Shown here: positions 1-64,000 of the stretch, piece after piece
How the letters are laid out: every line of letters starts with the position of its first letter
Numbering within the stretch: position 1 is the stretch's first letter
Assembly: GCA_003165595.1 (NCBI GenBank)
Contig: PLWQ01000020.1
Coordinates: 103,815 to 167,814, forward strand
From: Fibrobacterota bacterium
GTDB lineage: Bacteria > Fibrobacterota > Chitinivibrionia > Chitinivibrionales > FEN-1185
Direction: 5' to 3'
Length of the DNA stretch: 64,000 bases
Made by a program: the position numbers and the translations under genes
The notes under the pieces: model-generated
The model's input: the letters and a program-made list of their open reading frames with translations, nothing else
Database searches by the model: none
Told to the model about the DNA's origin: nothing

Positions 1-351
1 TCCGGCAGGTGCGCCGGCGGTTTCCTTTTGCAAAGGCTCCACCACATGGCGCACCGCTGCGGGGACCACCACCAGCACGGGAATACGCTTGGTGCGCATC
101 GATTTCTGGAGCCTCGATATGAGCAGCGTATCCGTGGTGTTGTTCGGCGTTACGTCGGCGATCACGAGGTCGGGGAGAAACTGGTTCGCCTTGATCATTG
201 CCAAATAGGAAGTACTTGCCAGTATTATCCGGTAATTGCATTGCATGAGGGCGACGTTGAGGACGTCGCCGATCCGCTCCCGGGTTGAAAACAGGAGGAT
301 AACAGGTTTGTCCGGACCTTTGGGCTCGGGCGCAGCGGATTGTTTTTCCAT
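1..351 (-). CDS. Response-regulator receiver-like protein, C-terminus cut by window edge
   Basis: Open frame running off the left edge; 117 codons are visible from ATG at 351. After a charged, proline-rich leader the chain reads as the first half of a receiver-type alpha/beta fold: a hydrophobic first strand (KPVILLFST), an 'FLPDLVIADVTPNNT' segment that matches the phosphoacceptor strand (Asp in IADV), and a later VLVVVP strand. The acidic pair that normally follows strand 1 is absent (STRER instead), so Mg-dependent phosphorylation is uncertain. The output domain, if any, lies outside the window. It is transcribed away from trxB's side with no visible partner kinase. Family assignment is inference from the fold pattern. 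Confidence 0.6.
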   Translation of the reverse strand, partial: MEKQSAAPEPKGPDKPVILLFSTRERIGDVLNVALMQCNYRIILASTSYLAMIKANQFLPDLVIADVTPNNTTDTLLISRLQKSMRTKRIPVLVVVPAAVRHVVEPLQKETAGAPAG

Positions 352-467
352 AGGGTTTTGCCGGGCAGATGAGACAACAAGCAAATGGTAGCATGGAAAT
401 GGGGAGGAGTCAAGGAGGGCGGTATATGTGCGGGAATATCTCGATCGACAGATAAAAGATGAGAGTA

Positions 468-502
468 TGGGCGCCCCGCCTTCGGCGGCGGCGCCCAGCT
501 CT
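468..502. repeat. Short family A intergenic element fragment (GC-rich hairpin)
   Basis: A near-palindromic GC stem whose two ends both carry the GGGCGCCC(A) motif found at the 3' end of the long family A elements. It lies just downstream of the trxB stop codon. Read on the minus strand it is not followed directly by a T run, so I describe it as a repeat remnant rather than a terminator. Confidence 0.55.
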
Positions 503-527
503 ATATTTTAATTTTCGTTGCACACGC

Positions 528-1475
528 TCAGCAAAATCCCCGTTCCGTCAACCATTTCTGCGCATCCAGCGCGGCCATGCACCCGCTCCCTGCCGCGGTA
601 ATCGCCTGCCTGTACCGGAAGTCCTGCACGTCGCCCGCGGCGAAAACGCCTTCAACCGAGGTCTGCGTGGTGCCGGGATGCGTAAAGATGTAGCCCGCCT
701 CGGTGAGCCTGAGTTGCCCGCCCAGAAAGGCGGTGTTGGGCCGGTGCCCGATGGCCTCGAAAGCTCCCGCCACTTCGAGTAGCGACGTCTCGCCGGTGCG
801 CGTGTCCTTGAGCCGTATGCCGCCGAGCAGTTTGTCGCCCACGAATTCCTCCACGACCTTGTTCCAGAGGATCTCAATTTTTTGGTGCGCGAGGGCGCGC
901 TGTTGCATGATGGTGCTTGCGCGAAGCGAATCACGCCGGTGAATTATATGAATTTTTGAGCCGAATTTGGAAAGGTGGAGCGCCTCTTCGACCGCGGTAT
1001 CGCCGCCGCCGATAACGGCAATGGGTTTGTTGCGGAACACGGGAAGAGCGCCGTCGCAAACGGCGCACGCGGATATGCCCCGGCCGAAGAATTTCTTTTC
1101 CGATTCGATCGGAAGGCGGCGCGCGGTCGCGCCGGTGGAAATAATGAGCGAACATGCCTCGTAGGTATCGCCGCCGGTCGATGTCACGGTAAAAGGACGC
1201 GCGGCCAGGTTGACCGATTCGACATCCTCCATGAGCATGCGGGTCCCGAACCGGAGCGCCTGCTCACGCATGCCGGCCATGAGTTCCTGGCCGCTTACGC
1301 CGTCTTTGAAACCGGGAAAGTTCTCGATGGTGGTGGTGATCATGAGTTGGCCGCCCGGAATTCCGCCTGCCTGGAAGCCTTCGAAAAGCAGGGGAGCCAG
1401 GTTTGCCCTTGCCGCATAGATCGCCGCAGTGAGCCCGGATGGCCCGGAGCCGATTATGATAAGCCTTTCGGACAT
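528..1475 (-). CDS. trxB: Thioredoxin reductase (NADPH)
   Basis: A 315-aa flavoprotein that transfers electrons from NADPH through FAD and a redox-active disulfide to thioredoxin in the cytoplasm. Visible signatures: N-terminal dinucleotide (FAD) motif GSGPSG at residues 9-14, the active-site CAVC pair (C137, C140), the NADP-binding GGGDTA motif at 156-161, and the C-terminal FAD signature ending in GDVQD followed by the [15 protein letters not shown] helix. Length is normal for bacterial low-molecular-weight TrxR. A GGAGGGAAAG ribosome binding site precedes ATG 1475. No thioredoxin gene is next to it; it appears monocistronic. Confidence 0.96.
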
Positions 1476-1657
1476 CTTTCCCTCCGCAAAAGGATTCGAT
1501 CACGGGTCCCGCGCTTGGGCGACCGAAAACAATCATGCCGCTTGAAAATACTCCACGTGTTCGGTATAATAATATCGAATAATCATAAGTAATCCCGCAA
1601 CAAAAAAGCCGCAAATGTGATGCTGGTCACGGTCGAATCCGTGAAAAAGGGATATCA

Positions 1658-1787
1658 TTGTGCTGCACGCATAAGCGCGAGAGAGAAGCCTGCGGCGTCT
1701 TCTTGAAAAACCCTTTGGGATTTTCCGGGCAGCGTCCGAGGCGCGGTACAGGCACACGTGCGCGGGTTCTTTCGCTCTTTGAGGGGA
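1658..1787 (+). repeat. Family C intergenic repeat, upstream copy
   Basis: The stretch 1658-1709 aligns with 7320-7369 (shared blocks such as TTGTGC.GC.CG, GAGAG.AGCCTG and GGCGT.TTCT.GAAAA), and GGTTCTTT.GCTCT recurs near the end of both. Inside is a small imperfect inverted repeat, AAAACCC-TTT-GGGATTTT. The two copies flank the giant gene 1797-7280. Together with trxB's upstream region this copy accounts for the roughly 320-bp gap 1476-1796. Confidence 0.5.
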
Positions 1788-1796
1788 GGGGACGGC

Positions 1797-4700
1797 ATGA
1801 GCCGCTTCGGGAGGAGTACACACCCAACAGGCGCGTTCTTGTGCGTTTTCCCGCTGCTCGTTTTTGCGGGGACCACGAGCGCGGTAGTTCCCTTGACAGG
1901 AATCGTGGTCGACAATGTGTCATTTACCCTCATTGCGGGGGCGAAGGTCGTTTTTAGCGACACGTCGTCAAGCTATTTTGAAACGCAAACCGATGCGGCG
2001 GGCGTGTTTGCGCTCACCCCACCGAAAGGCGTGTACACCGTTCGCGTCGTGGCAAATGGGTATCCGCTTCAATATTACAACCCGAATGGCAATACGGAGA
2101 TGTCGAACTACCGGGTGGCTTACGACGGTTCCTCCGTTTCCAATTTGACAATACCCCTTACTCAGAATCCGACTGCGCTGATACCGCTTCACGGGTACGT
2201 GTCGGGGGTTGTCCTGGATTCGGCCGGACAAGCAATTGCAAATGTCGAGATCGACCTGATGGCGAAGAATACGGGCGACGTCACGGCCGATATCTTTACC
2301 GACGCAAGCGGCAGATTCGCAGCCCGCGTGCCGTCGCTCCCGCACGTGCTCTGGGCGTCGGGCGGGAAGCGTGCGTATCCGAAGCAGTACTGGAGTCTTT
2401 CCGGGACCACGGTTTCCATGGATAACGCGGCGGTGTTCAACGTGCCGGTGAGCGACACGTTTCAGGTTCTGGTGAGAATGCAGATTTCTCCACAGTCGTC
2501 TCCCGCCCCAACCGTCAGCGGTGCAACGGGTGGCGTGTCGGGCAAAGTGTTTTACAAAAGCACAAACATGCCGGTCGCGGGCATGATCGTCGTTGCCGTG
2601 CCGGACTCAGGCGCGGGCGCCGTGCTCTATGCCGGCCAGTACTATACGCCGTATACCGATACCGCACACAGCGACGGGACCTATGCCATCAAGAATCTGC
2701 CGGCGGGAGACTACTGGATTTACGCTCGGGGAGGCGGCAACGTGATGCAGTTTTACCCGCAAAGCGATTATCCCGGAAATGCGGCCGCCGTTCATGTGGA
2801 CACCACGGTGAAATCGGGCATAGACTTCCTCGCGCGCCCGGGCGGCACGCTGCAGGGCCGGGTGCAGTCGAGCGCAGGCAAGCCAATTGCCGGGATCGCC
2901 GTTTTCGCGAACTTTCCGAATTACTTCGTGCTACCGCAGGCAATAACCGATTCCACCGGACAATTTATCTTCTCTGGACTGCCGGGCGGGATTTGGAACT
3001 TGTCGGTGAACGATCAGACGTACTTCCTGGATTACAACGCGAACACAACGAAATATGTTGTGCAGGAAGGCCAAACCCTGTCGGGCGCGGTTCTCATCTT
3101 GCAACGAGGCGGATTTTTGGCCGGAACCCTGGGATCGTCGTCGCAGGACACCGCTGCCCTCTCGCCGTTCGAAATAGCGCTGTTCCCCGACACGATATTT
3201 TCGCATTCGCCAACATCGGGCGAAGCGTACCTGTACGAGTCGTCCACGGCACAGGGCATACCGGCCGGACCGGGGCGGTTTGTCTCAACCCTCTGCCCGG
3301 CAGGGAAGTGGTTTACGCTCCTGCGGCCCGCGCAACCGGCGTTGTCGCGATCGTCAAGTGTACCCTTCGTGGCATGCCCGGCATACCAGCTGGGTCCCCA
3401 ACCGACCGGTGCGTCGTCGGTGAGCGCGACGCAGGCCGTCACCGTTGTCGAGGGCGAAACCACGGGGACCCTGGGGGCGGCATTCCGGTCCAACGGGTTC
3501 TCGTTCCTGGGCATCCTCCGGTACGCCGATACCGCGAGACCCTCGTGGGCGCGGGTTGACGCATGCATCAAAGACGGCCGGTTTCTGGTTCCGGTCTCCC
3601 ACGGATACGTCGGCTCGGGTGATTCGGTTTTCCAGCTTGCCGGGCTCATGGAGGGAACGCCGTACGTTATTACGGCGCAGGCCGACGGGTATCCGACGCA
3701 ATACTGGTCGCCCGACGGCAGCATTTCGGCCCAGCCCGGCGGAACGTTCACCTTCAATTCCGGGAGCTTTACTCGCCCAATTGTCAACATGCAACGGACG
3801 CCGGCCGGCTACTACGCCAACTACACCCCGCTCTGGGTGAACCTGTCGGTCGATGCGAATGGTCACCTGGCGATTCAAATGAACGTGGACATGTCGCTTG
3901 CGGTCGATTCCCTCTTGTTGTACTCGAAAGACAGAAGTGGCGTCGTCACCCTTCTTGCCACGATGCCCAGGCTCGCCTCGCAGAGCCAGTATTCGTGGAC
4001 GGATACCAGAGACTGGCTCCTTGGCGGATACACGTACACGGTCGTCGCCAAAGGCGCCGCATACGTGATTCGTTCCATTCCCATGGGGTCAAGCATGGCC
4101 GCACCGGCGCTTTCCGCCGACTCGCTCTGGCTCAACGTGTACAGCGATCATTTTGGTATTATGATAAGTTGGAACGCGGGGTCGTCGTATACCCCGAGCA
4201 GCCGGGACAGCGTGGCATGTTACAGGAGCGTTACGGGCGGAGCCTGGACGCTGGTGGTCAAACAATCGAGCGTTTCCACCATGTTCTCCGACAATTCGTG
4301 GGACAAAACCGCGGATGCAGGCAAGACATTCATGTACAAAGTACAGCTCCTGCGGGGAGGTGCGGCGGTGCGGACGTCCCCGCAGCGCACCTTCACACTG
4401 TCAACGGCTTTTATCAATCAGCTCGCCAGGCATCTTGCGGTTGGGACGGCCGAACCCTATAAAACCATCCAGCAGGCCGTGGACGCGGCGGGCGCGTACG
4501 ACGAAATCGACGTGGACCCCGGCGTCTACGGCGAAAACATAAACCTCAAGGGAAAATTTCTCTCCATTAGCGGCAATTGGACCAGCGGCCTGCCGCCGGT
4601 GATCGACGGCATGGGCGCAACGGCAATTACCATACCTTACCATGCGCCCGCGGGCCCGGACGACGGGGCGAACATAAGCGGGCTGGAAATCCGCAACGCG

Positions 4701-7280
4701 CTCACAGGCATCGTTTCCGCCGTGGACGTTCAGGTGAATCAATGCCTCTTTGTCAACATCACGAAGCAATGCGTGGCAGCCTCGTTCGACAGCGCCGCCA
4801 TGACCGCCGCGGCGCAGGCGGACCCGTTCTGCAGGTACGCGGTGAGCCTGCACTGCTGGCAGTGCACGTTTGCAGGCACGGCAGCCTCGGGGGCGGCCGC
4901 GTTCGCCGCGTCGACCGGCACGTACGAATCCGGCAGCGGGCTGTCGTACGGCGGGCTGGAACAATACTTCCTGCAGCCGCCGGCGTCGTTTTCCGCAAAT
5001 GCAATGGTCGACAACAGCATTCTCTACGGTTTCGCAACAGCGCCCATCGTTGTGTCGGGCAAGGCCGCGTCCGCCTCGGTTTCCAATTGCGATGTTTGGA
5101 ATTCGGCCTTCGATTCAGCCGCATCGCCGCGCGTCACGGTGAACGGCGGGCTGTACCGGATCGATCCCGCGTTTAACAACCTCCAGTATTATTTCCTGCC
5201 GGACAGTTCTCCTTTGTATAAGGTCGCCTCCAACGGTTCCACCATAGGCTACGACGACCGCCGGAAATACTCCTCCGGGTCGTCGGAATCCGGGCCTTCC
5301 GCGGTGCAGAACCTGAAGGTTGTGGTGGCCGGACCCAAGAAGATCGTCCTTTCGTGGAGCAGGCTCCCCGCAGACCAGAATGCGGCTTCCTATCTGGTCC
5401 TGCGGGCGCCCGGCGTCGACAGCCTCTTTTACGTTGACGCCCAGTCGTCGCAGTGGCAGATCAGGATCGCTCAGGATTCGATATTCCGGGTGCTGGATAC
5501 CGCCTCGACGACCGACACGTTCTTTGCAGACACGAACGTCCGGATGAATGTACCGTATATTTACGTTGTCGCGGGGCATACCGCGTCGGGAGCCATGGGC
5601 AGGGTAAACATGCCGTACCCGCCGGCGCTGTCGTCCTACATAACCATCATTCCACTGCCCGCGCATGTCACGTCGGTCGGGTCATCGCTTCTCAATTTCA
5701 CTACCGCGCTTCTTTCCTGGCCGCCGGCGCAGGGAACGGGAATCTACCGCGTGTACCGGTTCCTCACGAAGGCCGGACAGTTCGCCGCGGCGCCCGATTC
5801 GGGCGCGGTGCGAACCATGATTCGCACCGGCGCCTACGCCGCCGCAGACACCTTCCGTGTCCGCGACACGTCTCTGGTCGACAGCTCGCTGGCGCTGGGC
5901 AGGGAGTATATCTATGCGGTCTCTGCAATTGACACAACAGGAATAGGCTACTCGCTCGACCAGACACCCCTGGTATTCTCGTATGTTTCCAACACGTCAC
6001 AGCGGTTTACCGACGCCGTGTCGATGCATGTTCGGGGACGCACGTGGAGCATGATCGGTCCGTGGGGAAGCGGATCGCTCAGTTTTGCGGCCGCACCCGA
6101 TGTTTCGGTATTCCACTGGGACGATGCCATGCAGCCCGACAAGTTGCTCTCCCAGTATGCGACGACGCAGGAAATGAGTGCTGGAAGCGGCTACTGGTTT
6201 TACTCGGACACCGACACAACCGTGAGCGTCCCCGCCGACAGCCAATTGTATGCTGCGCTTGCGGCTTCCCAGGCTTCGCAGACGATTCGCCTTCAGAAGG
6301 GACCAACCGGCTGGAACCAGGTGGCGTCGGTGTTTCCGTTTAGTGTGGCGCCGCAATGGCTCGCCGCCTACGACGCGTACGAATGGGACGCGGATTTGAA
6401 CCAGTACACGCGCGCGACCCTGATCAGGCCGTGGAAGGCATATTGGATCCAGTCGGACGTCGATACCGCCCTTCCCCTTGCCGGACTGCCGATGCCGGGG
6501 GCCGTGCTTGCGAAGCGTGCATCGGGCCTGCAGTGGGATCTCAAGGTCTCGCTTGCCGGCGCCGCCAGCCGCGACCCGGACAATTATTGCGGCGTGGTAT
6601 CCCAATCCGGCGCCCGCCCGTCTGCGCTTGCCCGTCCAAAGCCGCCGCAGGCGTTCAACTTTCCGCAGTTGTTCTTTGCGCAGTCGGCGCAAGGTGCGCG
6701 GCTTGCCAAGCTATACAAATGCGCATCCGATCCGGTGGGTGCGCGGTTTGAATGGATGGTGGGGTTGTCACCGGCAAAGGAGAACATGACCGTTACGGTA
6801 AAGGGCGTCGAATCAATCCCCAAGGAAGCATTTGTGTTCTGGGTCCGCGGCGGGGTTGCATGCGACCTGCGCAAGGCGGCCATGGCGCCCATTCCCCCGC
6901 ACAAGGAAACCCAGTACGGCTACATTGTTGTCACGCGCGACAGCCGCGACGTTGCGCTGTACACGGGAAGATTCGAACTCCGCAAGACGTATCCGAATCC
7001 GTTTGTGAGCATCGCGACAATCGAGTTTCTGGTACCGTACAGCTTCGCCGACAACGGCGCAAAGCTCGAAGGCGAGCGGCGAAGCGTAACCCTTGACGTA
7101 TACAACATTGCCGGCAGGCGCGTCCGAAGCCTGGCCGCCAGGGCCATGGACGTGGGTTTCCACCGCGTTATGTGGAACGGAACAAACGACGGGGGAGCGC
7201 CTGCGGCGAGCGGGTTCTACGTGGTGAGGCTGGCGGGAAGGAATGTGCAGAGCGTGGTGAGGTTGATCAAGATGAGATAG
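1797..7280 (+). CDS. Giant secreted mosaic protein: carboxypeptidase-regulatory-like repeats, beta-helix, Fn3, C-terminal sorting domain
   Basis: Encodes 1827 aa from ATG 1797, chosen because GAGGGGAGGGG sits just upstream; a GTG at 1758 would only add a charged stub before the signal peptide. Order of parts: signal peptide (about 1-30), several carboxypeptidase-regulatory-like beta-sandwich repeats with the pattern 'D-A-A/S-G-x-F...P-x-G-x-Y' (about 30-560), Fn3-like segments, a pectate-lyase-like section starting TIQQAVDAAGAYDEIDVDPG (about 880-1135), further Fn3 units, and a C-terminal sorting/FlgD-like domain (LRKTYPNPF ... VYNIAGRRVRSL ... GFYVVRLAG, about 1720-1827). Such tails direct export and surface attachment in Bacteroidota and related lineages. 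No catalytic site is recognised; adhesion or substrate binding is inference. It stands alone, flanked by family C repeats. Confidence 0.88.
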   Translation: MSRFGRSTHPTGAFLCVFPLLVFAGTTSAVVPLTGIVVDNVSFTLIAGAKVVFSDTSSSYFETQTDAAGVFALTPPKGVYTVRVVANGYPLQYYNPNGNTEMSNYRVAYDGSSVSNLTIPLTQNPTALIPLHGYVSGVVLDSAGQAIANVEIDLMAKNTGDVTADIFTDASGRFAARVPSLPHVLWASGGKRAYPKQYWSLSGTTVSMDNAAVFNVPVSDTFQVLVRMQISPQSSPAPTVSGATGGVSGKVFYKSTNMPVAGMIVVAVPDSGAGAVLYAGQYYTPYTDTAHSDGTYAIKNLPAGDYWIYARGGGNVMQFYPQSDYPGNAAAVHVDTTVKSGIDFLARPGGTLQGRVQSSAGKPIAGIAVFANFPNYFVLPQAITDSTGQFIFSGLPGGIWNLSVNDQTYFLDYNANTTKYVVQEGQTLSGAVLILQRGGFLAGTLGSSSQDTAALSPFEIALFPDTIFSHSPTSGEAYLYESSTAQGIPAGPGRFVSTLCPAGKWFTLLRPAQPALSRSSSVPFVACPAYQLGPQPTGASSVSATQAVTVVEGETTGTLGAAFRSNGFSFLGILRYADTARPSWARVDACIKDGRFLVPVSHGYVGSGDSVFQLAGLMEGTPYVITAQADGYPTQYWSPDGSISAQPGGTFTFNSGSFTRPIVNMQRTPAGYYANYTPLWVNLSVDANGHLAIQMNVDMSLAVDSLLLYSKDRSGVVTLLATMPRLASQSQYSWTDTRDWLLGGYTYTVVAKGAAYVIRSIPMGSSMAAPALSADSLWLNVYSDHFGIMISWNAGSSYTPSSRDSVACYRSVTGGAWTLVVKQSSVSTMFSDNSWDKTADAGKTFMYKVQLLRGGAAVRTSPQRTFTLSTAFINQLARHLAVGTAEPYKTIQQAVDAAGAYDEIDVDPGVYGENINLKGKFLSISGNWTSGLPPVIDGMGATAITIPYHAPAGPDDGANISGLEIRNALTGIVSAVDVQVNQCLFVNITKQCVAASFDSAAMTAAAQADPFCRYAVSLHCWQCTFAGTAASGAAAFAASTGTYESGSGLSYGGLEQYFLQPPASFSANAMVDNSILYGFATAPIVVSGKAASASVSNCDVWNSAFDSAASPRVTVNGGLYRIDPAFNNLQYYFLPDSSPLYKVASNGSTIGYDDRRKYSSGSSESGPSAVQNLKVVVAGPKKIVLSWSRLPADQNAASYLVLRAPGVDSLFYVDAQSSQWQIRIAQDSIFRVLDTASTTDTFFADTNVRMNVPYIYVVAGHTASGAMGRVNMPYPPALSSYITIIPLPAHVTSVGSSLLNFTTALLSWPPAQGTGIYRVYRFLTKAGQFAAAPDSGAVRTMIRTGAYAAADTFRVRDTSLVDSSLALGREYIYAVSAIDTTGIGYSLDQTPLVFSYVSNTSQRFTDAVSMHVRGRTWSMIGPWGSGSLSFAAAPDVSVFHWDDAMQPDKLLSQYATTQEMSAGSGYWFYSDTDTTVSVPADSQLYAALAASQASQTIRLQKGPTGWNQVASVFPFSVAPQWLAAYDAYEWDADLNQYTRATLIRPWKAYWIQSDVDTALPLAGLPMPGAVLAKRASGLQWDLKVSLAGAASRDPDNYCGVVSQSGARPSALARPKPPQAFNFPQLFFAQSAQGARLAKLYKCASDPVGARFEWMVGLSPAKENMTVTVKGVESIPKEAFVFWVRGGVACDLRKAAMAPIPPHKETQYGYIVVTRDSRDVALYTGRFELRKTYPNPFVSIATIEFLVPYSFADNGAKLEGERRSVTLDVYNIAGRRVRSLAARAMDVGFHRVMWNGTNDGGAPAASGFYVVRLAGRNVQSVVRLIKMR

Positions 7281-7319
7281 GAGGGTTTAGGGTAAGAAAA
7301 GGGAGCGGAGCGGTTGATC

Positions 7320-7410
7320 TTGTGCAGCGCGAACAAGCATCAGAGAGGCCTGTGGCGTTTTCTCGAAAACTGACCACGCCCTATGGCCGTGGTTCTTTGC
7401 TCTCCTGAAA
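7320..7410 (+). repeat. Family C intergenic repeat, downstream copy
   Basis: Second copy of the element at 1658-1787, starting 40 bp after the stop codon of the giant gene. The 5' half is the best-conserved part; the middle has been replaced by a GACCACGCCC-TATGG-CCGTGGTT-like hairpin. The rest of the gap 7281-7701 holds a GGGG/CCCC-rich stretch (about 7425-7500) with no recognisable gene, and then the promoter of the next gene. Confidence 0.45.
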
Positions 7411-7625
7411 TGATGATTGCGTCGAAATCCCCCCTAACCCCCCAAGGGGCACCAGAACGGCGGGCCTTCAGCTCTTCCCACAGGGAGATGGAGGGGGTTG
7501 CTTCAATACACAATCATAATTGATCCTTTTTCGCGAATCCTGCGACAATACCGGTATAAGGCCCAAACGAATAAAATTTCGTATACTGATGTATAGATGC
7601 GGCAAAGGCATTCCGAGTCCGCTTG

Positions 7626-7655
7626 TTGACTTGCCGCACAGAAGAGTTGTATACT
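7626..7655 (+). promoter_or_regulatory. Sigma-70-type promoter for the 7702 gene
   Basis: TTGACT at 7626-7631, an 18-bp spacer, and TATACT at 7650-7655, giving a predicted start near 7662. An AAAGGA ribosome binding site follows at about 7687, just before ATG 7702. Spacing and both hexamers are close to consensus. Confidence 0.6.
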
Positions 7656-7701
7656 CCTAATAGCGAACCGGTCCACACAACCCCAGCAAAGGACGAACTC
7701 T

Positions 7702-9093
7702 ATGAAAAACGTCAGGAAAGTTCTTTCCTTCGCATGCGTCTTGACAATCATTGCTTCTTCATCTGCAACCACTCTCTTCTCAGACGATTTCTCCGACACC
7801 TCAACTGCGGAAAAAGTGAAATGGAACACTGATTATACGCCGTCTGGTTTTTCCGTAACCTATTCGAACGGGGCGATCACCCTCAAGAACGCCGACACCG
7901 TTTATACCGCTTTCTACATCCACCCCTTCGCCTCCAAGCCAGCCACGTTCACTCTATCGGCAACTTTCACGATTGCTGACACTTCAGTTAACGGTGCTGG
8001 TCTTATGTATTGCCTCAACAGCTCTAGCGGAATCAAGGGATACACCCTTCAATTGGGGACTTCCCAGTATTTATTCTGCATCAAGTATACAGGCTCCGCA
8101 TCTCCCGTACTTAAGAGTCAGTTTAGCCCCTTTGTCAAACAGCTTCCAAGCACCAATGTCCTCAAAATAAGTAAATCGGGAAACACGTTTAACATCTTCT
8201 GCAACGACCATTACGTCGGTAGATTTAGTGACACTGATTTTTTGAGCGGTGACATCGCTATCCTTGTACCCCCTAAGGCGAAAATTACGGTTGACGATGT
8301 GCTAGTTACCGATCAACCGGAGAACCCGCCCGCTTCCACTTGCTACGCTGACTCATTTCTCACAACAGCAAGCGATGCGTGGTCGAACCCCTCGGAAGGC
8401 GAAGCAACGTTCGGCGGCGGACAGCTTGTTCTCAATAATACTAGTAACAAATACTCAAGCGCCATCTTTGTGGATGCCATTTCCAACACTGCATCTATCA
8501 AAGCGGTCGTTTCGCACAAGTCCGGCGTGGGCGCATATGGCGTCGCATTTGTAGAAGTTGACACGACGGCTGTGATCCCGTTTGCTTTTGCGGTGGATTC
8601 CGCCAGGAGACTCTATGTTGTGAATCCAGACAGCTCAACAATAAGTTCGCTGTCAGGCATAGGCATCTTTGGCGGGCTCGGGGCAGACACAATAGAAGTT
8701 CTTCGATTCGCCACCAAATGTGTTTTCAAGGTGAATGGCATTGCGCAGGACACTGCTGCGATTCCTTCTGATTTTCGGATTGATGGCGCTGGTTTGTATG
8801 CCGGTACAAATACTGCCCTTGCATGCAGCCCGTTTGTCGCAGGCGGGGATTCGACGGGGGCGCGATGTTTACCTGCCGCTGTCTTCAGCCCTTCGCTCGC
8901 ACGCGTTGAACCTGTGCGGCCTGTGTTTGGGAAAGGGAGCGTCGTCTATGACATGCTGGGCCGAAAAATCGGGGTGTTTGACCGAGTGTCGTTCGAAAGA
9001 TCAAATTTGGTCAATGGTTTATACGTTGTCTTGCCGGCAGTGCAGAAGGTAGGAAGCGCTCGTGCGTTTCCAGTGATGAAGGTAAAGAACTGA
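7702..9093 (+). CDS. Secreted protein with two jelly-roll (LamG/DUF1080-like) domains
   Basis: 463 aa with a clear signal peptide (MKNVRKVLSFACVLTIIASSSA). Two similar halves each begin with a 'F-S/A-D-x-F' strand (LFSDDFSDTS at about 25; CYADSFLTTASDAWSN at about 213) and continue with alternating beta strands typical of concanavalin-like domains that follow polysaccharide. The C-terminus has a short degenerate sorting-type tail (VYDMLGRKIGVFDR ... GLYVVLPA). No catalytic acid pair is recognisable, so a carbohydrate-binding role is inference. It has its own promoter and an AAAGGA ribosome binding site. Third positions look more A/T rich than in the housekeeping genes of the window. Confidence 0.72.
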   Translation: MKNVRKVLSFACVLTIIASSSATTLFSDDFSDTSTAEKVKWNTDYTPSGFSVTYSNGAITLKNADTVYTAFYIHPFASKPATFTLSATFTIADTSVNGAGLMYCLNSSSGIKGYTLQLGTSQYLFCIKYTGSASPVLKSQFSPFVKQLPSTNVLKISKSGNTFNIFCNDHYVGRFSDTDFLSGDIAILVPPKAKITVDDVLVTDQPENPPASTCYADSFLTTASDAWSNPSEGEATFGGGQLVLNNTSNKYSSAIFVDAISNTASIKAVVSHKSGVGAYGVAFVEVDTTAVIPFAFAVDSARRLYVVNPDSSTISSLSGIGIFGGLGADTIEVLRFATKCVFKVNGIAQDTAAIPSDFRIDGAGLYAGTNTALACSPFVAGGDSTGARCLPAAVFSPSLARVEPVRPVFGKGSVVYDMLGRKIGVFDRVSFERSNLVNGLYVVLPAVQKVGSARAFPVMKVKN

Positions 9094-9156
9094 AATATCC
9101 TCTCTAGACACTTGTGTAGCTCCGGGTTCCTCAACCGGAGCTACTCGATTACTAGC

Positions 9157-10683
9157 CTATTTTAGTATTTTCTTGACAGCCGGCAGGTGCCTCCGATTGG
9201 GTGTTTTTATTTTAGGAATATCCCTTAGGCCCAGATTCGGGAAAGTAGGCCGGGCCTCCGCGCCCGACAGAGCTTTTTGCAACATGCCGGTTTGCGCCAG
9301 CTGAATATAATTGCATTGCCAATCATTGTTAGCTAGTACGAAACCAAAACCAATTCCGAGAGAAGAATAATCGTAGTAGTAAACCGTGCTGTCTGTTGAA
9401 AATGCATTGCTGTAATTAGTGCCGTACGTGGCAAGAATAAAGGCCCGCGAAGTACCAATAGTTACGCCCCAGAAATCGTGAAAGGACGGCAAGTAGTACT
9501 TGCTATATTCTGTGCTAATATTCCCGATTAATATTGACCACACGTTGTCTATCGTTGATGATTGCTTTAGAAACTCAAGGAGATATGAACAAGAGTCCGT
9601 GCAATAAATAGAACCATCGGAAAGTGACATAAATGCTGCCGAATCAACACCGACGTTCGTATTTAGCAATTTGTAGGCATTAGCTTTTGCAACGGCTATT
9701 GTTGTTCCAAGACTAACAGGTTTAGTGCCGTCTTTCAAGCAAATTCTGCTGCCCGGATAGTACATGTACATATTGGGGATGTACTGTTTACTTAAGGTAT
9801 CTCTATAAATATTGTTTTGGGCAAACATATCATTGACAACGTCTGCCCTGATGCCATAGCCTATTGACCCAACAGGAATTTCTGAAAAGCTTCCGGTTGC
9901 GTCGTTCCAAATGTTTTGCATTTCACCACTGTTGTGCACAGCGATTAGTCTTGAGGATATATCAAATATTGGACTCCCCGATGTGCCAGGAGTATTATTA
10001 AAATTGTGTTGAACAACGTACGTATTGTAAGCGGTGGGGGCAACCGAAGAATTGAAAGGTTCTAATGCGGAAATTATTCCATCCTTAAATGTGGCTGTGA
10101 CTATTTCCGTCAATCTGTCCGATGTTTCTCCTGGGAAGCCAATCGTGCCAATATCTTCTCCAACTTCAATATTTCTAATTGTGTCGTCTGTTGGCAGTGT
10201 AAAGTAGTGGGGTAGTGTTTTTGTGGTTGTAAAGTAGCCAACGTCATACGTGAAAACCGTGGTATCTGAGTAATCATTATGTTCACCACCAGCATCCAAT
10301 ACATAAACGCCACTGCCATATGCGCTTGAGCCATTTTGCACTGCAACAGGTGTAACGTTCATTCCGGATTGCTTATAAAGAATGTACTGATTAATTTCAC
10401 CCTCGAAAACATGAGCATTTGTTAAAAGTTGATTTTTCGAAATAGCTGAACCGCTTGCTAGAAGAATTAGTTCTCCATTTGTTTCGTTTCTAAATCCGAT
10501 CATGTAAGAACGCAAGCTAACAGAATCCAGTATTTTTGCCCAATTGCTAGAAGTGTACAACGTGTCGTAAATTACTGGGCCTGTCAGACCGCGCGGGCCT
10601 TGAGGACCAGTGCATCCAGTTAATGCACCTAATACAATAATCAGAATACCGAAAAGTGAAAGTGGGGGAGTTTTGCGTTTCAT
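9157..10683 (-). CDS. Trypsin-fold serine protease lipoprotein with short collagen-like stalk
   Basis: 508 aa from ATG 10683, preceded by AGGAGG; the longer frame from 10758 lacks a ribosome binding site and would bury the signal peptide. Lipobox at ALTGC (lipidated C24), then three Gly-X-Y triplets (GPQGPRGLTGP, 26-36), then a chymotrypsin-like domain: His91 in LLTNAHVF, a candidate Asp147 in TYDVGYF, and Ser235 in GTSGSP. This His/Asp/Ser order is that of family S1. The C-terminal half (about 300-508) is unassigned. Likely an envelope-anchored protease or protease-fold sensor. Codon use is A/T-rich next to its neighbours. Confidence 0.8.
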   Translation of the reverse strand: MKRKTPPLSLFGILIIVLGALTGCTGPQGPRGLTGPVIYDTLYTSSNWAKILDSVSLRSYMIGFRNETNGELILLASGSAISKNQLLTNAHVFEGEINQYILYKQSGMNVTPVAVQNGSSAYGSGVYVLDAGGEHNDYSDTTVFTYDVGYFTTTKTLPHYFTLPTDDTIRNIEVGEDIGTIGFPGETSDRLTEIVTATFKDGIISALEPFNSSVAPTAYNTYVVQHNFNNTPGTSGSPIFDISSRLIAVHNSGEMQNIWNDATGSFSEIPVGSIGYGIRADVVNDMFAQNNIYRDTLSKQYIPNMYMYYPGSRICLKDGTKPVSLGTTIAVAKANAYKLLNTNVGVDSAAFMSLSDGSIYCTDSCSYLLEFLKQSSTIDNVWSILIGNISTEYSKYYLPSFHDFWGVTIGTSRAFILATYGTNYSNAFSTDSTVYYYDYSSLGIGFGFVLANNDWQCNYIQLAQTGMLQKALSGAEARPTFPNLGLRDIPKIKTPNRRHLPAVKKILK

Positions 10684-10924
10684 TCTCGCCTCCTGGAAGT
10701 TCCCGTTAGATACTCTTGGTTGGCATAAGGACGAACAGGGTGCCGAGCAATAACTCAACGGATGACTACTCCTATCCCGCCAAAGGTGTGCCGGTCAGTA
10801 CATGGTTATAAATCAATACATGCGTTTTGCCAAGGCAAGAAGATAACTATCAGGGGTAAAGCGTCCTATCTGCCGTGAACGAGTTTCGTACTTCGCCAAC
10901 ACCAGCATTGAGACCTTTGGAATT

Positions 10925-11243
10925 CCCCTCTGCCAAGCGTTAGGTGGACCGCAGGGTTTGCAAAAGCAAAGTGCCGCCTGACCGCTGCCCGAGCCGAAGC
11001 ACAGGATGTGCAGAGAGCACGCACGAAGCCAGCCCGAAGGGCGCGTAGCTGGACGCGGAGCGTGAACAAAGGGCCCTTGCGGCAGGCAGCACCGAGGCGA
11101 GCCGGAGCACATGGATGTGCGGAGGCCACTGGCGAAGCCAGCCCGAAGGGCGCGTAGCTGGATGCAAAGCGTGAACGGAGACCGACCCGGCCTTTGGCCG
11201 GGGAACGCCCACGGCATTTTCATGTTGCAGCGGTGCGCCCAGA
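10925..11243 (+). repeat. Family A structured intergenic element, longest copy
   Basis: Begins with GCGTTAGGTGGACC at 10937 and ends with GTGCGCCCAG. Internally a unit containing 'GAGCC-G-AGCACA...ATGTGCGGAG' and 'GAAGCCAGCCCGAAGGGCGC' is present twice in tandem, making it about 130 bp longer than the other copies. Near the 3' end lies the variable hairpin CCCGGCC-TTT-GGCCGGG. It lies between the protease gene and rpmB and contains no credible ORF; the frames that stay open here do so because of GC-rich composition. Confidence 0.7.
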
Positions 11244-11269
11244 TCTTGTCCTATTATTCAGGATCGCAA

Positions 11270-11307
11270 GAAATAAAAAAAGCCCCGATCTTCTCCGACC
11301 GGGGCTT
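11270..11307 (-). terminator. Intrinsic terminator of rpmB
   Basis: On the minus strand, AGCCCCG pairs with CGGGGCT and is followed by TTTTTTATTT. It lies 33 bp after the rpmB stop codon, the classical rho-independent arrangement. Confidence 0.88.
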
Positions 11308-11339
11308 CGCCATTTCCTGATTCCAGAATAATGAAATGC

Positions 11340-11522
11340 CTACGTCTTTGCCATTGCCTTGAGGCATTTCATGCAGACCTTCATGCGTTTTGATGTTCCA
11401 TTGACTTTGGTCTTGATCGTGCGCAGGTTGGGGAAGAATATTCTCTTGGTTTTGTTGTGCGCGTGCGATACGGTTGCTCCGGAAGCCGGGCTTTTTCCGC
11501 ACACTTCGCATGTCTTGGACAT
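11340..11522 (-). CDS. rpmB: 50S ribosomal protein L28
   Basis: 60 aa, start ATG 11522 after a CAGGAGGTT ribosome binding site. The L28 pattern is clear: [25 protein letters not shown] at the N-terminus and a basic C-terminal half. Four cysteines (C5, C8, C50, C53) make two CxxC knuckles, so this is the zinc-binding (C+) form of the protein. It is transcribed alone and ends in a strong intrinsic terminator. Confidence 0.97.
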
Positions 11523-11683
11523 AGAACCTCCTGAAGATTACTGCTTGCTCTTGTTTTGCAGGTGACTAATATAGATCATCCTCGTTTTATTTTTCAAGGA
11601 AATTACGTCGAGGTATTATTTTAGAATACCGGCATGGCCCGGCTGACCAGGAACGTTCGATCTCAAGAATCGGCGCGGCACGT

Positions 11684-12286
11684 ATGATAGAAGGCCTCAA
11701 ACCGTTGTACAACGCCGCATTGCGGCCCGTGGCCCTTCTTTTCGCAAAAATCAACATTCATCCCGATGCTATAACCGCTATGGGCGTCGCGGTGTCCCTC
11801 GCGGCGGGATGGGCGTGCGCGGCCGGGCTCTGGCTTGTCGCCGCGCTTCTGGTTTTTGCAGGATCGTGCATGGACGGGCTCGACGGACTTGTCGCGCGGC
11901 AAACAGGCACGCAGACCCGATTCGGCGCGGTGCTCGATTCCGCGGGCGACAGGATCACCGAAGCCGCCTGGTGCTTTGGACTGCTTGCATTTTATGCCTG
12001 GCATCCGGTTTACGGGCTTGCCGGGATCCTGCTCGCATTTCTTGCTCAGGCCGGGTCACAAATGGTAAGCTATGTGAGGGCGCGCGCCGAAGGGGCCGGC
12101 ATTTCGTGCAAGGCCGGAATCCTCCAGAGGCCCGAACGGATCATCATTATACTTGTTTGCCTTCTTCTGGGCCCCCGGGTGATGTTGTGGGGGCTGGGCG
12201 TGATTTCGGCTCTTGCGTTTGTGACGGCGGGTGAACGGCTTTTCGCGGTGTACCGCGCCGATCGCAACTACAGGCAACCATCCTGA
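11684..12286 (+). CDS. CDP-alcohol phosphatidyltransferase family membrane protein
   Basis: 200 aa with several hydrophobic helices. The family signature D-x2-DG-x2-AR-x8-G-x3-D-x3-D is complete (D64, D67, A71-R72, G81, D85, D89). Enzymes of this family transfer an alcohol phosphate from a CDP-activated lipid or inositol at the inner membrane and coordinate metal with these four aspartates. The acceptor cannot be told from sequence: phosphatidylglycerophosphate, phosphatidylinositol-phosphate and related synthases are all possible. The YihY-like gene follows 20 bp downstream on the same strand, suggesting a two-gene unit. Confidence 0.88.
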   Translation: MIEGLKPLYNAALRPVALLFAKINIHPDAITAMGVAVSLAAGWACAAGLWLVAALLVFAGSCMDGLDGLVARQTGTQTRFGAVLDSAGDRITEAAWCFGLLAFYAWHPVYGLAGILLAFLAQAGSQMVSYVRARAEGAGISCKAGILQRPERIIIILVCLLLGPRVMLWGLGVISALAFVTAGERLFAVYRADRNYRQPS

Positions 12287-12306
12287 TTTCGGAGGAACCG
12301 TCAACC

Positions 12307-13653
12307 GTGCTGCTCTTGTCGCCCAAATTCTGGCGAGAATTTATCACCAATCCGAAAGAAGCGTTGGAGACTCTCCGCCGTGCAAGGCACAGGATTGCGC
12401 ATCCTATCCTCAAGTCCGTCGTGTTTGTGAGGATTACTTTTGCCGAATACCTGCAGAACCACTGCATAACGCGCGCCTCGGCGCTCGCGTTCGCGCTCCT
12501 GCTCACGCTCATCCCGCTTCTGGTGTGCATTTCGCTGATGATGACCAAAGTGATGGAAGTCCCGCTTCCGGCGGTGGAAAAAGTGGTGGCCTTCTTCCTG
12601 CCGTTCGCGCCGCAATCCGTTCTTGCGCAGCTCAGCGTTTTCTTCGCAAACGCGCAAAAGATAAAAGGTCTGGGCATCGCGGTGCTGATTATTGTTACCT
12701 TGAGCCTCTTCGGCACGGTGGAAGAAGCGCTCAACACCATCTGGAAAGTGGCCCGGTCCCGCTCGTTTTTCGTGAGGCTCCGCACGTTCACCATGGTCAT
12801 GGTGTACAGCCCCATATTCTTTTTCGCGTCCTTCGAGGTGCGGCGCAGCGTAATGCCTGATGTCAAGCTGGTCTATATCTTCTCGCTCGATATCCTGTCG
12901 TTGCTGCTTATCGTTCTGGCGTTTACGGTTTTTATCTGGGTTGTGCCCAACACCAAAGTCAGGTTCAAGAAGGCCGCGATAGGCGGGCTGGTGGCGGGCG
13001 TGCTGTTTGAGCTGGAACGGTATTGGTTCTCCACATACATAACCCTCAATGCGCAAACGGTCACCATCTACGGCGCGTTCGGCAATTTTCTGTTCTTTCT
13101 TATTTCGCTGTTTTTTGCCTCGTGTTTCATTCTGTTCGGCGCCGAAGTAGCCTTCGTTGCCCAGAACTTCCGGCCGCTGTTGCGAGCCAAGAAACGGTGG
13201 GACCGCCGGATAAGCGATTACAAGACCTACATCTGCCTCCGGGTGATGATCGACGTCGTGGGCGCATTTCTTTCCCGGAAAAAGCCACCCGCGCTGTCGC
13301 AGTTCATGAAGAAATACGAAATGACCGAGACGCAGGCGCTGGGCATCGTGAACTCGCTTATCCGGTCCGGGTTTTTGCATGTTGTCAACAGCAACGGCGG
13401 CGGCAAGGACGCGTACGTTCCCACGCGCGATTTCGCGTCGGTGCGGCTCCGCGAGGTTTTGGACGTCATCGAAGACGAGAACCGCGGCGTTCCCTCCACT
13501 CCCGACGATTTCGCCAAGAACTACGTGGCGGGCCTCATTGCCGGGGTGCGTCAGCGGCCCGCGTCGCAGACCGACGACCTGACCTTCGAAAAACTGGTTA
13601 CCGAAATCGACGAAGGGGAGAAACGTTTGCAGAAGATAAGTCTGGGGATCTAG
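12307..13653 (+). CDS. YihY/BrkB family inner-membrane protein
   Basis: 448 aa. The first ~300 residues contain about six transmembrane helices with the family's features: the ITRASALAFALLLTLIPLLV helix after a short amphipathic N-terminus, LFGTVEEALNTIW, and later GAFGNFLFFLISLFFASCFILFGAEV. A cytoplasmic tail (about 310-448) looks like a winged-helix segment (MTETQALGIVNSLIRSGFLHVV). The GTG start at 12307 follows GGAGG with a longer than usual spacer, and no in-frame ATG is nearby. Family function is unsettled; older 'RNase BN' labels are incorrect for this fold. Confidence 0.88.
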   Translation: MLLLSPKFWREFITNPKEALETLRRARHRIAHPILKSVVFVRITFAEYLQNHCITRASALAFALLLTLIPLLVCISLMMTKVMEVPLPAVEKVVAFFLPFAPQSVLAQLSVFFANAQKIKGLGIAVLIIVTLSLFGTVEEALNTIWKVARSRSFFVRLRTFTMVMVYSPIFFFASFEVRRSVMPDVKLVYIFSLDILSLLLIVLAFTVFIWVVPNTKVRFKKAAIGGLVAGVLFELERYWFSTYITLNAQTVTIYGAFGNFLFFLISLFFASCFILFGAEVAFVAQNFRPLLRAKKRWDRRISDYKTYICLRVMIDVVGAFLSRKKPPALSQFMKKYEMTETQALGIVNSLIRSGFLHVVNSNGGGKDAYVPTRDFASVRLREVLDVIEDENRGVPSTPDDFAKNYVAGLIAGVRQRPASQTDDLTFEKLVTEIDEGEKRLQKISLGI

Positions 13654-13792
13654 AACTTTCCTGTTTACGCCCGCGGCTATTCCTTGGCGACGATCGAACC
13701 GCTCCCGCGCCATCGCTATGAAAACAACCCCGCGAATCCGGACGAGCTTTGTCCAACGGTGCGAGTACGAAACTTTACGCCTGTGGAATGGA

Positions 13793-13978
13793 CCTTCTGC
13801 TCAGCGTTAGGTGGACCGGCGGGTGCGCGAGAGCGCAGGGCCGCCAGACCCAGGCCGCAGGGGCCCTAGGGCTGGCGGCACCGAGGCCGGCTGGCCGAGC
13901 CCAAAGGGAGACCGGCCCGAGCGCAGCGAGGGAAACGCCCAGGCCTTTTTCTTTCTACTACAGCGGGGCGCCCAACCT
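13793..13978 (+). repeat. Family A structured intergenic element
   Basis: Carries the 5' block GCGTTAGGTGGACC at 13804, a central GGCGGCACCGAGGC block, GGAGACCGG, GGGAAACGCCCA and the terminal GGGGCGCCCA. It fills most of the 340-bp gap between the YihY gene and the discoidin-domain gene, both of which end here (convergent). No ORF in it is credible. Confidence 0.68.
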
Positions 13979-13993
13979 TTTCTTCTCCGGTAT

Positions 13994-15298
13994 TTAGTGT
14001 CCGTAAACCTCAAAGTTGTACAGCGAGTAGCCGTAGCCCGTGGCGCGCTTGATTCCCAGCATGCGCACGTAGCGTCCCTGTGAGCTCTGCTTGAGGAGGA
14101 GCGTGTTCTGTCCGGTGGTATTTGTCACCGTATTGAACGTGGTCCAACACTTCGCGTCCTGCGATAGCTGCATTGCAAAGTTTGAGGCATAGGCATTTTC
14201 CCATTCCAGGTAGATTCCGGTGACGGTCTTGACAGATCCGAGGTCGACGTAAATCCATTCGTTGTCGGTCCAGTTGCTTGCCCAGCGCGTGTCCGGATAC
14301 AGGTCAAACGCGTTTGCGGGAACGTAACATGCCTGCGTGCTGGATGCGCATGACGCGCTTGTGGGCGCGGAAAGTTTTGCGTCGAGCGTTCCGGTTGCGG
14401 CATATCCGAGAACCTGAATTTCGTACAGGGAATAGCCGTACTGCGTGGAACGCTTGACGCCCTGCATCTTTACGAATCTGCCCGACGCCGTGAGATTGGG
14501 GAAACTGTCGGTGCGCGCGCCGCAGGCGAAGCCGGATTTCGATCCGATGGTGGTATAGGCGACACCGTCGGATGAAACCTGGAGGTTGTACGAGGCGGCA
14601 GCGGAATTTTCCCAGTACAACTTGACCGTGGAGAGTTTCTGGACGTTGCCCAAATCGACCACGAGCCATTCGTTATCGGTGAACTTGGAGCCCCAGCGCT
14701 TGCACATGTCGCCGTCCACCGCGTTGGCTGCGGTGTAGCACGAAGATTCCGCGCTTGATCCGAATGCCGGCTTGCCCTGCGAAAGAAGTTGCGGCGCCTG
14801 TACGGTCTGGATGTTGAGCAGGATGTAGTAATACGTCTGGCCGATAGTGCTGCAATCGCTGTTGACGTAGTCGCAGTACAACCCATTATAGCCCGTGAAT
14901 GACCAGGTAATGAGTCCGGTCGATTGATTGTAATTTACCGCGAGGTCGGCTAGCGCATAGTGCGGGTCGTAAACGCCTCTGGTGGCGCCGGGAGGAAAAT
15001 AGGTGTGAAGCACATAGAATCCCAGGTCGGCCAATGTGGACGAGGCGTTTGGAAACATGAAATCCGCGGAAGGTCCGGCCTGGCACGGCGTGAGGTAATC
15101 GGTCCATGCGAACCCCGAATTGGTATTGATGAGGTGTTCGTTGGGGTTGAGCTGTATGGTCCCGCTGTACGTTTTTGTGAGCGGAGCGTACTGGCCGTAT
15201 GCGATCTGGCCGCACGTTGGAATCCGATAATAGGTAGAGGCATTTGCGGCTGCAACAAGGGCGAAAACCCCAAATAACGAGCAGAGAACCTGTTTCAT
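13994..15298 (-). CDS. Secreted protein with two F5/8 type C (discoidin) domains
   Basis: 434 aa from ATG 15298, where a signal peptide begins (MKQVLCSLFGVFALVAAANA) after GAAAGGATC; the longer frame up to 15484 has no ribosome binding site. Residues 20-180 form an unassigned beta-rich domain. Two discoidin-like domains follow (about 180-305 and 310-434), each with 'CYxxANAxDxxxxTRW/RWGS', 'NEWIYVDLGSVKTVTxIxLxWENA' and a closing 'GRYVRMLGIKRATGYGYSLYxxEV'. Such domains bind glycans at cell surfaces. No enzyme domain is visible, so this is probably a glycan-binding or scaffolding protein. Confidence 0.83.
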   Translation of the reverse strand: MKQVLCSLFGVFALVAAANASTYYRIPTCGQIAYGQYAPLTKTYSGTIQLNPNEHLINTNSGFAWTDYLTPCQAGPSADFMFPNASSTLADLGFYVLHTYFPPGATRGVYDPHYALADLAVNYNQSTGLITWSFTGYNGLYCDYVNSDCSTIGQTYYYILLNIQTVQAPQLLSQGKPAFGSSAESSCYTAANAVDGDMCKRWGSKFTDNEWLVVDLGNVQKLSTVKLYWENSAAASYNLQVSSDGVAYTTIGSKSGFACGARTDSFPNLTASGRFVKMQGVKRSTQYGYSLYEIQVLGYAATGTLDAKLSAPTSASCASSTQACYVPANAFDLYPDTRWASNWTDNEWIYVDLGSVKTVTGIYLEWENAYASNFAMQLSQDAKCWTTFNTVTNTTGQNTLLLKQSSQGRYVRMLGIKRATGYGYSLYNFEVYGH

Positions 15299-15510
15299 GA
15301 GAGATCCTTTCGCACAGGGTGATGTGTTATCGTTCCTTGAGAAAACGAACCAAGAAAATAGTGATCGACTGCTGGCCGGGACAACAACTTTCTTGAAAGC
15401 AAAGAGGTGCGATCGTGCGGGCCGGCGCGCCCCCAACTTGCGTCCGGAGGCGTCGGGGCCAATTATACGATTCCATTCCAGCACAAACTATTTTGGTCTT
15501 TGAGGATATT

Positions 15511-15810
15511 ATGACGTCAAAAGAAGCTATCCTGGAATTCATCCGAAAGAACAGACGGATGCTTGAAAACCGATACTGCGTTGAGAAGATCGCCGTTTTC
15601 GGATCGTATGCCAGAGACAAGCAAACAGCAAATAGCGACATTGATCTTCTCGTCACCCTGGCGAAAAATACCCCGGACATTTACGAGATCAAACAGGGGC
15701 TTCGCGACCTGTTTTCCCGGCAGTTCAATTGCAACGTCGACATCGCCTCCGAGAAATACCTAAAGCCCTATGTTCGCGACGAGATACTTCGAGAGGCGGT
15801 TTATGCCTAA
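15511..15810 (+). CDS. mntA: MntA-type nucleotidyltransferase antitoxin (MNT/HEPN module)
   Basis: 99 aa from ATG 15511 (GAGGATATT just upstream); upstream in-frame sequence belongs to the neighbouring gene's leader. The minimal nucleotidyltransferase signature is intact: G31-S32 followed by an aspartate pair D43 and D45 (GSYAR...SDIDLLV). In characterised modules this protein modifies and silences the HEPN ribonuclease HepT by AMPylation. Its stop codon overlaps the start of the partner by 8 nt, the usual arrangement. The partner is frameshifted here, so the antitoxin may be a relic. Confidence 0.85.
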   Translation: MTSKEAILEFIRKNRRMLENRYCVEKIAVFGSYARDKQTANSDIDLLVTLAKNTPDIYEIKQGLRDLFSRQFNCNVDIASEKYLKPYVRDEILREAVYA

Positions 15811-16143
15811 CGACAAGGTTTCACTGATGGGACTTGCGGAAGCAATCAGTTCAATCGTGCAATACACCGCCCCGTTTGCCAGCGCGGATGCCTTGCATGA
15901 AGACAAGGTTCACTCGATGCAACCATGATGAACTTTGTGGTCATCGGCGAAATGGTCGACAGGATTTCGGAAGAATTCAAGAACAATCACCCTGAAGTGG
16001 ATTGGAAAAATATCAAAGGGTTACGCAACATTATCGCTCATGACTATTTCGGAGTCGACGCGGAAGAAATTTGGCAGATAATCAGGAACCGCATTCCCGT
16101 TTTGAAGAAAGCCGTCGACGCCGTGCTGCATTCCTGTTTGTAA
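15803..16143 (+). pseudogene. hepT: HepT-like HEPN (DUF86) toxin, broken by a one-base deletion
   Basis: ATG at 15803 overlaps the mntA stop codon. The frame reads 41 residues and stops at 15926-15928, while the rest of a DUF86 protein continues in another frame to TAA 16141-16143. Adding one T after 15913 would restore a continuous 'HFDATMMNFVVIGEMV' reading. The HEPN ribonuclease motif R-x4-H-x-Y (RNIIAHDY) lies in the second part and is intact. This is either a real inactivation or a sequencing/assembly indel. An internal ATG at 15925 could express the C-terminal part alone, but a ribosome binding site is not evident. Confidence 0.85.
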
Positions 16144-16370
16144 GGCATGCGTCGGGGGTATTGCTGGCTGCTCACTTTGGCATACTGCCGATCGAAATCG
16201 AAGCCCTCGCATCTTGCCGCGCAGTTCCTTCGTCCGCCTTATCCTCGTCCTCTCGGAAGCGGCATCACTTATGCGATTTACGCGGGAGAAAGAGGCACCT
16301 CCTGGGGAAAGTTGATTGGGTTGGGAACTCTGCGAGCCCCGGCGATGGGGTAAGCGGGGGCGAACCCTTG

Positions 16371-17186
16371 TTAGCGGGAAGGCGGCCTCTTCGTCGCCTT
16401 CTTGAACGCCGCAATTGCCTTTGACAGCTGTTTGATCATGGAAGGTTTGCTCGCGAGATTGTCCTCGATGATCTTTACCAGTGCGCTTCCCACAATGGCG
16501 CCGTCCGCGCCGGCCGCAGCCATGTGTCTCACGTGCCCGGGTGTGGAAATGCCGAACCCGACGCACAGCGGTTTGCCGGTGACTTTGCGGAGACGCTTGA
16601 GCGTGGCATCAACCGTCACGTTCACCTTTGTCTGGACACCCGTGCTTCCCAGGCGCGAGACGACATACACGAAGCCGGTAACCTTGCTGCAGATGTACTT
16701 CATGCGATTGGGCGGGGTAAGCTCGGACACGATGTAAACCGTTTGCAAACCGTTCGCGGTCATGGCGGCGGCAAGTTCTTCCGATTCCTCGGGCGGCATG
16801 TCGGCCACGAGCAGACTGTCTATTCCCGCGTCGGAAGCGCGTTTGCAAAACGTGGAATATCCCGGGTGCCGCGCTGAATTCGCATAAAGCAATATGCCGA
16901 TCGGAACGTCGGTGTACGAGCGGATATTCCCGATGAGCCGGAAGAAGGCGGCATGAGTGAGCCCGGCGCTTATGGAGCGGATCGCGGCACGCTGGTTGAT
17001 GGGTCCGTCGGCAATGGGGTCCGAGAACGGGTAGCCGATTTCCAGAACATCCGCGCCGCTGTCGACATAGGACTTGAAAATCGACTCGCTGGCGCGCAGA
17101 TCTGGGTCGCCGGCCTCGGCGAAAGGAATAAAGGCAATCTCATTGCGCATACGAAGTGCTGCAAAGGTGCTTGAGTATCGGTCCAT
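16371..17186 (-). CDS. trpA: Tryptophan synthase alpha subunit
   Basis: 271 aa TIM-barrel enzyme that cleaves indole-3-glycerol phosphate to indole and glyceraldehyde 3-phosphate, passing indole to TrpB. The catalytic Glu and Asp fall at residues 49 and 60, within VLEIGYPFSDPIADGP, the same numbers as in the well-studied enterobacterial enzyme. The phosphate-binding C-terminal part (VGFGIST...GADGAIVGSALV) is also present. It lies downstream of trpB on the same strand but is separated from it by 252 bp holding a family B element, unlike the usual tight trpBA spacing. The 227-bp gap 16144-16370 on its other side holds nothing I recognise. Confidence 0.96.
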   Translation of the reverse strand: MDRYSSTFAALRMRNEIAFIPFAEAGDPDLRASESIFKSYVDSGADVLEIGYPFSDPIADGPINQRAAIRSISAGLTHAAFFRLIGNIRSYTDVPIGILLYANSARHPGYSTFCKRASDAGIDSLLVADMPPEESEELAAAMTANGLQTVYIVSELTPPNRMKYICSKVTGFVYVVSRLGSTGVQTKVNVTVDATLKRLRKVTGKPLCVGFGISTPGHVRHMAAAGADGAIVGSALVKIIEDNLASKPSMIKQLSKAIAAFKKATKRPPSR

Positions 17187-17235
17187 AGTTCACAACGTCC
17201 AATCTTGCTATCGGAAAGGCTTCGCTTTTCTTCAT

Positions 17236-17411
17236 GCCGCGAAGCGGCATACCTTGACGAAGGCGTTGCGGAAACGTGACGAGCGCAATGCGTTAGCGTT
17301 GCGCCTCTCGCACGTTTCCGCTGGAAGGGGTGTGCTCCAAGACCCCGCAGACGCGCCCGGCGCGGCGAGGAGGCTTGGAGCCAGGGGAAACCGCCAGCGG
17401 TTTCCCCACCA
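17236..17411 (+). repeat. Family B four-hairpin structured element (copy 1)
   Basis: Consecutive helices visible 5' to 3': GCCGC-GAA-GCGGC; a long arm closed by GCGGAAACGTG/CACGTTTCCGC with an inner GCGCAATGC-GTTA-GCGTTGCGC; GCTCCAAG/CTTGGAGC enclosing a GC-rich arm; and GGGGAAACCGC-CA-GCGGTTTCCCC. Copy 2 at 58187-58356 (minus strand) keeps every helix, with compensating changes in the third. It sits between trpB and trpA in antisense orientation to them. It could be a structured RNA, a protein-binding DNA hairpin array or a non-autonomous mobile repeat. Confidence 0.75.
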
Positions 17412-17438
17412 AATTGTTTCCTTCTTGTCCTACGTATC

Positions 17439-18629
17439 CTAAATCTTTTTCCCCAAATACTCAGCCACGTGATAGATGTCTTTGTCACCCCGGCCCGATA
17501 AGTTTATCACCATGATTTTGTTCCTGGCCATTTTCGGCGCGGCCTTTATTGCATAGGCCACCGCGTGCGACGATTCCAGCGCCGGGATGATGCCTTCGCA
17601 TTCGCACAGGAGCTGAAACGCGGCCACCGCTTCCTTGTCGGTTGCATAGGTATACCGTGCACGACCGCTGGTATATAAATGGGAATGCTGCGGCCCAACG
17701 CCCGAATAGTCGAGCCCGGCCGACACCGAATGGGTCGTGGCTATCTGACCGTTTTCGTCCTGAAGCACATAGGACAGCGATCCGTGCAATATGCCGGGAC
17801 GCGACAGCGCCGTCGGCGTGAGACGCGTGGCATGCTTCTTTGTCGCAAGGCCCAACCCGCCGGCCTCGACGCCGGTGAGCCGCACCTTCTTGTCTTTAAG
17901 GAACGCGGAGAATATTCCGATGGCATTTGAACCGCCGCCGACGCATGCCACGATTTCATCCGGCAGCCGGCCTTCCTCGGCGAGAATCTGCCGCCTGGTC
18001 TCAGTGCCGATCACCGATTGGAAATCGCGCACGATGGTGGGGAACGGGTGCGGCCCGAGCGCCGACCCGAACACGTAGTGGGTGTACGGGCACGACATGG
18101 TCCAGTCGCGAAGCGCCTCGTTCACCGCGTCCTTGAGCGTCTTGTTTCCGCTTTCGACCGGATTCACCTTGGCGCCGAGAAGGTTCATGCGGAATACATT
18201 GGGCCGCTGTCGCGCCATGTCAACCGTTCCCATGTAGATGTCGCACGATAGTCCAAGGAGTGCGGCCGAGGTGGCGGTGGCAACGCCGTGCTGGCCCGCG
18301 CCCGTCTCGGCGATCACACGGGTCTTACCCATGTACTTGCCCAGGAGTGTCTGGCCCAGCGAATTGGTGATTTTATGCGCGCCGGTGTGATTGAGGTCTT
18401 CGCGTTTGATATAGATGCGCGCCCCGCCGAGCTTCCCGGTGAGGCGCTTTGCAAAGTAGAGCGCGGTGGGACGCCCGCAATAGGTGTGCAGAAGCGATGC
18501 GAATTCGCGCATGAACGACGAGTCCTTGCGCGCGCGGTGGTACGCCCGTTCTATCTCGGCAAGGGCGGGCATCAGCGTCTCGGGCGCGTACCGGCCGCCG
18601 AACGAGCCAAAATATCCTTTTGAATTCAT
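17439..18629 (-). CDS. trpB: Tryptophan synthase beta subunit
   Basis: 396 aa PLP enzyme that condenses indole with serine. ATG 18629 ([19 protein letters not shown]) is the family start; the open frame running up to 19508 is only the shadow of the lepB-like gene. PLP lysine K86 lies in [10 protein letters not shown], and the phosphate loop [10 protein letters not shown] and the C-terminal SGRGDKD motif are present. Length is normal for the TrpB1 type. It starts 11 bp after the lepB-like stop codon and precedes trpA. No anthranilate-branch genes are in the window, so the pathway is split in this genome. Confidence 0.97.
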
Positions 18630-18640
18630 GCTGTAATTAC

Positions 18641-19600
18641 TCACCGGATAATTCTGAACAGCCGGCCCATTCTCAGGCGCGGCCCGCCGGAACCGGGCGG
18701 CGCTACGGACCATAGAACGCCCATCACCCGTCCCTTGACGCACGACGAAAGCACCGGGCCAAAATACCGTGAATCGAACCCTTTTTGCCAATCGTCGGCA
18801 AGCAAAAATATACATGATTTTGAAAAGGTGTACCCGTACATCCTGGTGCCTCCCCGCAGGAGGGAAAACGTGAGCGTGACGTCTTTTCCCTCTTGTGAAT
18901 GTACGAAATAATCCTGCATCCTGTTCCAGAAAAACCAGTCGAATTCGTACTTCGCCGGCACCGAATCGAGCCTGCCCTTGTAAAGCAGGAAGTCTCTGGT
19001 GCGCAGGGTGTCGGCCGGCCGGCCGTCTACATACACCACGGGCCGGATTGAAAAATGCTCGCGCGGGTTTTCCTGCCGGATCAGCGACGCCGCGAAAAAG
19101 AAGTCGCGCAGAGATAGTGAATCCAGCGCAACGCTCGCACCGCGCCGCGGCAGCCGGTAGGGAGGCACGGAATCGCGGGGGGAAAATGCCGGCGGAAGGA
19201 TGTCCGCCGTGTCGGGCAGTGACGAGCGTGCAACGCGGTTCTTGTTGACGACATAACACACGCCGCGGCTGATAACGATGCTGTCGCCCGAAAGGGCGGC
19301 GACGCGCAGGCACGAGGTGCTGCCGGAGAGCGTCGGATTGTCGAACACAACCGGACTGTTGCGCAACGGCAGGACCAATTCGGAAAGCGGCCACGCGTGG
19401 GTGAGCTTGAAAATAACCGCGCGGTCGCCGTCGGCAAGCGTGGGCGCCATCTGGTCGGTACGAACGGATACGGTGTCGAGCACCAGGAGTTTTACGGCAG
19501 CGGCGCACACAAGAACCAGAACCGCAAACTTTACGATGCGGTACGCGATCACTCGTCCGTCGGGTGGCGCGGACGCGGTCTGATCGTTGCCGGGCGCCAC
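18641..19600 (-). CDS. Signal peptidase I homologue lacking the catalytic Ser/Lys pair
   Basis: 319 aa with one N-terminal transmembrane helix (about 20-42) followed by an S26-type domain. The region that should hold the catalytic serine reads [17 protein letters not shown], with Gln50 where family members have Ser (S-M-x-P-T). The second box reads [10 protein letters not shown], with Leu98 where the general-base Lys of 'IKRVVGLPGD' belongs. A later box, FLLADD...DSRYFGPV, is well kept. It begins with GTG 2 nt after lepA, matching the lepA-lepB order of many bacteria. Peptidase activity is therefore doubtful; a scaffold or regulatory role is possible. A second, active signal peptidase must be encoded elsewhere. 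Confidence 0.85.
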
Positions 19601-19602
19601 CG

Positions 19603-21402
19603 TTACTCCCTCGAAAGGACCGCGAGGAACGCTTCCTGCGGTATCTCCACGTTTCCCACCTGCTTCATGCGCTTCTTGCCTTCCTTCTGCTTCTCCAGGA
19701 GTTTACGCTTGCGAGTGATGTCGCCGCCGTAGCATTTGGACGTCACGTCTTTTCGGTAGGCTTTTACCGTGGTCCTCGCGATGATGCGGCCGCCGATTGC
19801 GGCCTGGATTGCGACCTCGTACTGCTGCCGCGGAATGAGTTCTTTGAGCTTGGACGTTATCATCTGGCCGTAGGAGTACGATTTTTCCTTGTGAATGATG
19901 GTGGAGAACGCGTCCACGGGCGCGCCGTTGATGAGGATGTCGAGCTTGACAAGATCGTTTTCCTGGAACGAGTCGAACTCGTAGTCCATGGAGGCATAGC
20001 CCTTGGAGATGCTCTTGAGCGTGTCGAAAAAATCGATGATGATTTCCGAGAGCGGAATCTTGTAGTTCATGCACACGCGCGTGGGCTCCAGGTATTCCAT
20101 GGTGCCCATCACGCCCCGTTTCTCCTCGCACAGCTTCATGATGGCGCCCACGAACGCGGTGGGGGTGATGATCTGCACTTTGTCGATAGGTTCCGACACG
20201 GATTCCAGGTAGTTGGGGGGCGGGAGCTTTGCCGGGCTCTCGATGTACAGTTCTTCTTTGTTGCGCGTGAGTATCTTGTACCTGACGTTCGGCACGGTGG
20301 TGATGATGTTCACATTGTATTCGCGGAACAGCCGCTCCTGCACCACTTCCATGTGCAAGAGCCCCAGAAAGCCGGCCCGGAAGCCGAAACCGAGAGCCTC
20401 CGAAGTTTCCGGCACGTAGGTAAGCGAGGAGTCGTTGAGTGTGAGTTTTTCCAGAGACGAACGCAGGTTCTCGTAATCGTCCTTGTCGACAGGATAGATT
20501 CCCGAGAACACCATGGGCTTCACGTCCTTGTACCCCGCAACCGGTGAATCTGCGCCGCCCGTCTTGGAGGTAATCGTATCGCCGATCTTGAGTTCGGAAA
20601 CTGCCTTGATATTTGCGATAACGTAACCTACCTGACCGGGGGTAAGTTCGTCTTCGACGGTTCTCCCGAGGCGGAAGTAGCCCACTTCCATGACCTCGTG
20701 CTCACTGCCCGAGATAAAGAATCGCACCATGTCGCGCGCTTTGATTCGTCCGTCAAACACCCGGACGTAGGCGACCGCGCCCCGGAACGCATCGAACTTC
20801 GAGTCGAACACGAGCGCCTTGAGCGGCTTGTCGGCAAAGCCGGCGGGCGGCGGGATCGCCACAACGATGCGTTCGAGAATCGCGTCCGCGCCCAGACCGG
20901 ATTTCGCGCTACAGTGCAGGATGGAGGCCGGCTCCACGCCGAGCAGGTCGCCGACCTGTTTCGCAACGTCGTCCGGATGCGCGGACGGCAGGTCCACTTT
21001 GTTCAGGACCGGGATTATTTCAAGATTGTTCTCAAGCGCAAGGTACGTGTTGGTAAGCGTTTGCGCCTCAATACCCTGGCTTGCGTCGACCACGAGAACG
21101 GCGCCTTCGCATGCCGCAAGCGAACGCGACACTTCGTACGAAAAGTCAACATGGCCGGGCGTATCGATCAGGTTGAAGCAATAGTCCGTGCCGTCCAGAG
21201 CGTGGTAGTTCATGCGCACCGGGTGCGACTTGATGGTTATGCCGCGCTCGCGTTCGAGGTCCATGTCGTCGAGAATCTGATCCTGCATCCTGTCTTTTGC
21301 CACGGTTCCCGTGAGTTCGAGGAAACGGTCGGCGAGCGTGGATTTGCCGTGGTCGATGTGGGCGATGATGCAGAAATTGCGGATGAGCTTGGGATCTTGC
21401 AA
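19603..21402 (-). CDS. lepA: Elongation factor 4 (LepA)
   Basis: 599 aa from TTG 21402, preceded by GGAG; this gives exactly the usual EF4 length, while upstream in-frame sequence is not EF4-like. It is a translational GTPase that acts on the ribosome and can back-translocate tRNAs. Seen: P-loop [10 protein letters not shown] near the N-terminus, switch region [16 protein letters not shown], the NKVD box, and the EF4-specific C-terminal domain ([19 protein letters not shown] ... [24 protein letters not shown]). It is the first gene of the minus-strand run lepA - lepB-like - trpB - trpA. Confidence 0.97.
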
Positions 21403-21520
21403 AGACTGGTTCTCCGGACTATTATTATGGGAATAACACGAACAAAAAAGGCGATTTGCCAGATGTTGAAAAATACAACGTGGGAAGGCGATGAATATTG
21501 CATTGGTATAAAGTTTAAGA

Positions 21521-21712
21521 TGTGGGCGCCCCACCGCAAAATCCGGGTAAAGGCTTGGGCGTTTCCCGTCATGGGAGGCGCGCCTCCCATGACGGGTCGG
21601 TCTCCCTGCAGGCTCGGCTGATAGCCTCGGTGCCGCCAGCCCTATGGCCTGCGGCCGGGTCAGGCGGCACTGCTCTCTGGAGCACCTTGCGGTCCACCTA
21701 ACGCTGGGCAGA
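21521..21712 (-). repeat. Family A structured intergenic element with 32-bp perfect palindrome
   Basis: On the minus strand it starts with CAGCGTTAGGTGGACC (21704 downward) and ends with GGGGCGCCCA at 21521. The variable hairpin position near the 3' end is occupied by a perfect palindrome at 21565-21596, far longer than the equivalent stem of other copies. It lies between the lepA leader and the 3' end of the Mur ligase gene, in the same orientation as both. Confidence 0.68.
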
Positions 21713-21789
21713 GGAAGATTGCCACAATTATTGCCTTTTGCGGACTACCGGCAACATCCTCTACTTGCGGGAAGGGGGAGAGGGTGTCC

Positions 21790-21825
21790 GCGCCTTCATC
21801 TACTTTTCAACTTCTAAACTTTTCA
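21790..21825 (-). repeat. AGTTGAA-type short tandem repeat at a stop codon
   Basis: On the minus strand the stop codon of the Mur ligase gene (TGA within GAAAGTTGA) is itself part of a run of GAAAGTTGAAAAGTTTAGAA-like units. The same repeat type occurs just after three other stop codons in the window (41843, 56735, 61277), always in the coding-strand orientation of the gene it follows. Confidence 0.6.
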
Positions 21826-23193
21826 ACTTTCCAACTTCTTCTTAATTTCCTCAACCAGCCTCGGCAGCGACGGATCGCGGGCGCCCATCATAAGCACCGT
21901 GTCCCCGGGCGCGGCGTGCTGCTTGATAAGGGCAACAAGCTCGCCGCGATCGTGCGGCGCAATTACCGTCCTGCCCGCGGTTCGTACGAGGCCCGCGATC
22001 TCGTCGGAGGAAATGTCCTTTTGCGCCGTGCCGCCCGCGTAATAAATGGGAAGGAGAAACAGCACATCTCCTTTTGTCAATTCCCTGGCAAACATGGCGA
22101 CAAATTCGTCCTTGAGGAATCGGGTGGGTCCGAACCCGTGCGGCTGAAACACGGCAAGGACGCGTCCGGAGAACAGATGCGCGGCCGCAAGCGCGGCCCG
22201 TATCTTTTCCGGATTGTGAGCGTAATCGTCGATCACGCGGATGCCGCATGCCAATTGTGCAACCGAGAATCTGCGCTGCACACCCAGATAGCCGGCTGCG
22301 GCGCGGGAAAGGCCCGGTCCGTCGCAGCCCAGCAGGTCGCACACGCACAGCGCCGCGAGCAGGTTCGACAAATTGTGAACGCCCGGCAGGGGAAGGGAAT
22401 AGGTGACGCCCGCGCGCAAGAACGAAACGTCGGGCGCCACGGACAATACCTTGTCGGGAGCGAAATCGCCCGCCATGCCGAAGGACCGGGCCGCACCGAG
22501 CGGAAGGAGCAGCGGGTCGTCGGCGTTTGTCACCGCGACGCTCGATTGCCGGGCGAGCGTAGAAAACAGCGCGAGGGTCTCCGCAACCGGCTTGTGGTCT
22601 TTGGAAACATTGAGGAACACGGTGAGATACGGTTTGTACTTTGCGCAGGTGCCGTCGCTTTCGTCGGCTTCGATGACAAGAATATCGGAGTCTCCCTTGA
22701 ATGCGTTGCCGATGAGCCCTCGTTTTTCAAGGCGCACGAGCCCGGCGCCGGAAATGAGCGACGGCGACTTCCCGCATGCGTCAAGAAACTCCCAGATCAT
22801 GGCGGTCACTGTCGATTTTCCGCTGGTGCCGGCGACCGCGACGGTCGTCTTCGATTCGACCGCGGCGGCCAGCACGTCGGAACGATGAACAATCGGCACG
22901 CCTGCCGAACGCGCGGCCGCAACGTCGGGGTTTGTTTCTTCGATGGCGGTGGAGACCACAAGCGCGTCGGTTCCGCGCCGGACGGCCGAGCCGTCTTGCG
23001 CAAAAAGCAAGCAGCCGAGGGCCGCGAGCTTGTCCCTGGCGTCCCGGACGTCGGGGGAATCGAGAAGGCGGTCGGACCCCGTTACGGCAATGCCGTTCCA
23101 TGCGCAGTACTGGGCTATGGCGCTCATGCCCGAGCCCAGGATGCCCGCAAAATGCAGCCGGGAGCACGCAGTGCCGTTAATCAATAAAGACAA
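21823..23193 (-). CDS. Mur ligase family protein (MurC/Mpl-like)
   Basis: 456 aa, three-domain Mur ligase: N-terminal UDP-binding domain (HFAGILGSGMSAIAQYCA ... VTGSD), central ATPase with P-loop GTSGKSTVTAMI and EADESDGT box, and a C-terminal domain beginning DDYAHNPEKIRAAL. The N-terminal pattern resembles MurC (UDP-MurNAc:L-alanine ligase) more than Mpl, but the P-loop GTSGKST differs from MurC's usual GTHGKTT, so the acceptor amino acid or peptide is uncertain. TTG 23193 follows GGAGGG and overlaps the L,D-transpeptidase stop by 17 nt, implying translational coupling and a shared role in peptidoglycan building or recycling. Confidence 0.85.
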   Translation of the reverse strand: MSLLINGTACSRLHFAGILGSGMSAIAQYCAWNGIAVTGSDRLLDSPDVRDARDKLAALGCLLFAQDGSAVRRGTDALVVSTAIEETNPDVAAARSAGVPIVHRSDVLAAAVESKTTVAVAGTSGKSTVTAMIWEFLDACGKSPSLISGAGLVRLEKRGLIGNAFKGDSDILVIEADESDGTCAKYKPYLTVFLNVSKDHKPVAETLALFSTLARQSSVAVTNADDPLLLPLGAARSFGMAGDFAPDKVLSVAPDVSFLRAGVTYSLPLPGVHNLSNLLAALCVCDLLGCDGPGLSRAAAGYLGVQRRFSVAQLACGIRVIDDYAHNPEKIRAALAAAHLFSGRVLAVFQPHGFGPTRFLKDEFVAMFARELTKGDVLFLLPIYYAGGTAQKDISSDEIAGLVRTAGRTVIAPHDRGELVALIKQHAAPGDTVLMMGARDPSLPRLVEEIKKKLES

Positions 23194-23728
23194 GGGTGCC
23201 CTCCAAAACAGTGTCGAACAATCTCACGATGTCGTCGTTCTTCATGCACACGCACCCGTGCGACGCCGGGGAGCCGATCGCCTGTTCGTTGTTGGTACCG
23301 TGTATGTAGATGTACCGATCGTACGAATCGATGCCCTGCCCGCGATTGATGCCGTTTTCGCATCCCTCGAGGCGCAATATCCGGGTGAGGATCAGGTTCT
23401 CGCCGGGAAGGCCCACCGGCCAATCTTCGCCTGTGTCAATGCGGTCCCGGAACACCCTGCCGACGGGGGCGCCGTCGCCGTATTTCTCCCTGACCCGGTG
23501 CACGCCGGGCGGCGTCTTGAGAGAACCGTCCTCGTTGCCGACGCCGTATTTCGACGTCGAGACGGGATACTCGCAGGTGACGGCGTCGCCGTCGATACAA
23601 AAAAGCCGTTGCAGCGGAATGTCGACAAACAGGAACTTCTGCGGGGATGTTCCGCTTACTTGCCGAAGCCGCTCACGGGCGTCACGCAAACGCAATGGAT
23701 TGATCATGGAGGTACGCTGGGGCGTCAC
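23177..23728 (-). CDS. L,D-transpeptidase (YkuD family)
   Basis: 183 aa YkuD-fold protein that would form 3-3 cross-links or attach proteins to peptidoglycan. The motif is H143-G-T-N ... S156-H157-G-C159-V, with catalytic Cys159. No signal peptide is visible from either possible start (GTG 23728 or ATG 23707, neither with a convincing ribosome binding site), unusual for an enzyme acting in the periplasm. It overlaps the Mur ligase gene downstream. Some family members in this kind of context are annotated as 'L,D-transpeptidase catalytic domain' without known export. Confidence 0.88.
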   Translation of the reverse strand: MTPQRTSMINPLRLRDARERLRQVSGTSPQKFLFVDIPLQRLFCIDGDAVTCEYPVSTSKYGVGNEDGSLKTPPGVHRVREKYGDGAPVGRVFRDRIDTGEDWPVGLPGENLILTRILRLEGCENGINRGQGIDSYDRYIYIHGTNNEQAIGSPASHGCVCMKNDDIVRLFDTVLEGTLVFID

Positions 23729-23824
23729 CGGACGCCGCGGTAACTTGTTCTAGACACGACACTCGTCATAAAATATAATCTATATCTGCGGAGGATCTTA
23801 CTCATCACCAGAAAGGCAACACGC

Positions 23825-24505
23825 ATGAACGGAAAAGCAATGCAGCAACTTCAGCCTCAATCAACCGACGATACCTGGAGGCTCTTTCGCATCATGGCCG
23901 AATTCGTGGAAGGCTTCGAGACATTGTCGAAGATCGGTCCGTGCATCACGATCTTCGGGTCGGCCCGCACGCCCGCGGGCGATCCGTACTACGAGATGGC
24001 ACGCGGCGTGGCTTCGCTTGCCGTCAAGAACGGCTTCGGCGTTATTACGGGGGGCGGCGGCGGCATCATGGAGGGCGCCAACAAGGGTGCCTACGAAGCC
24101 AACGGAAAATCGGTGGGCCTCAATATTCAATTGCCGTTCGAGCAATTACCCAACAAGTTCATAAAGACGCTGCTGTCGTTCCGTCATTTCTTTTGCAGAA
24201 AAGTGATGTTTCTCAAGTATACCTCGGCCGTTGTGGTCCTGCCGGGCGGGTTCGGCACCATGGACGAACTGTTCGAGGCGCTCACTCTCATTCAGACGCA
24301 GAAGAGCGAAACGCTGCCTCTTGTCATGATGGGAAAGGAATACTGGCAGGGTCTCATTGATTGGCTCCACACGAGCATGCTTGCCAAGAACTACATCCTG
24401 CCGGCCGATTTCGAACTCATCCGGCTCACCGACGATCCGCAGGAAACAATCGACATAATCAACGCGTTTACCACCAAGCGAAGCACCCCCGTGAATTTCG
24501 CCTGA
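23825..24505 (+). CDS. LOG family nucleotide-binding protein (TIGR00730)
   Basis: 226 aa Rossmann-like protein. The lysine decarboxylase-like signature is present: CITIFGSART, ITGGGGGIMEGANKGA, and the LPGGFGTMDE motif whose Gly/Thr/Glu residues bind phosphate and act on the ribosyl group. Characterised members are cytokinin riboside 5'-monophosphate phosphoribohydrolases or nucleotide 5'-monophosphate nucleosidases. AAAGG precedes ATG 23825. It is divergent from the L,D-transpeptidase gene and appears to be monocistronic. Confidence 0.9.
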   Translation: MNGKAMQQLQPQSTDDTWRLFRIMAEFVEGFETLSKIGPCITIFGSARTPAGDPYYEMARGVASLAVKNGFGVITGGGGGIMEGANKGAYEANGKSVGLNIQLPFEQLPNKFIKTLLSFRHFFCRKVMFLKYTSAVVVLPGGFGTMDELFEALTLIQTQKSETLPLVMMGKEYWQGLIDWLHTSMLAKNYILPADFELIRLTDDPQETIDIINAFTTKRSTPVNFA

Positions 24506-24537
24506 GCGCGAAAAGTGCGAAAAATAGAAAGTTTTTG

Positions 24538-24566
24538 TTGACAAATTATTTTTTGGAGGTTATTAT
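24538..24566 (+). promoter_or_regulatory. Near-consensus sigma-70 promoter of the small basic peptide gene
   Basis: TTGACA at 24538-24543, exactly 17 bp of AT-rich spacer, and TATTAT at 24561-24566. It is the best promoter in the window. A start near 24573 would give a leader of about 138 nt, containing a GCCGGCC-CGGA-GGCCGGC-like hairpin at about 24650-24668, before the GTG at 24711. A seven-codon ORF (24571-24594) lies inside the leader. Confidence 0.75.
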
Positions 24567-24710
24567 TTATATGGAAGCAGGCAAGGATCAATAGCCTCTT
24601 CCGACAAGTAAATAAAGAAAATGGAGCTTGTTGGTCTGATGTGTCAACAGCCGGCCCGGAGGCCGGCGCAAGTGTCCAGGGTCCCATTCTCATCCAAAAG
24701 GAGGTGCTGC

Positions 24711-24779
24711 GTGGCAGCAAAGAAAAAGGCCAAAGCGAAAGTTGCGAAGAAAAAAGTTGCGAAGAAAAGGAAGAAATAA
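24711..24779 (+). CDS. 22-residue lysine-rich basic peptide
   Basis: A tiny gene: GTG 24711 preceded by AAAAGGAGGTG, an almost perfect ribosome binding site, and TAA at 24777-24779. The peptide consists almost only of Lys, Ala, Val and Arg: MAAKKKAKAKVAKKK followed by VAKKRKK. It resembles the tails of histone H1-like and some small ribosomal proteins and should bind nucleic acid; that is inference. A consensus promoter (24538-24566) and a perfect intrinsic terminator (24810-24846) bracket it, so the unit looks dedicated to this product. The composition, with A-rich codons, differs from the GC-rich surroundings. Confidence 0.7.
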   Translation: MAAKKKAKAKVAKKKVAKKRKK

Positions 24780-24809
24780 GTTTCCTTCTTCTGACCACTT
24801 CTCGTAAGC

Positions 24810-24846
24810 AAAGCGGGTGGGCACAGTGCACACCCGCTTTTGTTTT
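24810..24846 (+). terminator. Intrinsic terminator after the small basic peptide gene
   Basis: Ten-base-pair stem AAAGCGGGTG / CACCCGCTTT with an 11-nt loop, followed by TGTTTT. It lies 30 bp after the stop codon of the 22-aa gene. The remaining sequence up to tex at 25125 shows no further gene. Confidence 0.85.
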
Positions 24847-25124
24847 GTGCGCCGCTCCCTGATCCGTTCCGAAGAAACCGCGAACAGTCGCATCTCCGCT
24901 CATGCGGAGTTGGCGGGCCCGACAACCCGCTCGCAATTCTCCTCACCATTCCAGTTGCCTCTTTGCCTGGCATCGTTTAATTTTATTCGGCGTCGCACAA
25001 GCAGCCCTTGGTGCGAGTGCAGCGGGAATCCGACCCGCACCGCCGCTACCATCGATTGCCGCACCTTTGCGCGCACACCGCTTGAGAGCGAACACTTCAG
25101 GGCACAGTACCTTTTGTAAAGGTC

Positions 25125-27308
25125 ATGAAAGAATACTCCAAACACATTTCCGACACGTGGAACATCTCCGAGCCCGTCGCCAGAGAACTGTGCGAATGCT
25201 ATGAGAAGGGATATTCCCCGTACTACTGCGCCGACTACCGGCCGCTAATCGCGGTTGAGCTTGACGCCGCGGGTATCTGGCCCATTTACGATTTTCTCCG
25301 GAAGATGGCCGACTTGTCACCCAAGAAGAAGCGGCTCCTCAATGCGCTCAAGAAGAGCGGCAAACTCACGGGTGATCTCGAAAAAAGAATCGTGCACGGC
25401 ACGAATTCCTTTGAACTCGACGACATGCTCCTGCCTGAGCGGCTTAATCCCCGGAGCAAGGGACAGCTCGCGCTCAAGAAAGGCCTCGCCGAGTGCGCCG
25501 ACGCGGTTCTTGCGCAGCAGGATGCCGCGACCCTCGACGACATTATCGCTCCGTATGTGGGCCGGGATCCATCGCTGGCAACGCCGGACGATGTTATTGA
25601 AAATGTCAAGGATATAATCGCGGAGAGGTTCGCCTACGACGAAACCGCGCGCACCATGGTGCGCGAATTCATGTACGACGACGGGTTTTTCGACGTGGTG
25701 ACAAAGTCGAAAACCAGCGATACCCTCTCGCGTTTCGTGGGCAAATCGGTGCCGGTCAAGGAGGTTTCGAAGGAAGAGCTCCTGATGCTCCTTTCGGCGG
25801 AAGACAAGAAGCTCGCCCGTGTCAAGCTGACGGTGCAGCTGTTCCGAATCACCGAATTGCTCAAACACCACTTTGTGGTGAATCCCGATTCTCCGGGGTT
25901 CCCCCTCATCAGCGAAGCAATCGACGACGGCTGGGTGCGTCTTTTGCAGCCAATTGCCGAACGCGACATCAAGGAACGTCTGCGCGACGAAGCCGAAGGC
26001 TGGGCCATCGGCGTTATCCTGCGGGATCTGCAAAAGCGACTCTCGGTGGAAGGCGAGGAGAAATCGTGCGTCGCCTGCGGCATCCCCGACAAAAAGAATT
26101 TCGCGGTTATCGCATGTAACGACAAGGGACGCTTGTACGGTGCGGCGCTGGAGAAGAAGATCCCGCTCGACAAGCCGGTCGTGAGCGAACGCCTCAGGCA
26201 ATTTGTACTGCGGTACCGGCCCGAACGCATTCTCGTGGCCGACAACGAAAACGTCGCGCTTGCCGAAGCGATTATTACGAAGTCGCTCGAAGGAATTACG
26301 GTGCATCCAGAGACTGTGCGCGTCACGCGTGCCCAAGGCACTCCCGATATCGCCCTGTCCGCGTGGATGAAGAGTGAATGCGCCGATCTCGAAGAGCCCA
26401 TGCAGCACGTGTTCGCCGCGGCATTGGCGTATGTTCACCCGCTCAGGCTTCTGCCCAAAATAGGCGCGGAATACTTCTCGCTTCATCCGCTGCAGTCGTG
26501 TGTTACGCCGGCCCGCCTTTCCGAATGCGTCGATCGAATCGTAACGGGCATGAGTCTGGCGCGCGGCCTTCCCTCGCACGAGCTTGGCGAAACGCTCGCC
26601 GCAATCAATCTGGAGCCGTTTGTGGGCGAGGCCCTCAAGAAAGAAATTATCCTCCGGGGGCAAAAAGAGCCCTTCACCTCAAAGGACGACCTGCTCAAGG
26701 TGCCGACGATGTCCGAAAGCTCATTTCGCAGTCTTGCGGGCTACGTCATCGTGCCGACGGCCGACTTCGCCCTCGATCGCACCACGGTGCACCCGGACCA
26801 TTTTTCGTGGATCGCCGAAATCTGCGGCCAGCTGCAGCTTCCTCCGGAAGCGCTTGTCAATGACTCCGAGGCGGTGCGATCGTATCCGGAACCCGACTTC
26901 GCCAAGAAGCTCTTCATCGAGAAGAAACTCATCGGCCAGCTCGGGGTGGGACAGCGTTTCGGCGCCGCCGCGTTTGCAAAGCCAAAACGAAAGTGCAAGC
27001 TCACCGAACTCGAAGAAGGGTCCGTGGCGAGCGGCCGGGTGACCAATATAACGCCGTTCGGCGTGTTTGTCAATATCAACGCGGTGTGCGACGGCCTCAT
27101 TCACATTTCGCAACTCGCCGATACCTATGTCGAATCGGCCGACCAGGTGGTGAACGTCGGCGATGTCGTGAACGTCCGTATCCTCAAGGTTGACGTCAAG
27201 AAACGCCGCATCTCCCTTTCGATGAAAGGCCTTGGCCATCAAGGCCCGAAGGTTTCTCCCTCCAAGCGGCAACTCACGGACCTTGCCTCGCATTTTGAGA
27301 ATCGCTGA
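25125..27308 (+). CDS. tex: Tex-family transcription accessory / S1 RNA-binding protein
   Basis: 727 aa. Order of parts: helical N-terminal Tex region (1-300), YqgF/RNase H-like fold (about 310-440, KKNFAVIACNDKGRLYGAAL), helix-hairpin-helix segment (about 480-560, LAAINLEPFVGEALKKEII), and a C-terminal S1 domain (about 640-715, GSVASGRVTNITPFGVFVNI ... DGLIHISQLAD ... RRISLSMKG). Tex proteins bind RNA polymerase and nucleic acids and influence transcription and RNA turnover. Length is a little below the usual ~770 aa. AAAGG lies close upstream of ATG 25125. The 179 bp after it contain nothing I recognise. Confidence 0.93.
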   Translation: MKEYSKHISDTWNISEPVARELCECYEKGYSPYYCADYRPLIAVELDAAGIWPIYDFLRKMADLSPKKKRLLNALKKSGKLTGDLEKRIVHGTNSFELDDMLLPERLNPRSKGQLALKKGLAECADAVLAQQDAATLDDIIAPYVGRDPSLATPDDVIENVKDIIAERFAYDETARTMVREFMYDDGFFDVVTKSKTSDTLSRFVGKSVPVKEVSKEELLMLLSAEDKKLARVKLTVQLFRITELLKHHFVVNPDSPGFPLISEAIDDGWVRLLQPIAERDIKERLRDEAEGWAIGVILRDLQKRLSVEGEEKSCVACGIPDKKNFAVIACNDKGRLYGAALEKKIPLDKPVVSERLRQFVLRYRPERILVADNENVALAEAIITKSLEGITVHPETVRVTRAQGTPDIALSAWMKSECADLEEPMQHVFAAALAYVHPLRLLPKIGAEYFSLHPLQSCVTPARLSECVDRIVTGMSLARGLPSHELGETLAAINLEPFVGEALKKEIILRGQKEPFTSKDDLLKVPTMSESSFRSLAGYVIVPTADFALDRTTVHPDHFSWIAEICGQLQLPPEALVNDSEAVRSYPEPDFAKKLFIEKKLIGQLGVGQRFGAAAFAKPKRKCKLTELEEGSVASGRVTNITPFGVFVNINAVCDGLIHISQLADTYVESADQVVNVGDVVNVRILKVDVKKRRISLSMKGLGHQGPKVSPSKRQLTDLASHFENR

Positions 27309-27487
27309 AATTTCGTTTCTTTTTCCTGATTTTAAATGAGCTTTTTGTGTGGGAAGCGCGCTTTCCGCCCTTCGTGTCGGGCGCGATCCCGCGTAATCGC
27401 CAACGATGGACGTTCATGGTTCGACATGCTCATCACGAACGGATATTTGTTCTTATGTAAATTTGGTTGCCGGAGTAATATTTAGGA

Positions 27488-29164
27488 CTACATTCTCTCC
27501 GGCGCGGAAACCCCGAGCAGATCAAGCCCAAGCCTGATGACATTCCGCACGCCGCAGGTGAGCAGGAGCCTCGCGCACGAAAGGGGCCTGTTATCGGTGA
27601 CGATGCGGTGTTTCTGGTAGAACACGTGGAAATCGGAAGCAAAGGTTTCGAGGTAGGTGGTGATGCGTTGCGGCTCCACGTAGTGCGCGGTCTGCACGAG
27701 CAAGGTGGGGAATTCGGCGATGCGCCGCAGGAGCGCGAACTCTTCGGCCTCGGAAAGCATGCCGGGCGAAGCCGCGGCAATTTCGTCGTTTGCAAATCCT
27801 TGCTGCTGCGCATGGACCAGAAGGCTGCACGTTCGCGCGTGCGCATACTGGACGTAGTACACGGGATTGTCGTCGCTTTTTTTGGTGGCAAGAGTCATGT
27901 CGAAATCGAAATGGCTCGACAGCCTGCGCATGAGAAAGAAATAGCGCATCGCGTCGACGCCCACCTCGCCGAGCAGGTCGGCCATGGTGATGAAGTCGCC
28001 CTTGCGTTTTGACATGCGGAAGGGCTGGCCGTCCCGGATGAGATTCACCTGCTGGATGATGAAATTCTTGAACACCGTTGTGGACAACCCCAGCGCTTTC
28101 ACCGCGCCTTCGAGCCGGGGAAGGTAGCCGTGATGGTCCGGTCCCCAGAATGTGTAGGATTCGTCGAACCCGCGCGTCGCTTTGTGCATGTGATAGGAAA
28201 GGTCGGCCAGAAAGTAGGTGGGCGACGAGTCCTGCCGCACCAGCACGCGATCTTTCTCGTCTCCAAACTGGGATGAGGTGAACCAGACCGCCCCATCCTT
28301 CTCGTAGACCAGGCCCCTGCCTCGCAACAAGGCCAGCACTTTTGCGGGGGCATCCGATTTGTGAAGGTCGCTTTCGCGGAACCAGCGGTCGTAGCGCACG
28401 CCGTAGGCGGCGAGGATTTCCTTCTGCTGCGCCATGATGCGGGCCAGCGCTTCGGCCGTAAACAGCTCTTCGGCTTGTGCCGGGGCCATCGATGCCACCT
28501 CGGGAAGCGCTGCCGAGATCTCGGCAGCCAGGTCGCGGATGTATTCCCCTTCGTACCCGCCCTCCGGAATGGCGCCGTCGCGCCCCAGGCTCTGGTAATA
28601 ACGGCAGGCAATGGATTTTCCCAGCAGGTTGACCTGATTGCCGTAGTCGTTGACGTAGTATTCTCGCTCCACCGAATGCCCCAGCCATGCATTGACACGC
28701 GCGACAGTGTCGCCGATGGCGGCGGCTCGTCCGTTGACAACGACCATCGGGCCGGTCGGATTTGCGCTCACGAATTCGAACAGGATGCGTTTGGCCGGCA
28801 TTGCCTGGTTACGGCCGAAGGTCCGGGGAGACTGCACCGAGGCAATGAGCGCTTTCTGCAAATAGGCCGAACTCAAACGAAAATTAATGAACCCGCCCGC
28901 AACGGTTCGCTCCAGGCCGGGGTCGGACGACACGTAGCGCTCGTCCCAGGGAAACCCTGCCATGAGGCGGTTTGCAACCGCCACGGGATTTTGCTTGAGC
29001 GTTTTTGCCAGGGCGAGCGCCACGGGCGACGAAATGTCCCCGTGTGAAGCATGCTTGGGCTTTTCGATTGCGATGTCCACGGTCGCGGCGGTTTGTTCGC
29101 CAAAGGCAGCGATAGCGGCGCTCCGCAAAGACGTCGACAGGTAGGCATAGACCGAATCAGGCAT
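27488..29164 (-). CDS. argS: Arginyl-tRNA synthetase with altered HIGH motif
   Basis: 558 aa class I synthetase charging tRNA-Arg. ATG 29164 is preceded by AAAGG and overlaps the rsfS stop. The N-terminal ArgRS domain (HGDISSPVALALAKTLKQNP), the NPTGP stretch before the HIGH box, NDYGNQ, the RMSKRKGDF (KMSKS) loop and the DALR anticodon-binding domain with AHART... are all present. The HIGH box itself, HVGH in most ArgRS, is replaced by VVVN at 141-144 (NPTGPMVVVNGRAAAIGD), while everything around it is kept. This is either a lineage variant or loss of a key ATP-binding feature. It is the last gene of the panD - LytR_C - rsfS - argS operon. Confidence 0.94.
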   Translation of the reverse strand: MPDSVYAYLSTSLRSAAIAAFGEQTAATVDIAIEKPKHASHGDISSPVALALAKTLKQNPVAVANRLMAGFPWDERYVSSDPGLERTVAGGFINFRLSSAYLQKALIASVQSPRTFGRNQAMPAKRILFEFVSANPTGPMVVVNGRAAAIGDTVARVNAWLGHSVEREYYVNDYGNQVNLLGKSIACRYYQSLGRDGAIPEGGYEGEYIRDLAAEISAALPEVASMAPAQAEELFTAEALARIMAQQKEILAAYGVRYDRWFRESDLHKSDAPAKVLALLRGRGLVYEKDGAVWFTSSQFGDEKDRVLVRQDSSPTYFLADLSYHMHKATRGFDESYTFWGPDHHGYLPRLEGAVKALGLSTTVFKNFIIQQVNLIRDGQPFRMSKRKGDFITMADLLGEVGVDAMRYFFLMRRLSSHFDFDMTLATKKSDDNPVYYVQYAHARTCSLLVHAQQQGFANDEIAAASPGMLSEAEEFALLRRIAEFPTLLVQTAHYVEPQRITTYLETFASDFHVFYQKHRIVTDNRPLSCARLLLTCGVRNVIRLGLDLLGVSAPERM

Positions 29165-29534
29165 GCGTCCGGCCTTTCGGACCGCTTTTGTCAAGAGGTT
29201 CCCACAGCTCTTCGAGGCCGTAATAATCGCGTACCTGCGGCGTCATGATGTGGACGACCACGTCGGAATAGTCGATGAGGATCCACCGGCCGTCCTGCTC
29301 GCCTTCGGAATGCCACGGCGTCGTGCCGCGCGCGGTAAGGGCGTCCACGATGCTGTCGCGCACCGCGCGGGTGTGGTGCTCGTTGTCACCGGAGCACACC
29401 ACAAAATAATCGGCGATGCCCGTCTCCTGTTTCAAATTAAGGACTACGACGTCTTCTGCTTTCTTATCAAGTGCGGCCTCGGTTATCAGAGCAAGCAGAT
29501 CGGCCCCGCGCAGTCCGGACTTTCGTGCTGTCAT
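29157..29534 (-). CDS. rsfS: Ribosomal silencing factor RsfS
   Basis: 125 aa Iojap/RsfS protein that binds L14 on the 50S subunit and blocks subunit joining during starvation. Family pattern seen: KKAEDVVVLNLKQETGIADYFVVCSG ... RAVRDSIVDAL ... WHSEGEQDGRWILIDYSDVVVHIMTPQVRDYYGLEELW. Its start overlaps the LytR_C gene by 4 nt (ATGA) and its end overlaps argS by 8 nt, so translation of the operon is probably coupled. Confidence 0.95.
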   Translation of the reverse strand: MTARKSGLRGADLLALITEAALDKKAEDVVVLNLKQETGIADYFVVCSGDNEHHTRAVRDSIVDALTARGTTPWHSEGEQDGRWILIDYSDVVVHIMTPQVRDYYGLEELWEPLDKSGPKGRTHA

Positions 29535-29956
29535 CGTACCCGCTCCTGGAAATCGGAACCCACGAACACCGTTACATCGTACATGTCTTCTCCGTTGCGC
29601 ATGAGAACAACCGAGTGAATGTTGAGCGTCTGGGCAACCTGCTGCGCAATAGTCTTATCCTTGTTGCGCGACACAACCATGGTTGTGTCGTAATTGTCGG
29701 ACTTTGCATTGCCTTCGTCTTTGACGTCGAATTTTTTCGAACGCAGGAAATCGGCCACCGTCTTTGCCGCGCCCACGGCGCCGCATCCGTTAAGCACCTG
29801 GATTCTCCCGATATGCGGATACGGAATCTTCTGGCGGGCGTCTTCGGATTTCTGCGGCGCGCCCGCTTCCGCCTCGGCTGGCGGCGTGCGCATCCCCGCG
29901 GCCAGGGCCGCACAAAGCACGGTGCAGGTGACGATCATGACGACGACGTTCTTCAC
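29531..29956 (-). CDS. LytR_C domain envelope protein
   Basis: 141 aa. An N-terminal hydrophobic signal/anchor (KNVVVMIVTCTVLCAALAAG) is followed by a proline/glutamate linker and a LytR C-terminal-type domain: IGRIQVLNGCGAVGAAKTVADFLRSKKFDV ... TTMVVSR ... AQTLNIHSVVLMRNGEDMYDVTVFVGSDF. This stand-alone form often sits beside rsfS, as here, in place of the full LytR-CpsA-Psr ligase. The role is unknown but presumably periplasmic. It starts 1 nt after panD. Confidence 0.85.
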   Translation of the reverse strand: MKNVVVMIVTCTVLCAALAAGMRTPPAEAEAGAPQKSEDARQKIPYPHIGRIQVLNGCGAVGAAKTVADFLRSKKFDVKDEGNAKSDNYDTTMVVSRNKDKTIAQQVAQTLNIHSVVLMRNGEDMYDVTVFVGSDFQERVR

Positions 29957-29957
29957 C

Positions 29958-30290
29958 CTACTTGTTCCCGCTTACCACCCGCGGCGCATGGGCGGCGATC
30001 TCGTTTTCGGCAAGATACGCAAATGTCAAAACCATGATCCGGTCGCCCACCACCCCCATGCGGGCGGCAGGGCCGTTCAATTCCACGATGCCCGAGCCCC
30101 GTTTGCCTTTGATGACATAGGTGTTGAACCGGTTGCCGTTTTCGATGTTGAGCACCTGGACCTCCTCGTACGGGAGTATGCCCGCCTGCTCGATAAAGTT
30201 CTCGTCAAGGGTGATGCTTCCCTCGTATTCCAGGTGGGCGCCGGTAACCTTGATATCACGGATTTTCGCTTTTAGAAAGCTTCGCAACAT
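29958..30290 (-). CDS. panD: Aspartate 1-decarboxylase (pyruvoyl enzyme)
   Basis: 110 aa proenzyme making beta-alanine for pantothenate and CoA. Self-cleavage occurs between G24 and S25 (EYEGSITLD), creating the pyruvoyl group on Ser25; both residues have the canonical numbering. ATG 30290 was chosen because GGAG lies 6 nt upstream and the family begins here; ATG 30302 would add four residues. Conserved FNTYVIKGKRGSG and NGPAAR follow. It heads the operon with LytR_C, rsfS and argS. A 41-bp inverted repeat lies just upstream. Confidence 0.95.
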   Translation of the reverse strand: MLRSFLKAKIRDIKVTGAHLEYEGSITLDENFIEQAGILPYEEVQVLNIENGNRFNTYVIKGKRGSGIVELNGPAARMGVVGDRIMVLTFAYLAENEIAAHAPRVVSGNK

Positions 30291-30315
30291 ATAAGACTCC
30301 ATGCTTTAGATTCTC

Positions 30316-30356
30316 TATCCGGATCATATACGCTGCCAGCGCATATGGTCCGGATA
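30316..30356. repeat. 41-bp inverted repeat upstream of panD
   Basis: Two 20-bp arms with a single C between them: TATCCGGATCATATACGCTG and CAGCGCATATGGTCCGGATA. Eighteen of 20 positions pair. It starts 26 bp before the panD ATG. There is no T run on either side, so it is not an ordinary terminator; an operator or leader hairpin for the panD operon is possible. Confidence 0.6.
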
Positions 30357-30430
30357 AGATATTGAAATTAGAACTCTTCTTCCAAAGTAGAAATCAGGGT
30401 AATCCTGTGCTTTTTTCAGGAGAATCCTGG

Positions 30431-31048
30431 TTAGAATGAGAAACACACATGCATGCCGCCCGAGCCGCCGAAAATCTCCGTGGACGGGCCGTTTCTCCGG
30501 TCTGCCGTAATCGCAATGCTCATGTCGATGCCGCTCCACAGCATGTCGGACGCAAGGAGGCACACTCCGAGCGGCTGGAACCTGCGACTTCGGGCGCTGC
30601 AACAGACGCACAATCCCGCGCAACCAACGGCGGTGGCAACCATTATCCAGCCACGTACTTTGTGGCGGCGGATCTGGTTACAGCCGGGCAGCAAGAAACT
30701 CTGCGCCGCTGTCCACTCGTTCGCACCGTGTTTCGGCATGTGCATGGACCGCACGTCTGCATCGGAATGTCCAGCCCGCCGGAGCCGGATGTACTCGTCT
30801 TCCGATATAGAAAGCTCCTGCCAGGGCTTGCGACAGTACTCCGCTATCGAGATGCCGCTTTCGAGCAGCCGATGAACCTTCGACAGCGGCAGGTTCATCT
30901 CCTGTATCTTGTTCCACTCGGTCTCCGAGAGGCCGAGTTTTTCATACGTTTCCTTGTCTGCGGGCGATGAGGCCCACAAAACACAAAGCAAACCGTTCAC
31001 CAGCAGCCACGGCAGGCCGCGCCTGCTGGCTGATACCACAAAACGCAT
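30431..31048 (-). CDS. Uncharacterised membrane protein with signal peptide
   Basis: 205 aa, not recognised by family. A signal peptide or anchor (residues 8-27, GLPWLLVNGLLCVLWASSPA) is followed by a charged helical region (30-110) with leucine-rich short repeats (LGLSETEWNKI, ELSISEDEYIRL, each 'L-S-E/x-x-E-W/Y'). A segment with LLPGCNQIRRHKVRGWIMVAT and a second hydrophobic helix then resembles the 'PGxGQ...K' patch of small DUF5683-type membrane proteins. Cysteines are frequent in the C-terminal part. Start ATG 31048 has only a weak ribosome binding site. Confidence 0.65.
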   Translation of the reverse strand: MRFVVSASRRGLPWLLVNGLLCVLWASSPADKETYEKLGLSETEWNKIQEMNLPLSKVHRLLESGISIAEYCRKPWQELSISEDEYIRLRRAGHSDADVRSMHMPKHGANEWTAAQSFLLPGCNQIRRHKVRGWIMVATAVGCAGLCVCCSARSRRFQPLGVCLLASDMLWSGIDMSIAITADRRNGPSTEIFGGSGGMHVCFSF

Positions 31049-31183
31049 GGGGTTTTCCCCCGGAAATGCTCTGAACGCGGATTTGTGCTGCCGGATCGAA
31101 ACTTCAAAAATACTTCATTTGCAGGATTCCGGAAAGGCGGAAAGGAAAAGATTTGTTATGCACCCGCCGGGCGGGTGCGGTGA

Positions 31184-31759
31184 TCAGTTAGATCTTGTCA
31201 ACTTTTTGAGCTCATCCCGGAGCTTTGCCGCGTCTTCGTACCGTTCTTCTTCGACGGCGGCATCGAGTTTCTGCTTGAGTGCGTCCAGGGGCGAGATCTC
31301 GGGGGCGGCGCTCGCGGTTTCTTCCCGCTCCGCTGGAGGCTGCTGCTGCGGTTCGCCCGTTTCCTCCGAGATGATTATTCCCGCTTTGTCCAGAATTTTT
31401 TCGTCGACGTACATGGGCGCGCCGAACCGAAGCGCAAGGCAGATGGCATCGCTGGGCCGCGCGTCGAAATCCAAAATCTTTCCCTTAAAATCCAGCACGA
31501 GCCTGGCGTAAAACGTGTCGTCGATGAGGTCCGACACTTCAACACGAACCATCTCGCATCCGAGGGAGTCGAGCACCGATTTGAAAAGGTCGTGGGTGAG
31601 CGGGCGCGGGATATCCACTTTGTTAATCTGAATCACGATCGACTGCGCCTGCTGGTCGTCGATAAAAATGGGCAGCGCCCGCTTGTCGGTTGCGCCCTTG
31701 AGAAAAATTACGAAGCGCTTGTTGAGCAGCGCGACATTGACGATTTCCACGGGGATCAT
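31184..31759 (-). CDS. Bifunctional nuclease-family protein (DUF151) with C-terminal UVR motif
   Basis: 191 aa from ATG 31759, where the family begins (MIPVEIVNVALLNKRFVIFL); the open frame further upstream is not DUF151-like. The DUF151/BFN domain covers 1-130 (LPIFIDDQQAQSI ... PRPLTHDLFKSVLDSLG ... FDARPSDAICLALRFGAPMYVDE). After an acidic linker, an UvrB/UvrC-type helical hairpin closes the protein (ALKQKLDAAVEEERYEDAAKLRDELKKL). The family includes proteins reported to have DNase and RNase activity; function in this lineage is not established. Confidence 0.9.
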   Translation of the reverse strand: MIPVEIVNVALLNKRFVIFLKGATDKRALPIFIDDQQAQSIVIQINKVDIPRPLTHDLFKSVLDSLGCEMVRVEVSDLIDDTFYARLVLDFKGKILDFDARPSDAICLALRFGAPMYVDEKILDKAGIIISEETGEPQQQPPAEREETASAAPEISPLDALKQKLDAAVEEERYEDAAKLRDELKKLTRSN

Positions 31760-31954
31760 GGTGAGGCGCTCGGTTCCTGGTGAGTGTGCTGTGTCCTGGC
31801 TGCAAAATACTTCATGGCACAAGTGGGCCATGACCGGCAAGAAGGCGCGGGCCGCCGTTCCGTTCCCGGTGCGGGGTCTTTTTCCTCTTCCTTTTTGCTC
31901 CAATGGGTGGTATCATTAAAAGCTGGTCGTCTCGTCACCCTTTCAAGAAATCAC

Positions 31955-33067
31955 ATGAACAAATTTGCCTTACTGCTTCCCGTATTTGCGTCCCTGGCTC
32001 TTGCCCAGGGCGGGAAATATACCCTTGCCGTTTCCGATCTTGTCGGTGAGGGAATCGATCAGTCCACAGCGGCAATCCTTTCGGACCGGCTGCGCACCGA
32101 ATTGTTTAAGACAGGCCGCGTAACGGTCCTCGAACGCGGCGTCATGCAGGACATATTAAAGGAACAGGGATTTCAGCAGTCGGCGTGTTCGTCGGACTCC
32201 TGCATGGTTGAGGTGGGGCAGCTCCTCGGCGTTTCGCACATTGTGGCGGGCACCTTGGGGAAGCTCGACAGATTGTACACCCTCGATATCCGTATGGTGG
32301 AAGTCTCATCGGGAAAGATCATCTATTCGGAAAGCGTGGATTGTCAAGGTTCCATTGAGAACGTGATAACCGTATCGATCCCGCTGGTTGCACAGAAAGT
32401 GAGCCGCCATATCACGGGATCTCCCGCAGATACGGTGACTGCGCTTGCTCCCCAGGTACCGTCGCCGCCGTCCCCTCGCTACGGAGGGCTCACGATCCAA
32501 AGCAATCCTCCCGGCGCCGGGGTGCTTCTCAACGGATCTGCCTCGGGCGCAACGCCGTTTCGCACGGAAAGACTGGAGCCGGGCCGGTATCTTCTTCGCC
32601 TCGACATGCCGACCTACAAATTTGTGGATGATTCCATTGCCGTTACAGCGGGACAAGTTGAAAAGAGGGAATACTCGCTCGAACATACGGTTTCGTGGCG
32701 CGATTCGGTTGCCGCGGCCCGCCGGGACTCCCTGAGAACCGGGCTTTCCCAAAAACCGGCGGCGCGTCCCGAGAGCGGCACCAAGCCGCGCAAAAGCCCT
32801 GCGGCAAAAATCACGTTTTGCGTGCTGTCGCTGGTATCCGGTGCTGCCGGCATCTACTGTGATTGCATCGTGCAGGACAGGATCGGGAAGAACAACAGTC
32901 TCAAGGCTCACTATGCCTCGTTTCCCGACAATGCCAACTATGCCGACTATTCGTCGCGGATATCCCACAACGCAAGCGACGCGCATTCGTACCAACTTGC
33001 GGAATACATATTGTATGGCTGCGCCGGCCTGTGCGCGGCCGGGTTCGTGATATCATTCGCGTTTTGA
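31955..33067 (+). CDS. CsgG-like periplasmic protein with PEGA domain
   Basis: 370 aa from ATG 31955, where a signal peptide ending in ALAQ begins. Residues 20-155 form a CsgG/LpoB-like alpha/beta domain (VSDLVGEGIDQSTAAILSDR, VTVLERGVMQDILKEQGFQQ, LLGVSHIVAGTLGKLDRLYT). It has no lipobox, unlike true CsgG. A PEGA beta-sandwich follows (about 170-240, IQSNPPGAGVLLNGSASGAT), then a hydrophobic segment near the C-terminus (about 285-300 and 350-368). It lies 57 bp upstream of a giant SUMF1 protein on the same strand. A paralogue at 53516-54118 has the same arrangement. Confidence 0.82.
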   Translation: MNKFALLLPVFASLALAQGGKYTLAVSDLVGEGIDQSTAAILSDRLRTELFKTGRVTVLERGVMQDILKEQGFQQSACSSDSCMVEVGQLLGVSHIVAGTLGKLDRLYTLDIRMVEVSSGKIIYSESVDCQGSIENVITVSIPLVAQKVSRHITGSPADTVTALAPQVPSPPSPRYGGLTIQSNPPGAGVLLNGSASGATPFRTERLEPGRYLLRLDMPTYKFVDDSIAVTAGQVEKREYSLEHTVSWRDSVAAARRDSLRTGLSQKPAARPESGTKPRKSPAAKITFCVLSLVSGAAGIYCDCIVQDRIGKNNSLKAHYASFPDNANYADYSSRISHNASDAHSYQLAEYILYGCAGLCAAGFVISFAF

Positions 33068-33124
33068 GCAGGCCCCCGCCGCCGGCGGGAAACCCGTTCT
33101 TCCTTTTTGCAAAGATGGTCACCC

Positions 33125-36100
33125 ATGAAGAATAATGCTCGCACAACTTTCTCGTACTCAGCCATGGCACTGCTGCTCTTTGCAGCCTGCACCCGCGTGC
33201 CGAACGACGTAGGCACGCTCAAGTACAACACGGTGACCGGAAAAATGGTGTATGTGGGTGGCGGCACGTTTCAAATGGGCCAGACCGGGGTCGCGACACC
33301 GGTGCGGCAGGTGACCGTCTCATCGTTTCTCATTGACAACACCGATGTGACGCAGGGTGATTACCTCTCCGTCATGGGCGTGAATCCATCGTACTTTATC
33401 GGCGATTCCCTTGTGCCGGTGGACCAGGAGACATGGAATGACGCGGTCCTGTACTGCAATGCAAGGAGCAAACGGGCCGGGCTTGACACGGTATACTCCT
33501 TCACCTCGCTCGTCGGCATTGCCGGCAATGGGTGCGATAGCCTGGGCGGCCTCACCATCGATTATTCGAAGAAAGGGTTCAGGCTTCCCACCGAGGCGGA
33601 ATGGGAATACGCGTGCCGCGCAGGGAGCACAACGCTGTACTACTGGGGCGATAATCCGGACCGGGATTATTGCTGGGACACGATCAACAGCGGTTTGGGG
33701 CCGCAGCCCGTAGCGAGGAAAATAGCCAACCGGTATGGCCTTTATGACATGAGCGGCGAAGTCTGGCAATGGTGCAACGACTGGTATGGCGTTTACCCCT
33801 CAACGAACCAGACCGACCCGACCGGCCCTGTTTCCGGAACCAAACGCATTCTTCGCGGAGGCGCTTGGTACAGTCACGACTACCTCTTGTACTCCGCGTA
33901 CCGTTCGGGCAACGTTTCCGGCAAACAATTCTTCGACGTCGGGTTTCGGTGCGTTTTGCAGCAATCGGTGCAGACGCCGGTGCCCATTTCGCCGGCCAAT
34001 GGCGCCACTCAGCAGGCGCAAACACTCACGCTGGTGTGGCAATCGGTGAACTTTGCAACAACTTATCACGTTCAGGTGTCCACCAACAACCGGTTCGACA
34101 CAATCGTCGTCGAAGACTCGACACTCACCGCCTCATCAAGAACAATCGGCGCATTGGCTGCCGGCACTACCTATTATTGGCGCGTGCTGGCGAAAAACGG
34201 CGACGGCGCGAGCACGTGGAGCCAGGCGTGGAGCTTCACCACGGCGGCGCCTCTGGTGCGTGAAATGGTTCTTGTAAAGGGCGGAACCTTTCAAATGGGT
34301 CAAACCGGGATAGCAACGCCCGTCCGTCAAGTGACGGTCTCGTCGTTCCAAATTGACAATACAGAAATGACTCAAGGGGATTACCTGGCGATCATGAGGG
34401 TCAATCCGTCGTATTTCGGCGGCGATTCCCTTATGCCGGTGGTGTCGGTGACGTGGTTCGATGCGGTCCTGTGCTGCAATGCCAGGAGCAAACGGGCCGG
34501 GTTCGACACGGTCTATGCGTACACGTTTATGAGCGGGCTTGCCGGCGACGGCTGCGACAGCCTCGGAAACCTGGTGATTGATTACACGAAGAAGGGATAC
34601 AGACTGCCCACCGAGGCAGAATGGGAATTTGCCTGCCGCGCAGGGAGTACCACGCGGTATTTCTGGGGCGATACCATGGACCGTACCTACTGCTGGGACA
34701 CCGTCAACAGCGGTCTGGGTCCTCAACCGGTTGGCGAAAAGATCCAAAATGCCCTTGGTCTGTACGACATGAGCGGCAATGTCTGGCAGTGGTGCAACGA
34801 CTGGTACGGTGCTTATCCTTCGGCGAGCCAGACTGATCCCACCGGGCCGACGCTCGGGACCAAACGCATATTGCGTGGAGGTTCCTGGTATTCCCGCGAT
34901 AATGCGCTGTATTCGGCGTATCGAGCCGAAAACGTCTTGGGCAAGCAATTCTTCGACGTCGGATTCCGCTGCGTGTTGCAGGAAATGGTGCAGGTGCCCG
35001 AGCCTGTTTCCCCTGCCTACGGGGCCATCGGCCAGGCGCTGGCATCTACCTTGACATGGTCAACCGTGGACAATTCGACGGGTTATCGCGTCCAGATCTC
35101 GGTCGACAGTTCGTTTATCGCCCCGCCCATAAAGGATTCAACGCTCACCTCCGCGACAATGACGGTGTCCGGACTTACAGGAGGCGTCACCTATTACTGG
35201 AGGGTCCGGGCGACGGTCGCGGGCGGCGCAAGCGCGTACTGCGCCGCATGGAAGTTCACCACGCTCGGCACGTCTTTACAGATGCCAACCCTGCTGTCGC
35301 CCGGCAACGCCTCGACGGGCCAGTCCTCATCACCCGTACTCACGTGGACAACGGTAAGCGGCGCAAGCGCCTATCATGTGCAGATATCATCGAGCAGTAC
35401 GTTTGGCGTCATCACCGCCGAAGATTCGACGCTCACCGCCGTTTCCTGGACCGCGGAAAGCCTTGCGTCCGGAACCACCTATTACTGGCGTGTCGAAGCA
35501 AGAAGCGCCGGAAGCTGGAGCGCATGGTCGTCGGCATGGAGCTTCACAACCGCCGGTACATTGAAGCCTCCCTCCCTGACGTCTCCTGCCACCGGGGCGA
35601 CAGGGGTGTCCGTGACGCCCACGCTTGCCTGGTCGGCCGTGACCGGCGCGACCTCGTATCGTGTTCAGGTGTCAACCGACAGTTCGTTTGCAAAGCTGCT
35701 CGCCAAAGACTCAACCTTGACATCAGCTACGATGTTGGTGTCCGGCCTTGCCGGCGGCACAACCTATTACTGGCATGCCCAGGCGAAGAATGGGAGCGGC
35801 ACGAGCGCGTGGTCGTCGGCGTGGAGCTTCACAACTGCGAGCACACTCCTGCCTCCATCTCCGACATCGCCGGCCAACGGGGCCAACGCGCAGCCGCTGA
35901 CGCTCACGCTTACGTGGTCCCCGGTGAGCGGCGCGACGTCGTACCACGTCCAGTTGTGCGCCGACAGCCTTTTCCTTCCGGGAACCTCTGAAGATTCGAC
36001 ATCGACGTCGGCGGCGCTCACCGTCTCCGGCCGTGGGAGCGGCGTCACCTATTACTGGCACGTGCAAGCGAGGTCTTTGGCCGCCACGAGTGCCTGGTCG

Positions 36101-37276
36101 TCGGCGTGGAGCTTTACAATCGCGGGCGGACTCGCCATGCCCGTATTGGCCGCGCCGGCCAATGGGGCCAAAGTCGTGCCGCTACGGCCCACGCTTGTCT
36201 GGTCTTCGGTGAGCGGCGCAACGTCGTACCATGTTCAAGTGTCAACGGTCAATACATTTGCAACGGTCGTTGCCCGGGACTCCACGATTACCGTTGCGAC
36301 AAAGACCCTTGACGCCGTTCTTTCGGCCGGCACGGTTTACTACTGGCGAGTCCAGGCAAAGTTTTCAAGCAGCGTGAGCGCGTGGACAACCGCATGGAGT
36401 TTCACCACAACCACCGCCACCGGTCCGTGGCTCGAAAAATCCGCCATGCCCACTGCGCGGTCGGGACAGCAGCTTGCCGCCGTTGTGAACGGCAAGATTT
36501 ATGTGATTGGAGGAGCCAACAGCAGCGGCACCGCCCTTGCGACGGTAGAGGTGTACGACCCCGCCATGGATTCCTGGTCCTCGCTATCCAACATGCCCGG
36601 CGCAAGAATCCCCAGCGCCGCAACGGTCAACAACAAGATTTACCTGGTCGGAGGCGGCGACATTGGGACAGTCCAGGCATACGACCCGGCGGCCAATACC
36701 TGGTCCGACAAGTCGGCCATGCCCACGGTGCGAGGTCCCTATTTGGCGGTAGTCGGCCAGATAATCTACGCGCTTGGCGGATACAACAGCATCACCGGTT
36801 CGCTCAACACCAACGAAGCATACGATCCGTCGCTCGACTCATGGACTTCTCTGGACGGCATGCCCACCTACAGAAACGGCGCACCGGCCGCGGCCGCACT
36901 CAACAAGGTCTATGTCGTCGGCGGCGAGTATATGCCCAATAGTCCGTATGCGACGGTGGAGGAATACGACCCGTCCACCGGCTCCTGGGCGACGAAGACG
37001 TCCATGCCTACGGCCAGAAGGTCGCCGTCGGCGGCGACGGTAAACGATAAGGTCTATGTGATGGGCGGCGGTCTTGACAATAGCGGAGCCCTTGCGATTG
37101 TGGAAATGTACGATCCTTCGGCCGACACGTGGACCGCAAAGACCCCCATGCCCGGCCCTCGGTGGGGTCCGTCGCTGGCTGTTGTCAATGGGAAGATTTA
37201 CGCCATCGGCGGAGCGAACGACAGCTCTGCGGCGCTGTCCACCGTGGAGGAGTACGATCCGGCGCTCGACCCGTAG
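33125..37276 (+). CDS. Giant surface lipoprotein: two SUMF1 domains, Fn3 repeats, Kelch repeats
   Basis: 1383 aa from ATG 33125, with a lipoprotein-type signal (ALLLFAAC, C22). Two closely similar SUMF1/FGE-fold domains (about 40-285 and 380-625) are each followed by an Fn3 domain; the period is about 340 residues and indicates internal duplication. Four more Fn3 units with 'TYYWRVQA...SAWSFTT' endings follow (to about 1090), then a C-terminal set of Kelch repeats (1095-1383; 'KIYVIGG...VEVYDPAxDSWxxLxxMP') predicted to form a six-bladed propeller. The SUMF1 domains lack the catalytic cysteines (LYSAYR where FGE has Cys), so they are probably binding modules of the C-type-lectin-like fold. 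It follows the CsgG-like gene. Confidence 0.9.
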   Translation: MKNNARTTFSYSAMALLLFAACTRVPNDVGTLKYNTVTGKMVYVGGGTFQMGQTGVATPVRQVTVSSFLIDNTDVTQGDYLSVMGVNPSYFIGDSLVPVDQETWNDAVLYCNARSKRAGLDTVYSFTSLVGIAGNGCDSLGGLTIDYSKKGFRLPTEAEWEYACRAGSTTLYYWGDNPDRDYCWDTINSGLGPQPVARKIANRYGLYDMSGEVWQWCNDWYGVYPSTNQTDPTGPVSGTKRILRGGAWYSHDYLLYSAYRSGNVSGKQFFDVGFRCVLQQSVQTPVPISPANGATQQAQTLTLVWQSVNFATTYHVQVSTNNRFDTIVVEDSTLTASSRTIGALAAGTTYYWRVLAKNGDGASTWSQAWSFTTAAPLVREMVLVKGGTFQMGQTGIATPVRQVTVSSFQIDNTEMTQGDYLAIMRVNPSYFGGDSLMPVVSVTWFDAVLCCNARSKRAGFDTVYAYTFMSGLAGDGCDSLGNLVIDYTKKGYRLPTEAEWEFACRAGSTTRYFWGDTMDRTYCWDTVNSGLGPQPVGEKIQNALGLYDMSGNVWQWCNDWYGAYPSASQTDPTGPTLGTKRILRGGSWYSRDNALYSAYRAENVLGKQFFDVGFRCVLQEMVQVPEPVSPAYGAIGQALASTLTWSTVDNSTGYRVQISVDSSFIAPPIKDSTLTSATMTVSGLTGGVTYYWRVRATVAGGASAYCAAWKFTTLGTSLQMPTLLSPGNASTGQSSSPVLTWTTVSGASAYHVQISSSSTFGVITAEDSTLTAVSWTAESLASGTTYYWRVEARSAGSWSAWSSAWSFTTAGTLKPPSLTSPATGATGVSVTPTLAWSAVTGATSYRVQVSTDSSFAKLLAKDSTLTSATMLVSGLAGGTTYYWHAQAKNGSGTSAWSSAWSFTTASTLLPPSPTSPANGANAQPLTLTLTWSPVSGATSYHVQLCADSLFLPGTSEDSTSTSAALTVSGRGSGVTYYWHVQARSLAATSAWSSAWSFTIAGGLAMPVLAAPANGAKVVPLRPTLVWSSVSGATSYHVQVSTVNTFATVVARDSTITVATKTLDAVLSAGTVYYWRVQAKFSSSVSAWTTAWSFTTTTATGPWLEKSAMPTARSGQQLAAVVNGKIYVIGGANSSGTALATVEVYDPAMDSWSSLSNMPGARIPSAATVNNKIYLVGGGDIGTVQAYDPAANTWSDKSAMPTVRGPYLAVVGQIIYALGGYNSITGSLNTNEAYDPSLDSWTSLDGMPTYRNGAPAAAALNKVYVVGGEYMPNSPYATVEEYDPSTGSWATKTSMPTARRSPSAATVNDKVYVMGGGLDNSGALAIVEMYDPSADTWTAKTPMPGPRWGPSLAVVNGKIYAIGGANDSSAALSTVEEYDPALDP

Positions 37277-37293
37277 CGGAAAGTGACGAGGCC

Positions 37294-37755
37294 TCAGTTG
37301 GGCAGAAGGCAGATCTTCTGTGACGCATGAGTCAACTGGATCTTCCACCTGCCCTTTTCTTTTTTGTAAATTTCGGTAATGATGAGGTCGTTCTTGGTTA
37401 TGTTCCTGCTGTCCTGGGCGACTTCCTCTTCTATCTCGAACGTGGCAAAAGCCATCGACTCGTCCTCGGCAATATACGGCTGGTAGGAGAGGATCGTGCT
37501 CAGCTTGACCGGAGTCTCGGCATCGACCACGGCCTTCTTCATTTGCATAATGTTCATTTCGACGCCGGCAGCGCTTATAAACTGATAATTCTTTGTGCAA
37601 ATCCTGGTGAGCGCATTGGTGTCTTTCTTGGAAATCGCGTCAATCCTTTCCTTGAGCAGGGCTTTGAGGGTTGCCGGCAGGTCTACTTGGCAAAATGCGG
37701 TGCCGGGGAGAGACAGCATCAGCAGGAAGACGAAAAGCCTGGCGCGACCGGGCAT
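37294..37755 (-). CDS. Secreted SnoaL/DUF4440-like (NTF2-fold) protein
   Basis: 153 aa from ATG 37755 (GGAGGTG 8 nt upstream). After a signal peptide (LFVFLLMLSLPGTAFC) the chain fits the NTF2-like fold: LKALLKERIDAISKKDTNALTRICTKNYQFI ... MAFATFEIEEEV ... NDLIITEIYKKEKGRWKIQLTHASQ. This family includes small ligand-binding and enzymatic proteins; without a recognised active site the role is unknown. It is convergent with the SUMF1/Kelch gene. Confidence 0.72.
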   Translation of the reverse strand: MPGRARLFVFLLMLSLPGTAFCQVDLPATLKALLKERIDAISKKDTNALTRICTKNYQFISAAGVEMNIMQMKKAVVDAETPVKLSTILSYQPYIAEDESMAFATFEIEEEVAQDSRNITKNDLIITEIYKKEKGRWKIQLTHASQKICLLPN

Positions 37756-38001
37756 GAACACCTCCAATTTGTCGAAAATATACTTGAGCGCAAGTTCTTC
37801 GGGAAAGGCGGTTGTCCATCGGAATACCCGCGGCCTTTGAGGGCGCGAGCTATTTTCGAGCCGGGGTCTGCAAGAAGCGCTTTTCCCATGAAGCCGGGCG
37901 CACGGGGCGCACCACTACACACGGGAAGAAATAATGCAAGCGGCATGTATCTTTCCGCGCCTTTGCCTGGTCTAATCAAGACAAGAGGAAGGAGCCGTAG
38001 T

Positions 38002-38553
38002 ATGAAGACACACGCCATTGGCAAATCCAGAGCGTCGATGATCGGCACATTTATATGGATTGGAATTTTGTGTGTGGGCGCTTTTGCCTGGAATTCGTCG
38101 GGCAGCCGCAATGGCTCCGCTGCACATTCGGGCGGATCCGCGAGAGGATACTCAGGCGGACATTCGGGCGGATCGCATTCCTATGGCGGACACTACGACC
38201 GCGGCGGTCATTACGGCCGTTCCGGGATTGACGTAACAGTTGTGGAACCGCCGCCATATTACTATTATGACGACTACGGTTATCCGCCCGATTACACGGC
38301 AGTCGCTCCGGCGCCGGTGGTGCAAGTGGTTGAATCAGCTCAACAGGGAGCCGAGGAGAGCGCAGGTCCGGTGCAGATTAACTCATACCAGCCGGCCACG
38401 GCCGACACGGTGATCATCGGCGTCCCGAATTCAAAAGGCGGATTCATTTCCGTCAAGCTCACAAGATGCGCAAACGGGTATATCGGCCCGCAGGGCGAAT
38501 TCTATGCCGGACATCCGACCATCGAGCAACTTAAGGTGCTGTACGGAAGCTGA
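38002..38553 (+). CDS. Gly/Ser/His/Tyr-rich secreted protein
   Basis: 183 aa from ATG 38002, preceded by AGGAAGGAG. An N-terminal signal segment (SMIGTFIWIGILCVGAFAW) is followed by a low-complexity stretch (31-75) rich in Gly, Ser, His and Tyr (SGGHSGGSHSYGGHY...), a tyrosine cluster (PPPYYYYDDYGY), and a more ordered C-terminal part (120-183) ending GFISVKLTRCANGYIGPQGE. Similar composition is seen in small envelope proteins of many Gram-negatives. Function is not recognised. Confidence 0.7.
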   Translation: MKTHAIGKSRASMIGTFIWIGILCVGAFAWNSSGSRNGSAAHSGGSARGYSGGHSGGSHSYGGHYDRGGHYGRSGIDVTVVEPPPYYYYDDYGYPPDYTAVAPAPVVQVVESAQQGAEESAGPVQINSYQPATADTVIIGVPNSKGGFISVKLTRCANGYIGPQGEFYAGHPTIEQLKVLYGS

Positions 38554-38685
38554 CCAATCGATCGTTTCCATGTTGGACCTTTGACTGCCCCTTCTCGAAT
38601 TGCATTTCCTATGTCTGTTCCCGATAATACCCCGAGCTCGCACCCCGTATTCTAGGTGTCCGAAGGATTTGGAAAGGAGAACGCT

Positions 38686-39150
38686 ATGAAAATCTTATCA
38701 TACGCGGGTTTGGCTGTAGTTATTATGATCGCAATCGCGGGAGCCGCGACCGTGCAGGATCGATACGCCGCGCCTGTTGCAAACGGCACCGAAGTATATG
38801 CCGACAACCCGAAACCCCTTGACGCTCAGCCTGCCTTTACGGTTGGTACCGGTGACAGGCTTCTGATTCTGGACAGGCGGGACAACAAGTACAAGGTGAG
38901 CGACCTGAAGGGAGATGTGGGCTGGGTGAACGCCGATCTTGTCAAATCTCTTGGGTCCAACGAATCGTTGGTATTCGGCGATGCGGACGTACGCGCGTAT
39001 CTCGACAATCCGGAGCCTGTCTACATCATGGACGCGGACAACAATGTGGACAAGAGTATTCTTCTTAACCGATCGTTCGCCGGTGAACTCGCGGAGAACA
39101 CCGACCGCATGACATTCGAAAGGATGGCCGGAGAAAACCTGCCCAAATAG
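38686..39150 (+). CDS. Secreted SH3-like domain protein
   Basis: 154 aa from ATG 38686 (GGAAAGGAGAACG upstream). Signal peptide KILSYAGLAVVIMIAIAGAA, then a bacterial SH3-like region: TEVYADNPKPLDAQPAFTV ... GDRLLILDRRDNKYKVSDLKGDVGWVNADLV (about 30-90). The C-terminal 60 residues are acidic and unassigned. SH3b domains often bind peptidoglycan or peptides in the envelope. It shares strand and spacing with the Gly-rich gene upstream but lies 132 bp away. Confidence 0.75.
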   Translation: MKILSYAGLAVVIMIAIAGAATVQDRYAAPVANGTEVYADNPKPLDAQPAFTVGTGDRLLILDRRDNKYKVSDLKGDVGWVNADLVKSLGSNESLVFGDADVRAYLDNPEPVYIMDADNNVDKSILLNRSFAGELAENTDRMTFERMAGENLPK

Positions 39151-39180
39151 GCCGATGCGGCGGATGCATCCGGCGTTACG

Positions 39181-41418
39181 CTACGGGTAATCCAGCACAC
39201 TCGATGATGCGGTGCCGCCCGTGCCGTTGATCACGTGGCTTATGGTTCCGCCGCCCAGCTTTTCGGTCACCATGTGATGCACCTTGACTCCCGCGACATT
39301 CGCGGGGACCTCGATCGCATTGGTCGCGGTGACCCCGTTTCTGAACACGGAATACACGCCGAGGCCGCGGGCCTCATGGGTCTTTACTCCGTCGGACACC
39401 TTGTAAGAAGGATAGCCCAGGTCGGTGCTGCTGCTCGACCAGCTTGTATTGTCCGGAGGATCGTAGGGCATTTCGGACTGGTAGAAGTAGGTGCGGCCGT
39501 TGTTACCGTTCCACCAGGTCTGGTACGCCTGGGTGTGCTCGACGAACAGGCCGTACACTGTTACGTTGTTGCCGTTTACAATAAGGCCGTGCGCGTTCAG
39601 GTTGGATGTCCAACCCGCGCCCGCGCCGTGATCGGCCCGCCACAGCCACGTGTGGTCGAAAATCACGTCGTTGCTGTTGATAATCACGAAACTCGTGGCG
39701 AGGCCGTTGAATTGTCCGCCTGCCCTGCAGAAAATGTCGAACAGGCATATCGGGTTCCTGGCATGGTCGACCGTGGTGCCGGAATCGCCGATCTGCAGCA
39801 GAACCGGCGAGTTCTGCGTGCTTGCTTCAAAGAGAAAGCCGGCGACCTTGATGCCGTCGACATCGGAGACTTTCATGGCCGCGTTCCCGTTGGTGGGAAT
39901 GAGCGACGGGTAGCCGATGCCGAGAACAACCGTGCCCGGCCGCGTCACCTGTATTGCGCTTTCCAAATTATAATTCCCCGGGGTGAACAGGATGTTTTTC
40001 CCCTGGACAAGCGCGGCATTGATGCTTGCCGCATTGTCGGAGGACTTGGTAATGTAAAAGAGGTCGATGGGCAGCTGCGCGCCGGGCGTGCCGCCATTTG
40101 CCCACGTGATCCCCAGTGTGCTGTCGCGACGCAGGTCCGGGACCATTACAAAGTAGTTTCCGTTTTTGTCAATTGCAAGGAACGGCTTTTCGGCCACCAG
40201 AGGGGTCTTGGCGACCACCGTGCGGTTAACTCCCGATTCCGAGGGCGCCCCGGTCACGCCGACAAAGACCATGTTCCATCCGCCGCCGCCCCAGCCGCCG
40301 TAGACGTCGTTCCTCGAAAAGTATTGTTGTTGCGATCCCGAGTTCACCGATCCGTCCACCTTGCAATCCGCGAGAAAGCCGCCGCTGGACCACCCGCCGT
40401 CGTCGAGCGCCATGTTGCCTTTTACGTGCATGCGGCGAACCGGAGCGCCCTGAGAAGCCGCCCAGGTGTTGGTGCCGCCCGTGGGCGTCACGCAGATGCC
40501 GGCGCATGCCTTCCAGAAGGTGCAGGTGGCATTGTAGTTCATCCATGCCGCCGAAGACTGCACCAGTCCGGTTATTTGGACGCTGTCCGGCGACAGGCCG
40601 AGCCCCAATGCCTCGGTGTAGAAGCCGACGTTGACATCAAGAGAATACGAGCCCGGCTTGAACAGCCACGCGTACCTGCCGGTGCCGAACTGCGCGGCCT
40701 GCTGCTGGCTGGAAATGGCGGAGATCTGGCTTTGCACCGTGGAGGTACTCATTGACGGATCGAAAATAAGCACGTTGGGGCCGAAATCCGGGGCTGCGCC
40801 CGCCGGGTTCATGGTGATGTTTACCGTGCCGGAGGCGATTGTTAATTGCTCCAGGTACGAGGCGTACCCTGCCTTGGTCGCCTGCAGCCAATCGAGGGCG
40901 GCCGACCTCTTGGGCGAGGCGGCGGCCGCAGGTGTTTTGCTGAAGACCGCTTCAGTTTCTCTCGCCGCCGGGATGATGGTGCCAGCCCACACGTCGCTAC
41001 CGACCCTCACCCGCAGCAGATACACGGAGCAGCCCAACCGGTCCAAATCGAAGGCTACCCGCGTATTGCCCGGGCACAGGTATCCATCGTAGATTGACGC
41101 AATGCGCACCCCGCGCATGTTGTAAAGAGCCGCGTTTACCCATGCGGCGCGCGCCATGGCAATTACGAACGATTTGTTTTTATACCCGATGCTGTTGACG
41201 ACCGATGGTTGCGCGGCCGGAACATGGGTTGAGACCGTGCCCGACAGCGAATAGATGCCGTTTGGATCCGTGGTGTCGGCGGCGCCGGCGCCGACCAGTC
41301 GCACGATCACGCCCTCAAGAGCCTGACCTGCGGACGAACTAACTTTTCCGGAGATGGAAATGGTCTGGGAAGATGCGAGCGAAATCATGAGGAACACGAA
41401 TGATAAAAACCGCTTCAC
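39181..41418 (-). CDS. Secreted right-handed beta-helix protein with N-terminal regulatory and sorting-like segments
   Basis: 745 aa. Signal peptide (1-18), a carboxypeptidase-regulatory-like domain (20-65, ISGKVSSSAGQALEGVIVRL), then a segment that looks like a sorting/FlgD-like tail (about 78-145, AALYNMRGVRIASI ... VYLLRVRVGSDVW) but sits near the N-terminus. The main body (about 205-745) belongs to a beta-helix family common in actinomycetes, often mislabelled 'adenylyl cyclase' or 'coagulation factor 5/8' (FGTGRYAWLFKPGSY, RRMHVKGNMALDDGGWSSGG, GWNMVFVGVTGAP, TPGNYNLESAIQV). The fold suggests a polysaccharide substrate; the reaction is unknown. Confidence 0.82.
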   Translation of the reverse strand: MKRFLSFVFLMISLASSQTISISGKVSSSAGQALEGVIVRLVGAGAADTTDPNGIYSLSGTVSTHVPAAQPSVVNSIGYKNKSFVIAMARAAWVNAALYNMRGVRIASIYDGYLCPGNTRVAFDLDRLGCSVYLLRVRVGSDVWAGTIIPAARETEAVFSKTPAAAASPKRSAALDWLQATKAGYASYLEQLTIASGTVNITMNPAGAAPDFGPNVLIFDPSMSTSTVQSQISAISSQQQAAQFGTGRYAWLFKPGSYSLDVNVGFYTEALGLGLSPDSVQITGLVQSSAAWMNYNATCTFWKACAGICVTPTGGTNTWAASQGAPVRRMHVKGNMALDDGGWSSGGFLADCKVDGSVNSGSQQQYFSRNDVYGGWGGGGWNMVFVGVTGAPSESGVNRTVVAKTPLVAEKPFLAIDKNGNYFVMVPDLRRDSTLGITWANGGTPGAQLPIDLFYITKSSDNAASINAALVQGKNILFTPGNYNLESAIQVTRPGTVVLGIGYPSLIPTNGNAAMKVSDVDGIKVAGFLFEASTQNSPVLLQIGDSGTTVDHARNPICLFDIFCRAGGQFNGLATSFVIINSNDVIFDHTWLWRADHGAGAGWTSNLNAHGLIVNGNNVTVYGLFVEHTQAYQTWWNGNNGRTYFYQSEMPYDPPDNTSWSSSSTDLGYPSYKVSDGVKTHEARGLGVYSVFRNGVTATNAIEVPANVAGVKVHHMVTEKLGGGTISHVINGTGGTASSSVLDYP

Positions 41419-41754
41419 GAAAGACCCCTTTCTTTGCCCCTGTCTTGGTTTTTGTCAACCGCTTAAACATCACGTGCCCCCCCCCAAAGTTTCGGTGTGT
41501 CGAGCTTCTGTTTCACGTTCCACCGCTTTTGCAAAGGATCAAATGCAGTGGTCGCTACTCAACGAAAAGTCCGGCCGCCTCGACACAGCCGGGTTCGAAG
41601 GGAAATATACCGAAATAGGAGCAAAATGCAGGAACTTTCTTTGCGGTGACTTTGTATCTTGCGAACAAATTCTCGCATAAACGATTGATATTGCAGGGAA
41701 ACCAATCGCTTGCAGAGCTGTGGTGCCGATATTTTTGCGAACAAGATTTACAAA

Positions 41755-41810
41755 TGGCCTGGCCTCAGGCCGGCTGCACGGGAATGTGCGGCAGAAAGGA
41801 GGGCGCCCAT
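41755..41810 (+). repeat. Degenerate family A element
   Basis: Contains GGCCTGGCCTCAGGCC, GCACGGGAATGTGCGGCAGA and the terminal GGGCGCCCA, matching the 3' half of family A (GCACAGGATGTGCGGAGA ... GGGGCGCCCA). The remainder of the 424-bp gap 41419-41842 holds the leader of the beta-helix gene and a poly-C run (41470-41477), with no gene. Confidence 0.5.
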
Positions 41811-41819
41811 CGCCTCAGA

Positions 41820-41842
41820 TTTTTTCAACCCTTCAACTCTTC
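41820..41842 (-). repeat. AGTTGAA-type repeat after a stop codon
   Basis: On the minus strand, immediately after the TAA of the small membrane protein: AGAGTTGAAGGGTTGAAAAA. Same repeat type and orientation as at 21790, 56682 and 61291. Confidence 0.5.
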
Positions 41843-42148
41843 TTAATGCATTTTCCCCGCAAATGCAAAAGACAGCTGAATGCTGATGGCTGCTATTCCT
41901 GCGAAGAACACAATCAGCCCGTAAATGTTTGCTTTTGAAAGCCTGCCAACGCGCGCCAGGATAAATCCAACCACGAGGTTGCCCAGCCCCCACAGAACAT
42001 TGACAAGCGGAGATGACAATCCTCTGCCGGGCGGGTTTGCAAACGGGCTGGGGAAGCTGTCGCCTGAGACTCCGTGGATATAGTGCGGGACGAAATTCGC
42101 CAGGAACAGGCCCGCGAAAAAGCACGCGACATAGTGATACCATTTCAT
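41843..42148 (-). CDS. Small three-helix membrane protein
   Basis: 101 aa from ATG 42148, preceded by AAGGAGGTC. Three hydrophobic helices are visible: YHYVACFFAGLFLANFVPHYI (4-24), SPLVNVLWGLGNLVVGFILA (46-65) and ANIYGLIVFFAGIAAISIQLSFAFA (73-97). The short loop VSGDSFPSPFANPPGRGLSS is conserved-looking, and proteins of this size and pattern occur as uncharacterised families across bacteria. No function is assigned. Confidence 0.75.
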   Translation of the reverse strand: MKWYHYVACFFAGLFLANFVPHYIHGVSGDSFPSPFANPPGRGLSSPLVNVLWGLGNLVVGFILARVGRLSKANIYGLIVFFAGIAAISIQLSFAFAGKMH

Positions 42149-42448
42149 AAAGACCTCCTTGGTTGAAGAAGAAAAAGCAGCAAAGTGACAAAGTTGAAAG
42201 AAATATGGATTGTTGCGGGATGATTGCCAAGCAGATAATGTCCGGATCGAGTACCTTCAAGGCCCCTGTTCCAAGATATGTGTAAGATGAGAATCGAGAT
42301 ATGGAAAGGGCTCTGCCCTTTAAATCCCGTAGGGAAAATGCTTATTGTAAATCGCCCCTCCAAACCTCCCCTCGCCGGGGAGGCTTCCTACCGATGACTT
42401 GTCACAATATCCCGCCGATGAGCATTTCTAACGGGTGCCCGATGTTGC

Positions 42449-42473
42449 ACTGCCGAGGCGGCGGGGCGCCCAA
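42449..42473 (+). repeat. Family A 3'-end fragment
   Basis: A short remnant, CTGCCGAGGCGG followed by GGGCGCCCAA. It lies in the 462-bp gap 42149-42610, which otherwise shows no gene; the leader of the flavin-reductase gene occupies its last part. Confidence 0.45.
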
Positions 42474-42610
42474 TTTCTTCCTGTCTTGTGGAAAGTTCGG
42501 CAGGAAACACGCATTGCGCCATGCACTATTTTAGATATGCGGAATGTGCATCGACATTGTCCGATTGCGCGGCAAATGCGGGCAAACGGAAGAACCAAAG
42601 GAGAAACGCA

Positions 42611-43297
42611 ATGAAAGAAGTCCGGTCTGCTTCAACTCGCAGATTTTTGATCACGGCATTGCTGGCGACCTCGTCGATTTTTGCCCAAGCCCCCACAACC
42701 GCCAACACTCACAAGGAGGCGAATATGAAGAAGTCCATCGGAGCCAAGACCTTTGTTTTTCCCACTCCCGTTTTTGTCGTAGGATCGTACGACAAAGCCG
42801 ATAAGCCGGATGCAATGGTCGTTGCCTGGGGTGGAATTTGTTGTTCCAAACCGCCGTGTGTTGCCATCTCAATAAGGGAAGCCACCTACACCTACGGCAA
42901 TATCATGGCGCGCAAGGCGTTTACAATCAGCATTCCTTCCGAGAAATACATCCAGGAAGCCGATTACTTCGGGATGGTTTCCGGCCGCACGGAGGACAAA
43001 TTCGCCGCCACGAAGCTCACGCCCGTCAAGAGCGATCTGGTGGATGCGCCGTATGTAAAGGAGTTCCCTTTTGTCGTTGAATGCTCCGTAATCCAGACTG
43101 TCAAGATCGGATCACATACGATGTTCGTGGGCGAAATCAAGGACGTAAAGGCCGACGAGGCGGTGCTGGGGAAGGACGACGCGCCGGACATCGAGAAGAT
43201 AAAGCCCATGATTTTCGACCCGGTTGACCGCGCCTATTACGGCATCGGCAGCTATCTGGGCGATGCATTTGCGGAGGGAAAGAAGTTGCAGAAATAG
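42611..43297 (+). CDS. Flavin reductase-like protein with signal peptide and internal second start
   Basis: 228 aa from ATG 42611, which has AAAGGAGAAACG upstream and begins a signal peptide ([16 protein letters not shown]). A second in-frame ATG at 42725 ([13 protein letters not shown]) has its own AAGGAGG and would give a 190-aa cytoplasmic form, the usual length of the family. The flavin-reductase/DIM6 pattern is clear: [57 protein letters not shown]. These bind FMN and reduce flavin or act as flavoproteins. The gene precedes the beta-helix and heparinase-like genes on the same strand. Confidence 0.85.
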
Positions 43298-43441
43298 GAG
43301 TATGTGCCGAGGTCGTAGTCGTGGCATTCCGTCAATGGGGCCGGCTTGCGCGGTCCTGCTTTTTCTTGCTTGCGTGCGCGCTCCGGTGGTATACTAAGGG
43401 GAGTGCGGGGAAATTTGTTTCACCTGAACCCGGACCTTCCC

Positions 43442-45031
43442 ATGCCGCAAATCGCTTCCCGAATTCTATCTGCTGCAATTTTCTCTCTCTGCATTTTCTC
43501 TTTTTCACAGGCCGCCAATCGCTTCGTTTCCGCTTCCGCAAGCAGCGCGGGGGACGGCAGCCTGGCTCATCCGTTCTCAACCATCCAAGCTGCGTCGGAT
43601 TCCACCAACCCCGGCGATACCGTGTTCATTATGAACGGCACGTACACCAACAGCTGGTGGAACGGCACGGTCGTCAACATCACCCGCTCGGGTTCGGCGT
43701 CGGCGTGGATCGTGTACACGGCGTATCCGACCCACCATCCGAAACTTCAGTTTAACGGCTGGGGCGGGGTCTACATCACCGGCGCAAGCTACATTGAAGT
43801 GAGCGGGTTCGAAATAATCGGTAACAACGCGGCCATGGATTCGGCAACTGCCTTTGGCGATAGGGCCGACGGCAACAACTGCCTCACTTCCGGCAACGGC
43901 ATCATGTGTTACCAGAGCGGCACGTCTCCGTACCCGCACCATATTGCCATACGAAAGTGCATTGTACATGATTGCGGCGGAGGGGGAATCTCCACGCAAA
44001 CGACCGATTACATCACCATCGAAGAGAACACCGTGTACAACAACGCCTGGTATTCCCCCTACGACTGCAGCGGGATATCACTGGGCTGGAATTCCAATTA
44101 CGATAACGACACGACCAATTACAGGGTTTTTGTGCGCCGTAACAGCTGCTTTGCAAACAAGAATTGCATTCCCGCCATTCAGGGGGGCACCGTTCCCACG
44201 GACGGGGAAGGCATCATCATCGACATTCAGGACGGCACGGCAGGCAATGTCCCGGCCTATACGGGGCGGATGCTGCTTGAAAACAACCTGGTGTTCAACA
44301 ACGGCGGAGACGGCATAACGCTTTTCAAGACTAATCACGTGGACGTTTTCAATAACACGGCATATCTGAACGACCAAACAGCCCAGATAAACCGGGGGCA
44401 GATCTTTCCGAATCAGGGCAAAAACACCAGGATACTCAACAACATTATGTTCGCTCCGGCAGGCAGGAGCGTCTTGCAGGACTGCTGCCCGAACTCAAAT
44501 CTCACGGTCGACTACAACCTGTTCTGGAGCGCAAGCGGCAGTCCCTCCGCATCCCAAATCGGGAAAACCGGGACGCATGACAAAAAGGCAGATCCGCTGT
44601 TTGTAAAGCCTTCCGTTGATCCGGCCGTCGCGGACTTTCACCTTACTGCGGGAAGCCCCGCCATTGACGCGGGAACCTCCGCCGGCGCGCCGGCTGTGGA
44701 TTTCGACGGCAACCCGCGGCCGTGGGGAGCCGGCATTGACATTGGCGCATACGAATACGGCGCAGGTTCGGCCGTGAGACCGGCGCATGCCCAAGCGGCA
44801 GCAGCCCCCGCAATCACCGTGTTCCAAAACTCTCGCGGCCGCAGCGTGCACATTCGCCTGGCGTCGCCGGGCGACATCGCCGTTTTCAGGATGGACGGAG
44901 CGCTCGTGGCCTCTTTCAAGAATGTGGCCGCCGCCGAATGGAAGGCAGCGGGAGCGGCAGGCGGAGTATATTTTGTCAATGCAACCGTCAATGGCGAGCG
45001 CTTGCTGCGCAGGCTTCCGGTGCTGAAATAG
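43442..45031 (+). CDS. Secreted right-handed beta-helix protein (DUF1565/pectate-lyase-like) with sorting tail
   Basis: 529 aa from ATG 43442, where a signal peptide begins (MPQIASRILSAAIFSLCIFS, cleavage after SQA); the frame open from 43346 is not secretory at its start. The body has the 'GDGSLAHPFSTIQAASDSTNPGDTVFI' entry of DUF1565-type beta-helix proteins, repeated 'I-x-N-N-x-V/A' coils (120-370) and the 'SPAIDAGT...PRPWGAGIDIGAYEYG' ending. A degenerate C-terminal sorting domain follows (AVFRMDGALVASF ... GGVYFVNATV). A polysaccharide lyase or binding role is likely given the heparinase-like neighbour 90 bp downstream. Confidence 0.85.
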   Translation: MPQIASRILSAAIFSLCIFSFSQAANRFVSASASSAGDGSLAHPFSTIQAASDSTNPGDTVFIMNGTYTNSWWNGTVVNITRSGSASAWIVYTAYPTHHPKLQFNGWGGVYITGASYIEVSGFEIIGNNAAMDSATAFGDRADGNNCLTSGNGIMCYQSGTSPYPHHIAIRKCIVHDCGGGGISTQTTDYITIEENTVYNNAWYSPYDCSGISLGWNSNYDNDTTNYRVFVRRNSCFANKNCIPAIQGGTVPTDGEGIIIDIQDGTAGNVPAYTGRMLLENNLVFNNGGDGITLFKTNHVDVFNNTAYLNDQTAQINRGQIFPNQGKNTRILNNIMFAPAGRSVLQDCCPNSNLTVDYNLFWSASGSPSASQIGKTGTHDKKADPLFVKPSVDPAVADFHLTAGSPAIDAGTSAGAPAVDFDGNPRPWGAGIDIGAYEYGAGSAVRPAHAQAAAAPAITVFQNSRGRSVHIRLASPGDIAVFRMDGALVASFKNVAAAEWKAAGAAGGVYFVNATVNGERLLRRLPVLK

Positions 45032-45120
45032 AACGTATCGATAGAAGCGGCTTTTGAAGAGTTCTTTGTGCACGGGCACCGTTTCCCGAAAAACAAACCT
45101 CATCCGTCGGAGGCACTCGC

Positions 45121-47727
45121 ATGAAGAATATCGCGGGCCTGACGATTAACGGTACGATCATCGCACTGGCATTAATCACCCTGGCCTCGGGCCAGTCCAT
45201 CGTCGTCCAGCCGCCGCTCAACACCTTTGTCATGCGCTCCGATCTGGCAGGCGCGCATCCCCGCCTGTACTTCACCCAGGCCGATATCCCCGCCATCAAA
45301 CAACGAGCGCTGGGGCCGTGCTCCTGGTTTTACAAGAAGGCGAAAAGTGACTTCGGCGGGTATGTGTCCCAGCGCACGCCTGACGCTCCGGGCACGTGGA
45401 AAGACTATCTCTTCGGCTTCTGGGGTCAGTTTTCGATGTGTATGTTCTACCTTGTCGAAGGTGACACGGCCTATGCCAACACGGCGCGGTCATGGGCGCT
45501 CTACTATGCCGGGCGGTCCGACTGGCTCGCCGACGACCTGGTTCCCATGGACATTACCTCGGGCATGGCATTGACGTATGATATTTTGTACAGTTACTTG
45601 TCGCCAACGGACCGCGCCACACTGCGGACCGCCCTCAAGCGCTCGATCGACACCATCCAGCCGCGGTTCGCGGTGGGTCAGTATTGGACCGAGGACTATC
45701 AGAACAACCACATGCACAACCGGATACACGGTCTGGCCAGCGCGTCGTTTGCGATTTACGGCGACGATCCGGCGACCAACGTTCAGACCGCCGCTGATCT
45801 TGCCGTCGGGTGCTTCACGAAGGTGACCCAATGGCTGCCCGACGACGGCAGCACGCACGAAGGATCGGGCTACTGGGACTACGGCTATCCCTGGGTGGCG
45901 CGCACGGCTGTGCTCATGAACCATGTGACCGGCGTCGATCTGACAGCGGGCAAGCCGCACTTCACAAACGACTATCTCTATCGGTTGTATATGACGACGC
46001 CCGGGTGGAACAACATGTTCAACATCGGCGACGCATCCGAGGGAGCGCCCAGTAACGCGGAAGCGTGGCTGCCCGGGATCGCGCGCAGCCGCGACGCCGC
46101 TGCGGACTCCGTGGTGCGGCGGTTGATGAAGGAACAGTCCGGCGGATTTTACCAGCAGACCATGTGGGGCGTGCTTTGGTACGACGACACGCTGGCGCCG
46201 CAACCATATGCGACGCTGCCCTTGTACCGGTTCTGGCCCGACCTTGAGATGTTCTCGATTCGCAGCTCCTGGGCCGACACGGCAACAGGGTTCGTGTTCA
46301 AATGCGGGCCTCCGGGCGGAAACCACATGCAACAGTTGCGAAACGGCAATTACGTAAACGTCGCGCACGATCACCCGGACCAGAACCATTTCCTTTTGTT
46401 TTCCGGGGGCAAGATGCTTGCGCAGGACGACGGATATCCTGAGGACAACAAGCTGACGCGGAGTCACAACACCGTCCTGATTGACACACTCGGGCAGACC
46501 AATGAAGGCGGCCAGTGGTATCAGCCGTTCGACTACGGCCTCACGGGCCATCTGAGCGACGTCATGCTGTCCGGCTCAAGCGCATGCGCCGCCGGTGATG
46601 CCTCGAAATTGTATACAAACGCAAGCAAATTCGTGCGGCACATCGCTTTTGTCGAAGGCGGGTATGTAATATCGATTGACGATCTGAAAGGAACGGGCAC
46701 CGCGGCGCACGCTTTCAACTGGCGGCTGCACAAAACCGGTACCTGGACAAACGGCCAGGCCGGCGAATTTATCGTAACCGATTCGGCGAACATGCGTCTT
46801 GACATCCGCTTTCTTGAGCCGCCGGTGGCCAGCCTGCAAAGCGCGTTCCTTCCCGTTGATCCTCTGGTTGCCACGTCGCACCCGTGCCTGTCGGTGACGA
46901 CCCGCGCGCCGTCGGCACATTTTACCGTGGTCCTGGTGCCGCAGCACAACAATGTGCCGGTGCTTGCCAGCAGCTTGCTCTCTGCGACCGGCGGGACAGC
47001 CGTGCAGGTTCAGGGCGGCGCCTTCACCGATGTTTTCGCCATGCGTTCCGATTCCACAAAATTGACAGCAGGGAACATTCAGTCGGATGGATCCAACATT
47101 CTGGTACGCACGCAAAATGCTTCAACCACATTTGCAATGATGACGCGCGGCACGGTTATATCTGTCGCCGGAAAGACAATGGCCGGGTCGGCCCTGAGTG
47201 CAAACATGTCATGGCGCAGCGGATCTCAAGCAGTGACGATCGAGGCGGAGCCGTCGTACAACACCGCCGGCGGCAGCGATACGATTCTTGCGGGCGGATT
47301 GACCGGCGGGAGCCAGTACACCGCAACCGTCGATAACTCGGCGTCTCTTGTGTTGACAGCAGCGGCCGACGGCACGGTACGGGTACCCGTGAATCTGACA
47401 AAGCGCGTGACCATTGTGATGACAAAGGGTAATGGTGTTACCGCCGATCGTTACATAAAAGCGCCAGGGCGAATCTCGATTTTGCCCTGTGGAACCGGAG
47501 TCGCATTTACCATTCCGTCGGGCGGAACCACGGGCGCGTCGGTCGCGATTTACAGCCAGCAGGGACGTTTGGTCTGGAGATGGGGCGGCACAAACTGCGA
47601 CGCGGAGCAACGTATACTCTGGCCGGGAATTGGAGAAAACAACCGTGAAGCGCCCGCGGGGGTGTATTGCGCAATGGTCAAGATCGGGAACTGCAGCAGG
47701 ACGGCGGCGTTTGCGGTGGTGAGGTAA
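45121..47727 (+). CDS. Secreted heparinase II/III-like polysaccharide lyase with sorting tail
   Basis: 868 aa with a signal peptide (1-24). Residues 40-360 form the alpha-helical toroid of heparinase II/III and alginate-lyase families (LAGAHPRLYFTQADIPAIKQ, YQNNHMHNRIHGLASASFAI, GSTHEGSGYWDYGYPW). A beta-sandwich follows (about 380-660) with the conserved NVAHDHPDQNHFLLF box, whose histidines are typical metal or catalytic residues. A C-terminal sorting-type domain ends the chain (VAIYSQQGRLVWRW ... GVYCAMVKI). Expected to cleave uronic-acid-containing polysaccharides by beta-elimination outside the cell; the substrate cannot be told. It forms a cluster with the beta-helix gene upstream. Confidence 0.88.
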   Translation: MKNIAGLTINGTIIALALITLASGQSIVVQPPLNTFVMRSDLAGAHPRLYFTQADIPAIKQRALGPCSWFYKKAKSDFGGYVSQRTPDAPGTWKDYLFGFWGQFSMCMFYLVEGDTAYANTARSWALYYAGRSDWLADDLVPMDITSGMALTYDILYSYLSPTDRATLRTALKRSIDTIQPRFAVGQYWTEDYQNNHMHNRIHGLASASFAIYGDDPATNVQTAADLAVGCFTKVTQWLPDDGSTHEGSGYWDYGYPWVARTAVLMNHVTGVDLTAGKPHFTNDYLYRLYMTTPGWNNMFNIGDASEGAPSNAEAWLPGIARSRDAAADSVVRRLMKEQSGGFYQQTMWGVLWYDDTLAPQPYATLPLYRFWPDLEMFSIRSSWADTATGFVFKCGPPGGNHMQQLRNGNYVNVAHDHPDQNHFLLFSGGKMLAQDDGYPEDNKLTRSHNTVLIDTLGQTNEGGQWYQPFDYGLTGHLSDVMLSGSSACAAGDASKLYTNASKFVRHIAFVEGGYVISIDDLKGTGTAAHAFNWRLHKTGTWTNGQAGEFIVTDSANMRLDIRFLEPPVASLQSAFLPVDPLVATSHPCLSVTTRAPSAHFTVVLVPQHNNVPVLASSLLSATGGTAVQVQGGAFTDVFAMRSDSTKLTAGNIQSDGSNILVRTQNASTTFAMMTRGTVISVAGKTMAGSALSANMSWRSGSQAVTIEAEPSYNTAGGSDTILAGGLTGGSQYTATVDNSASLVLTAAADGTVRVPVNLTKRVTIVMTKGNGVTADRYIKAPGRISILPCGTGVAFTIPSGGTTGASVAIYSQQGRLVWRWGGTNCDAEQRILWPGIGENNREAPAGVYCAMVKIGNCSRTAAFAVVR

Positions 47728-47787
47728 GTCACTACCGCAAAACCATCCCTCGCCGGTTGCTTTGGGGCTGCACTAACTCGCTGTTAT

Positions 47788-48957
47788 TTACAACAGGGTT
47801 TCAACGCCGGCATGTTTGAAGGGGTTGAACACTCTGATTCCCCGGACGGTGGTCTGAAGGTCGCCGTTGTAAAGTACCGCGCCGCCTTCGCAGCGCCCGG
47901 CGCCGGCGACCAGCTTGAACCGCTCTATGCCCTGCAAAAACGATTCGTTGAACGTGGCCGCGGATTTTATTTCAACGGGAAAAAGCCTGCTTCCCCTTTT
48001 AAGGATTAAATCGACTTCGTTTCCGTGGCTGTCGCGATAGAAGTACATGTCCGGACGTCTGTCGAGATTATGATACGCTTTCAGGAATTCGAGGATGATG
48101 AAGTTTTCGTACAGTCCTCCCCGGAGAGGATCGCGGGAAAGTTGCTTCCCGTCGGTGATTCCGAGCAGAAAGGCGGCCAAACCGGTGTCCGTGAAATAAA
48201 TTTTAGGAGATTTCATTACGCGCTTGCTTATGTTCTGAAAATATGGCTGCAGTTCAAATACGATATAGGACGATTTTAGTACGCTTATCCAGCTTTTTAT
48301 CGTCGTAGAGGAAACCCCGGCATCATTGCCGAGCGATACAAGGTTGCTCAGCTGCCCTACACGGCCTGCGACAAGCGTTAAAAACTGCTGGAACGATCCG
48401 AGGTTCTGCAGATTGATGAGCGAGCGGACGTCTCGTTCGACATACGTTTGAACATAGCTGTTGAAGAAACGGTTTGTCTGAAGTTTTTTATCGTGAAGGC
48501 GGGGAAAGCCGCCTGAAACGATGCAAGGAAACGGTTCGAACTTCTTATGATACTGTTCCAGTTCCTTCAGGGAAAAAGGCAACAAGGTCAGTATAGAGGT
48601 GCGCCCCGCAAGCGACTGGCTCACCGACTCGTGGAGCGCAGGCTGGTGGCTGCCCGTCAGAATGAACATGCCTTCGGATTGCTTTTTGTCTACAATTCCC
48701 TGTATATACGAAAGCAGGTGCGGAGTACGCTGGATCTCGTCGAGGATGCCTCCATCGGGCAATTCATTGAGAAAACCCCGCGGATCAATTTCGGCCGTTC
48801 GACGCACCTCGGGATCTTCGAGTGAAAAATACGGCTTCTTCGGAAACGTCATCCGTACCAGGGTCGTTTTACCCGATTGCCGCGGACCGAAAACGGTGAC
48901 AACCGGGTACTCCTTGGCCGCGGCGAGCAGTTCATGGGAAATAATTCGATTAACCAT
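47788..48957 (-). CDS. DUF4143 AAA-family ATPase
   Basis: 389 aa. N-terminal AAA domain with Walker A GPRQSGKTTL (residues 24-33), Walker B GGILDEIQ and a sensor TGSHQ; C-terminal DUF4143 nuclease-like region (YFTDTGLAAFLLGI ... FIILEFLKAYHN ... FYRDSHGNEVDLIL ... PVEIKSA), which resembles a PD-(D/E)xK core. These proteins are very common in bacteria and archaea, are often strain-variable, and have no agreed function. No ribosome binding site is evident before ATG 48957. It is single and flanked by surface-protein genes. Confidence 0.92.
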   Translation of the reverse strand: MVNRIISHELLAAAKEYPVVTVFGPRQSGKTTLVRMTFPKKPYFSLEDPEVRRTAEIDPRGFLNELPDGGILDEIQRTPHLLSYIQGIVDKKQSEGMFILTGSHQPALHESVSQSLAGRTSILTLLPFSLKELEQYHKKFEPFPCIVSGGFPRLHDKKLQTNRFFNSYVQTYVERDVRSLINLQNLGSFQQFLTLVAGRVGQLSNLVSLGNDAGVSSTTIKSWISVLKSSYIVFELQPYFQNISKRVMKSPKIYFTDTGLAAFLLGITDGKQLSRDPLRGGLYENFIILEFLKAYHNLDRRPDMYFYRDSHGNEVDLILKRGSRLFPVEIKSAATFNESFLQGIERFKLVAGAGRCEGGAVLYNGDLQTTVRGIRVFNPFKHAGVETLL

Positions 48958-49187
48958 GGTTCAATAATACATCAATGTTGTGTAAATATCAAGTCAAACT
49001 TTTGATTTACACATTATGTTGTTCGAGGATTTTGATTTGTGCGGCGGATTCAGGCAAGGATCAAGTTCGCGAAAAACGGTCAAGAGCGCTGTCGTCGACG
49101 ATAGGCGGCGGACGCACGACGGGATGCGCGAGGAGCTCGTGCGTTTCATTTGTCATCTAAGGGCCAAATTCAGAATTTCTGTAATTT

Positions 49188-52100
49188 TCAATTTTTGATG
49201 CATCGGACGCTAAAACCGAAAACATTGCTGAAGCTGTTATGGCCTACATCCGCAGCATTATAACTTATGCTACGGTACAACGAAATTGCCGCTCCACTCG
49301 CCGTAGATGACCACCAAACACCGGTGCCGCCAACATAATCGAACGTACCATCATTGATACGTTCACCACCCGGAAGCGCAAAAAAACCGAACGTATTAGT
49401 AGCACCAGCATTAGGAGAGGCCCAATGCGCCGTGCCCGTTTCTTTCAACAGCCCCCCTGCCACAGCATCTCCGCCAAGGTATGTTATTAGCACAGTCCAT
49501 TCGGAGTCCGTGGGCACATGCCAGCCTGTCGGGGCCAGTTTCCCCGTGTTTACGGTATACCAGTTGTATAGTGCTCCATAGATGTTCCCATAGATAATTG
49601 AATCATTATACCAGCAATACGCCGGAGTCGTAAGATTACTCCACGTAGTACCATCCGTTACCAATTGAATGGCAGAACCATCATTGTACCTGGTGGTCTT
49701 CAGATTCTGTGCCATCCAGACTTGCGTTCCGATTGTGACCGTTTGGTAGACATTTCCATCTGTATCGGTGACAGAAACTGTTGTCGAATTCAGTGTCAGG
49801 ATTGCCCCGGTGCTTGTTGCATTCGGTAAAGTACCATTCGATACCGTGACAGTATATGTCCCCGCATCGGCCGCCTGAACATTCGCTATTGAATAGCTCG
49901 ACGATGTTGCCCCTAGGATTGCCGCATTATTCTTATACCACTGATACACAAGTGGAGCCGTTCCCGTAACCACAACAGAAAACGTGTCGTTCTGTCCTAC
50001 GGCAAGGGTATCCGATTTTGGTTGAGTGATAATGCTCGGTGCTGTGGGTACAGGATTTCCTTTTATGCAACGGACGCTGAAACCGTGACCTCTGTTGTAT
50101 TCGTGAGGGTAAACACCAGCGCTACTGTAGTTCAAGTCCCGGTCCCATGCATTGGAACCAGAGCTGGCCGTAGACGACCACCAGTAGCCATTGCCTTCAA
50201 TGGCGCTAAATGTACCATCACTATTATGAAATCCTCCCGGCAACGCCGAAAAGCCAGTCTCATTTGTCGCGCCGAGATTTGGAGATATCCAATGCGACGA
50301 ACCGGTTTCTTTCAGTTTCCCTCCTGCCACAGTCAAACCACCAAGGTATGTAGTGAGCACGGTCCACTCGGAATCAGTTGGAGCATGCCAGCCCGTCGGC
50401 GCCAGATTACCTGTATTCACGGCGTACCAATTATACAGCGCACCATAGGTGATTCCATATGAAGCTGAATCGTCATACCAACAATAGCCCGGTGTCAAGA
50501 GTGCAGCCCACGAATTCGCTGTTACCAGCGGTATTGGGTTGCCGTCGTTGAACCTGGTAGTCTTCAAGTTTTCGACCATCCAGACTTGCGTCCCTATTGT
50601 TACTGTTTGGTAAACATTCCCATCAATATCCGTGACTGTGCTCCCAACTGTTTGTGGCGTCGCCGTCTGCACCGAACTCAACCCCGATTCTCCCGCAGCA
50701 TTCACTGCCGTCATGCCTACGGCATACTGTGTACCGTCTGTCAAACTACCGAGAACATACGGCGAAGTAACGCCGGTTACTTTTGTCCCGGCAACCGTTA
50801 CAATTGCGGCAGCAGCGTAGTACAGGTTGTATGACGTGGCACCGGATACAGGACTCCAGCTTACAGATATTTTCCCGTCGCCGGCTACTGCACTTGAAAT
50901 TGTGGGCGCGGTTGGAAGTACAACAGCAGTGGCAGAGCGGGCACACCGGAACCCGTCGCTATTGTTATGGTCACCTATATTGAGATATGTGCGATACGAT
51001 GAGTAAAGATGTACAGGAGCTTCAGCCCACGGTCCGCCTCTTAACACATATGCAGTTCCTGTTGCCGGTCCGATTGGATTTGTCCGGACGGTGGTATCAA
51101 CTCCGGCATATAGATCATTGCAATGCTCCCATAGGTTTCCTGTCATGTCATACAATCCCCATGCGTTTGGGGTTTTTGTTGCAACCGGATGCGTCGTTCC
51201 GTTGGAATTGCCAACCCACCATGCAAAATTATTTATTCCATTCGTATCGGCACCCCAATAATATGCTGTTGTTGTTCCGGCCCTGCATGCATATTCCCAT
51301 TCGGACTCGGTAGGTAACCGGTATCCATTTCTGGAATAGTTAATTTTTATTCCCGTTAATCCCGTGCAACCGTTTCCCGCAGGTCCTATAATGTTTGTAA
51401 AGGAATACACCGTATCCTTACCGTCTGCTTTGCTCCGCTTGTTGCAATACAAGACCGCATCAAACCAAGTGACATTTTCGACTGGCCGTCTTGTGTCACC
51501 TGTAAATTGCGAAGGATTGACGCTCATCAACCCTTGATAATCAACTTGCGTTACAAGCGTAGTGTCAATGTAGAATGATGAAACTGTCACCGGATGTGTT
51601 GGCTCCGCAATTCCCGCTTGGCCCATCTGGTAGGTATCTCCATTTAGCAACCTCATCCCTCCTACCGCGAGGCCATATGATTTTTTAACGACTTTTACGA
51701 CCCATTTGAGGGTATCAAACCCGCCTTTTCCATCCCCAGCCATTACAGAAAGTGATTTGTTGCCGGTATCTCCAGGTGCCGGGGTCCATACCAATAGTCC
51801 AGTCTTGCTTCCAATTGACAGCTCGGCAGGAGCTGACAGAATAGAATATCTTATGGAATCACCATCAGGGTCAGTTGCCAGTAACGTGCCTTTGTATAGG
51901 TTCCCAACCGTATCTACTGCAGCCATATCCGTTGATTGGGTTACAAACTTGGGTGGATGGTTAAGTGCCGATACAACGGTAATTGTCCATGCTATGTCTA
52001 CAGACGCAGATGAATCGTCCGAAACCCGCGCAGAAACCGCAAATGTTCCGGTAGCCGATGGTGTCCATGTTACGATGCCGGAACTGCTTCCTATGGCAAG

Positions 52101-53468
52101 GCCGGTCGGGCCGGTGACAACAGAAAATGTTAATTTCTGTCCCACGTCCTGGTCATTGGCCAGCAGTGTGTCGATATATGGTCTATTCTGACCAACCGAA
52201 TCCGTTATTTGGGATAGCCGGGTTACAAATACGGGTGGATGATTCGTTTTCGGCGCGGCAGAATCCTCCACTGTAATTGTCCAGCCTATTGAATCTTTCG
52301 CCTGTTTCTTGTCATACACAAGAGCATAGCAAGCCTTTGCTCCGGTATCAGCAGTTTTCGGCTGCCATTCCACGGTATCTTTGCCGAGCAGCAAGAGAGG
52401 ACTTGAAACAACGAAACGAACGGTATCGTTTGCATCGACATCCATGGCGCTGAGGATTTTCTTGTACGTCTGGCCGACCCTTAGGGTCGCTTTCATGCTG
52501 TCGCCGGAAACGGTAAACACAGGCGCGTGATTTGTTGTGTCAACGTATGTGGTTTTGTAAATAAGCGTTATGGTATCCAGCGTAGCATTCTTGAATATGC
52601 TGTTGTCGGTTGCCTTTATGACAATCGTGTCAACAGTATCTGCAAGATAGAAATTCTGGGCTATCCACTGGTTGCCGTTAAGCTGAGCGACGACATTGTT
52701 GACCATGACCTGATAAACACCGCTCGTATCATGCGCGGTTCCATAAAGCATAACCGTGCGGGCATTCACCGTGTCGATCTTCGTGAATGATGCAACAGTC
52801 AACACCGGCCCGGTCTTATCCAAGATCAGCGTAGTGGCCGTAGCCGCGGTTGTGGCTGAGGACCGTCCCGCACCGTTCACGGCGGTAATTCTGTATTGGT
52901 ACTGGGTGACCGGCGAGAGTGTTGTATCCGTAAACGTATTCTGCGTGGCGAAACCTATGCTGTCCCATGTCGTTGAGCTGCCCGTCTGTCTGCTGATCAG
53001 GTAATAAGTCTCGTTTGTTGAATTTTCCTTCCAGATTAATCGGATGGTGTTATACGAAAGAGATTGCGCAACAAGGTCGGACGGGGCGATTGGCGATACT
53101 TGATTCGCCTGAATGGTGATATCCATTGCCGGCGCGGTGACCTTGGGAACCGTCATGGAGCCGCTGTACAGGACATGGCCGAGCGAGTCAATGCCTTCGA
53201 TTTCTATTGTAATGCTGATGCCGGCAGCAACGGATGGAATGGTGCCTTGATTATCTCCATAGAAAAAGGTCTTCCCAAGAGTTGAAGCAAGTGATGGCGA
53301 CGAAATGGTTATTCTCACACTGTCAACCCCAGCCGGGATTCCATCCTTGGTTGAGGTTTTCCAGAGGATGGTGGGAACAACCGTCGATGTTCCCGGGCTC
53401 GTCGATTGGTTGTTGGAACAGGTCAAAAGACCCGTTGCCGCCAAAACCAAGAGCACGATTTTCTTCAT
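49188..53468 (-). CDS. Giant surface lipoprotein: Fn3, cadherin-like repeats, SUMF1, Ig and two FISUMP domains
   Basis: 1426 aa from ATG 53468 (AAGGAAG upstream); lipoprotein signal LAATGLLTC. Order: N-terminal domain (30-120), Fn3 (126-213), Ig-like (215-310), three cadherin/Ig-like repeats starting NHAPVF / NHPPVF / NHPPKF (about 315-590), SUMF1 domain (600-840) without the FGE cysteines, Fn3 (850-935), FISUMP domain 1 (943-1134, VTDIDGNVYQTVTIGTQVWM ... GFSVRCIKG), Ig domain (1143-1226), FISUMP domain 2 (1233-1426). FISUMP domains are abundant in Fibrobacter and thought to act at the cell surface. It sits 47 bp after a CsgG-like gene. Codon use looks more A/T-rich than in nearby genes. Confidence 0.92.
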   Translation of the reverse strand: MKKIVLLVLAATGLLTCSNNQSTSPGTSTVVPTILWKTSTKDGIPAGVDSVRITISSPSLASTLGKTFFYGDNQGTIPSVAAGISITIEIEGIDSLGHVLYSGSMTVPKVTAPAMDITIQANQVSPIAPSDLVAQSLSYNTIRLIWKENSTNETYYLISRQTGSSTTWDSIGFATQNTFTDTTLSPVTQYQYRITAVNGAGRSSATTAATATTLILDKTGPVLTVASFTKIDTVNARTVMLYGTAHDTSGVYQVMVNNVVAQLNGNQWIAQNFYLADTVDTIVIKATDNSIFKNATLDTITLIYKTTYVDTTNHAPVFTVSGDSMKATLRVGQTYKKILSAMDVDANDTVRFVVSSPLLLLGKDTVEWQPKTADTGAKACYALVYDKKQAKDSIGWTITVEDSAAPKTNHPPVFVTRLSQITDSVGQNRPYIDTLLANDQDVGQKLTFSVVTGPTGLAIGSSSGIVTWTPSATGTFAVSARVSDDSSASVDIAWTITVVSALNHPPKFVTQSTDMAAVDTVGNLYKGTLLATDPDGDSIRYSILSAPAELSIGSKTGLLVWTPAPGDTGNKSLSVMAGDGKGGFDTLKWVVKVVKKSYGLAVGGMRLLNGDTYQMGQAGIAEPTHPVTVSSFYIDTTLVTQVDYQGLMSVNPSQFTGDTRRPVENVTWFDAVLYCNKRSKADGKDTVYSFTNIIGPAGNGCTGLTGIKINYSRNGYRLPTESEWEYACRAGTTTAYYWGADTNGINNFAWWVGNSNGTTHPVATKTPNAWGLYDMTGNLWEHCNDLYAGVDTTVRTNPIGPATGTAYVLRGGPWAEAPVHLYSSYRTYLNIGDHNNSDGFRCARSATAVVLPTAPTISSAVAGDGKISVSWSPVSGATSYNLYYAAAAIVTVAGTKVTGVTSPYVLGSLTDGTQYAVGMTAVNAAGESGLSSVQTATPQTVGSTVTDIDGNVYQTVTIGTQVWMVENLKTTRFNDGNPIPLVTANSWAALLTPGYCWYDDSASYGITYGALYNWYAVNTGNLAPTGWHAPTDSEWTVLTTYLGGLTVAGGKLKETGSSHWISPNLGATNETGFSALPGGFHNSDGTFSAIEGNGYWWSSTASSGSNAWDRDLNYSSAGVYPHEYNRGHGFSVRCIKGNPVPTAPSIITQPKSDTLAVGQNDTFSVVVTGTAPLVYQWYKNNAAILGATSSSYSIANVQAADAGTYTVTVSNGTLPNATSTGAILTLNSTTVSVTDTDGNVYQTVTIGTQVWMAQNLKTTRYNDGSAIQLVTDGTTWSNLTTPAYCWYNDSIIYGNIYGALYNWYTVNTGKLAPTGWHVPTDSEWTVLITYLGGDAVAGGLLKETGTAHWASPNAGATNTFGFFALPGGERINDGTFDYVGGTGVWWSSTASGAAISLYRSISYNAADVGHNSFSNVFGFSVRCIKN

Positions 53469-53515
53469 GCGAACTTCCTTGCATTGGATAAGTGTTATCG
53501 TATCAGTAAAGTTGT

Positions 53516-54118
53516 TCACGGATTCCAGTGGACGGTAACATCAGAGGATGCCGGCGTGCTTCCCGTCGGTTTCCGGCTCAACAGTATCGCTGGAACTGCA
53601 ATGACTGCTGCAACAACAACGCCGCCTGCAACCCACAAGGCAGCATGGTTCTTCTTTGGCTGATACGTGCCTGCAATTTTCTGGGCGAGCATTGGAATCA
53701 CTGATGTCAAAAGGTCGTCGGTACTGCCTTTGTGATATTCCGTATAATCCTTGAGAATCTTGCCCGTGCCCACTTCCACAAATCGGACACTGAGAGTGTA
53801 TGTCTTGCCCACCATGCCGATATTGCCCATGACCATATAATTAACTGCGAGCATCTTTCCGATCTCGATGGCACAGCTGGCTTCGTCGCAAGCCCCGGAC
53901 TGCTGAAATCCCTGCTCCTTGAGTATGTCGTTCATCTGGGAACGTTCCATGACCTGATATTTACCGGACTTGCCCAGTTCGCTCCGCAAGGCATCCGTGA
54001 GCGACAGCGCCTCGTTCTCCGTGACGCCGGTAGCCTTGAGATTGTTGACGGCAACGAGGTCGGCTGCGGAAACTGAAAGACAAATAGAAAGCATGGCAAA
54101 AACGGCGGTTTTCTTCAT
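53516..54118 (-). CDS. CsgG-like periplasmic protein, paralogue of the 31955 product
   Basis: 200 aa from ATG 54118, where the signal peptide KTAVFAMLSICLSVSA begins. The CsgG/LpoB-like domain (20-145) shares long stretches with the product of 31955-33067, e.g. 'DILKEQGFQQS' followed by a two-Cys loop, 'IGKMLAVNYMVMGNIG', and 'VEVGTGKIL'. A PEGA domain is missing; instead a single transmembrane helix (HAALWVAGGVVVAAVIAVPAI) lies near the C-terminus. No lipobox. It is followed on the same strand by the SUMF1-FISUMP lipoprotein, the same pairing as at 31955/33125. Confidence 0.83.
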   Translation of the reverse strand: MKKTAVFAMLSICLSVSAADLVAVNNLKATGVTENEALSLTDALRSELGKSGKYQVMERSQMNDILKEQGFQQSGACDEASCAIEIGKMLAVNYMVMGNIGMVGKTYTLSVRFVEVGTGKILKDYTEYHKGSTDDLLTSVIPMLAQKIAGTYQPKKNHAALWVAGGVVVAAVIAVPAILLSRKPTGSTPASSDVTVHWNP

Positions 54119-54348
54119 GGTAGAAACCTTATTGGAAGGGGGCGGGACAATCGGGCTGCTCTTTTCACCCAAGCAAGAACGGGAGCTTACCAGAACATAA
54201 TTGTACCACGGTATGGATTCGGAAAACAAGGAGTTTGATTCGCAGGAAAGGACACGCGATCATCGGTCTCGGGTATGATGGGCTTGATTGCTGAATCCCA
54301 TAGCGAGCGACTATAAGTATGTCTTTATTCCTTAGGGATGGAAAGATT

Positions 54349-54368
54349 CCTCGCAGCTTGCTGCGAGG
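54349..54368 (-). terminator. Hairpin downstream of the XRE/RelE pair
   Basis: Nine-base-pair stem CCTCGCAGC / GCTGCGAGG with a two-base loop, 40 bp beyond the antitoxin stop codon. On the minus strand it is followed by AATCTTTCC rather than a pure T run, so it is a plausible but weak terminator. The rest of 54119-54408 shows nothing else. Confidence 0.4.
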
Positions 54369-54408
54369 TCTTTCAATACAGACCTTCCGAAGGCGAAACG
54401 ATTTCCAA

Positions 54409-54768
54409 TCACCTCAATCTTCCCGCACGTATTTTCAACACCTTTGCCAGTCTTCCCGCCATTTTTGCCGTAATCCGTCTCCGTCCGTTCTCGAATTCCG
54501 ACACCATGGTTTGCCGGATTCCCACGGCCTCGGCGAGTTGCTTCTGCGACAAGTCGGCCTTGATCCGTGCAGCTTCGAGAAGGTTCCCGGCCCGGTTCAG
54601 TTCCATTTCCTTGTAGAATTCCGTTTCCTCGATATCCATTTTGTCATCAGCGGCGCCGCCGAATATGACCGTAAGACGGTACTTTCTGCCAAGCCATTCG
54701 ACGGCTTCCTTTGCGCCCTCGCCGTTGATTGACAATTCAATATGGGGCTTTTTCACGACTGCCAACAT
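54409..54768 (-). CDS. XRE-family HTH antitoxin of a RelE/HigB-type pair
   Basis: 119 aa. The N-terminal 60 residues hold a small beta-rich segment (HIELSINGEGAKEAVEWLGR), and the C-terminal half is a helix-turn-helix of the XRE type (ADLSQKQLAEAVGIRQTMVSEFENGRRRITAKMAGRLAKVL). Gene order is toxin first, antitoxin second, with a 32-nt overlap, as in HigBA systems. Likely autoregulated through the HTH. Confidence 0.82.
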   Translation of the reverse strand: MLAVVKKPHIELSINGEGAKEAVEWLGRKYRLTVIFGGAADDKMDIEETEFYKEMELNRAGNLLEAARIKADLSQKQLAEAVGIRQTMVSEFENGRRRITAKMAGRLAKVLKIRAGRLR

Positions 54769-55003
54769 AATTCACCTCAATTTCTATACTGTCCTTATAC
54801 CACGTCCAGCAGGCCACCCAGCTGTATTTCAGGTGACAGTGGTATCTATTTTCCCCAAGCGGTGAGTAGTTCGGCCATGTTCTCTGATATGGTCCGTCCG
54901 CCATCAAGTCTTCTACAAGCAAAAAGAGCAGTTTTCTTACGTCGCCGGGCAGTTGCCGCAATCCTTTGGCGGTCTTCCGCCGTATGGTAACGCGATACTG
55001 CAT
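54737..55003 (-). CDS. RelE/ParE-superfamily toxin (HigB-like)
   Basis: 88 aa basic protein with the RelE-fold pattern: YRVTIRRKTAKGLRQLPGDVRKLLFLLVEDL, then WPNYSPLGENRYHCHLKYSWVACWTWY, and a closing strand IEVNYVGSREKAP. The catalytic residues of RelE-type mRNA interferases are poorly conserved across the superfamily and cannot be assigned here. It overlaps the downstream antitoxin gene by 32 nt. Confidence 0.78.
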   Translation of the reverse strand: MQYRVTIRRKTAKGLRQLPGDVRKLLFLLVEDLMADGPYQRTWPNYSPLGENRYHCHLKYSWVACWTWYKDSIEIEVNYVGSREKAPY

Positions 55004-55062
55004 ATCAGTAATATATCACTTTATTGAATGGAAGTCAACAATGAAGAATGGGGAGGTCTTGC

Positions 55063-55518
55063 TTAGGATGCCTTCCGCCTGACCCTCTGTATCATCTGAT
55101 CAAGGCTCTGGAGGAATCTTGACCGGTCCCTTTTCCCAAATTGCGCAGGCCCGCCTGTTATGGCTCCAGCCTCGCGGAGTTCCTTGAGAAGGTCCCTGGT
55201 TGCCAGGGCGTCGCCGATTTCCGAATCTGTAAACTCGTTGCCCGTGGTGCCAAGGACAAGGGCGCCCTTCCTGAGGCAGCGGGAAGCCAAAGGTATATCT
55301 CCGGAGATTACGATATCGTCTTCGGAGACATGCTCGACGATCCAGTCGTCGGCGGCGTCGAGATGATCGTTGACGACAATGAGGCGTATCCAGTTCTTTT
55401 CCGGAACGCGCATCCAGGAATTGGCGACCAGGGTGACCTGCAATCCGTAGCGCTCGGCAACGTGAAACGTTTCCTGCTTTACCGGACAGGCGTCTGCGTC
55501 GATGAAGATGTGGAGCAA
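55063..55518 (-). CDS. UPF0178 (YaiI/YqxD, DUF188) protein
   Basis: 151 aa. The family pattern is clear and the acidic residues typical of this PIN-like fold are visible: FIDADACPVKQETFHVA, VVNDHLDAADDWIVEHV, DDIVISGDIPLASRCLRKGALVLGT, and a basic C-terminus GGPAQFGKRDRSRFLQSLDQ. Biochemical function is unknown; the fold suggests a metal-dependent nuclease. It stands among toxin-antitoxin genes but is a common chromosomal gene elsewhere. Confidence 0.92.
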   Translation of the reverse strand: MLHIFIDADACPVKQETFHVAERYGLQVTLVANSWMRVPEKNWIRLIVVNDHLDAADDWIVEHVSEDDIVISGDIPLASRCLRKGALVLGTTGNEFTDSEIGDALATRDLLKELREAGAITGGPAQFGKRDRSRFLQSLDQMIQRVRRKAS

Positions 55519-55572
55519 TCAGGATCCTTTTGCGGATGTTTCGGTTTGCGCAAGCGTCGGCCTGCACGAAGG

Positions 55573-56121
55573 CTATTTGTAAACGGAGAACCGTTTGAGG
55601 TCGAAGTACATCAGCCGGGTCTTCATCTCGGCATCGGTTTCGGTAAGAAACTCAAAAGAGTTCTGTTGGTAGAAGCCGAGCGTTCTCGGATTCCGGTAGG
55701 CATCGACGGTGATGTACCGGCAACCCGTCTTGTTGTTGTCCAGGAAGAACATCTTAACAAAGTCGAGAAGATGGGTTCCGATTCTGCAGTTCTGGTATTT
55801 CAGGTTCACGCCGAACCTTCCAATCTTTACCGCCGGGTAGCCTTTCATGCGCTTCGGGTTGGGCATGATCCTGCAGAACCTGTTCCATAGGGTCTTCGTA
55901 ATGATTTCTTCATCGTAAAAGATCTTGTCGTTTGATACACTGAAGAAGGCGACAGTGTCATTTCCAAATTCGTACAGGTAGGTTACGGCCAGAAGTTCGG
56001 TAAGATAATTCTTTGAATCCTTGTGCAGGAATTCGTTGGGGTCGGCGTCACCGCAATCAAAGGGCTTGATGATCGAATCAACTTCCAGGCGGACTTGTTT
56101 GCAGTCGGATAACCGGATCAC
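55573..56121 (-). CDS. GNAT-family acetyltransferase (possible toxin)
   Basis: 182 aa. The N-terminal part (IIKPFDCGDADPNEFLHKDS) and the core KIGRFGVNLKYQNCRIGTHLLDFVKMFF with the acetyl-CoA loop, then YITVDAYRNPRTLGFYQQNSFEF, match GNAT proteins of the type found in toxin-antitoxin pairs that acetylate aminoacyl-tRNA. The pyrophosphate loop reads 'YQNCRIGTHL', a looser version of the Q/RxxGxG/A motif. The GTG start at 56121 is 2 nt from the stop codon of a 54-aa protein, so the two are probably translated together. Confidence 0.8.
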   Translation of the reverse strand: MIRLSDCKQVRLEVDSIIKPFDCGDADPNEFLHKDSKNYLTELLAVTYLYEFGNDTVAFFSVSNDKIFYDEEIITKTLWNRFCRIMPNPKRMKGYPAVKIGRFGVNLKYQNCRIGTHLLDFVKMFFLDNNKTGCRYITVDAYRNPRTLGFYQQNSFEFLTETDAEMKTRLMYFDLKRFSVYK

Positions 56122-56123
56122 AT

Positions 56124-56288
56124 TCAGAAACTGCGCTCGTTTGCTTGTTTCATTTCCTCATAGGACTTCCGCGCCCGGTCGTAGTCTTCCCGAGTCACGG
56201 GTCTCGACGCCGCGGTCCTGGCATTTTCGGCAAACCGTTTGGCATCTTCGCCGTGCAAGATAGGCGTTTCTCTGATTGGCAATGCCAT
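56124..56288 (-). CDS. 54-aa small protein paired with the GNAT gene (candidate antitoxin)
   Basis: Start ATG 56288 has AAAGGAGG 7 nt upstream; an upstream start at 56309 would overlap that site. The protein reads ALPIRETPILHGEDAKRFAE then a helical, charged C-terminus (PVTREDYDRARKSYEEMKQA). The 'PIRxTPxLxGxDAxRF' opening is a pattern I associate with small proteins found next to GNAT genes in other genomes, but I cannot confirm the family. There is no HTH or ribbon-helix-helix motif, unlike the DUF1778 antitoxins of classical GNAT pairs. Confidence 0.7.
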   Translation of the reverse strand: MALPIRETPILHGEDAKRFAENARTAASRPVTREDYDRARKSYEEMKQANERSF

Positions 56289-56305
56289 TTGACTACCTCC
56301 TTTGA

Positions 56306-56569
56306 TCACCTATAAATTATATCGCGGCCGGCCCGCATTCAGCGACATTTGAGGGAAACAATCTTGTAATTGATTTCGGCTCGCGAACTCCGGAGTGGAA
56401 CTGCATATCCGTTCTTGATCTCAGAGGCCGGCGTCTGGGAGAAATCAATTCCTGCCCGCTGCACGACGGCAGATTGAGGATTCCGCTGTCCCGCGCATTC
56501 GCCGGGCCGGTTCTTGTCCGCATCGGTCTGTTGAATGACACGTATGCGTTTCCCGTTGTGCGTTACTGA
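56306..56569 (+). pseudogene. Orphan C-terminal sorting-domain remnant
   Basis: An 87-codon plus-strand frame without a start codon, ending at TGA 56567. It reads as the tail of a secreted surface protein: 'FEGNNLVIDFG', 'WNCISVLDLRGRRLGEINSC', 'GPVLVRIGLLNDTYAFPVV', the same plan as the sorting tails at 7280, 45031 and 47727. No catalytic or binding domain lies upstream; an unrelated minus-strand gene occupies that place. It is therefore a decayed fragment of a lost surface-protein gene. The rest of the gap up to 56734 is a repeat and unassigned sequence. Confidence 0.65.
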
Positions 56570-56681
56570 CAGGCACGTGCCGGGCGGATTTGCCAATGGG
56601 CCGTTGGTTTGTCTTGGTACGGAGGGAAGGTGACAAGGCAGAGGCGCACTCTTGCGCCATGAACGCCCCGGCGCATCACGA

Positions 56682-56734
56682 CTTCAACTTTTCAACTTCT
56701 CAACCCTTCAACTTCTCAACTTTGGCACTTCAAC
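56682..56734 (-). repeat. AGTTGAA-type tandem repeat after the purA stop
   Basis: Longest of the four copies. On the minus strand, directly after the purA TAA, it reads GTTGAAGTGCCAAAGTTGAG and continues as AAGTTGAAGGGTTGAGAAGT, roughly five units. Same orientation relative to the gene as the other three. Confidence 0.6.
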
Positions 56735-58021
56735 TTATATCGGCTCAACTTCAATCGTCTGCATCCTGTCGGGACCTACCGACACGAGGAGCAGCGGGAT
56801 GTTGTAGCACAGCGACTGCAGCCTCTTGACATAGGCGATTGCCTTGGGCGGCAAGTCGGACAGTTTTTTGCATCCGGACAGATCGGTTTTCCATCCGGGC
56901 ATGGTTTCGTACTTCGGAACGGCCCTGGCCGCGGCCCCGGTGCTCGTGGGGTAGAGGTCGACGCGCGCGCCGTCGATTTCGTAATGGGTGCAGATTTGTA
57001 TTTCGTCGAGGTCGCTGAGCACGTCGAGTTTGGTGAGCGCCAGGCGCGTGAGGCCGTTGAGCTGCGCCGATCGCCGCAAGAGCCCGCTGTCGAACCAGCC
57101 GCAGCGCCGCGGCCTGCCCGTTGTTGCGCCGAATTCTCCGCCCACGGTGCGGATGCGTTCTCCCAGTGCGTTGGTGATCTCGGTGGGAAACGGGCCGTTT
57201 CCCACGCGCGTGGTGTATGCCTTGACAATACCGATTACCTGGTTGATGAGCGACGGCCCGACGCCCGCGCCCGTGCAGGCGGCGCCCGCGATTGTGTTTG
57301 ACGACGTCACGAACGGGTAGGTGCCGTGGTCGATATCCAGAAACGTTCCCTGCGCGCCTTCGAACAGGAGGCTCTTGCCGCCCTTCGCTGCTTTGTAAAG
57401 AAGGTCGCCGGTGTCGGCGATAAGGGGCACTATGCGCTGACGAAACCCGCGGTATGTCTCGGTGATTTCGCCCGGGTCCAGGTCGAAGGGCTGTTTGTAG
57501 AACGCAAGAAGCCGCTTTTTCTCGTCGAAATTACGCGCGAGCTTCGCGGTGAAAGAGTCCCAGTCCGCCAAGTCGCCCACCCTGATGCCGGTGCGCGAGG
57601 CCTTGTCGGCATAGGCAGGGCCTATGCCACGGCCGGTGGTGCCGATTTTGCGGCCGCCCATTGCCGATTCGCTGGCAGCGTCCTGCAGCTTGTGATAGGG
57701 CATAACGAGGTGCGCGAGATCGGATACGAATAATCTGCCTTTAACTTCGATGTTCTTGGATTGGAGTTCATCCACTTCCTTGAGGAATTGTTCGATATCG
57801 AACACCACGCCGTTGGACACGACGCAGATCTTGTCCGGGTACATTATGCCGGAGGGGACCAGGTGGAAAATGAACTTCCTGCCGTCCGCGATAACGGTGT
57901 GGCCCGCGTTGGCGCCGCCGTGGAACCGGATCACCACGTCGCAGAATTTCGACAGATAATCGATGACCTTGGCCTTGCCCTCGTCTCCCCACTGGGTTCC
58001 GACAACTACTGCGTTCGGCAT
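56735..58021 (-). CDS. purA: Adenylosuccinate synthetase
   Basis: 428 aa enzyme joining IMP and aspartate with GTP hydrolysis, the first committed step to AMP. Catalytic D13 (GTQWGDEGKAK) and H41 (NAGHTV) have the standard numbering; the IMP/GTP sites RGIGPAYADKASRTGIRV, GAQGTFLDIDHGTYPFVTSSN and GRPRRCGWFD are present. The usual GDEGKGK reads GDEGKAK here. A GGGGAGAG ribosome binding site precedes ATG 58021, and a terminator-like hairpin with a T run lies directly upstream of it, suggesting attenuation. Confidence 0.97.
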   Translation of the reverse strand: MPNAVVVGTQWGDEGKAKVIDYLSKFCDVVIRFHGGANAGHTVIADGRKFIFHLVPSGIMYPDKICVVSNGVVFDIEQFLKEVDELQSKNIEVKGRLFVSDLAHLVMPYHKLQDAASESAMGGRKIGTTGRGIGPAYADKASRTGIRVGDLADWDSFTAKLARNFDEKKRLLAFYKQPFDLDPGEITETYRGFRQRIVPLIADTGDLLYKAAKGGKSLLFEGAQGTFLDIDHGTYPFVTSSNTIAGAACTGAGVGPSLINQVIGIVKAYTTRVGNGPFPTEITNALGERIRTVGGEFGATTGRPRRCGWFDSGLLRRSAQLNGLTRLALTKLDVLSDLDEIQICTHYEIDGARVDLYPTSTGAAARAVPKYETMPGWKTDLSGCKKLSDLPPKAIAYVKRLQSLCYNIPLLLVSVGPDRMQTIEVEPI

Positions 58022-58036
58022 GACAAGTCTCTCCCC

Positions 58037-58072
58037 AAAAAAATAAAATACCGCTCTAAATCATGAAGCGGT
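58037..58072 (-). promoter_or_regulatory. Terminator-like hairpin in the purA leader (candidate attenuator)
   Basis: On the minus strand, ACCGCT pairs with AGCGGT (11-nt loop) and is followed by ATTTTATTTTTTT, then GGGGAGAG and the purA ATG. No minus-strand gene lies between it and 58799, so the only transcript it could stop is purA's own. The 100 bp upstream are AT-rich and contain TTGACT, though a convincing -10 box was not found. Confidence 0.5.
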
Positions 58073-58186
58073 ACACGCAAATTTGCGATGATATATCGCT
58101 GTGAATTATGGACGGTGGAACTACACAAACTACTAATTGTTAAAACAATAGTCAATGGTACGACAACTATAATAATTAAATTCTAT

Positions 58187-58356
58187 GGTGGGGACACCGC
58201 TTCGCGGTTTCCCCTGGCCCCCAGCTTCCGGCGCCTTGCACCGGCGATCTGGGGGCACACCCCTTCCAGCGGAAACGTGCGCGTAAGCGCAACGCTTGCG
58301 CATTGCGCGCGTCACGTTTCCGCAACGCCTTCTCTAATGTATGCCGCTTCGCGGCT
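58187..58356 (-). repeat. Family B four-hairpin structured element (copy 2)
   Basis: Minus-strand orientation, in the same direction as purA and ending about 165 bp before its start codon. All helices of copy 1 are kept: GCCGC-GAA-GCGGC, GCGGAAACGTG/CACGTTTCCGC with inner GCGCAATGC-GCAA-GCGTTGCGC, the third helix as GCCCCCAG/CTGGGGGC, and GGGGAAACCGC-GAA-GCGGTGTCCCC with one mismatch. The third helix has changed on both sides relative to copy 1, so pairing is preserved. Confidence 0.75.
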
Positions 58357-58520
58357 GTAAAAGCGCCAGACAGTAACCAACACAGAGTATGATAGCACGC
58401 ATCTTGGGAAATGTGCGCATGCGACCGTGGGAGAACGATCTTGAATCCTGCAAACACGACTTACAACTTGCGAAAGATATTTGCGTCCACAAACGGTCAC
58501 CTACCGTATGACAAAAAGAT

Positions 58521-58671
58521 GTAACGGGGAGTTTCTTGCGCCAGGGGCGACGGAGGGGGTGCCGGAGCACAGTGCCGGCCGACCCGGCCGCCAGGCATAG
58601 GGCGGACCGGCACCGAGGCGAATAGCCGAGCCTGGAGAAGAACCGGTGCCGCAAGGCAGGCGCCCAGATTC
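58521..58671 (+). repeat. Family A structured intergenic element, diverged copy
   Basis: Lacks the GCGTTAGGTGGACC start but keeps GGTGCCGGAGCACAGTGCC, a GACCCGGCCGCCAGGCATAG block, GGCACCGAGGCGAATAGCCG and the terminal GGCGCCCAGATTC. With the family B copy it accounts for most of the 777-bp gap 58022-58798. Confidence 0.6.
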
Positions 58672-58798
58672 AAGGGGGTTACGAGACAGGCTGAACTTCC
58701 CCCACCGGAAGAATTTTACATCATAATACTAGAGAAGAAAATCCCGGCATAGGTTATTTTCCGGAGTCTGTGAAGAATGTGAAGAAAAAGAAAGCCCT

Positions 58799-60469
58799 AT
58801 GAACATCTCCAACCCGCTTATTGTCCAGAGCAACAGCACGCTTCTCCTTGAAGTGAACAACCCGCTCTTTGCAGATGCGAGAGACGCGATCACTACGTTC
58901 GCGCATCTGGAAAAAAGCCCGGAGCACATCCACACCTATTCGATCACGCCGCTGTCGCTGTGGAACGCTGCTGCGCTGGGTATGACGCCGGCGGACGTGG
59001 TGGCGCTTTTGGACAAGTTTTCGAAATACGATCTTCCGGGAAACGTGGCCGACGGCATTGCCGAACTCATGGGAAGATTCGGCAAGCTCGTGCTGGAAAA
59101 TCACCCGAGCGGGCTCGCCCTCCGCTGCACCGAACCGGACATGCTGCATCACCTGAGCCGCAACGCCAGGCTCGCCGGCCTGCTCGGCGAGCGTATCGAC
59201 GAGTACCGGTTCCACGTGGCCGACGAGAATCGCGGCATCGTCAAGCAGGTGCTCATTTCACTGGGTTTTCCGGTCCACGACGTGGCCGGCTACGTTGACG
59301 GCGATCCGTTTCCCATTGCGCTCAAGCAGGAATTCGGCGGGGGAACAGCCTTTACAATACGGGAATACCAGAAACAGGCCGCCCAGAGCTACGTGGGAAA
59401 CCCGCAAATGCCGGGGGGCAGCGGCGTGGTGGTGCTGCCGTGCGGCGCGGGCAAGACGGTTGTAGGCATGTATGTGATGTCGCTTATGTGCCGCAGCACG
59501 CTCATTCTGGTGACCAACGTGACGGCAGCGCGCCAGTGGCGGCGCGAGCTTCTTGACAAAACAGATATTCCTCCCGAAGCGATCGGCGAGTACTCGGGCG
59601 AATCCAAGGACATCAGGCCCATCACGCTGGCAACATACCAGATCCTCACGTACCGCAAGAAGAAGACCGACCCGTTCGTCCACTACGGCATTTTCAATTC
59701 GCAGAACTGGGGCCTCATCATCTACGACGAGGTGCACCTGCTGCCCGCGCCGGTGTTCAAGTTTACGGCCGAGATCCAGGCGCGGCGGCGGCTGGGGCTC
59801 ACTGCCACGCTCATCCGCGAAGACGGGCACGAAAACGACGTGTTCACGCTCATTGGCCCCAAGAAATTCGACGTGCCGTGGAAGGACCTGGAGCGCCAGG
59901 GCTGGATCGCCACGGCGCGCTGCGTGGAAATCCGCGTTGACCTGCCGCAGGACGACAAGCTCCGCTACTTCGGCATGACCCCGCGCGAGCAGATCCGCCT
60001 GGCGTACGAGAACGTCCGCAAGGTCGCGGTCGCGCGCGAGCTGCTGGCGCAGCACAAGGACGACCAGGTGCTCATCATGGGACAGTATCTTTCGCAGCTG
60101 AGCGTTTTCGCGGCGGAATTTTCGGTGCCGGTGATCACGGGCGCAACTCCCAACGACAGGCGCGACGAACTGTATGCGCAGTTCCGCACCGGCGAGATTC
60201 GCGTGCTCATCCTTTCCAAAGTGGGAAATTTCGCCATCGACTTGCCCGATGCGAACGTTGCGATCCAGATATCCGGCTCGTTCGGTTCTCGGCAGGAAGA
60301 GGCGCAGCGCCTGGGACGGATACTGCGGCCCAAAAAACAGGGCGAGCAGGCGGTGTTCTACTCAATTGTCACGCGCGAAAGCAGGGAGCTCGATTTCGCC
60401 ATGAACCGGCAGCTGTTCCTCACCGAACAGGGATATTCCTACGAAATACAGTACCGGGAATTTGATTAG
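58799..60469 (+). CDS. XPB/Ssl2-type superfamily 2 DNA helicase
   Basis: 556 aa. The N-terminal ~180 residues are the helicase-C-like/XPB damage-recognition region (NPLIVQSNSTLLLEVNNPLF, HIHTYSITPLSLWNAAALGM), followed by the motor: Q-region FTIREYQKQAA, Walker A PCGAGKT (about 214), DEVH box (about 308), TATLIRED, and the C-terminal lobe with the SKVGNFAIDLPDANVAIQIS and RLGRILRPK motifs. This is the bacterial XPB family, an ATP-dependent DNA translocase linked to repair or transcription. A nuclease partner (Bax1-like) is not seen here. Start ATG 58799 follows a weak AAGAAAG site. Confidence 0.93.
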   Translation: MNISNPLIVQSNSTLLLEVNNPLFADARDAITTFAHLEKSPEHIHTYSITPLSLWNAAALGMTPADVVALLDKFSKYDLPGNVADGIAELMGRFGKLVLENHPSGLALRCTEPDMLHHLSRNARLAGLLGERIDEYRFHVADENRGIVKQVLISLGFPVHDVAGYVDGDPFPIALKQEFGGGTAFTIREYQKQAAQSYVGNPQMPGGSGVVVLPCGAGKTVVGMYVMSLMCRSTLILVTNVTAARQWRRELLDKTDIPPEAIGEYSGESKDIRPITLATYQILTYRKKKTDPFVHYGIFNSQNWGLIIYDEVHLLPAPVFKFTAEIQARRRLGLTATLIREDGHENDVFTLIGPKKFDVPWKDLERQGWIATARCVEIRVDLPQDDKLRYFGMTPREQIRLAYENVRKVAVARELLAQHKDDQVLIMGQYLSQLSVFAAEFSVPVITGATPNDRRDELYAQFRTGEIRVLILSKVGNFAIDLPDANVAIQISGSFGSRQEEAQRLGRILRPKKQGEQAVFYSIVTRESRELDFAMNRQLFLTEQGYSYEIQYREFD

Positions 60470-60585
60470 AAACCACCCCCGTTCTTCTTGATTCCCGCCC
60501 CACAACCGTGTATACTTATGGGTGACGGCTTGGGCCGAATAGTGTCCGGCAAGGGCCGCCCAACTTCAGCACGGGAGCTTTACTC

Positions 60586-60873
60586 ATGCGATTCATCACG
60601 GTGCGCGACCTGCGCGGAAAGTCCGCGCAGGTATGGCTGCAGCTCGACAGGGAGAAGGAGATGGTGATCACCTCCAACGGCAAGCCCGTTGCGGTGCTGT
60701 GCTCGGTGACCGAGGAGACGCTCGAAGAGTCGCTGGCCGCGATCCGGCGCAGCCGCGCCGTGGCGGCGGTTGCGGCGCTTCAGATGACGTCGATGGAATG
60801 TGGCACCGATGCCCTGAACGACGACGACATCGCCGCCGAGGTTTCGCACGAGCGCAAGGATCGCGCCCGATGA
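60586..60873 (+). CDS. Phd/YefM-like antitoxin
   Basis: 95 aa. N-terminal Phd-type fold (MRFITVRDLRGKSAQVWLQLDREKEMVITSNGKPVAVLCSV), whose 'VTxNGKPVAVL' core binds DNA as a dimer, and a helical C-terminal arm expected to wrap the toxin. GGGAG precedes ATG 60586. The stop codon overlaps the PIN toxin start by 4 nt (ATGA). Transcription is probably autoregulated. Confidence 0.87.
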   Translation: MRFITVRDLRGKSAQVWLQLDREKEMVITSNGKPVAVLCSVTEETLEESLAAIRRSRAVAAVAALQMTSMECGTDALNDDDIAAEVSHERKDRAR

Positions 60874-61277
60874 AGATTGTGCTCGACACGCCGGTGCTCG
60901 CAGCGGGGCTGCTGCGGCCCCATGCCCCTGCCGGGGAAATCGTGCGCATGGTGTCGGGCGGAAGCCTCCGGCTGTGTTTCGACGCGCGCATACTGTCGGA
61001 ATACGGCAGGGCGCTTGCGCGGCCGAAGCTGCGGCTCAACCGGGAACGCGTGGAGCTGGTGCTCCACCAGATCGTGACGTGCGGCGACATGGTGGCGGGC
61101 AGGCCGCTGCCCGCGTCGTTGCCTGATGTCAACGAAGACGTTTTTCTGGAAGTCACCATGGCGGGCGAGGCACGGCGGCTCGTGACCAACAACCCGAAGC
61201 ACTACCCGCAGCGCGTGCGCCAGGGGCTCGTTGTTTCTCCCCAGGAGCTGCTCGATTTGTACAGGCGGGAGATGTGA
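60870..61277 (+). CDS. PIN-domain toxin (VapC-like, 'toxin component, PIN family')
   Basis: 135 aa PIN ribonuclease-like protein. First acidic residue in VLDTPVLAAGLL (D6), Glu in LSEYGRALARPK, and the D-x-N-E-D cluster of LPDVNEDVFLEVTMAGEARRLVTNNPKHY supply the metal site; the usual 'DTNVL' reads DTPVL and the last box has VTNN in place of VTGD, so one acidic ligand is replaced by Asn. The family contains both active and degenerate members. It is translationally coupled to the antitoxin. Confidence 0.88.
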   Translation: MKIVLDTPVLAAGLLRPHAPAGEIVRMVSGGSLRLCFDARILSEYGRALARPKLRLNRERVELVLHQIVTCGDMVAGRPLPASLPDVNEDVFLEVTMAGEARRLVTNNPKHYPQRVRQGLVVSPQELLDLYRREM

Positions 61278-61290
61278 CTATGAAGAGGAT

Positions 61291-61323
61291 GAGAGTTGAA
61301 AGTTCAAAGTTGACAGTTGACAG
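61291..61323 (+). repeat. AGTTGAA-type repeat after the PIN toxin stop
   Basis: Units GAGAGTTGAAAGTTCAAAGT and TGACAGTTGACAG, 13 bp after the PIN stop codon and directly before a family A element. Same orientation relative to the gene as the other three copies. Confidence 0.5.
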
Positions 61324-61328
61324 TGAAG

Positions 61329-61474
61329 GGCCTTTGGCAGGCGGTGCCGAGGCCGAGCGTGAGCCGGAGCACAGGATGTGCGGAGACCACGTGCGAAGCG
61401 CGCCCGCAGGGCACGAGGCTGGACGCCGAGTGTGAACGGAGAACCGCCGCTGCGCAGCAGCGGGGCGCCCAGCT
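61329..61474 (+). repeat. Family A structured intergenic element
   Basis: Contains GGTGCCGAGGCCGAGCGTGA, GCACAGGATGTGCGGAGACC, the variable hairpin CCGCTGC-GCA-GCAGCGG and the terminal GGGGCGCCCAG. The 5' block is missing. It occupies half of the 311-bp gap 61278-61588; nothing else is seen there. Confidence 0.65.
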
Positions 61475-61588
61475 TTCACATAAAGCAATGAAATGATCTT
61501 AGTCTCACGAGTCTTGATTTCATCAGACAATTAGTATATCTTTGCTCATCATAGGACCACCGCCGTTTTTCTCCCAAGGAGGGATATC

Positions 61589-61951
61589 ATGGCCATCCGA
61601 ATGTGCTTCGCCGCCCTTGTCGTTTTCCTGATGACCTGCGCACCGGATAAGGTGGTGCCGATTTTCTTGACCATTATTCAGCCGCCCGATATTCAGCCGC
61701 CCGACGGCGATACCATCCGCACGCCATCCATCCCCATCGAAGGCCTCACCACTGTGGGCGCCACAATTCATGTCGGCGGCGCGCTCAACGACACCGGCTT
61801 GATTTTTCCCGTTGACAACACGGGACACTTTGCGGGTCACCTGCCGATCGAAGATCTCACGGGTACCTACGCGGCAATCTTTAGGGTGACAAAGCCGGGA
61901 GCCAATGGGATCACCGAGAGCAGAACTGTATATTACGTGCAGCAACCCTGA
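61589..61951 (+). CDS. Small lipoprotein with Ig-like domain
   Basis: 120 aa from ATG 61589, preceded by AAGGAGGG. Lipobox FLMTC (C17), then a proline-rich linker (IIQPPDIQPPDGD) and a short Ig-like beta-sandwich (PIEGLTTVGATIHVGGALNDTGLIFPVDNTGHFAGHLP). Such modules usually expose a small binding domain from the outer membrane. No further function can be assigned. It is convergent with the TPR-glycosyltransferase gene. Confidence 0.72.
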   Translation: MAIRMCFAALVVFLMTCAPDKVVPIFLTIIQPPDIQPPDGDTIRTPSIPIEGLTTVGATIHVGGALNDTGLIFPVDNTGHFAGHLPIEDLTGTYAAIFRVTKPGANGITESRTVYYVQQP

Positions 61952-61973
61952 CCCTGCGAGGTTCCGGTTTGTG

Positions 61974-63854
61974 TTACGTTTCCCGCCGCAGGGCTTCCAG
62001 CGCGCTTTTCACGCTTGACACAACGCTATTCCACTCGCCGGGGCGGTCCTGGCGAAACAGGCGGAGCGTGGGATACCAGGGGCTTGTTTCGCCCGTTTGG
62101 AACCAGCGCCAGCAGGAGTCGAACCGGTTGAGTACCCACACCGGTTTGCCCAGAGCACCGGCCAGATGGACAATGGCGGTGTCCACGCTGATGACGAGGT
62201 CGAGGTTCGCAACAAGCGCGGCAGTGTCGGCGAAATCTTTGCATTCATCCATCCAGTCAATGAGCCCGAATTCCTTGGGAGCAGCCCCTCCGCCTTTTTG
62301 CAGGGAGAAGAAGCGGACCCCGGGCATGCCCATGAGCGGTGCGAGCGCTTCGGGAGAAACGGAGCGCCTGCGGTCGGCCGCGATAAGATCGGGCGAGCTG
62401 ATGCGCGAGCTTCCGGCCCATGCCAGCCCGACATTGATCCCGCGACCATTGCCCTTTGACAATCGACTTCGCCAGTAATTGATATCTGCGTCACTGGCGG
62501 CAAGATACGGCACGTTTGCCGGGATGGTTTCCCGCCTGGTTGCAAAGACCCTCGGCAAATTGAGCATGGGACAGCAATAATTGAAGTCCGGCACGGCCTG
62601 CCCCTTTGCAACAACGCGCTCGACCCCGGCCAGAGACCCCAAGAGTCTCACCAGCGCGGGCTGCACTTCCAGGATTACGCGAAGGCCGCGCTGGGCTGCC
62701 AGTGGAGCGTACCGGCAGAATTGCAGCGTATCGCCGAAACCTTGCTCGGCCTGGACAAGCAGGATGCTGCCTTGTTCGGCCTCGCCCTGCCACAACGGTT
62801 GCGGCATGCTCTTGTACTCGTTTGCGAACTGGATTGTTTTCCAGCGCCATTCGTATTCCCGCCATCCCGTGTCGAACCGCCCGGCCGCCAAAAGCGTCAT
62901 GCCGAGGTTTTTGTGGTAGTCCGCGTTGTCGCTCTTAAGGGCGATTGCGCGTTCGTACGCCACGATTGCCTCGGGAATCTTCCCGGTATTCTTAAGGGCA
63001 TTGCCGAGATTGTTGATCGCTTCCGGATGGTTGGGCTGCAGGGTGAGCACGCGCTGGAAAACCGAAATGCTTTCCTCAAAATCCCCCGTAAGGAGAGATA
63101 TCGTGCCGAGATTGTTGAGCGCGTCCGGATGGCCGGGCCGCAGGCTCAGTGCTTTTTTGTAAAGGTCGGCGCTGTCCGTCAGGTTGCCGTGCTCCTGAAG
63201 AATCGTGCCGAGGTTACTAAGCGCATCGGGATAGTCCGGCTCACAATCGAGAGCGCGACGGAAAAGGTCCTCTGCTTCTTCAAACTTTCTTTGAGCCAGG
63301 CGGATCATGCCAAGATTATTGAGGGGCAGAGGATACGTTGGCTTGGCCGCAATCGCACGCGTAAAGCAATGTGCCGCCTTGCCGGAGTCTCCTTTCCCGT
63401 TGAGAATCACTCCGAGATTGTTGAGCGCCTCGGGGTAATTGGGATCTATGGCAAGCGCATCATCGTAGGCTTTTATCGCATTGGCGCCGTCGCCGGTTTT
63501 TTCGAAGACAACGCCGAGCCCGAAGTATGCCTTTGCGTAATCGGGCCGCAAGACAATTGCGCGATTGTAAGCGACGATTGCCTCTGCATTCTCATTGAGC
63601 TGCGCCAGCATTTCGGCGTACACAAAATGAAGCTGATGAGAATCGGACTTTTTGGCCAAAACCTTCCTCATCCACTGTGATGCTTGTTCGACGTGTCCGA
63701 GCTGGAATTCGATGCTGCCCATGAGGAACAGGAATGATACATTGTCCGGGTCTTTCTTGAGGATTGCTCGGCATTGTTCGCCGGCCTTTGCGATTTGCCC
63801 GGCATCTTCACTTGCTAAGGCGCGGGAAATTTCATCGTAGGCGGAAGGCTGCAT
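61974..63854 (-). CDS. TPR protein fused to a GT9-like glycosyltransferase domain
   Basis: 626 aa from ATG 63854 (AGAGGGACC upstream). Residues 15-330 are about nine tetratricopeptide repeats with strong consensus (YxxALNNLGxxLxxxGxxxxAxxxYxxALxLxPxx). Residues 350-626 match the glycosyltransferase family 9/heptosyltransferase-like C-terminal half: ILLVQAEQGFGDTLQFCRYAPLAA, GLAWAGSS, and VISVDTAIVHLAGALGKPVWVL. Such TPR-GT proteins are common in environmental Gram-negatives and may glycosylate proteins or envelope polysaccharides; the substrate is not known. Length and architecture are typical. Confidence 0.9.
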   Translation of the reverse strand: MQPSAYDEISRALASEDAGQIAKAGEQCRAILKKDPDNVSFLFLMGSIEFQLGHVEQASQWMRKVLAKKSDSHQLHFVYAEMLAQLNENAEAIVAYNRAIVLRPDYAKAYFGLGVVFEKTGDGANAIKAYDDALAIDPNYPEALNNLGVILNGKGDSGKAAHCFTRAIAAKPTYPLPLNNLGMIRLAQRKFEEAEDLFRRALDCEPDYPDALSNLGTILQEHGNLTDSADLYKKALSLRPGHPDALNNLGTISLLTGDFEESISVFQRVLTLQPNHPEAINNLGNALKNTGKIPEAIVAYERAIALKSDNADYHKNLGMTLLAAGRFDTGWREYEWRWKTIQFANEYKSMPQPLWQGEAEQGSILLVQAEQGFGDTLQFCRYAPLAAQRGLRVILEVQPALVRLLGSLAGVERVVAKGQAVPDFNYCCPMLNLPRVFATRRETIPANVPYLAASDADINYWRSRLSKGNGRGINVGLAWAGSSRISSPDLIAADRRRSVSPEALAPLMGMPGVRFFSLQKGGGAAPKEFGLIDWMDECKDFADTAALVANLDLVISVDTAIVHLAGALGKPVWVLNRFDSCWRWFQTGETSPWYPTLRLFRQDRPGEWNSVVSSVKSALEALRRET

Positions 63855-63941
63855 GCTCGGTCCCTCTTTTCAAGCTGATACAGGGAAACAGGCCACGCTG
63901 TGAGCGAGGCCTGATATTTGACCCGAAGGCGGTTGATAATG

Positions 63942-64000
63942 TCACAGCAGATCCATGTCATCCGGATGAATCTCCACGTTTGCGCATTCCCCGAAGCTTG
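63942..64000 (-). CDS. Possible C-terminal end of a gene continuing past the right edge
   Basis: A minus-strand frame enters from the right edge and ends at TGA 63942-63944, reading FGECANVEIHPDDMDLL before the stop. The acidic, non-repetitive sequence and the 87-bp spacing to the TPR gene's ATG would fit the last codons of an upstream gene. Too short to identify; it may also be chance. Confidence 0.3.
   Translation of the reverse strand, partial: SFGECANVEIHPDDMDLL

Follow-up and report, generated by a model that had tools for sequence, protein, structure and literature searches.

The window, a stretch of 64,000 nucleotides of Fibrobacterota DNA, carries two copies of an intergenic sequence with several predicted hairpins, raising the question of whether such a sequence acts as RNA, as cruciform DNA or as a mobile repeat. 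The original prediction placed the copies at 17236..17411 on the plus strand and 58187..58356 on the minus strand, and both were found there. Copy 1 lies between trpB and trpA, antisense to the trp operon. It begins with an optional palindrome, HP1 (GCCGCGAAGCGGC, 17236..17248, plus strand), followed by a core end module (17263..17411, plus strand) that starts with GCGTTGCGG at 17263 and contains HP2 (about 17268-17321), HP3 (17331-17383, with a bulged T at 17333), HP4 (17384-17407) and the outward terminus CCCCACCA, with ACCA at 17408-17411. Copy 2, which again consists of HP1 and the core, forms the right half of a longer composite upstream of purA. As had been predicted, HP3 differs between the copies on both arms, with two of its eight pairs exchanged (T-A to C-G and A-T to C-G), and the accompanying GTTA/GCAA loop difference is also correct and is located in the loop of HP2. 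The predicted folding energies are -101.9 kcal/mol for copy 1 and -99.4 kcal/mol for copy 2 (z -6.36 and -6.66, respectively), and none of 200 shuffled sequences was equally stable.

Comparison of further copies shows that the core, spanning HP2 to HP4, is about 150 nt long and has a conserved order. Its 5' part comprises a T-rich stretch, a short CC-containing spacer, GCGTTGCG(G), HP2 and GC(T/A)GGAAGGGGTGTG, and its 3' part comprises HP3, which has a conserved bulged T and one of two main types of internal loop, then CCAGGGG, HP4 and CCCCACCA. This 3' end points outward, and the structured stretch stops exactly at the element boundary, with unique sequence beyond it. HP1, by contrast, is an add-on of the window's own genus that is missing or replaced in several copies, being absent from L002, L009 and L014 in the window's own genome (G000) and from the distant carriers, G030 among them. 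The four hairpins that had been taken as the unit are therefore better described as an optional palindrome attached to a core, and this core is the right-hand module of the composite. A number of copies depart from the common form. In the congeneric genome G001, a different dispersed repeat (ATCCCCCTTATCAAGGGGGATACCGCCGAAGGCGGAGGGGGAT) occupies the place of HP1 at L057, L071, L109 and L139, while L010, L025, L031 and L037 of the own genome carry an extra GC-rich insert of about 70-90 bp within HP2 or HP3, a nested repeat. At own-genome L016 a GTAG-type palindrome (GTAGGGGCGCATCGCTATGCGCCCCTAC) replaces the HP3 loop and the outer HP3 stem is still paired.

The composite spans 520 bp (58187..58706, minus strand) and runs from an outer end, GGTGGGGG, at 58706 through a family A/A' module, an AT-rich interior, HP1 and the core (family B) to a second outer end, CCCCACC, at 58187. 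Its family A/A' module (TGGGCGCCTGCC ... CGCCCCTGGCGC; 58538..58666, minus strand) is common to the 5' flanks of other copies: in the own genome 18 of 28 copies have a family A module of 150-240 bp in the 5' flank, in most cases in the same orientation, and no shared sequence was seen in the 3' flanks of these 28 copies. The same asymmetry is found in G030, where the same terminus occurs in inverted orientation within 700 bp on the 5' side of 33 of 65 copies and on the 3' side of 0 of 57. No recognised partner accompanies roughly a third to a half of the copies, and copy 1 is among those for which none was seen. The outer termini of the units, of the type TGGTGGGG...CCCCACCA, are similar and both face outward. 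When the next gene has its stop codon towards the outer terminus, the two are usually 15-60 nt apart, and the inner end stands 200-400 nt away from the gene on its own side; such distances would be expected from the dropping of a two-ended unit into a short gap. Family A (TTGGGCGTTCCCC...CCTCGGTGCCGCC...CCTAACGC; own-genome L246-L265 and 58538-58666 of the window) also often occurs without B. A first look gave 172 candidates in the own genome, of which 40 were scored; the partners seen are B, a related inverted module A', or a third module, C, that ends in GGGGGAAACTTCCCCCACCA. Within the window the family A pattern search returned mostly false matches inside genes, and only those near gene ends were used.

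We next consider how widely the family is distributed. Searched at E below 1e-6, the own genome (5.39 Mb, 42 contigs) yields about 42 distinct places, a count for which the pieces of one place were merged by hand. A covariance model built from 29 copies was run on 167 Fibrobacterota genomes, and G030 (Fibrobacteres bacterium bog_1184), which belongs to another family, gave 150 scored matches. The copies, whose gathering had been suggested originally, far exceed two. At E up to 0.001, G001, of the same genus, gave 51 matches, of which the weakest are doubtful. Matches were fewer in G006 (nine), G035 (four, in an assembly that is about 82% complete), G015 (Chitinivibrionales bacterium Bin_432; two) and G007 (two). 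Carriers thus amount to seven of the 167 genomes, every one of them in the order of the window (Chitinivibrionales), and the spread within this order is patchy. Matches in other phyla from a pattern scan were not recognised by the covariance model and were attributed to chance, and no match was found in viral contigs, phages or plasmids. In G030 the outer end can carry, outside the terminus, one or two extra 33-nt partial self-repeats in tandem (GGTGGGGGAACCGGGCTTAAATCAAATGTTCTT; L078 at 100-230, L158, L182, L153 and others).

Evidence for movement comes from comparison of occupied and empty sites. Where copy 1 sits in the own genome, the gap between trpB and trpA in G001 is 36 bp and contains no element, and the two genes abut or overlap in four further relatives. 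Loss from G001 is less likely at this site, because the genes are contiguous in those other relatives too. G001 also lacks the 520-bp composite upstream of purA, and its flanks align up to the composite save for a few bases on the left side and about 25 on the right. Four intergenic sites are occupied in both congeners; at two of them (L010/L071 and L030/L145) the element is in opposite orientation, and at the other two (L008/L054 and L017/L147) the subtypes or partners differ. Insertion is thus directly supported at two sites, and the two empty sites, taken together with the inverted occupancy of shared sites, indicate that the element is very probably a mobile repeat. The choice between RNA, cruciform and mobile repeat, which had been thought beyond reach with two copies, accordingly falls on the mobile repeat, while a function as RNA stays a candidate and is weighed below.

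The suggestion that changes between copies preserve pairing was borne out in the larger set. The RNAalifold consensus of 29 copies contains 29 pairs, 19 of which have changed on both sides and yet remain paired. Cells changed on both sides number 150; shuffling gives 43 (sd 6.4), and sliding the structure gives no more than 40. As a partial guard against shared ancestry, each copy was also compared with its nearest neighbour alone, with neighbours judged on unpaired columns. Between such neighbours 70 pairs had changed on both sides and were still paired, against 12.9 expected if the sides were independent, whereas only 37 pairs had changed on one side, against 159 expected. Covariation, assessed here by shuffles and nearest neighbours instead of R-scape, therefore exceeds that due to shared ancestry. 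Such an excess points to selection on pairing or to the copying of one arm onto the other, and arm-to-arm copying could be an alternative source of the upkeep of pairing in old copies.

Taken together, the results demonstrate that the element is dispersed, that it inserted at two sites, that its modules are laid out in pairs and that base pairing is kept up. We consider it somewhat probable that the sequence forms a structured end module of a non-autonomous mobile repeat of the BIME/MITE type, and that the folded strand of this repeat is recognised during movement. At each end of a mobile unit lies a hairpin-rich module that faces outward, and an AT-rich interior of about 100-400 bp separates the two; the end modules of one unit may belong to different families (B with B, A with B, A with A' or C). 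Units insert, in either orientation, into short AT-rich intergenic gaps. An enzyme supplied in trans would recognise the folded single strand. If only copies with intact stems were propagated, subfamilies would come to differ by matched changes. The likeliest mover, proposed tentatively, may be a Y1 (HUH) enzyme of the IS200/IS605-RAYT group. TnpA-REP proteins of this kind act on one folded strand, in some cases needing a bulge (PMC8266576). Y1 transposases are encoded by all seven carriers, yet also by 72 of the 160 non-carriers. No autonomous source or cognate enzyme was found, and there was no recurrent transposase beside the copies in the stretches examined, where the only recurrent protein families were those of ordinary neighbouring genes and those obtained by translating the repeats. 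A bolder proposal, conceivable if doubtful, is that these are a new class of Fibrobacterota element with large, folded, exchangeable ends of several unrelated families; an enzyme, either undescribed or repurposed, would read these ends in the form of structured single strands (RNA or ssDNA), and mobility itself would thereby select the compensatory changes.

Other explanations make different use of the same observations. The modules might be the terminal repeats of an ordinary DDE-type transposon (a MITE), with the hairpins a by-product of arm-to-arm copying (quasi-palindrome correction). The similar outward termini TGGTGGGG and CCCCACCA fit this, and so do the candidate short duplications, such as AAAAGA at L019, that were seen at three sites. 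However, target duplications of at least five shared bases at three of 13 sites are not clearly above the 13% obtained with swapped flanks, ends of unrelated sequence (A and B) pair within one unit, and no source element lies beside the copies examined; we regard this explanation as unlikely. It is slightly less probable that the plus strand is a functional structured RNA, either a gene or a regulatory leader, that was spread by a mobile element and whose stems are kept by selection on the RNA. The covariation is RNA-like, plus-strand folds are more stable than minus-strand folds, and the outer pairs of HP2 favour G.U over A.C (19 against three distinct contexts), although this excess is mainly due to one position in a G030 subfamily. 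Over whole folds, G.U and A.C are balanced (58 to 56 in one count and 48 to 63 in another), as they are in HP3 and HP4, and counts of G.U on the consensus stems are biased because RNAalifold favours G.U. Moreover, the original prediction recognised no known RNA family in the sequence, and no Rfam match was obtained at gathering or relaxed thresholds; no fixed orientation relative to neighbouring genes was found, and in the copies compared the only conserved upstream sequence is the T-rich stretch.

Two further possibilities are both very improbable. HEARO and omega RNAs place a structured stretch at the element boundary and occur as many stand-alone copies. The module resembles them in both respects, ending exactly where unique sequence begins, and could on this basis form the right end of a TnpB- or IscB-type transposon and act as the scaffold of its guide RNA. 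It differs from them in that the Rfam HEARO model gave no match even at a relaxed threshold, TnpB (PF07282) is encoded in none of the seven carriers, and the module is found at both ends, inverted. Spread by reverse transcription, as a relative of a retroelement or group II intron, would account for 5'-incomplete copies and for the tandem 33-nt terminal repeats of G030, but reverse transcriptase (PF00078) is absent from carriers G001, G006 and G035 (the last an incomplete assembly), and this explanation is largely refuted.

A structured end module of a mobile repeat, the reading that we prefer, can be compared with known systems. In IS608, hairpins lie near both ends, a stem contains a bulged base and there is no clear target duplication. 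The units described here share these features with IS200/IS605-derived elements (PMC6006769) and are unlike them in that the ends are inverted and interchangeable, no fixed target tetranucleotide was seen in the flanks and the carriers are without TnpB. With MITEs they have in common that they are short, non-autonomous and intergenic with two inverted ends, the differences being the want of a clear target duplication and the large, covarying structured ends that may be of different families. REP, BIME and REPIN repeats are high-copy, intergenic, palindromic sequences that occur in inverted pairs and are moved in trans by RAYT (TnpA-REP) proteins (PMC3733652, PMC8266576, PMC3116915). The present family matches them in copy number, intergenic location, palindromic character, frequent proximity to stop codons and the occurrence of inverted pairs. 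In contrast to REPs and BIMEs, each module has three or four hairpins over about 150 nt where those repeats have a single 20-50-nt palindrome, end modules can be combined across families, RAYT genes are not flanked by the repeat, and neither GTAG nor CGTC occurs as a tag at a conserved position beside the hairpin; GGTAG is present on the minus strand at the inner end in G030 and not in G000.

The general kind of element, non-autonomous intergenic mobile repeats in inverted pairs, is thus already known, but the long, multi-hairpin, exchangeable end modules set this family apart from REPs and ordinary MITEs. Intergenic repeats moved in trans have been described mainly as single short palindromes, whereas a three-hairpin module is found here, in a largely uncultured order with up to about 150 copies per genome. 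We found no earlier description of the family, or of repeats in this clade, in the open-licence literature. In the strength of their covariation the stems equal those of an RNA gene, though the behaviour is that of mobile DNA, and this is a caution for covariation-based RNA discovery: strong compensatory change alone is no proof of a functional RNA. The many copies also lend themselves, as a natural data set, to the questions of which features of a folded strand a transposase reads and by which enzyme the units are moved. RAYT-like genes are present in G000 (L080) and G030 (L078), neither flanked by the repeat, and the B module nearest to the G030 gene is about 700 bp away. The G030 gene is itself flanked by GTAG palindromes (GTAGGGGTTCAACATGTTGAACCCC), at about 1090 and 1790 of L078, which constitute a conventional REP system.
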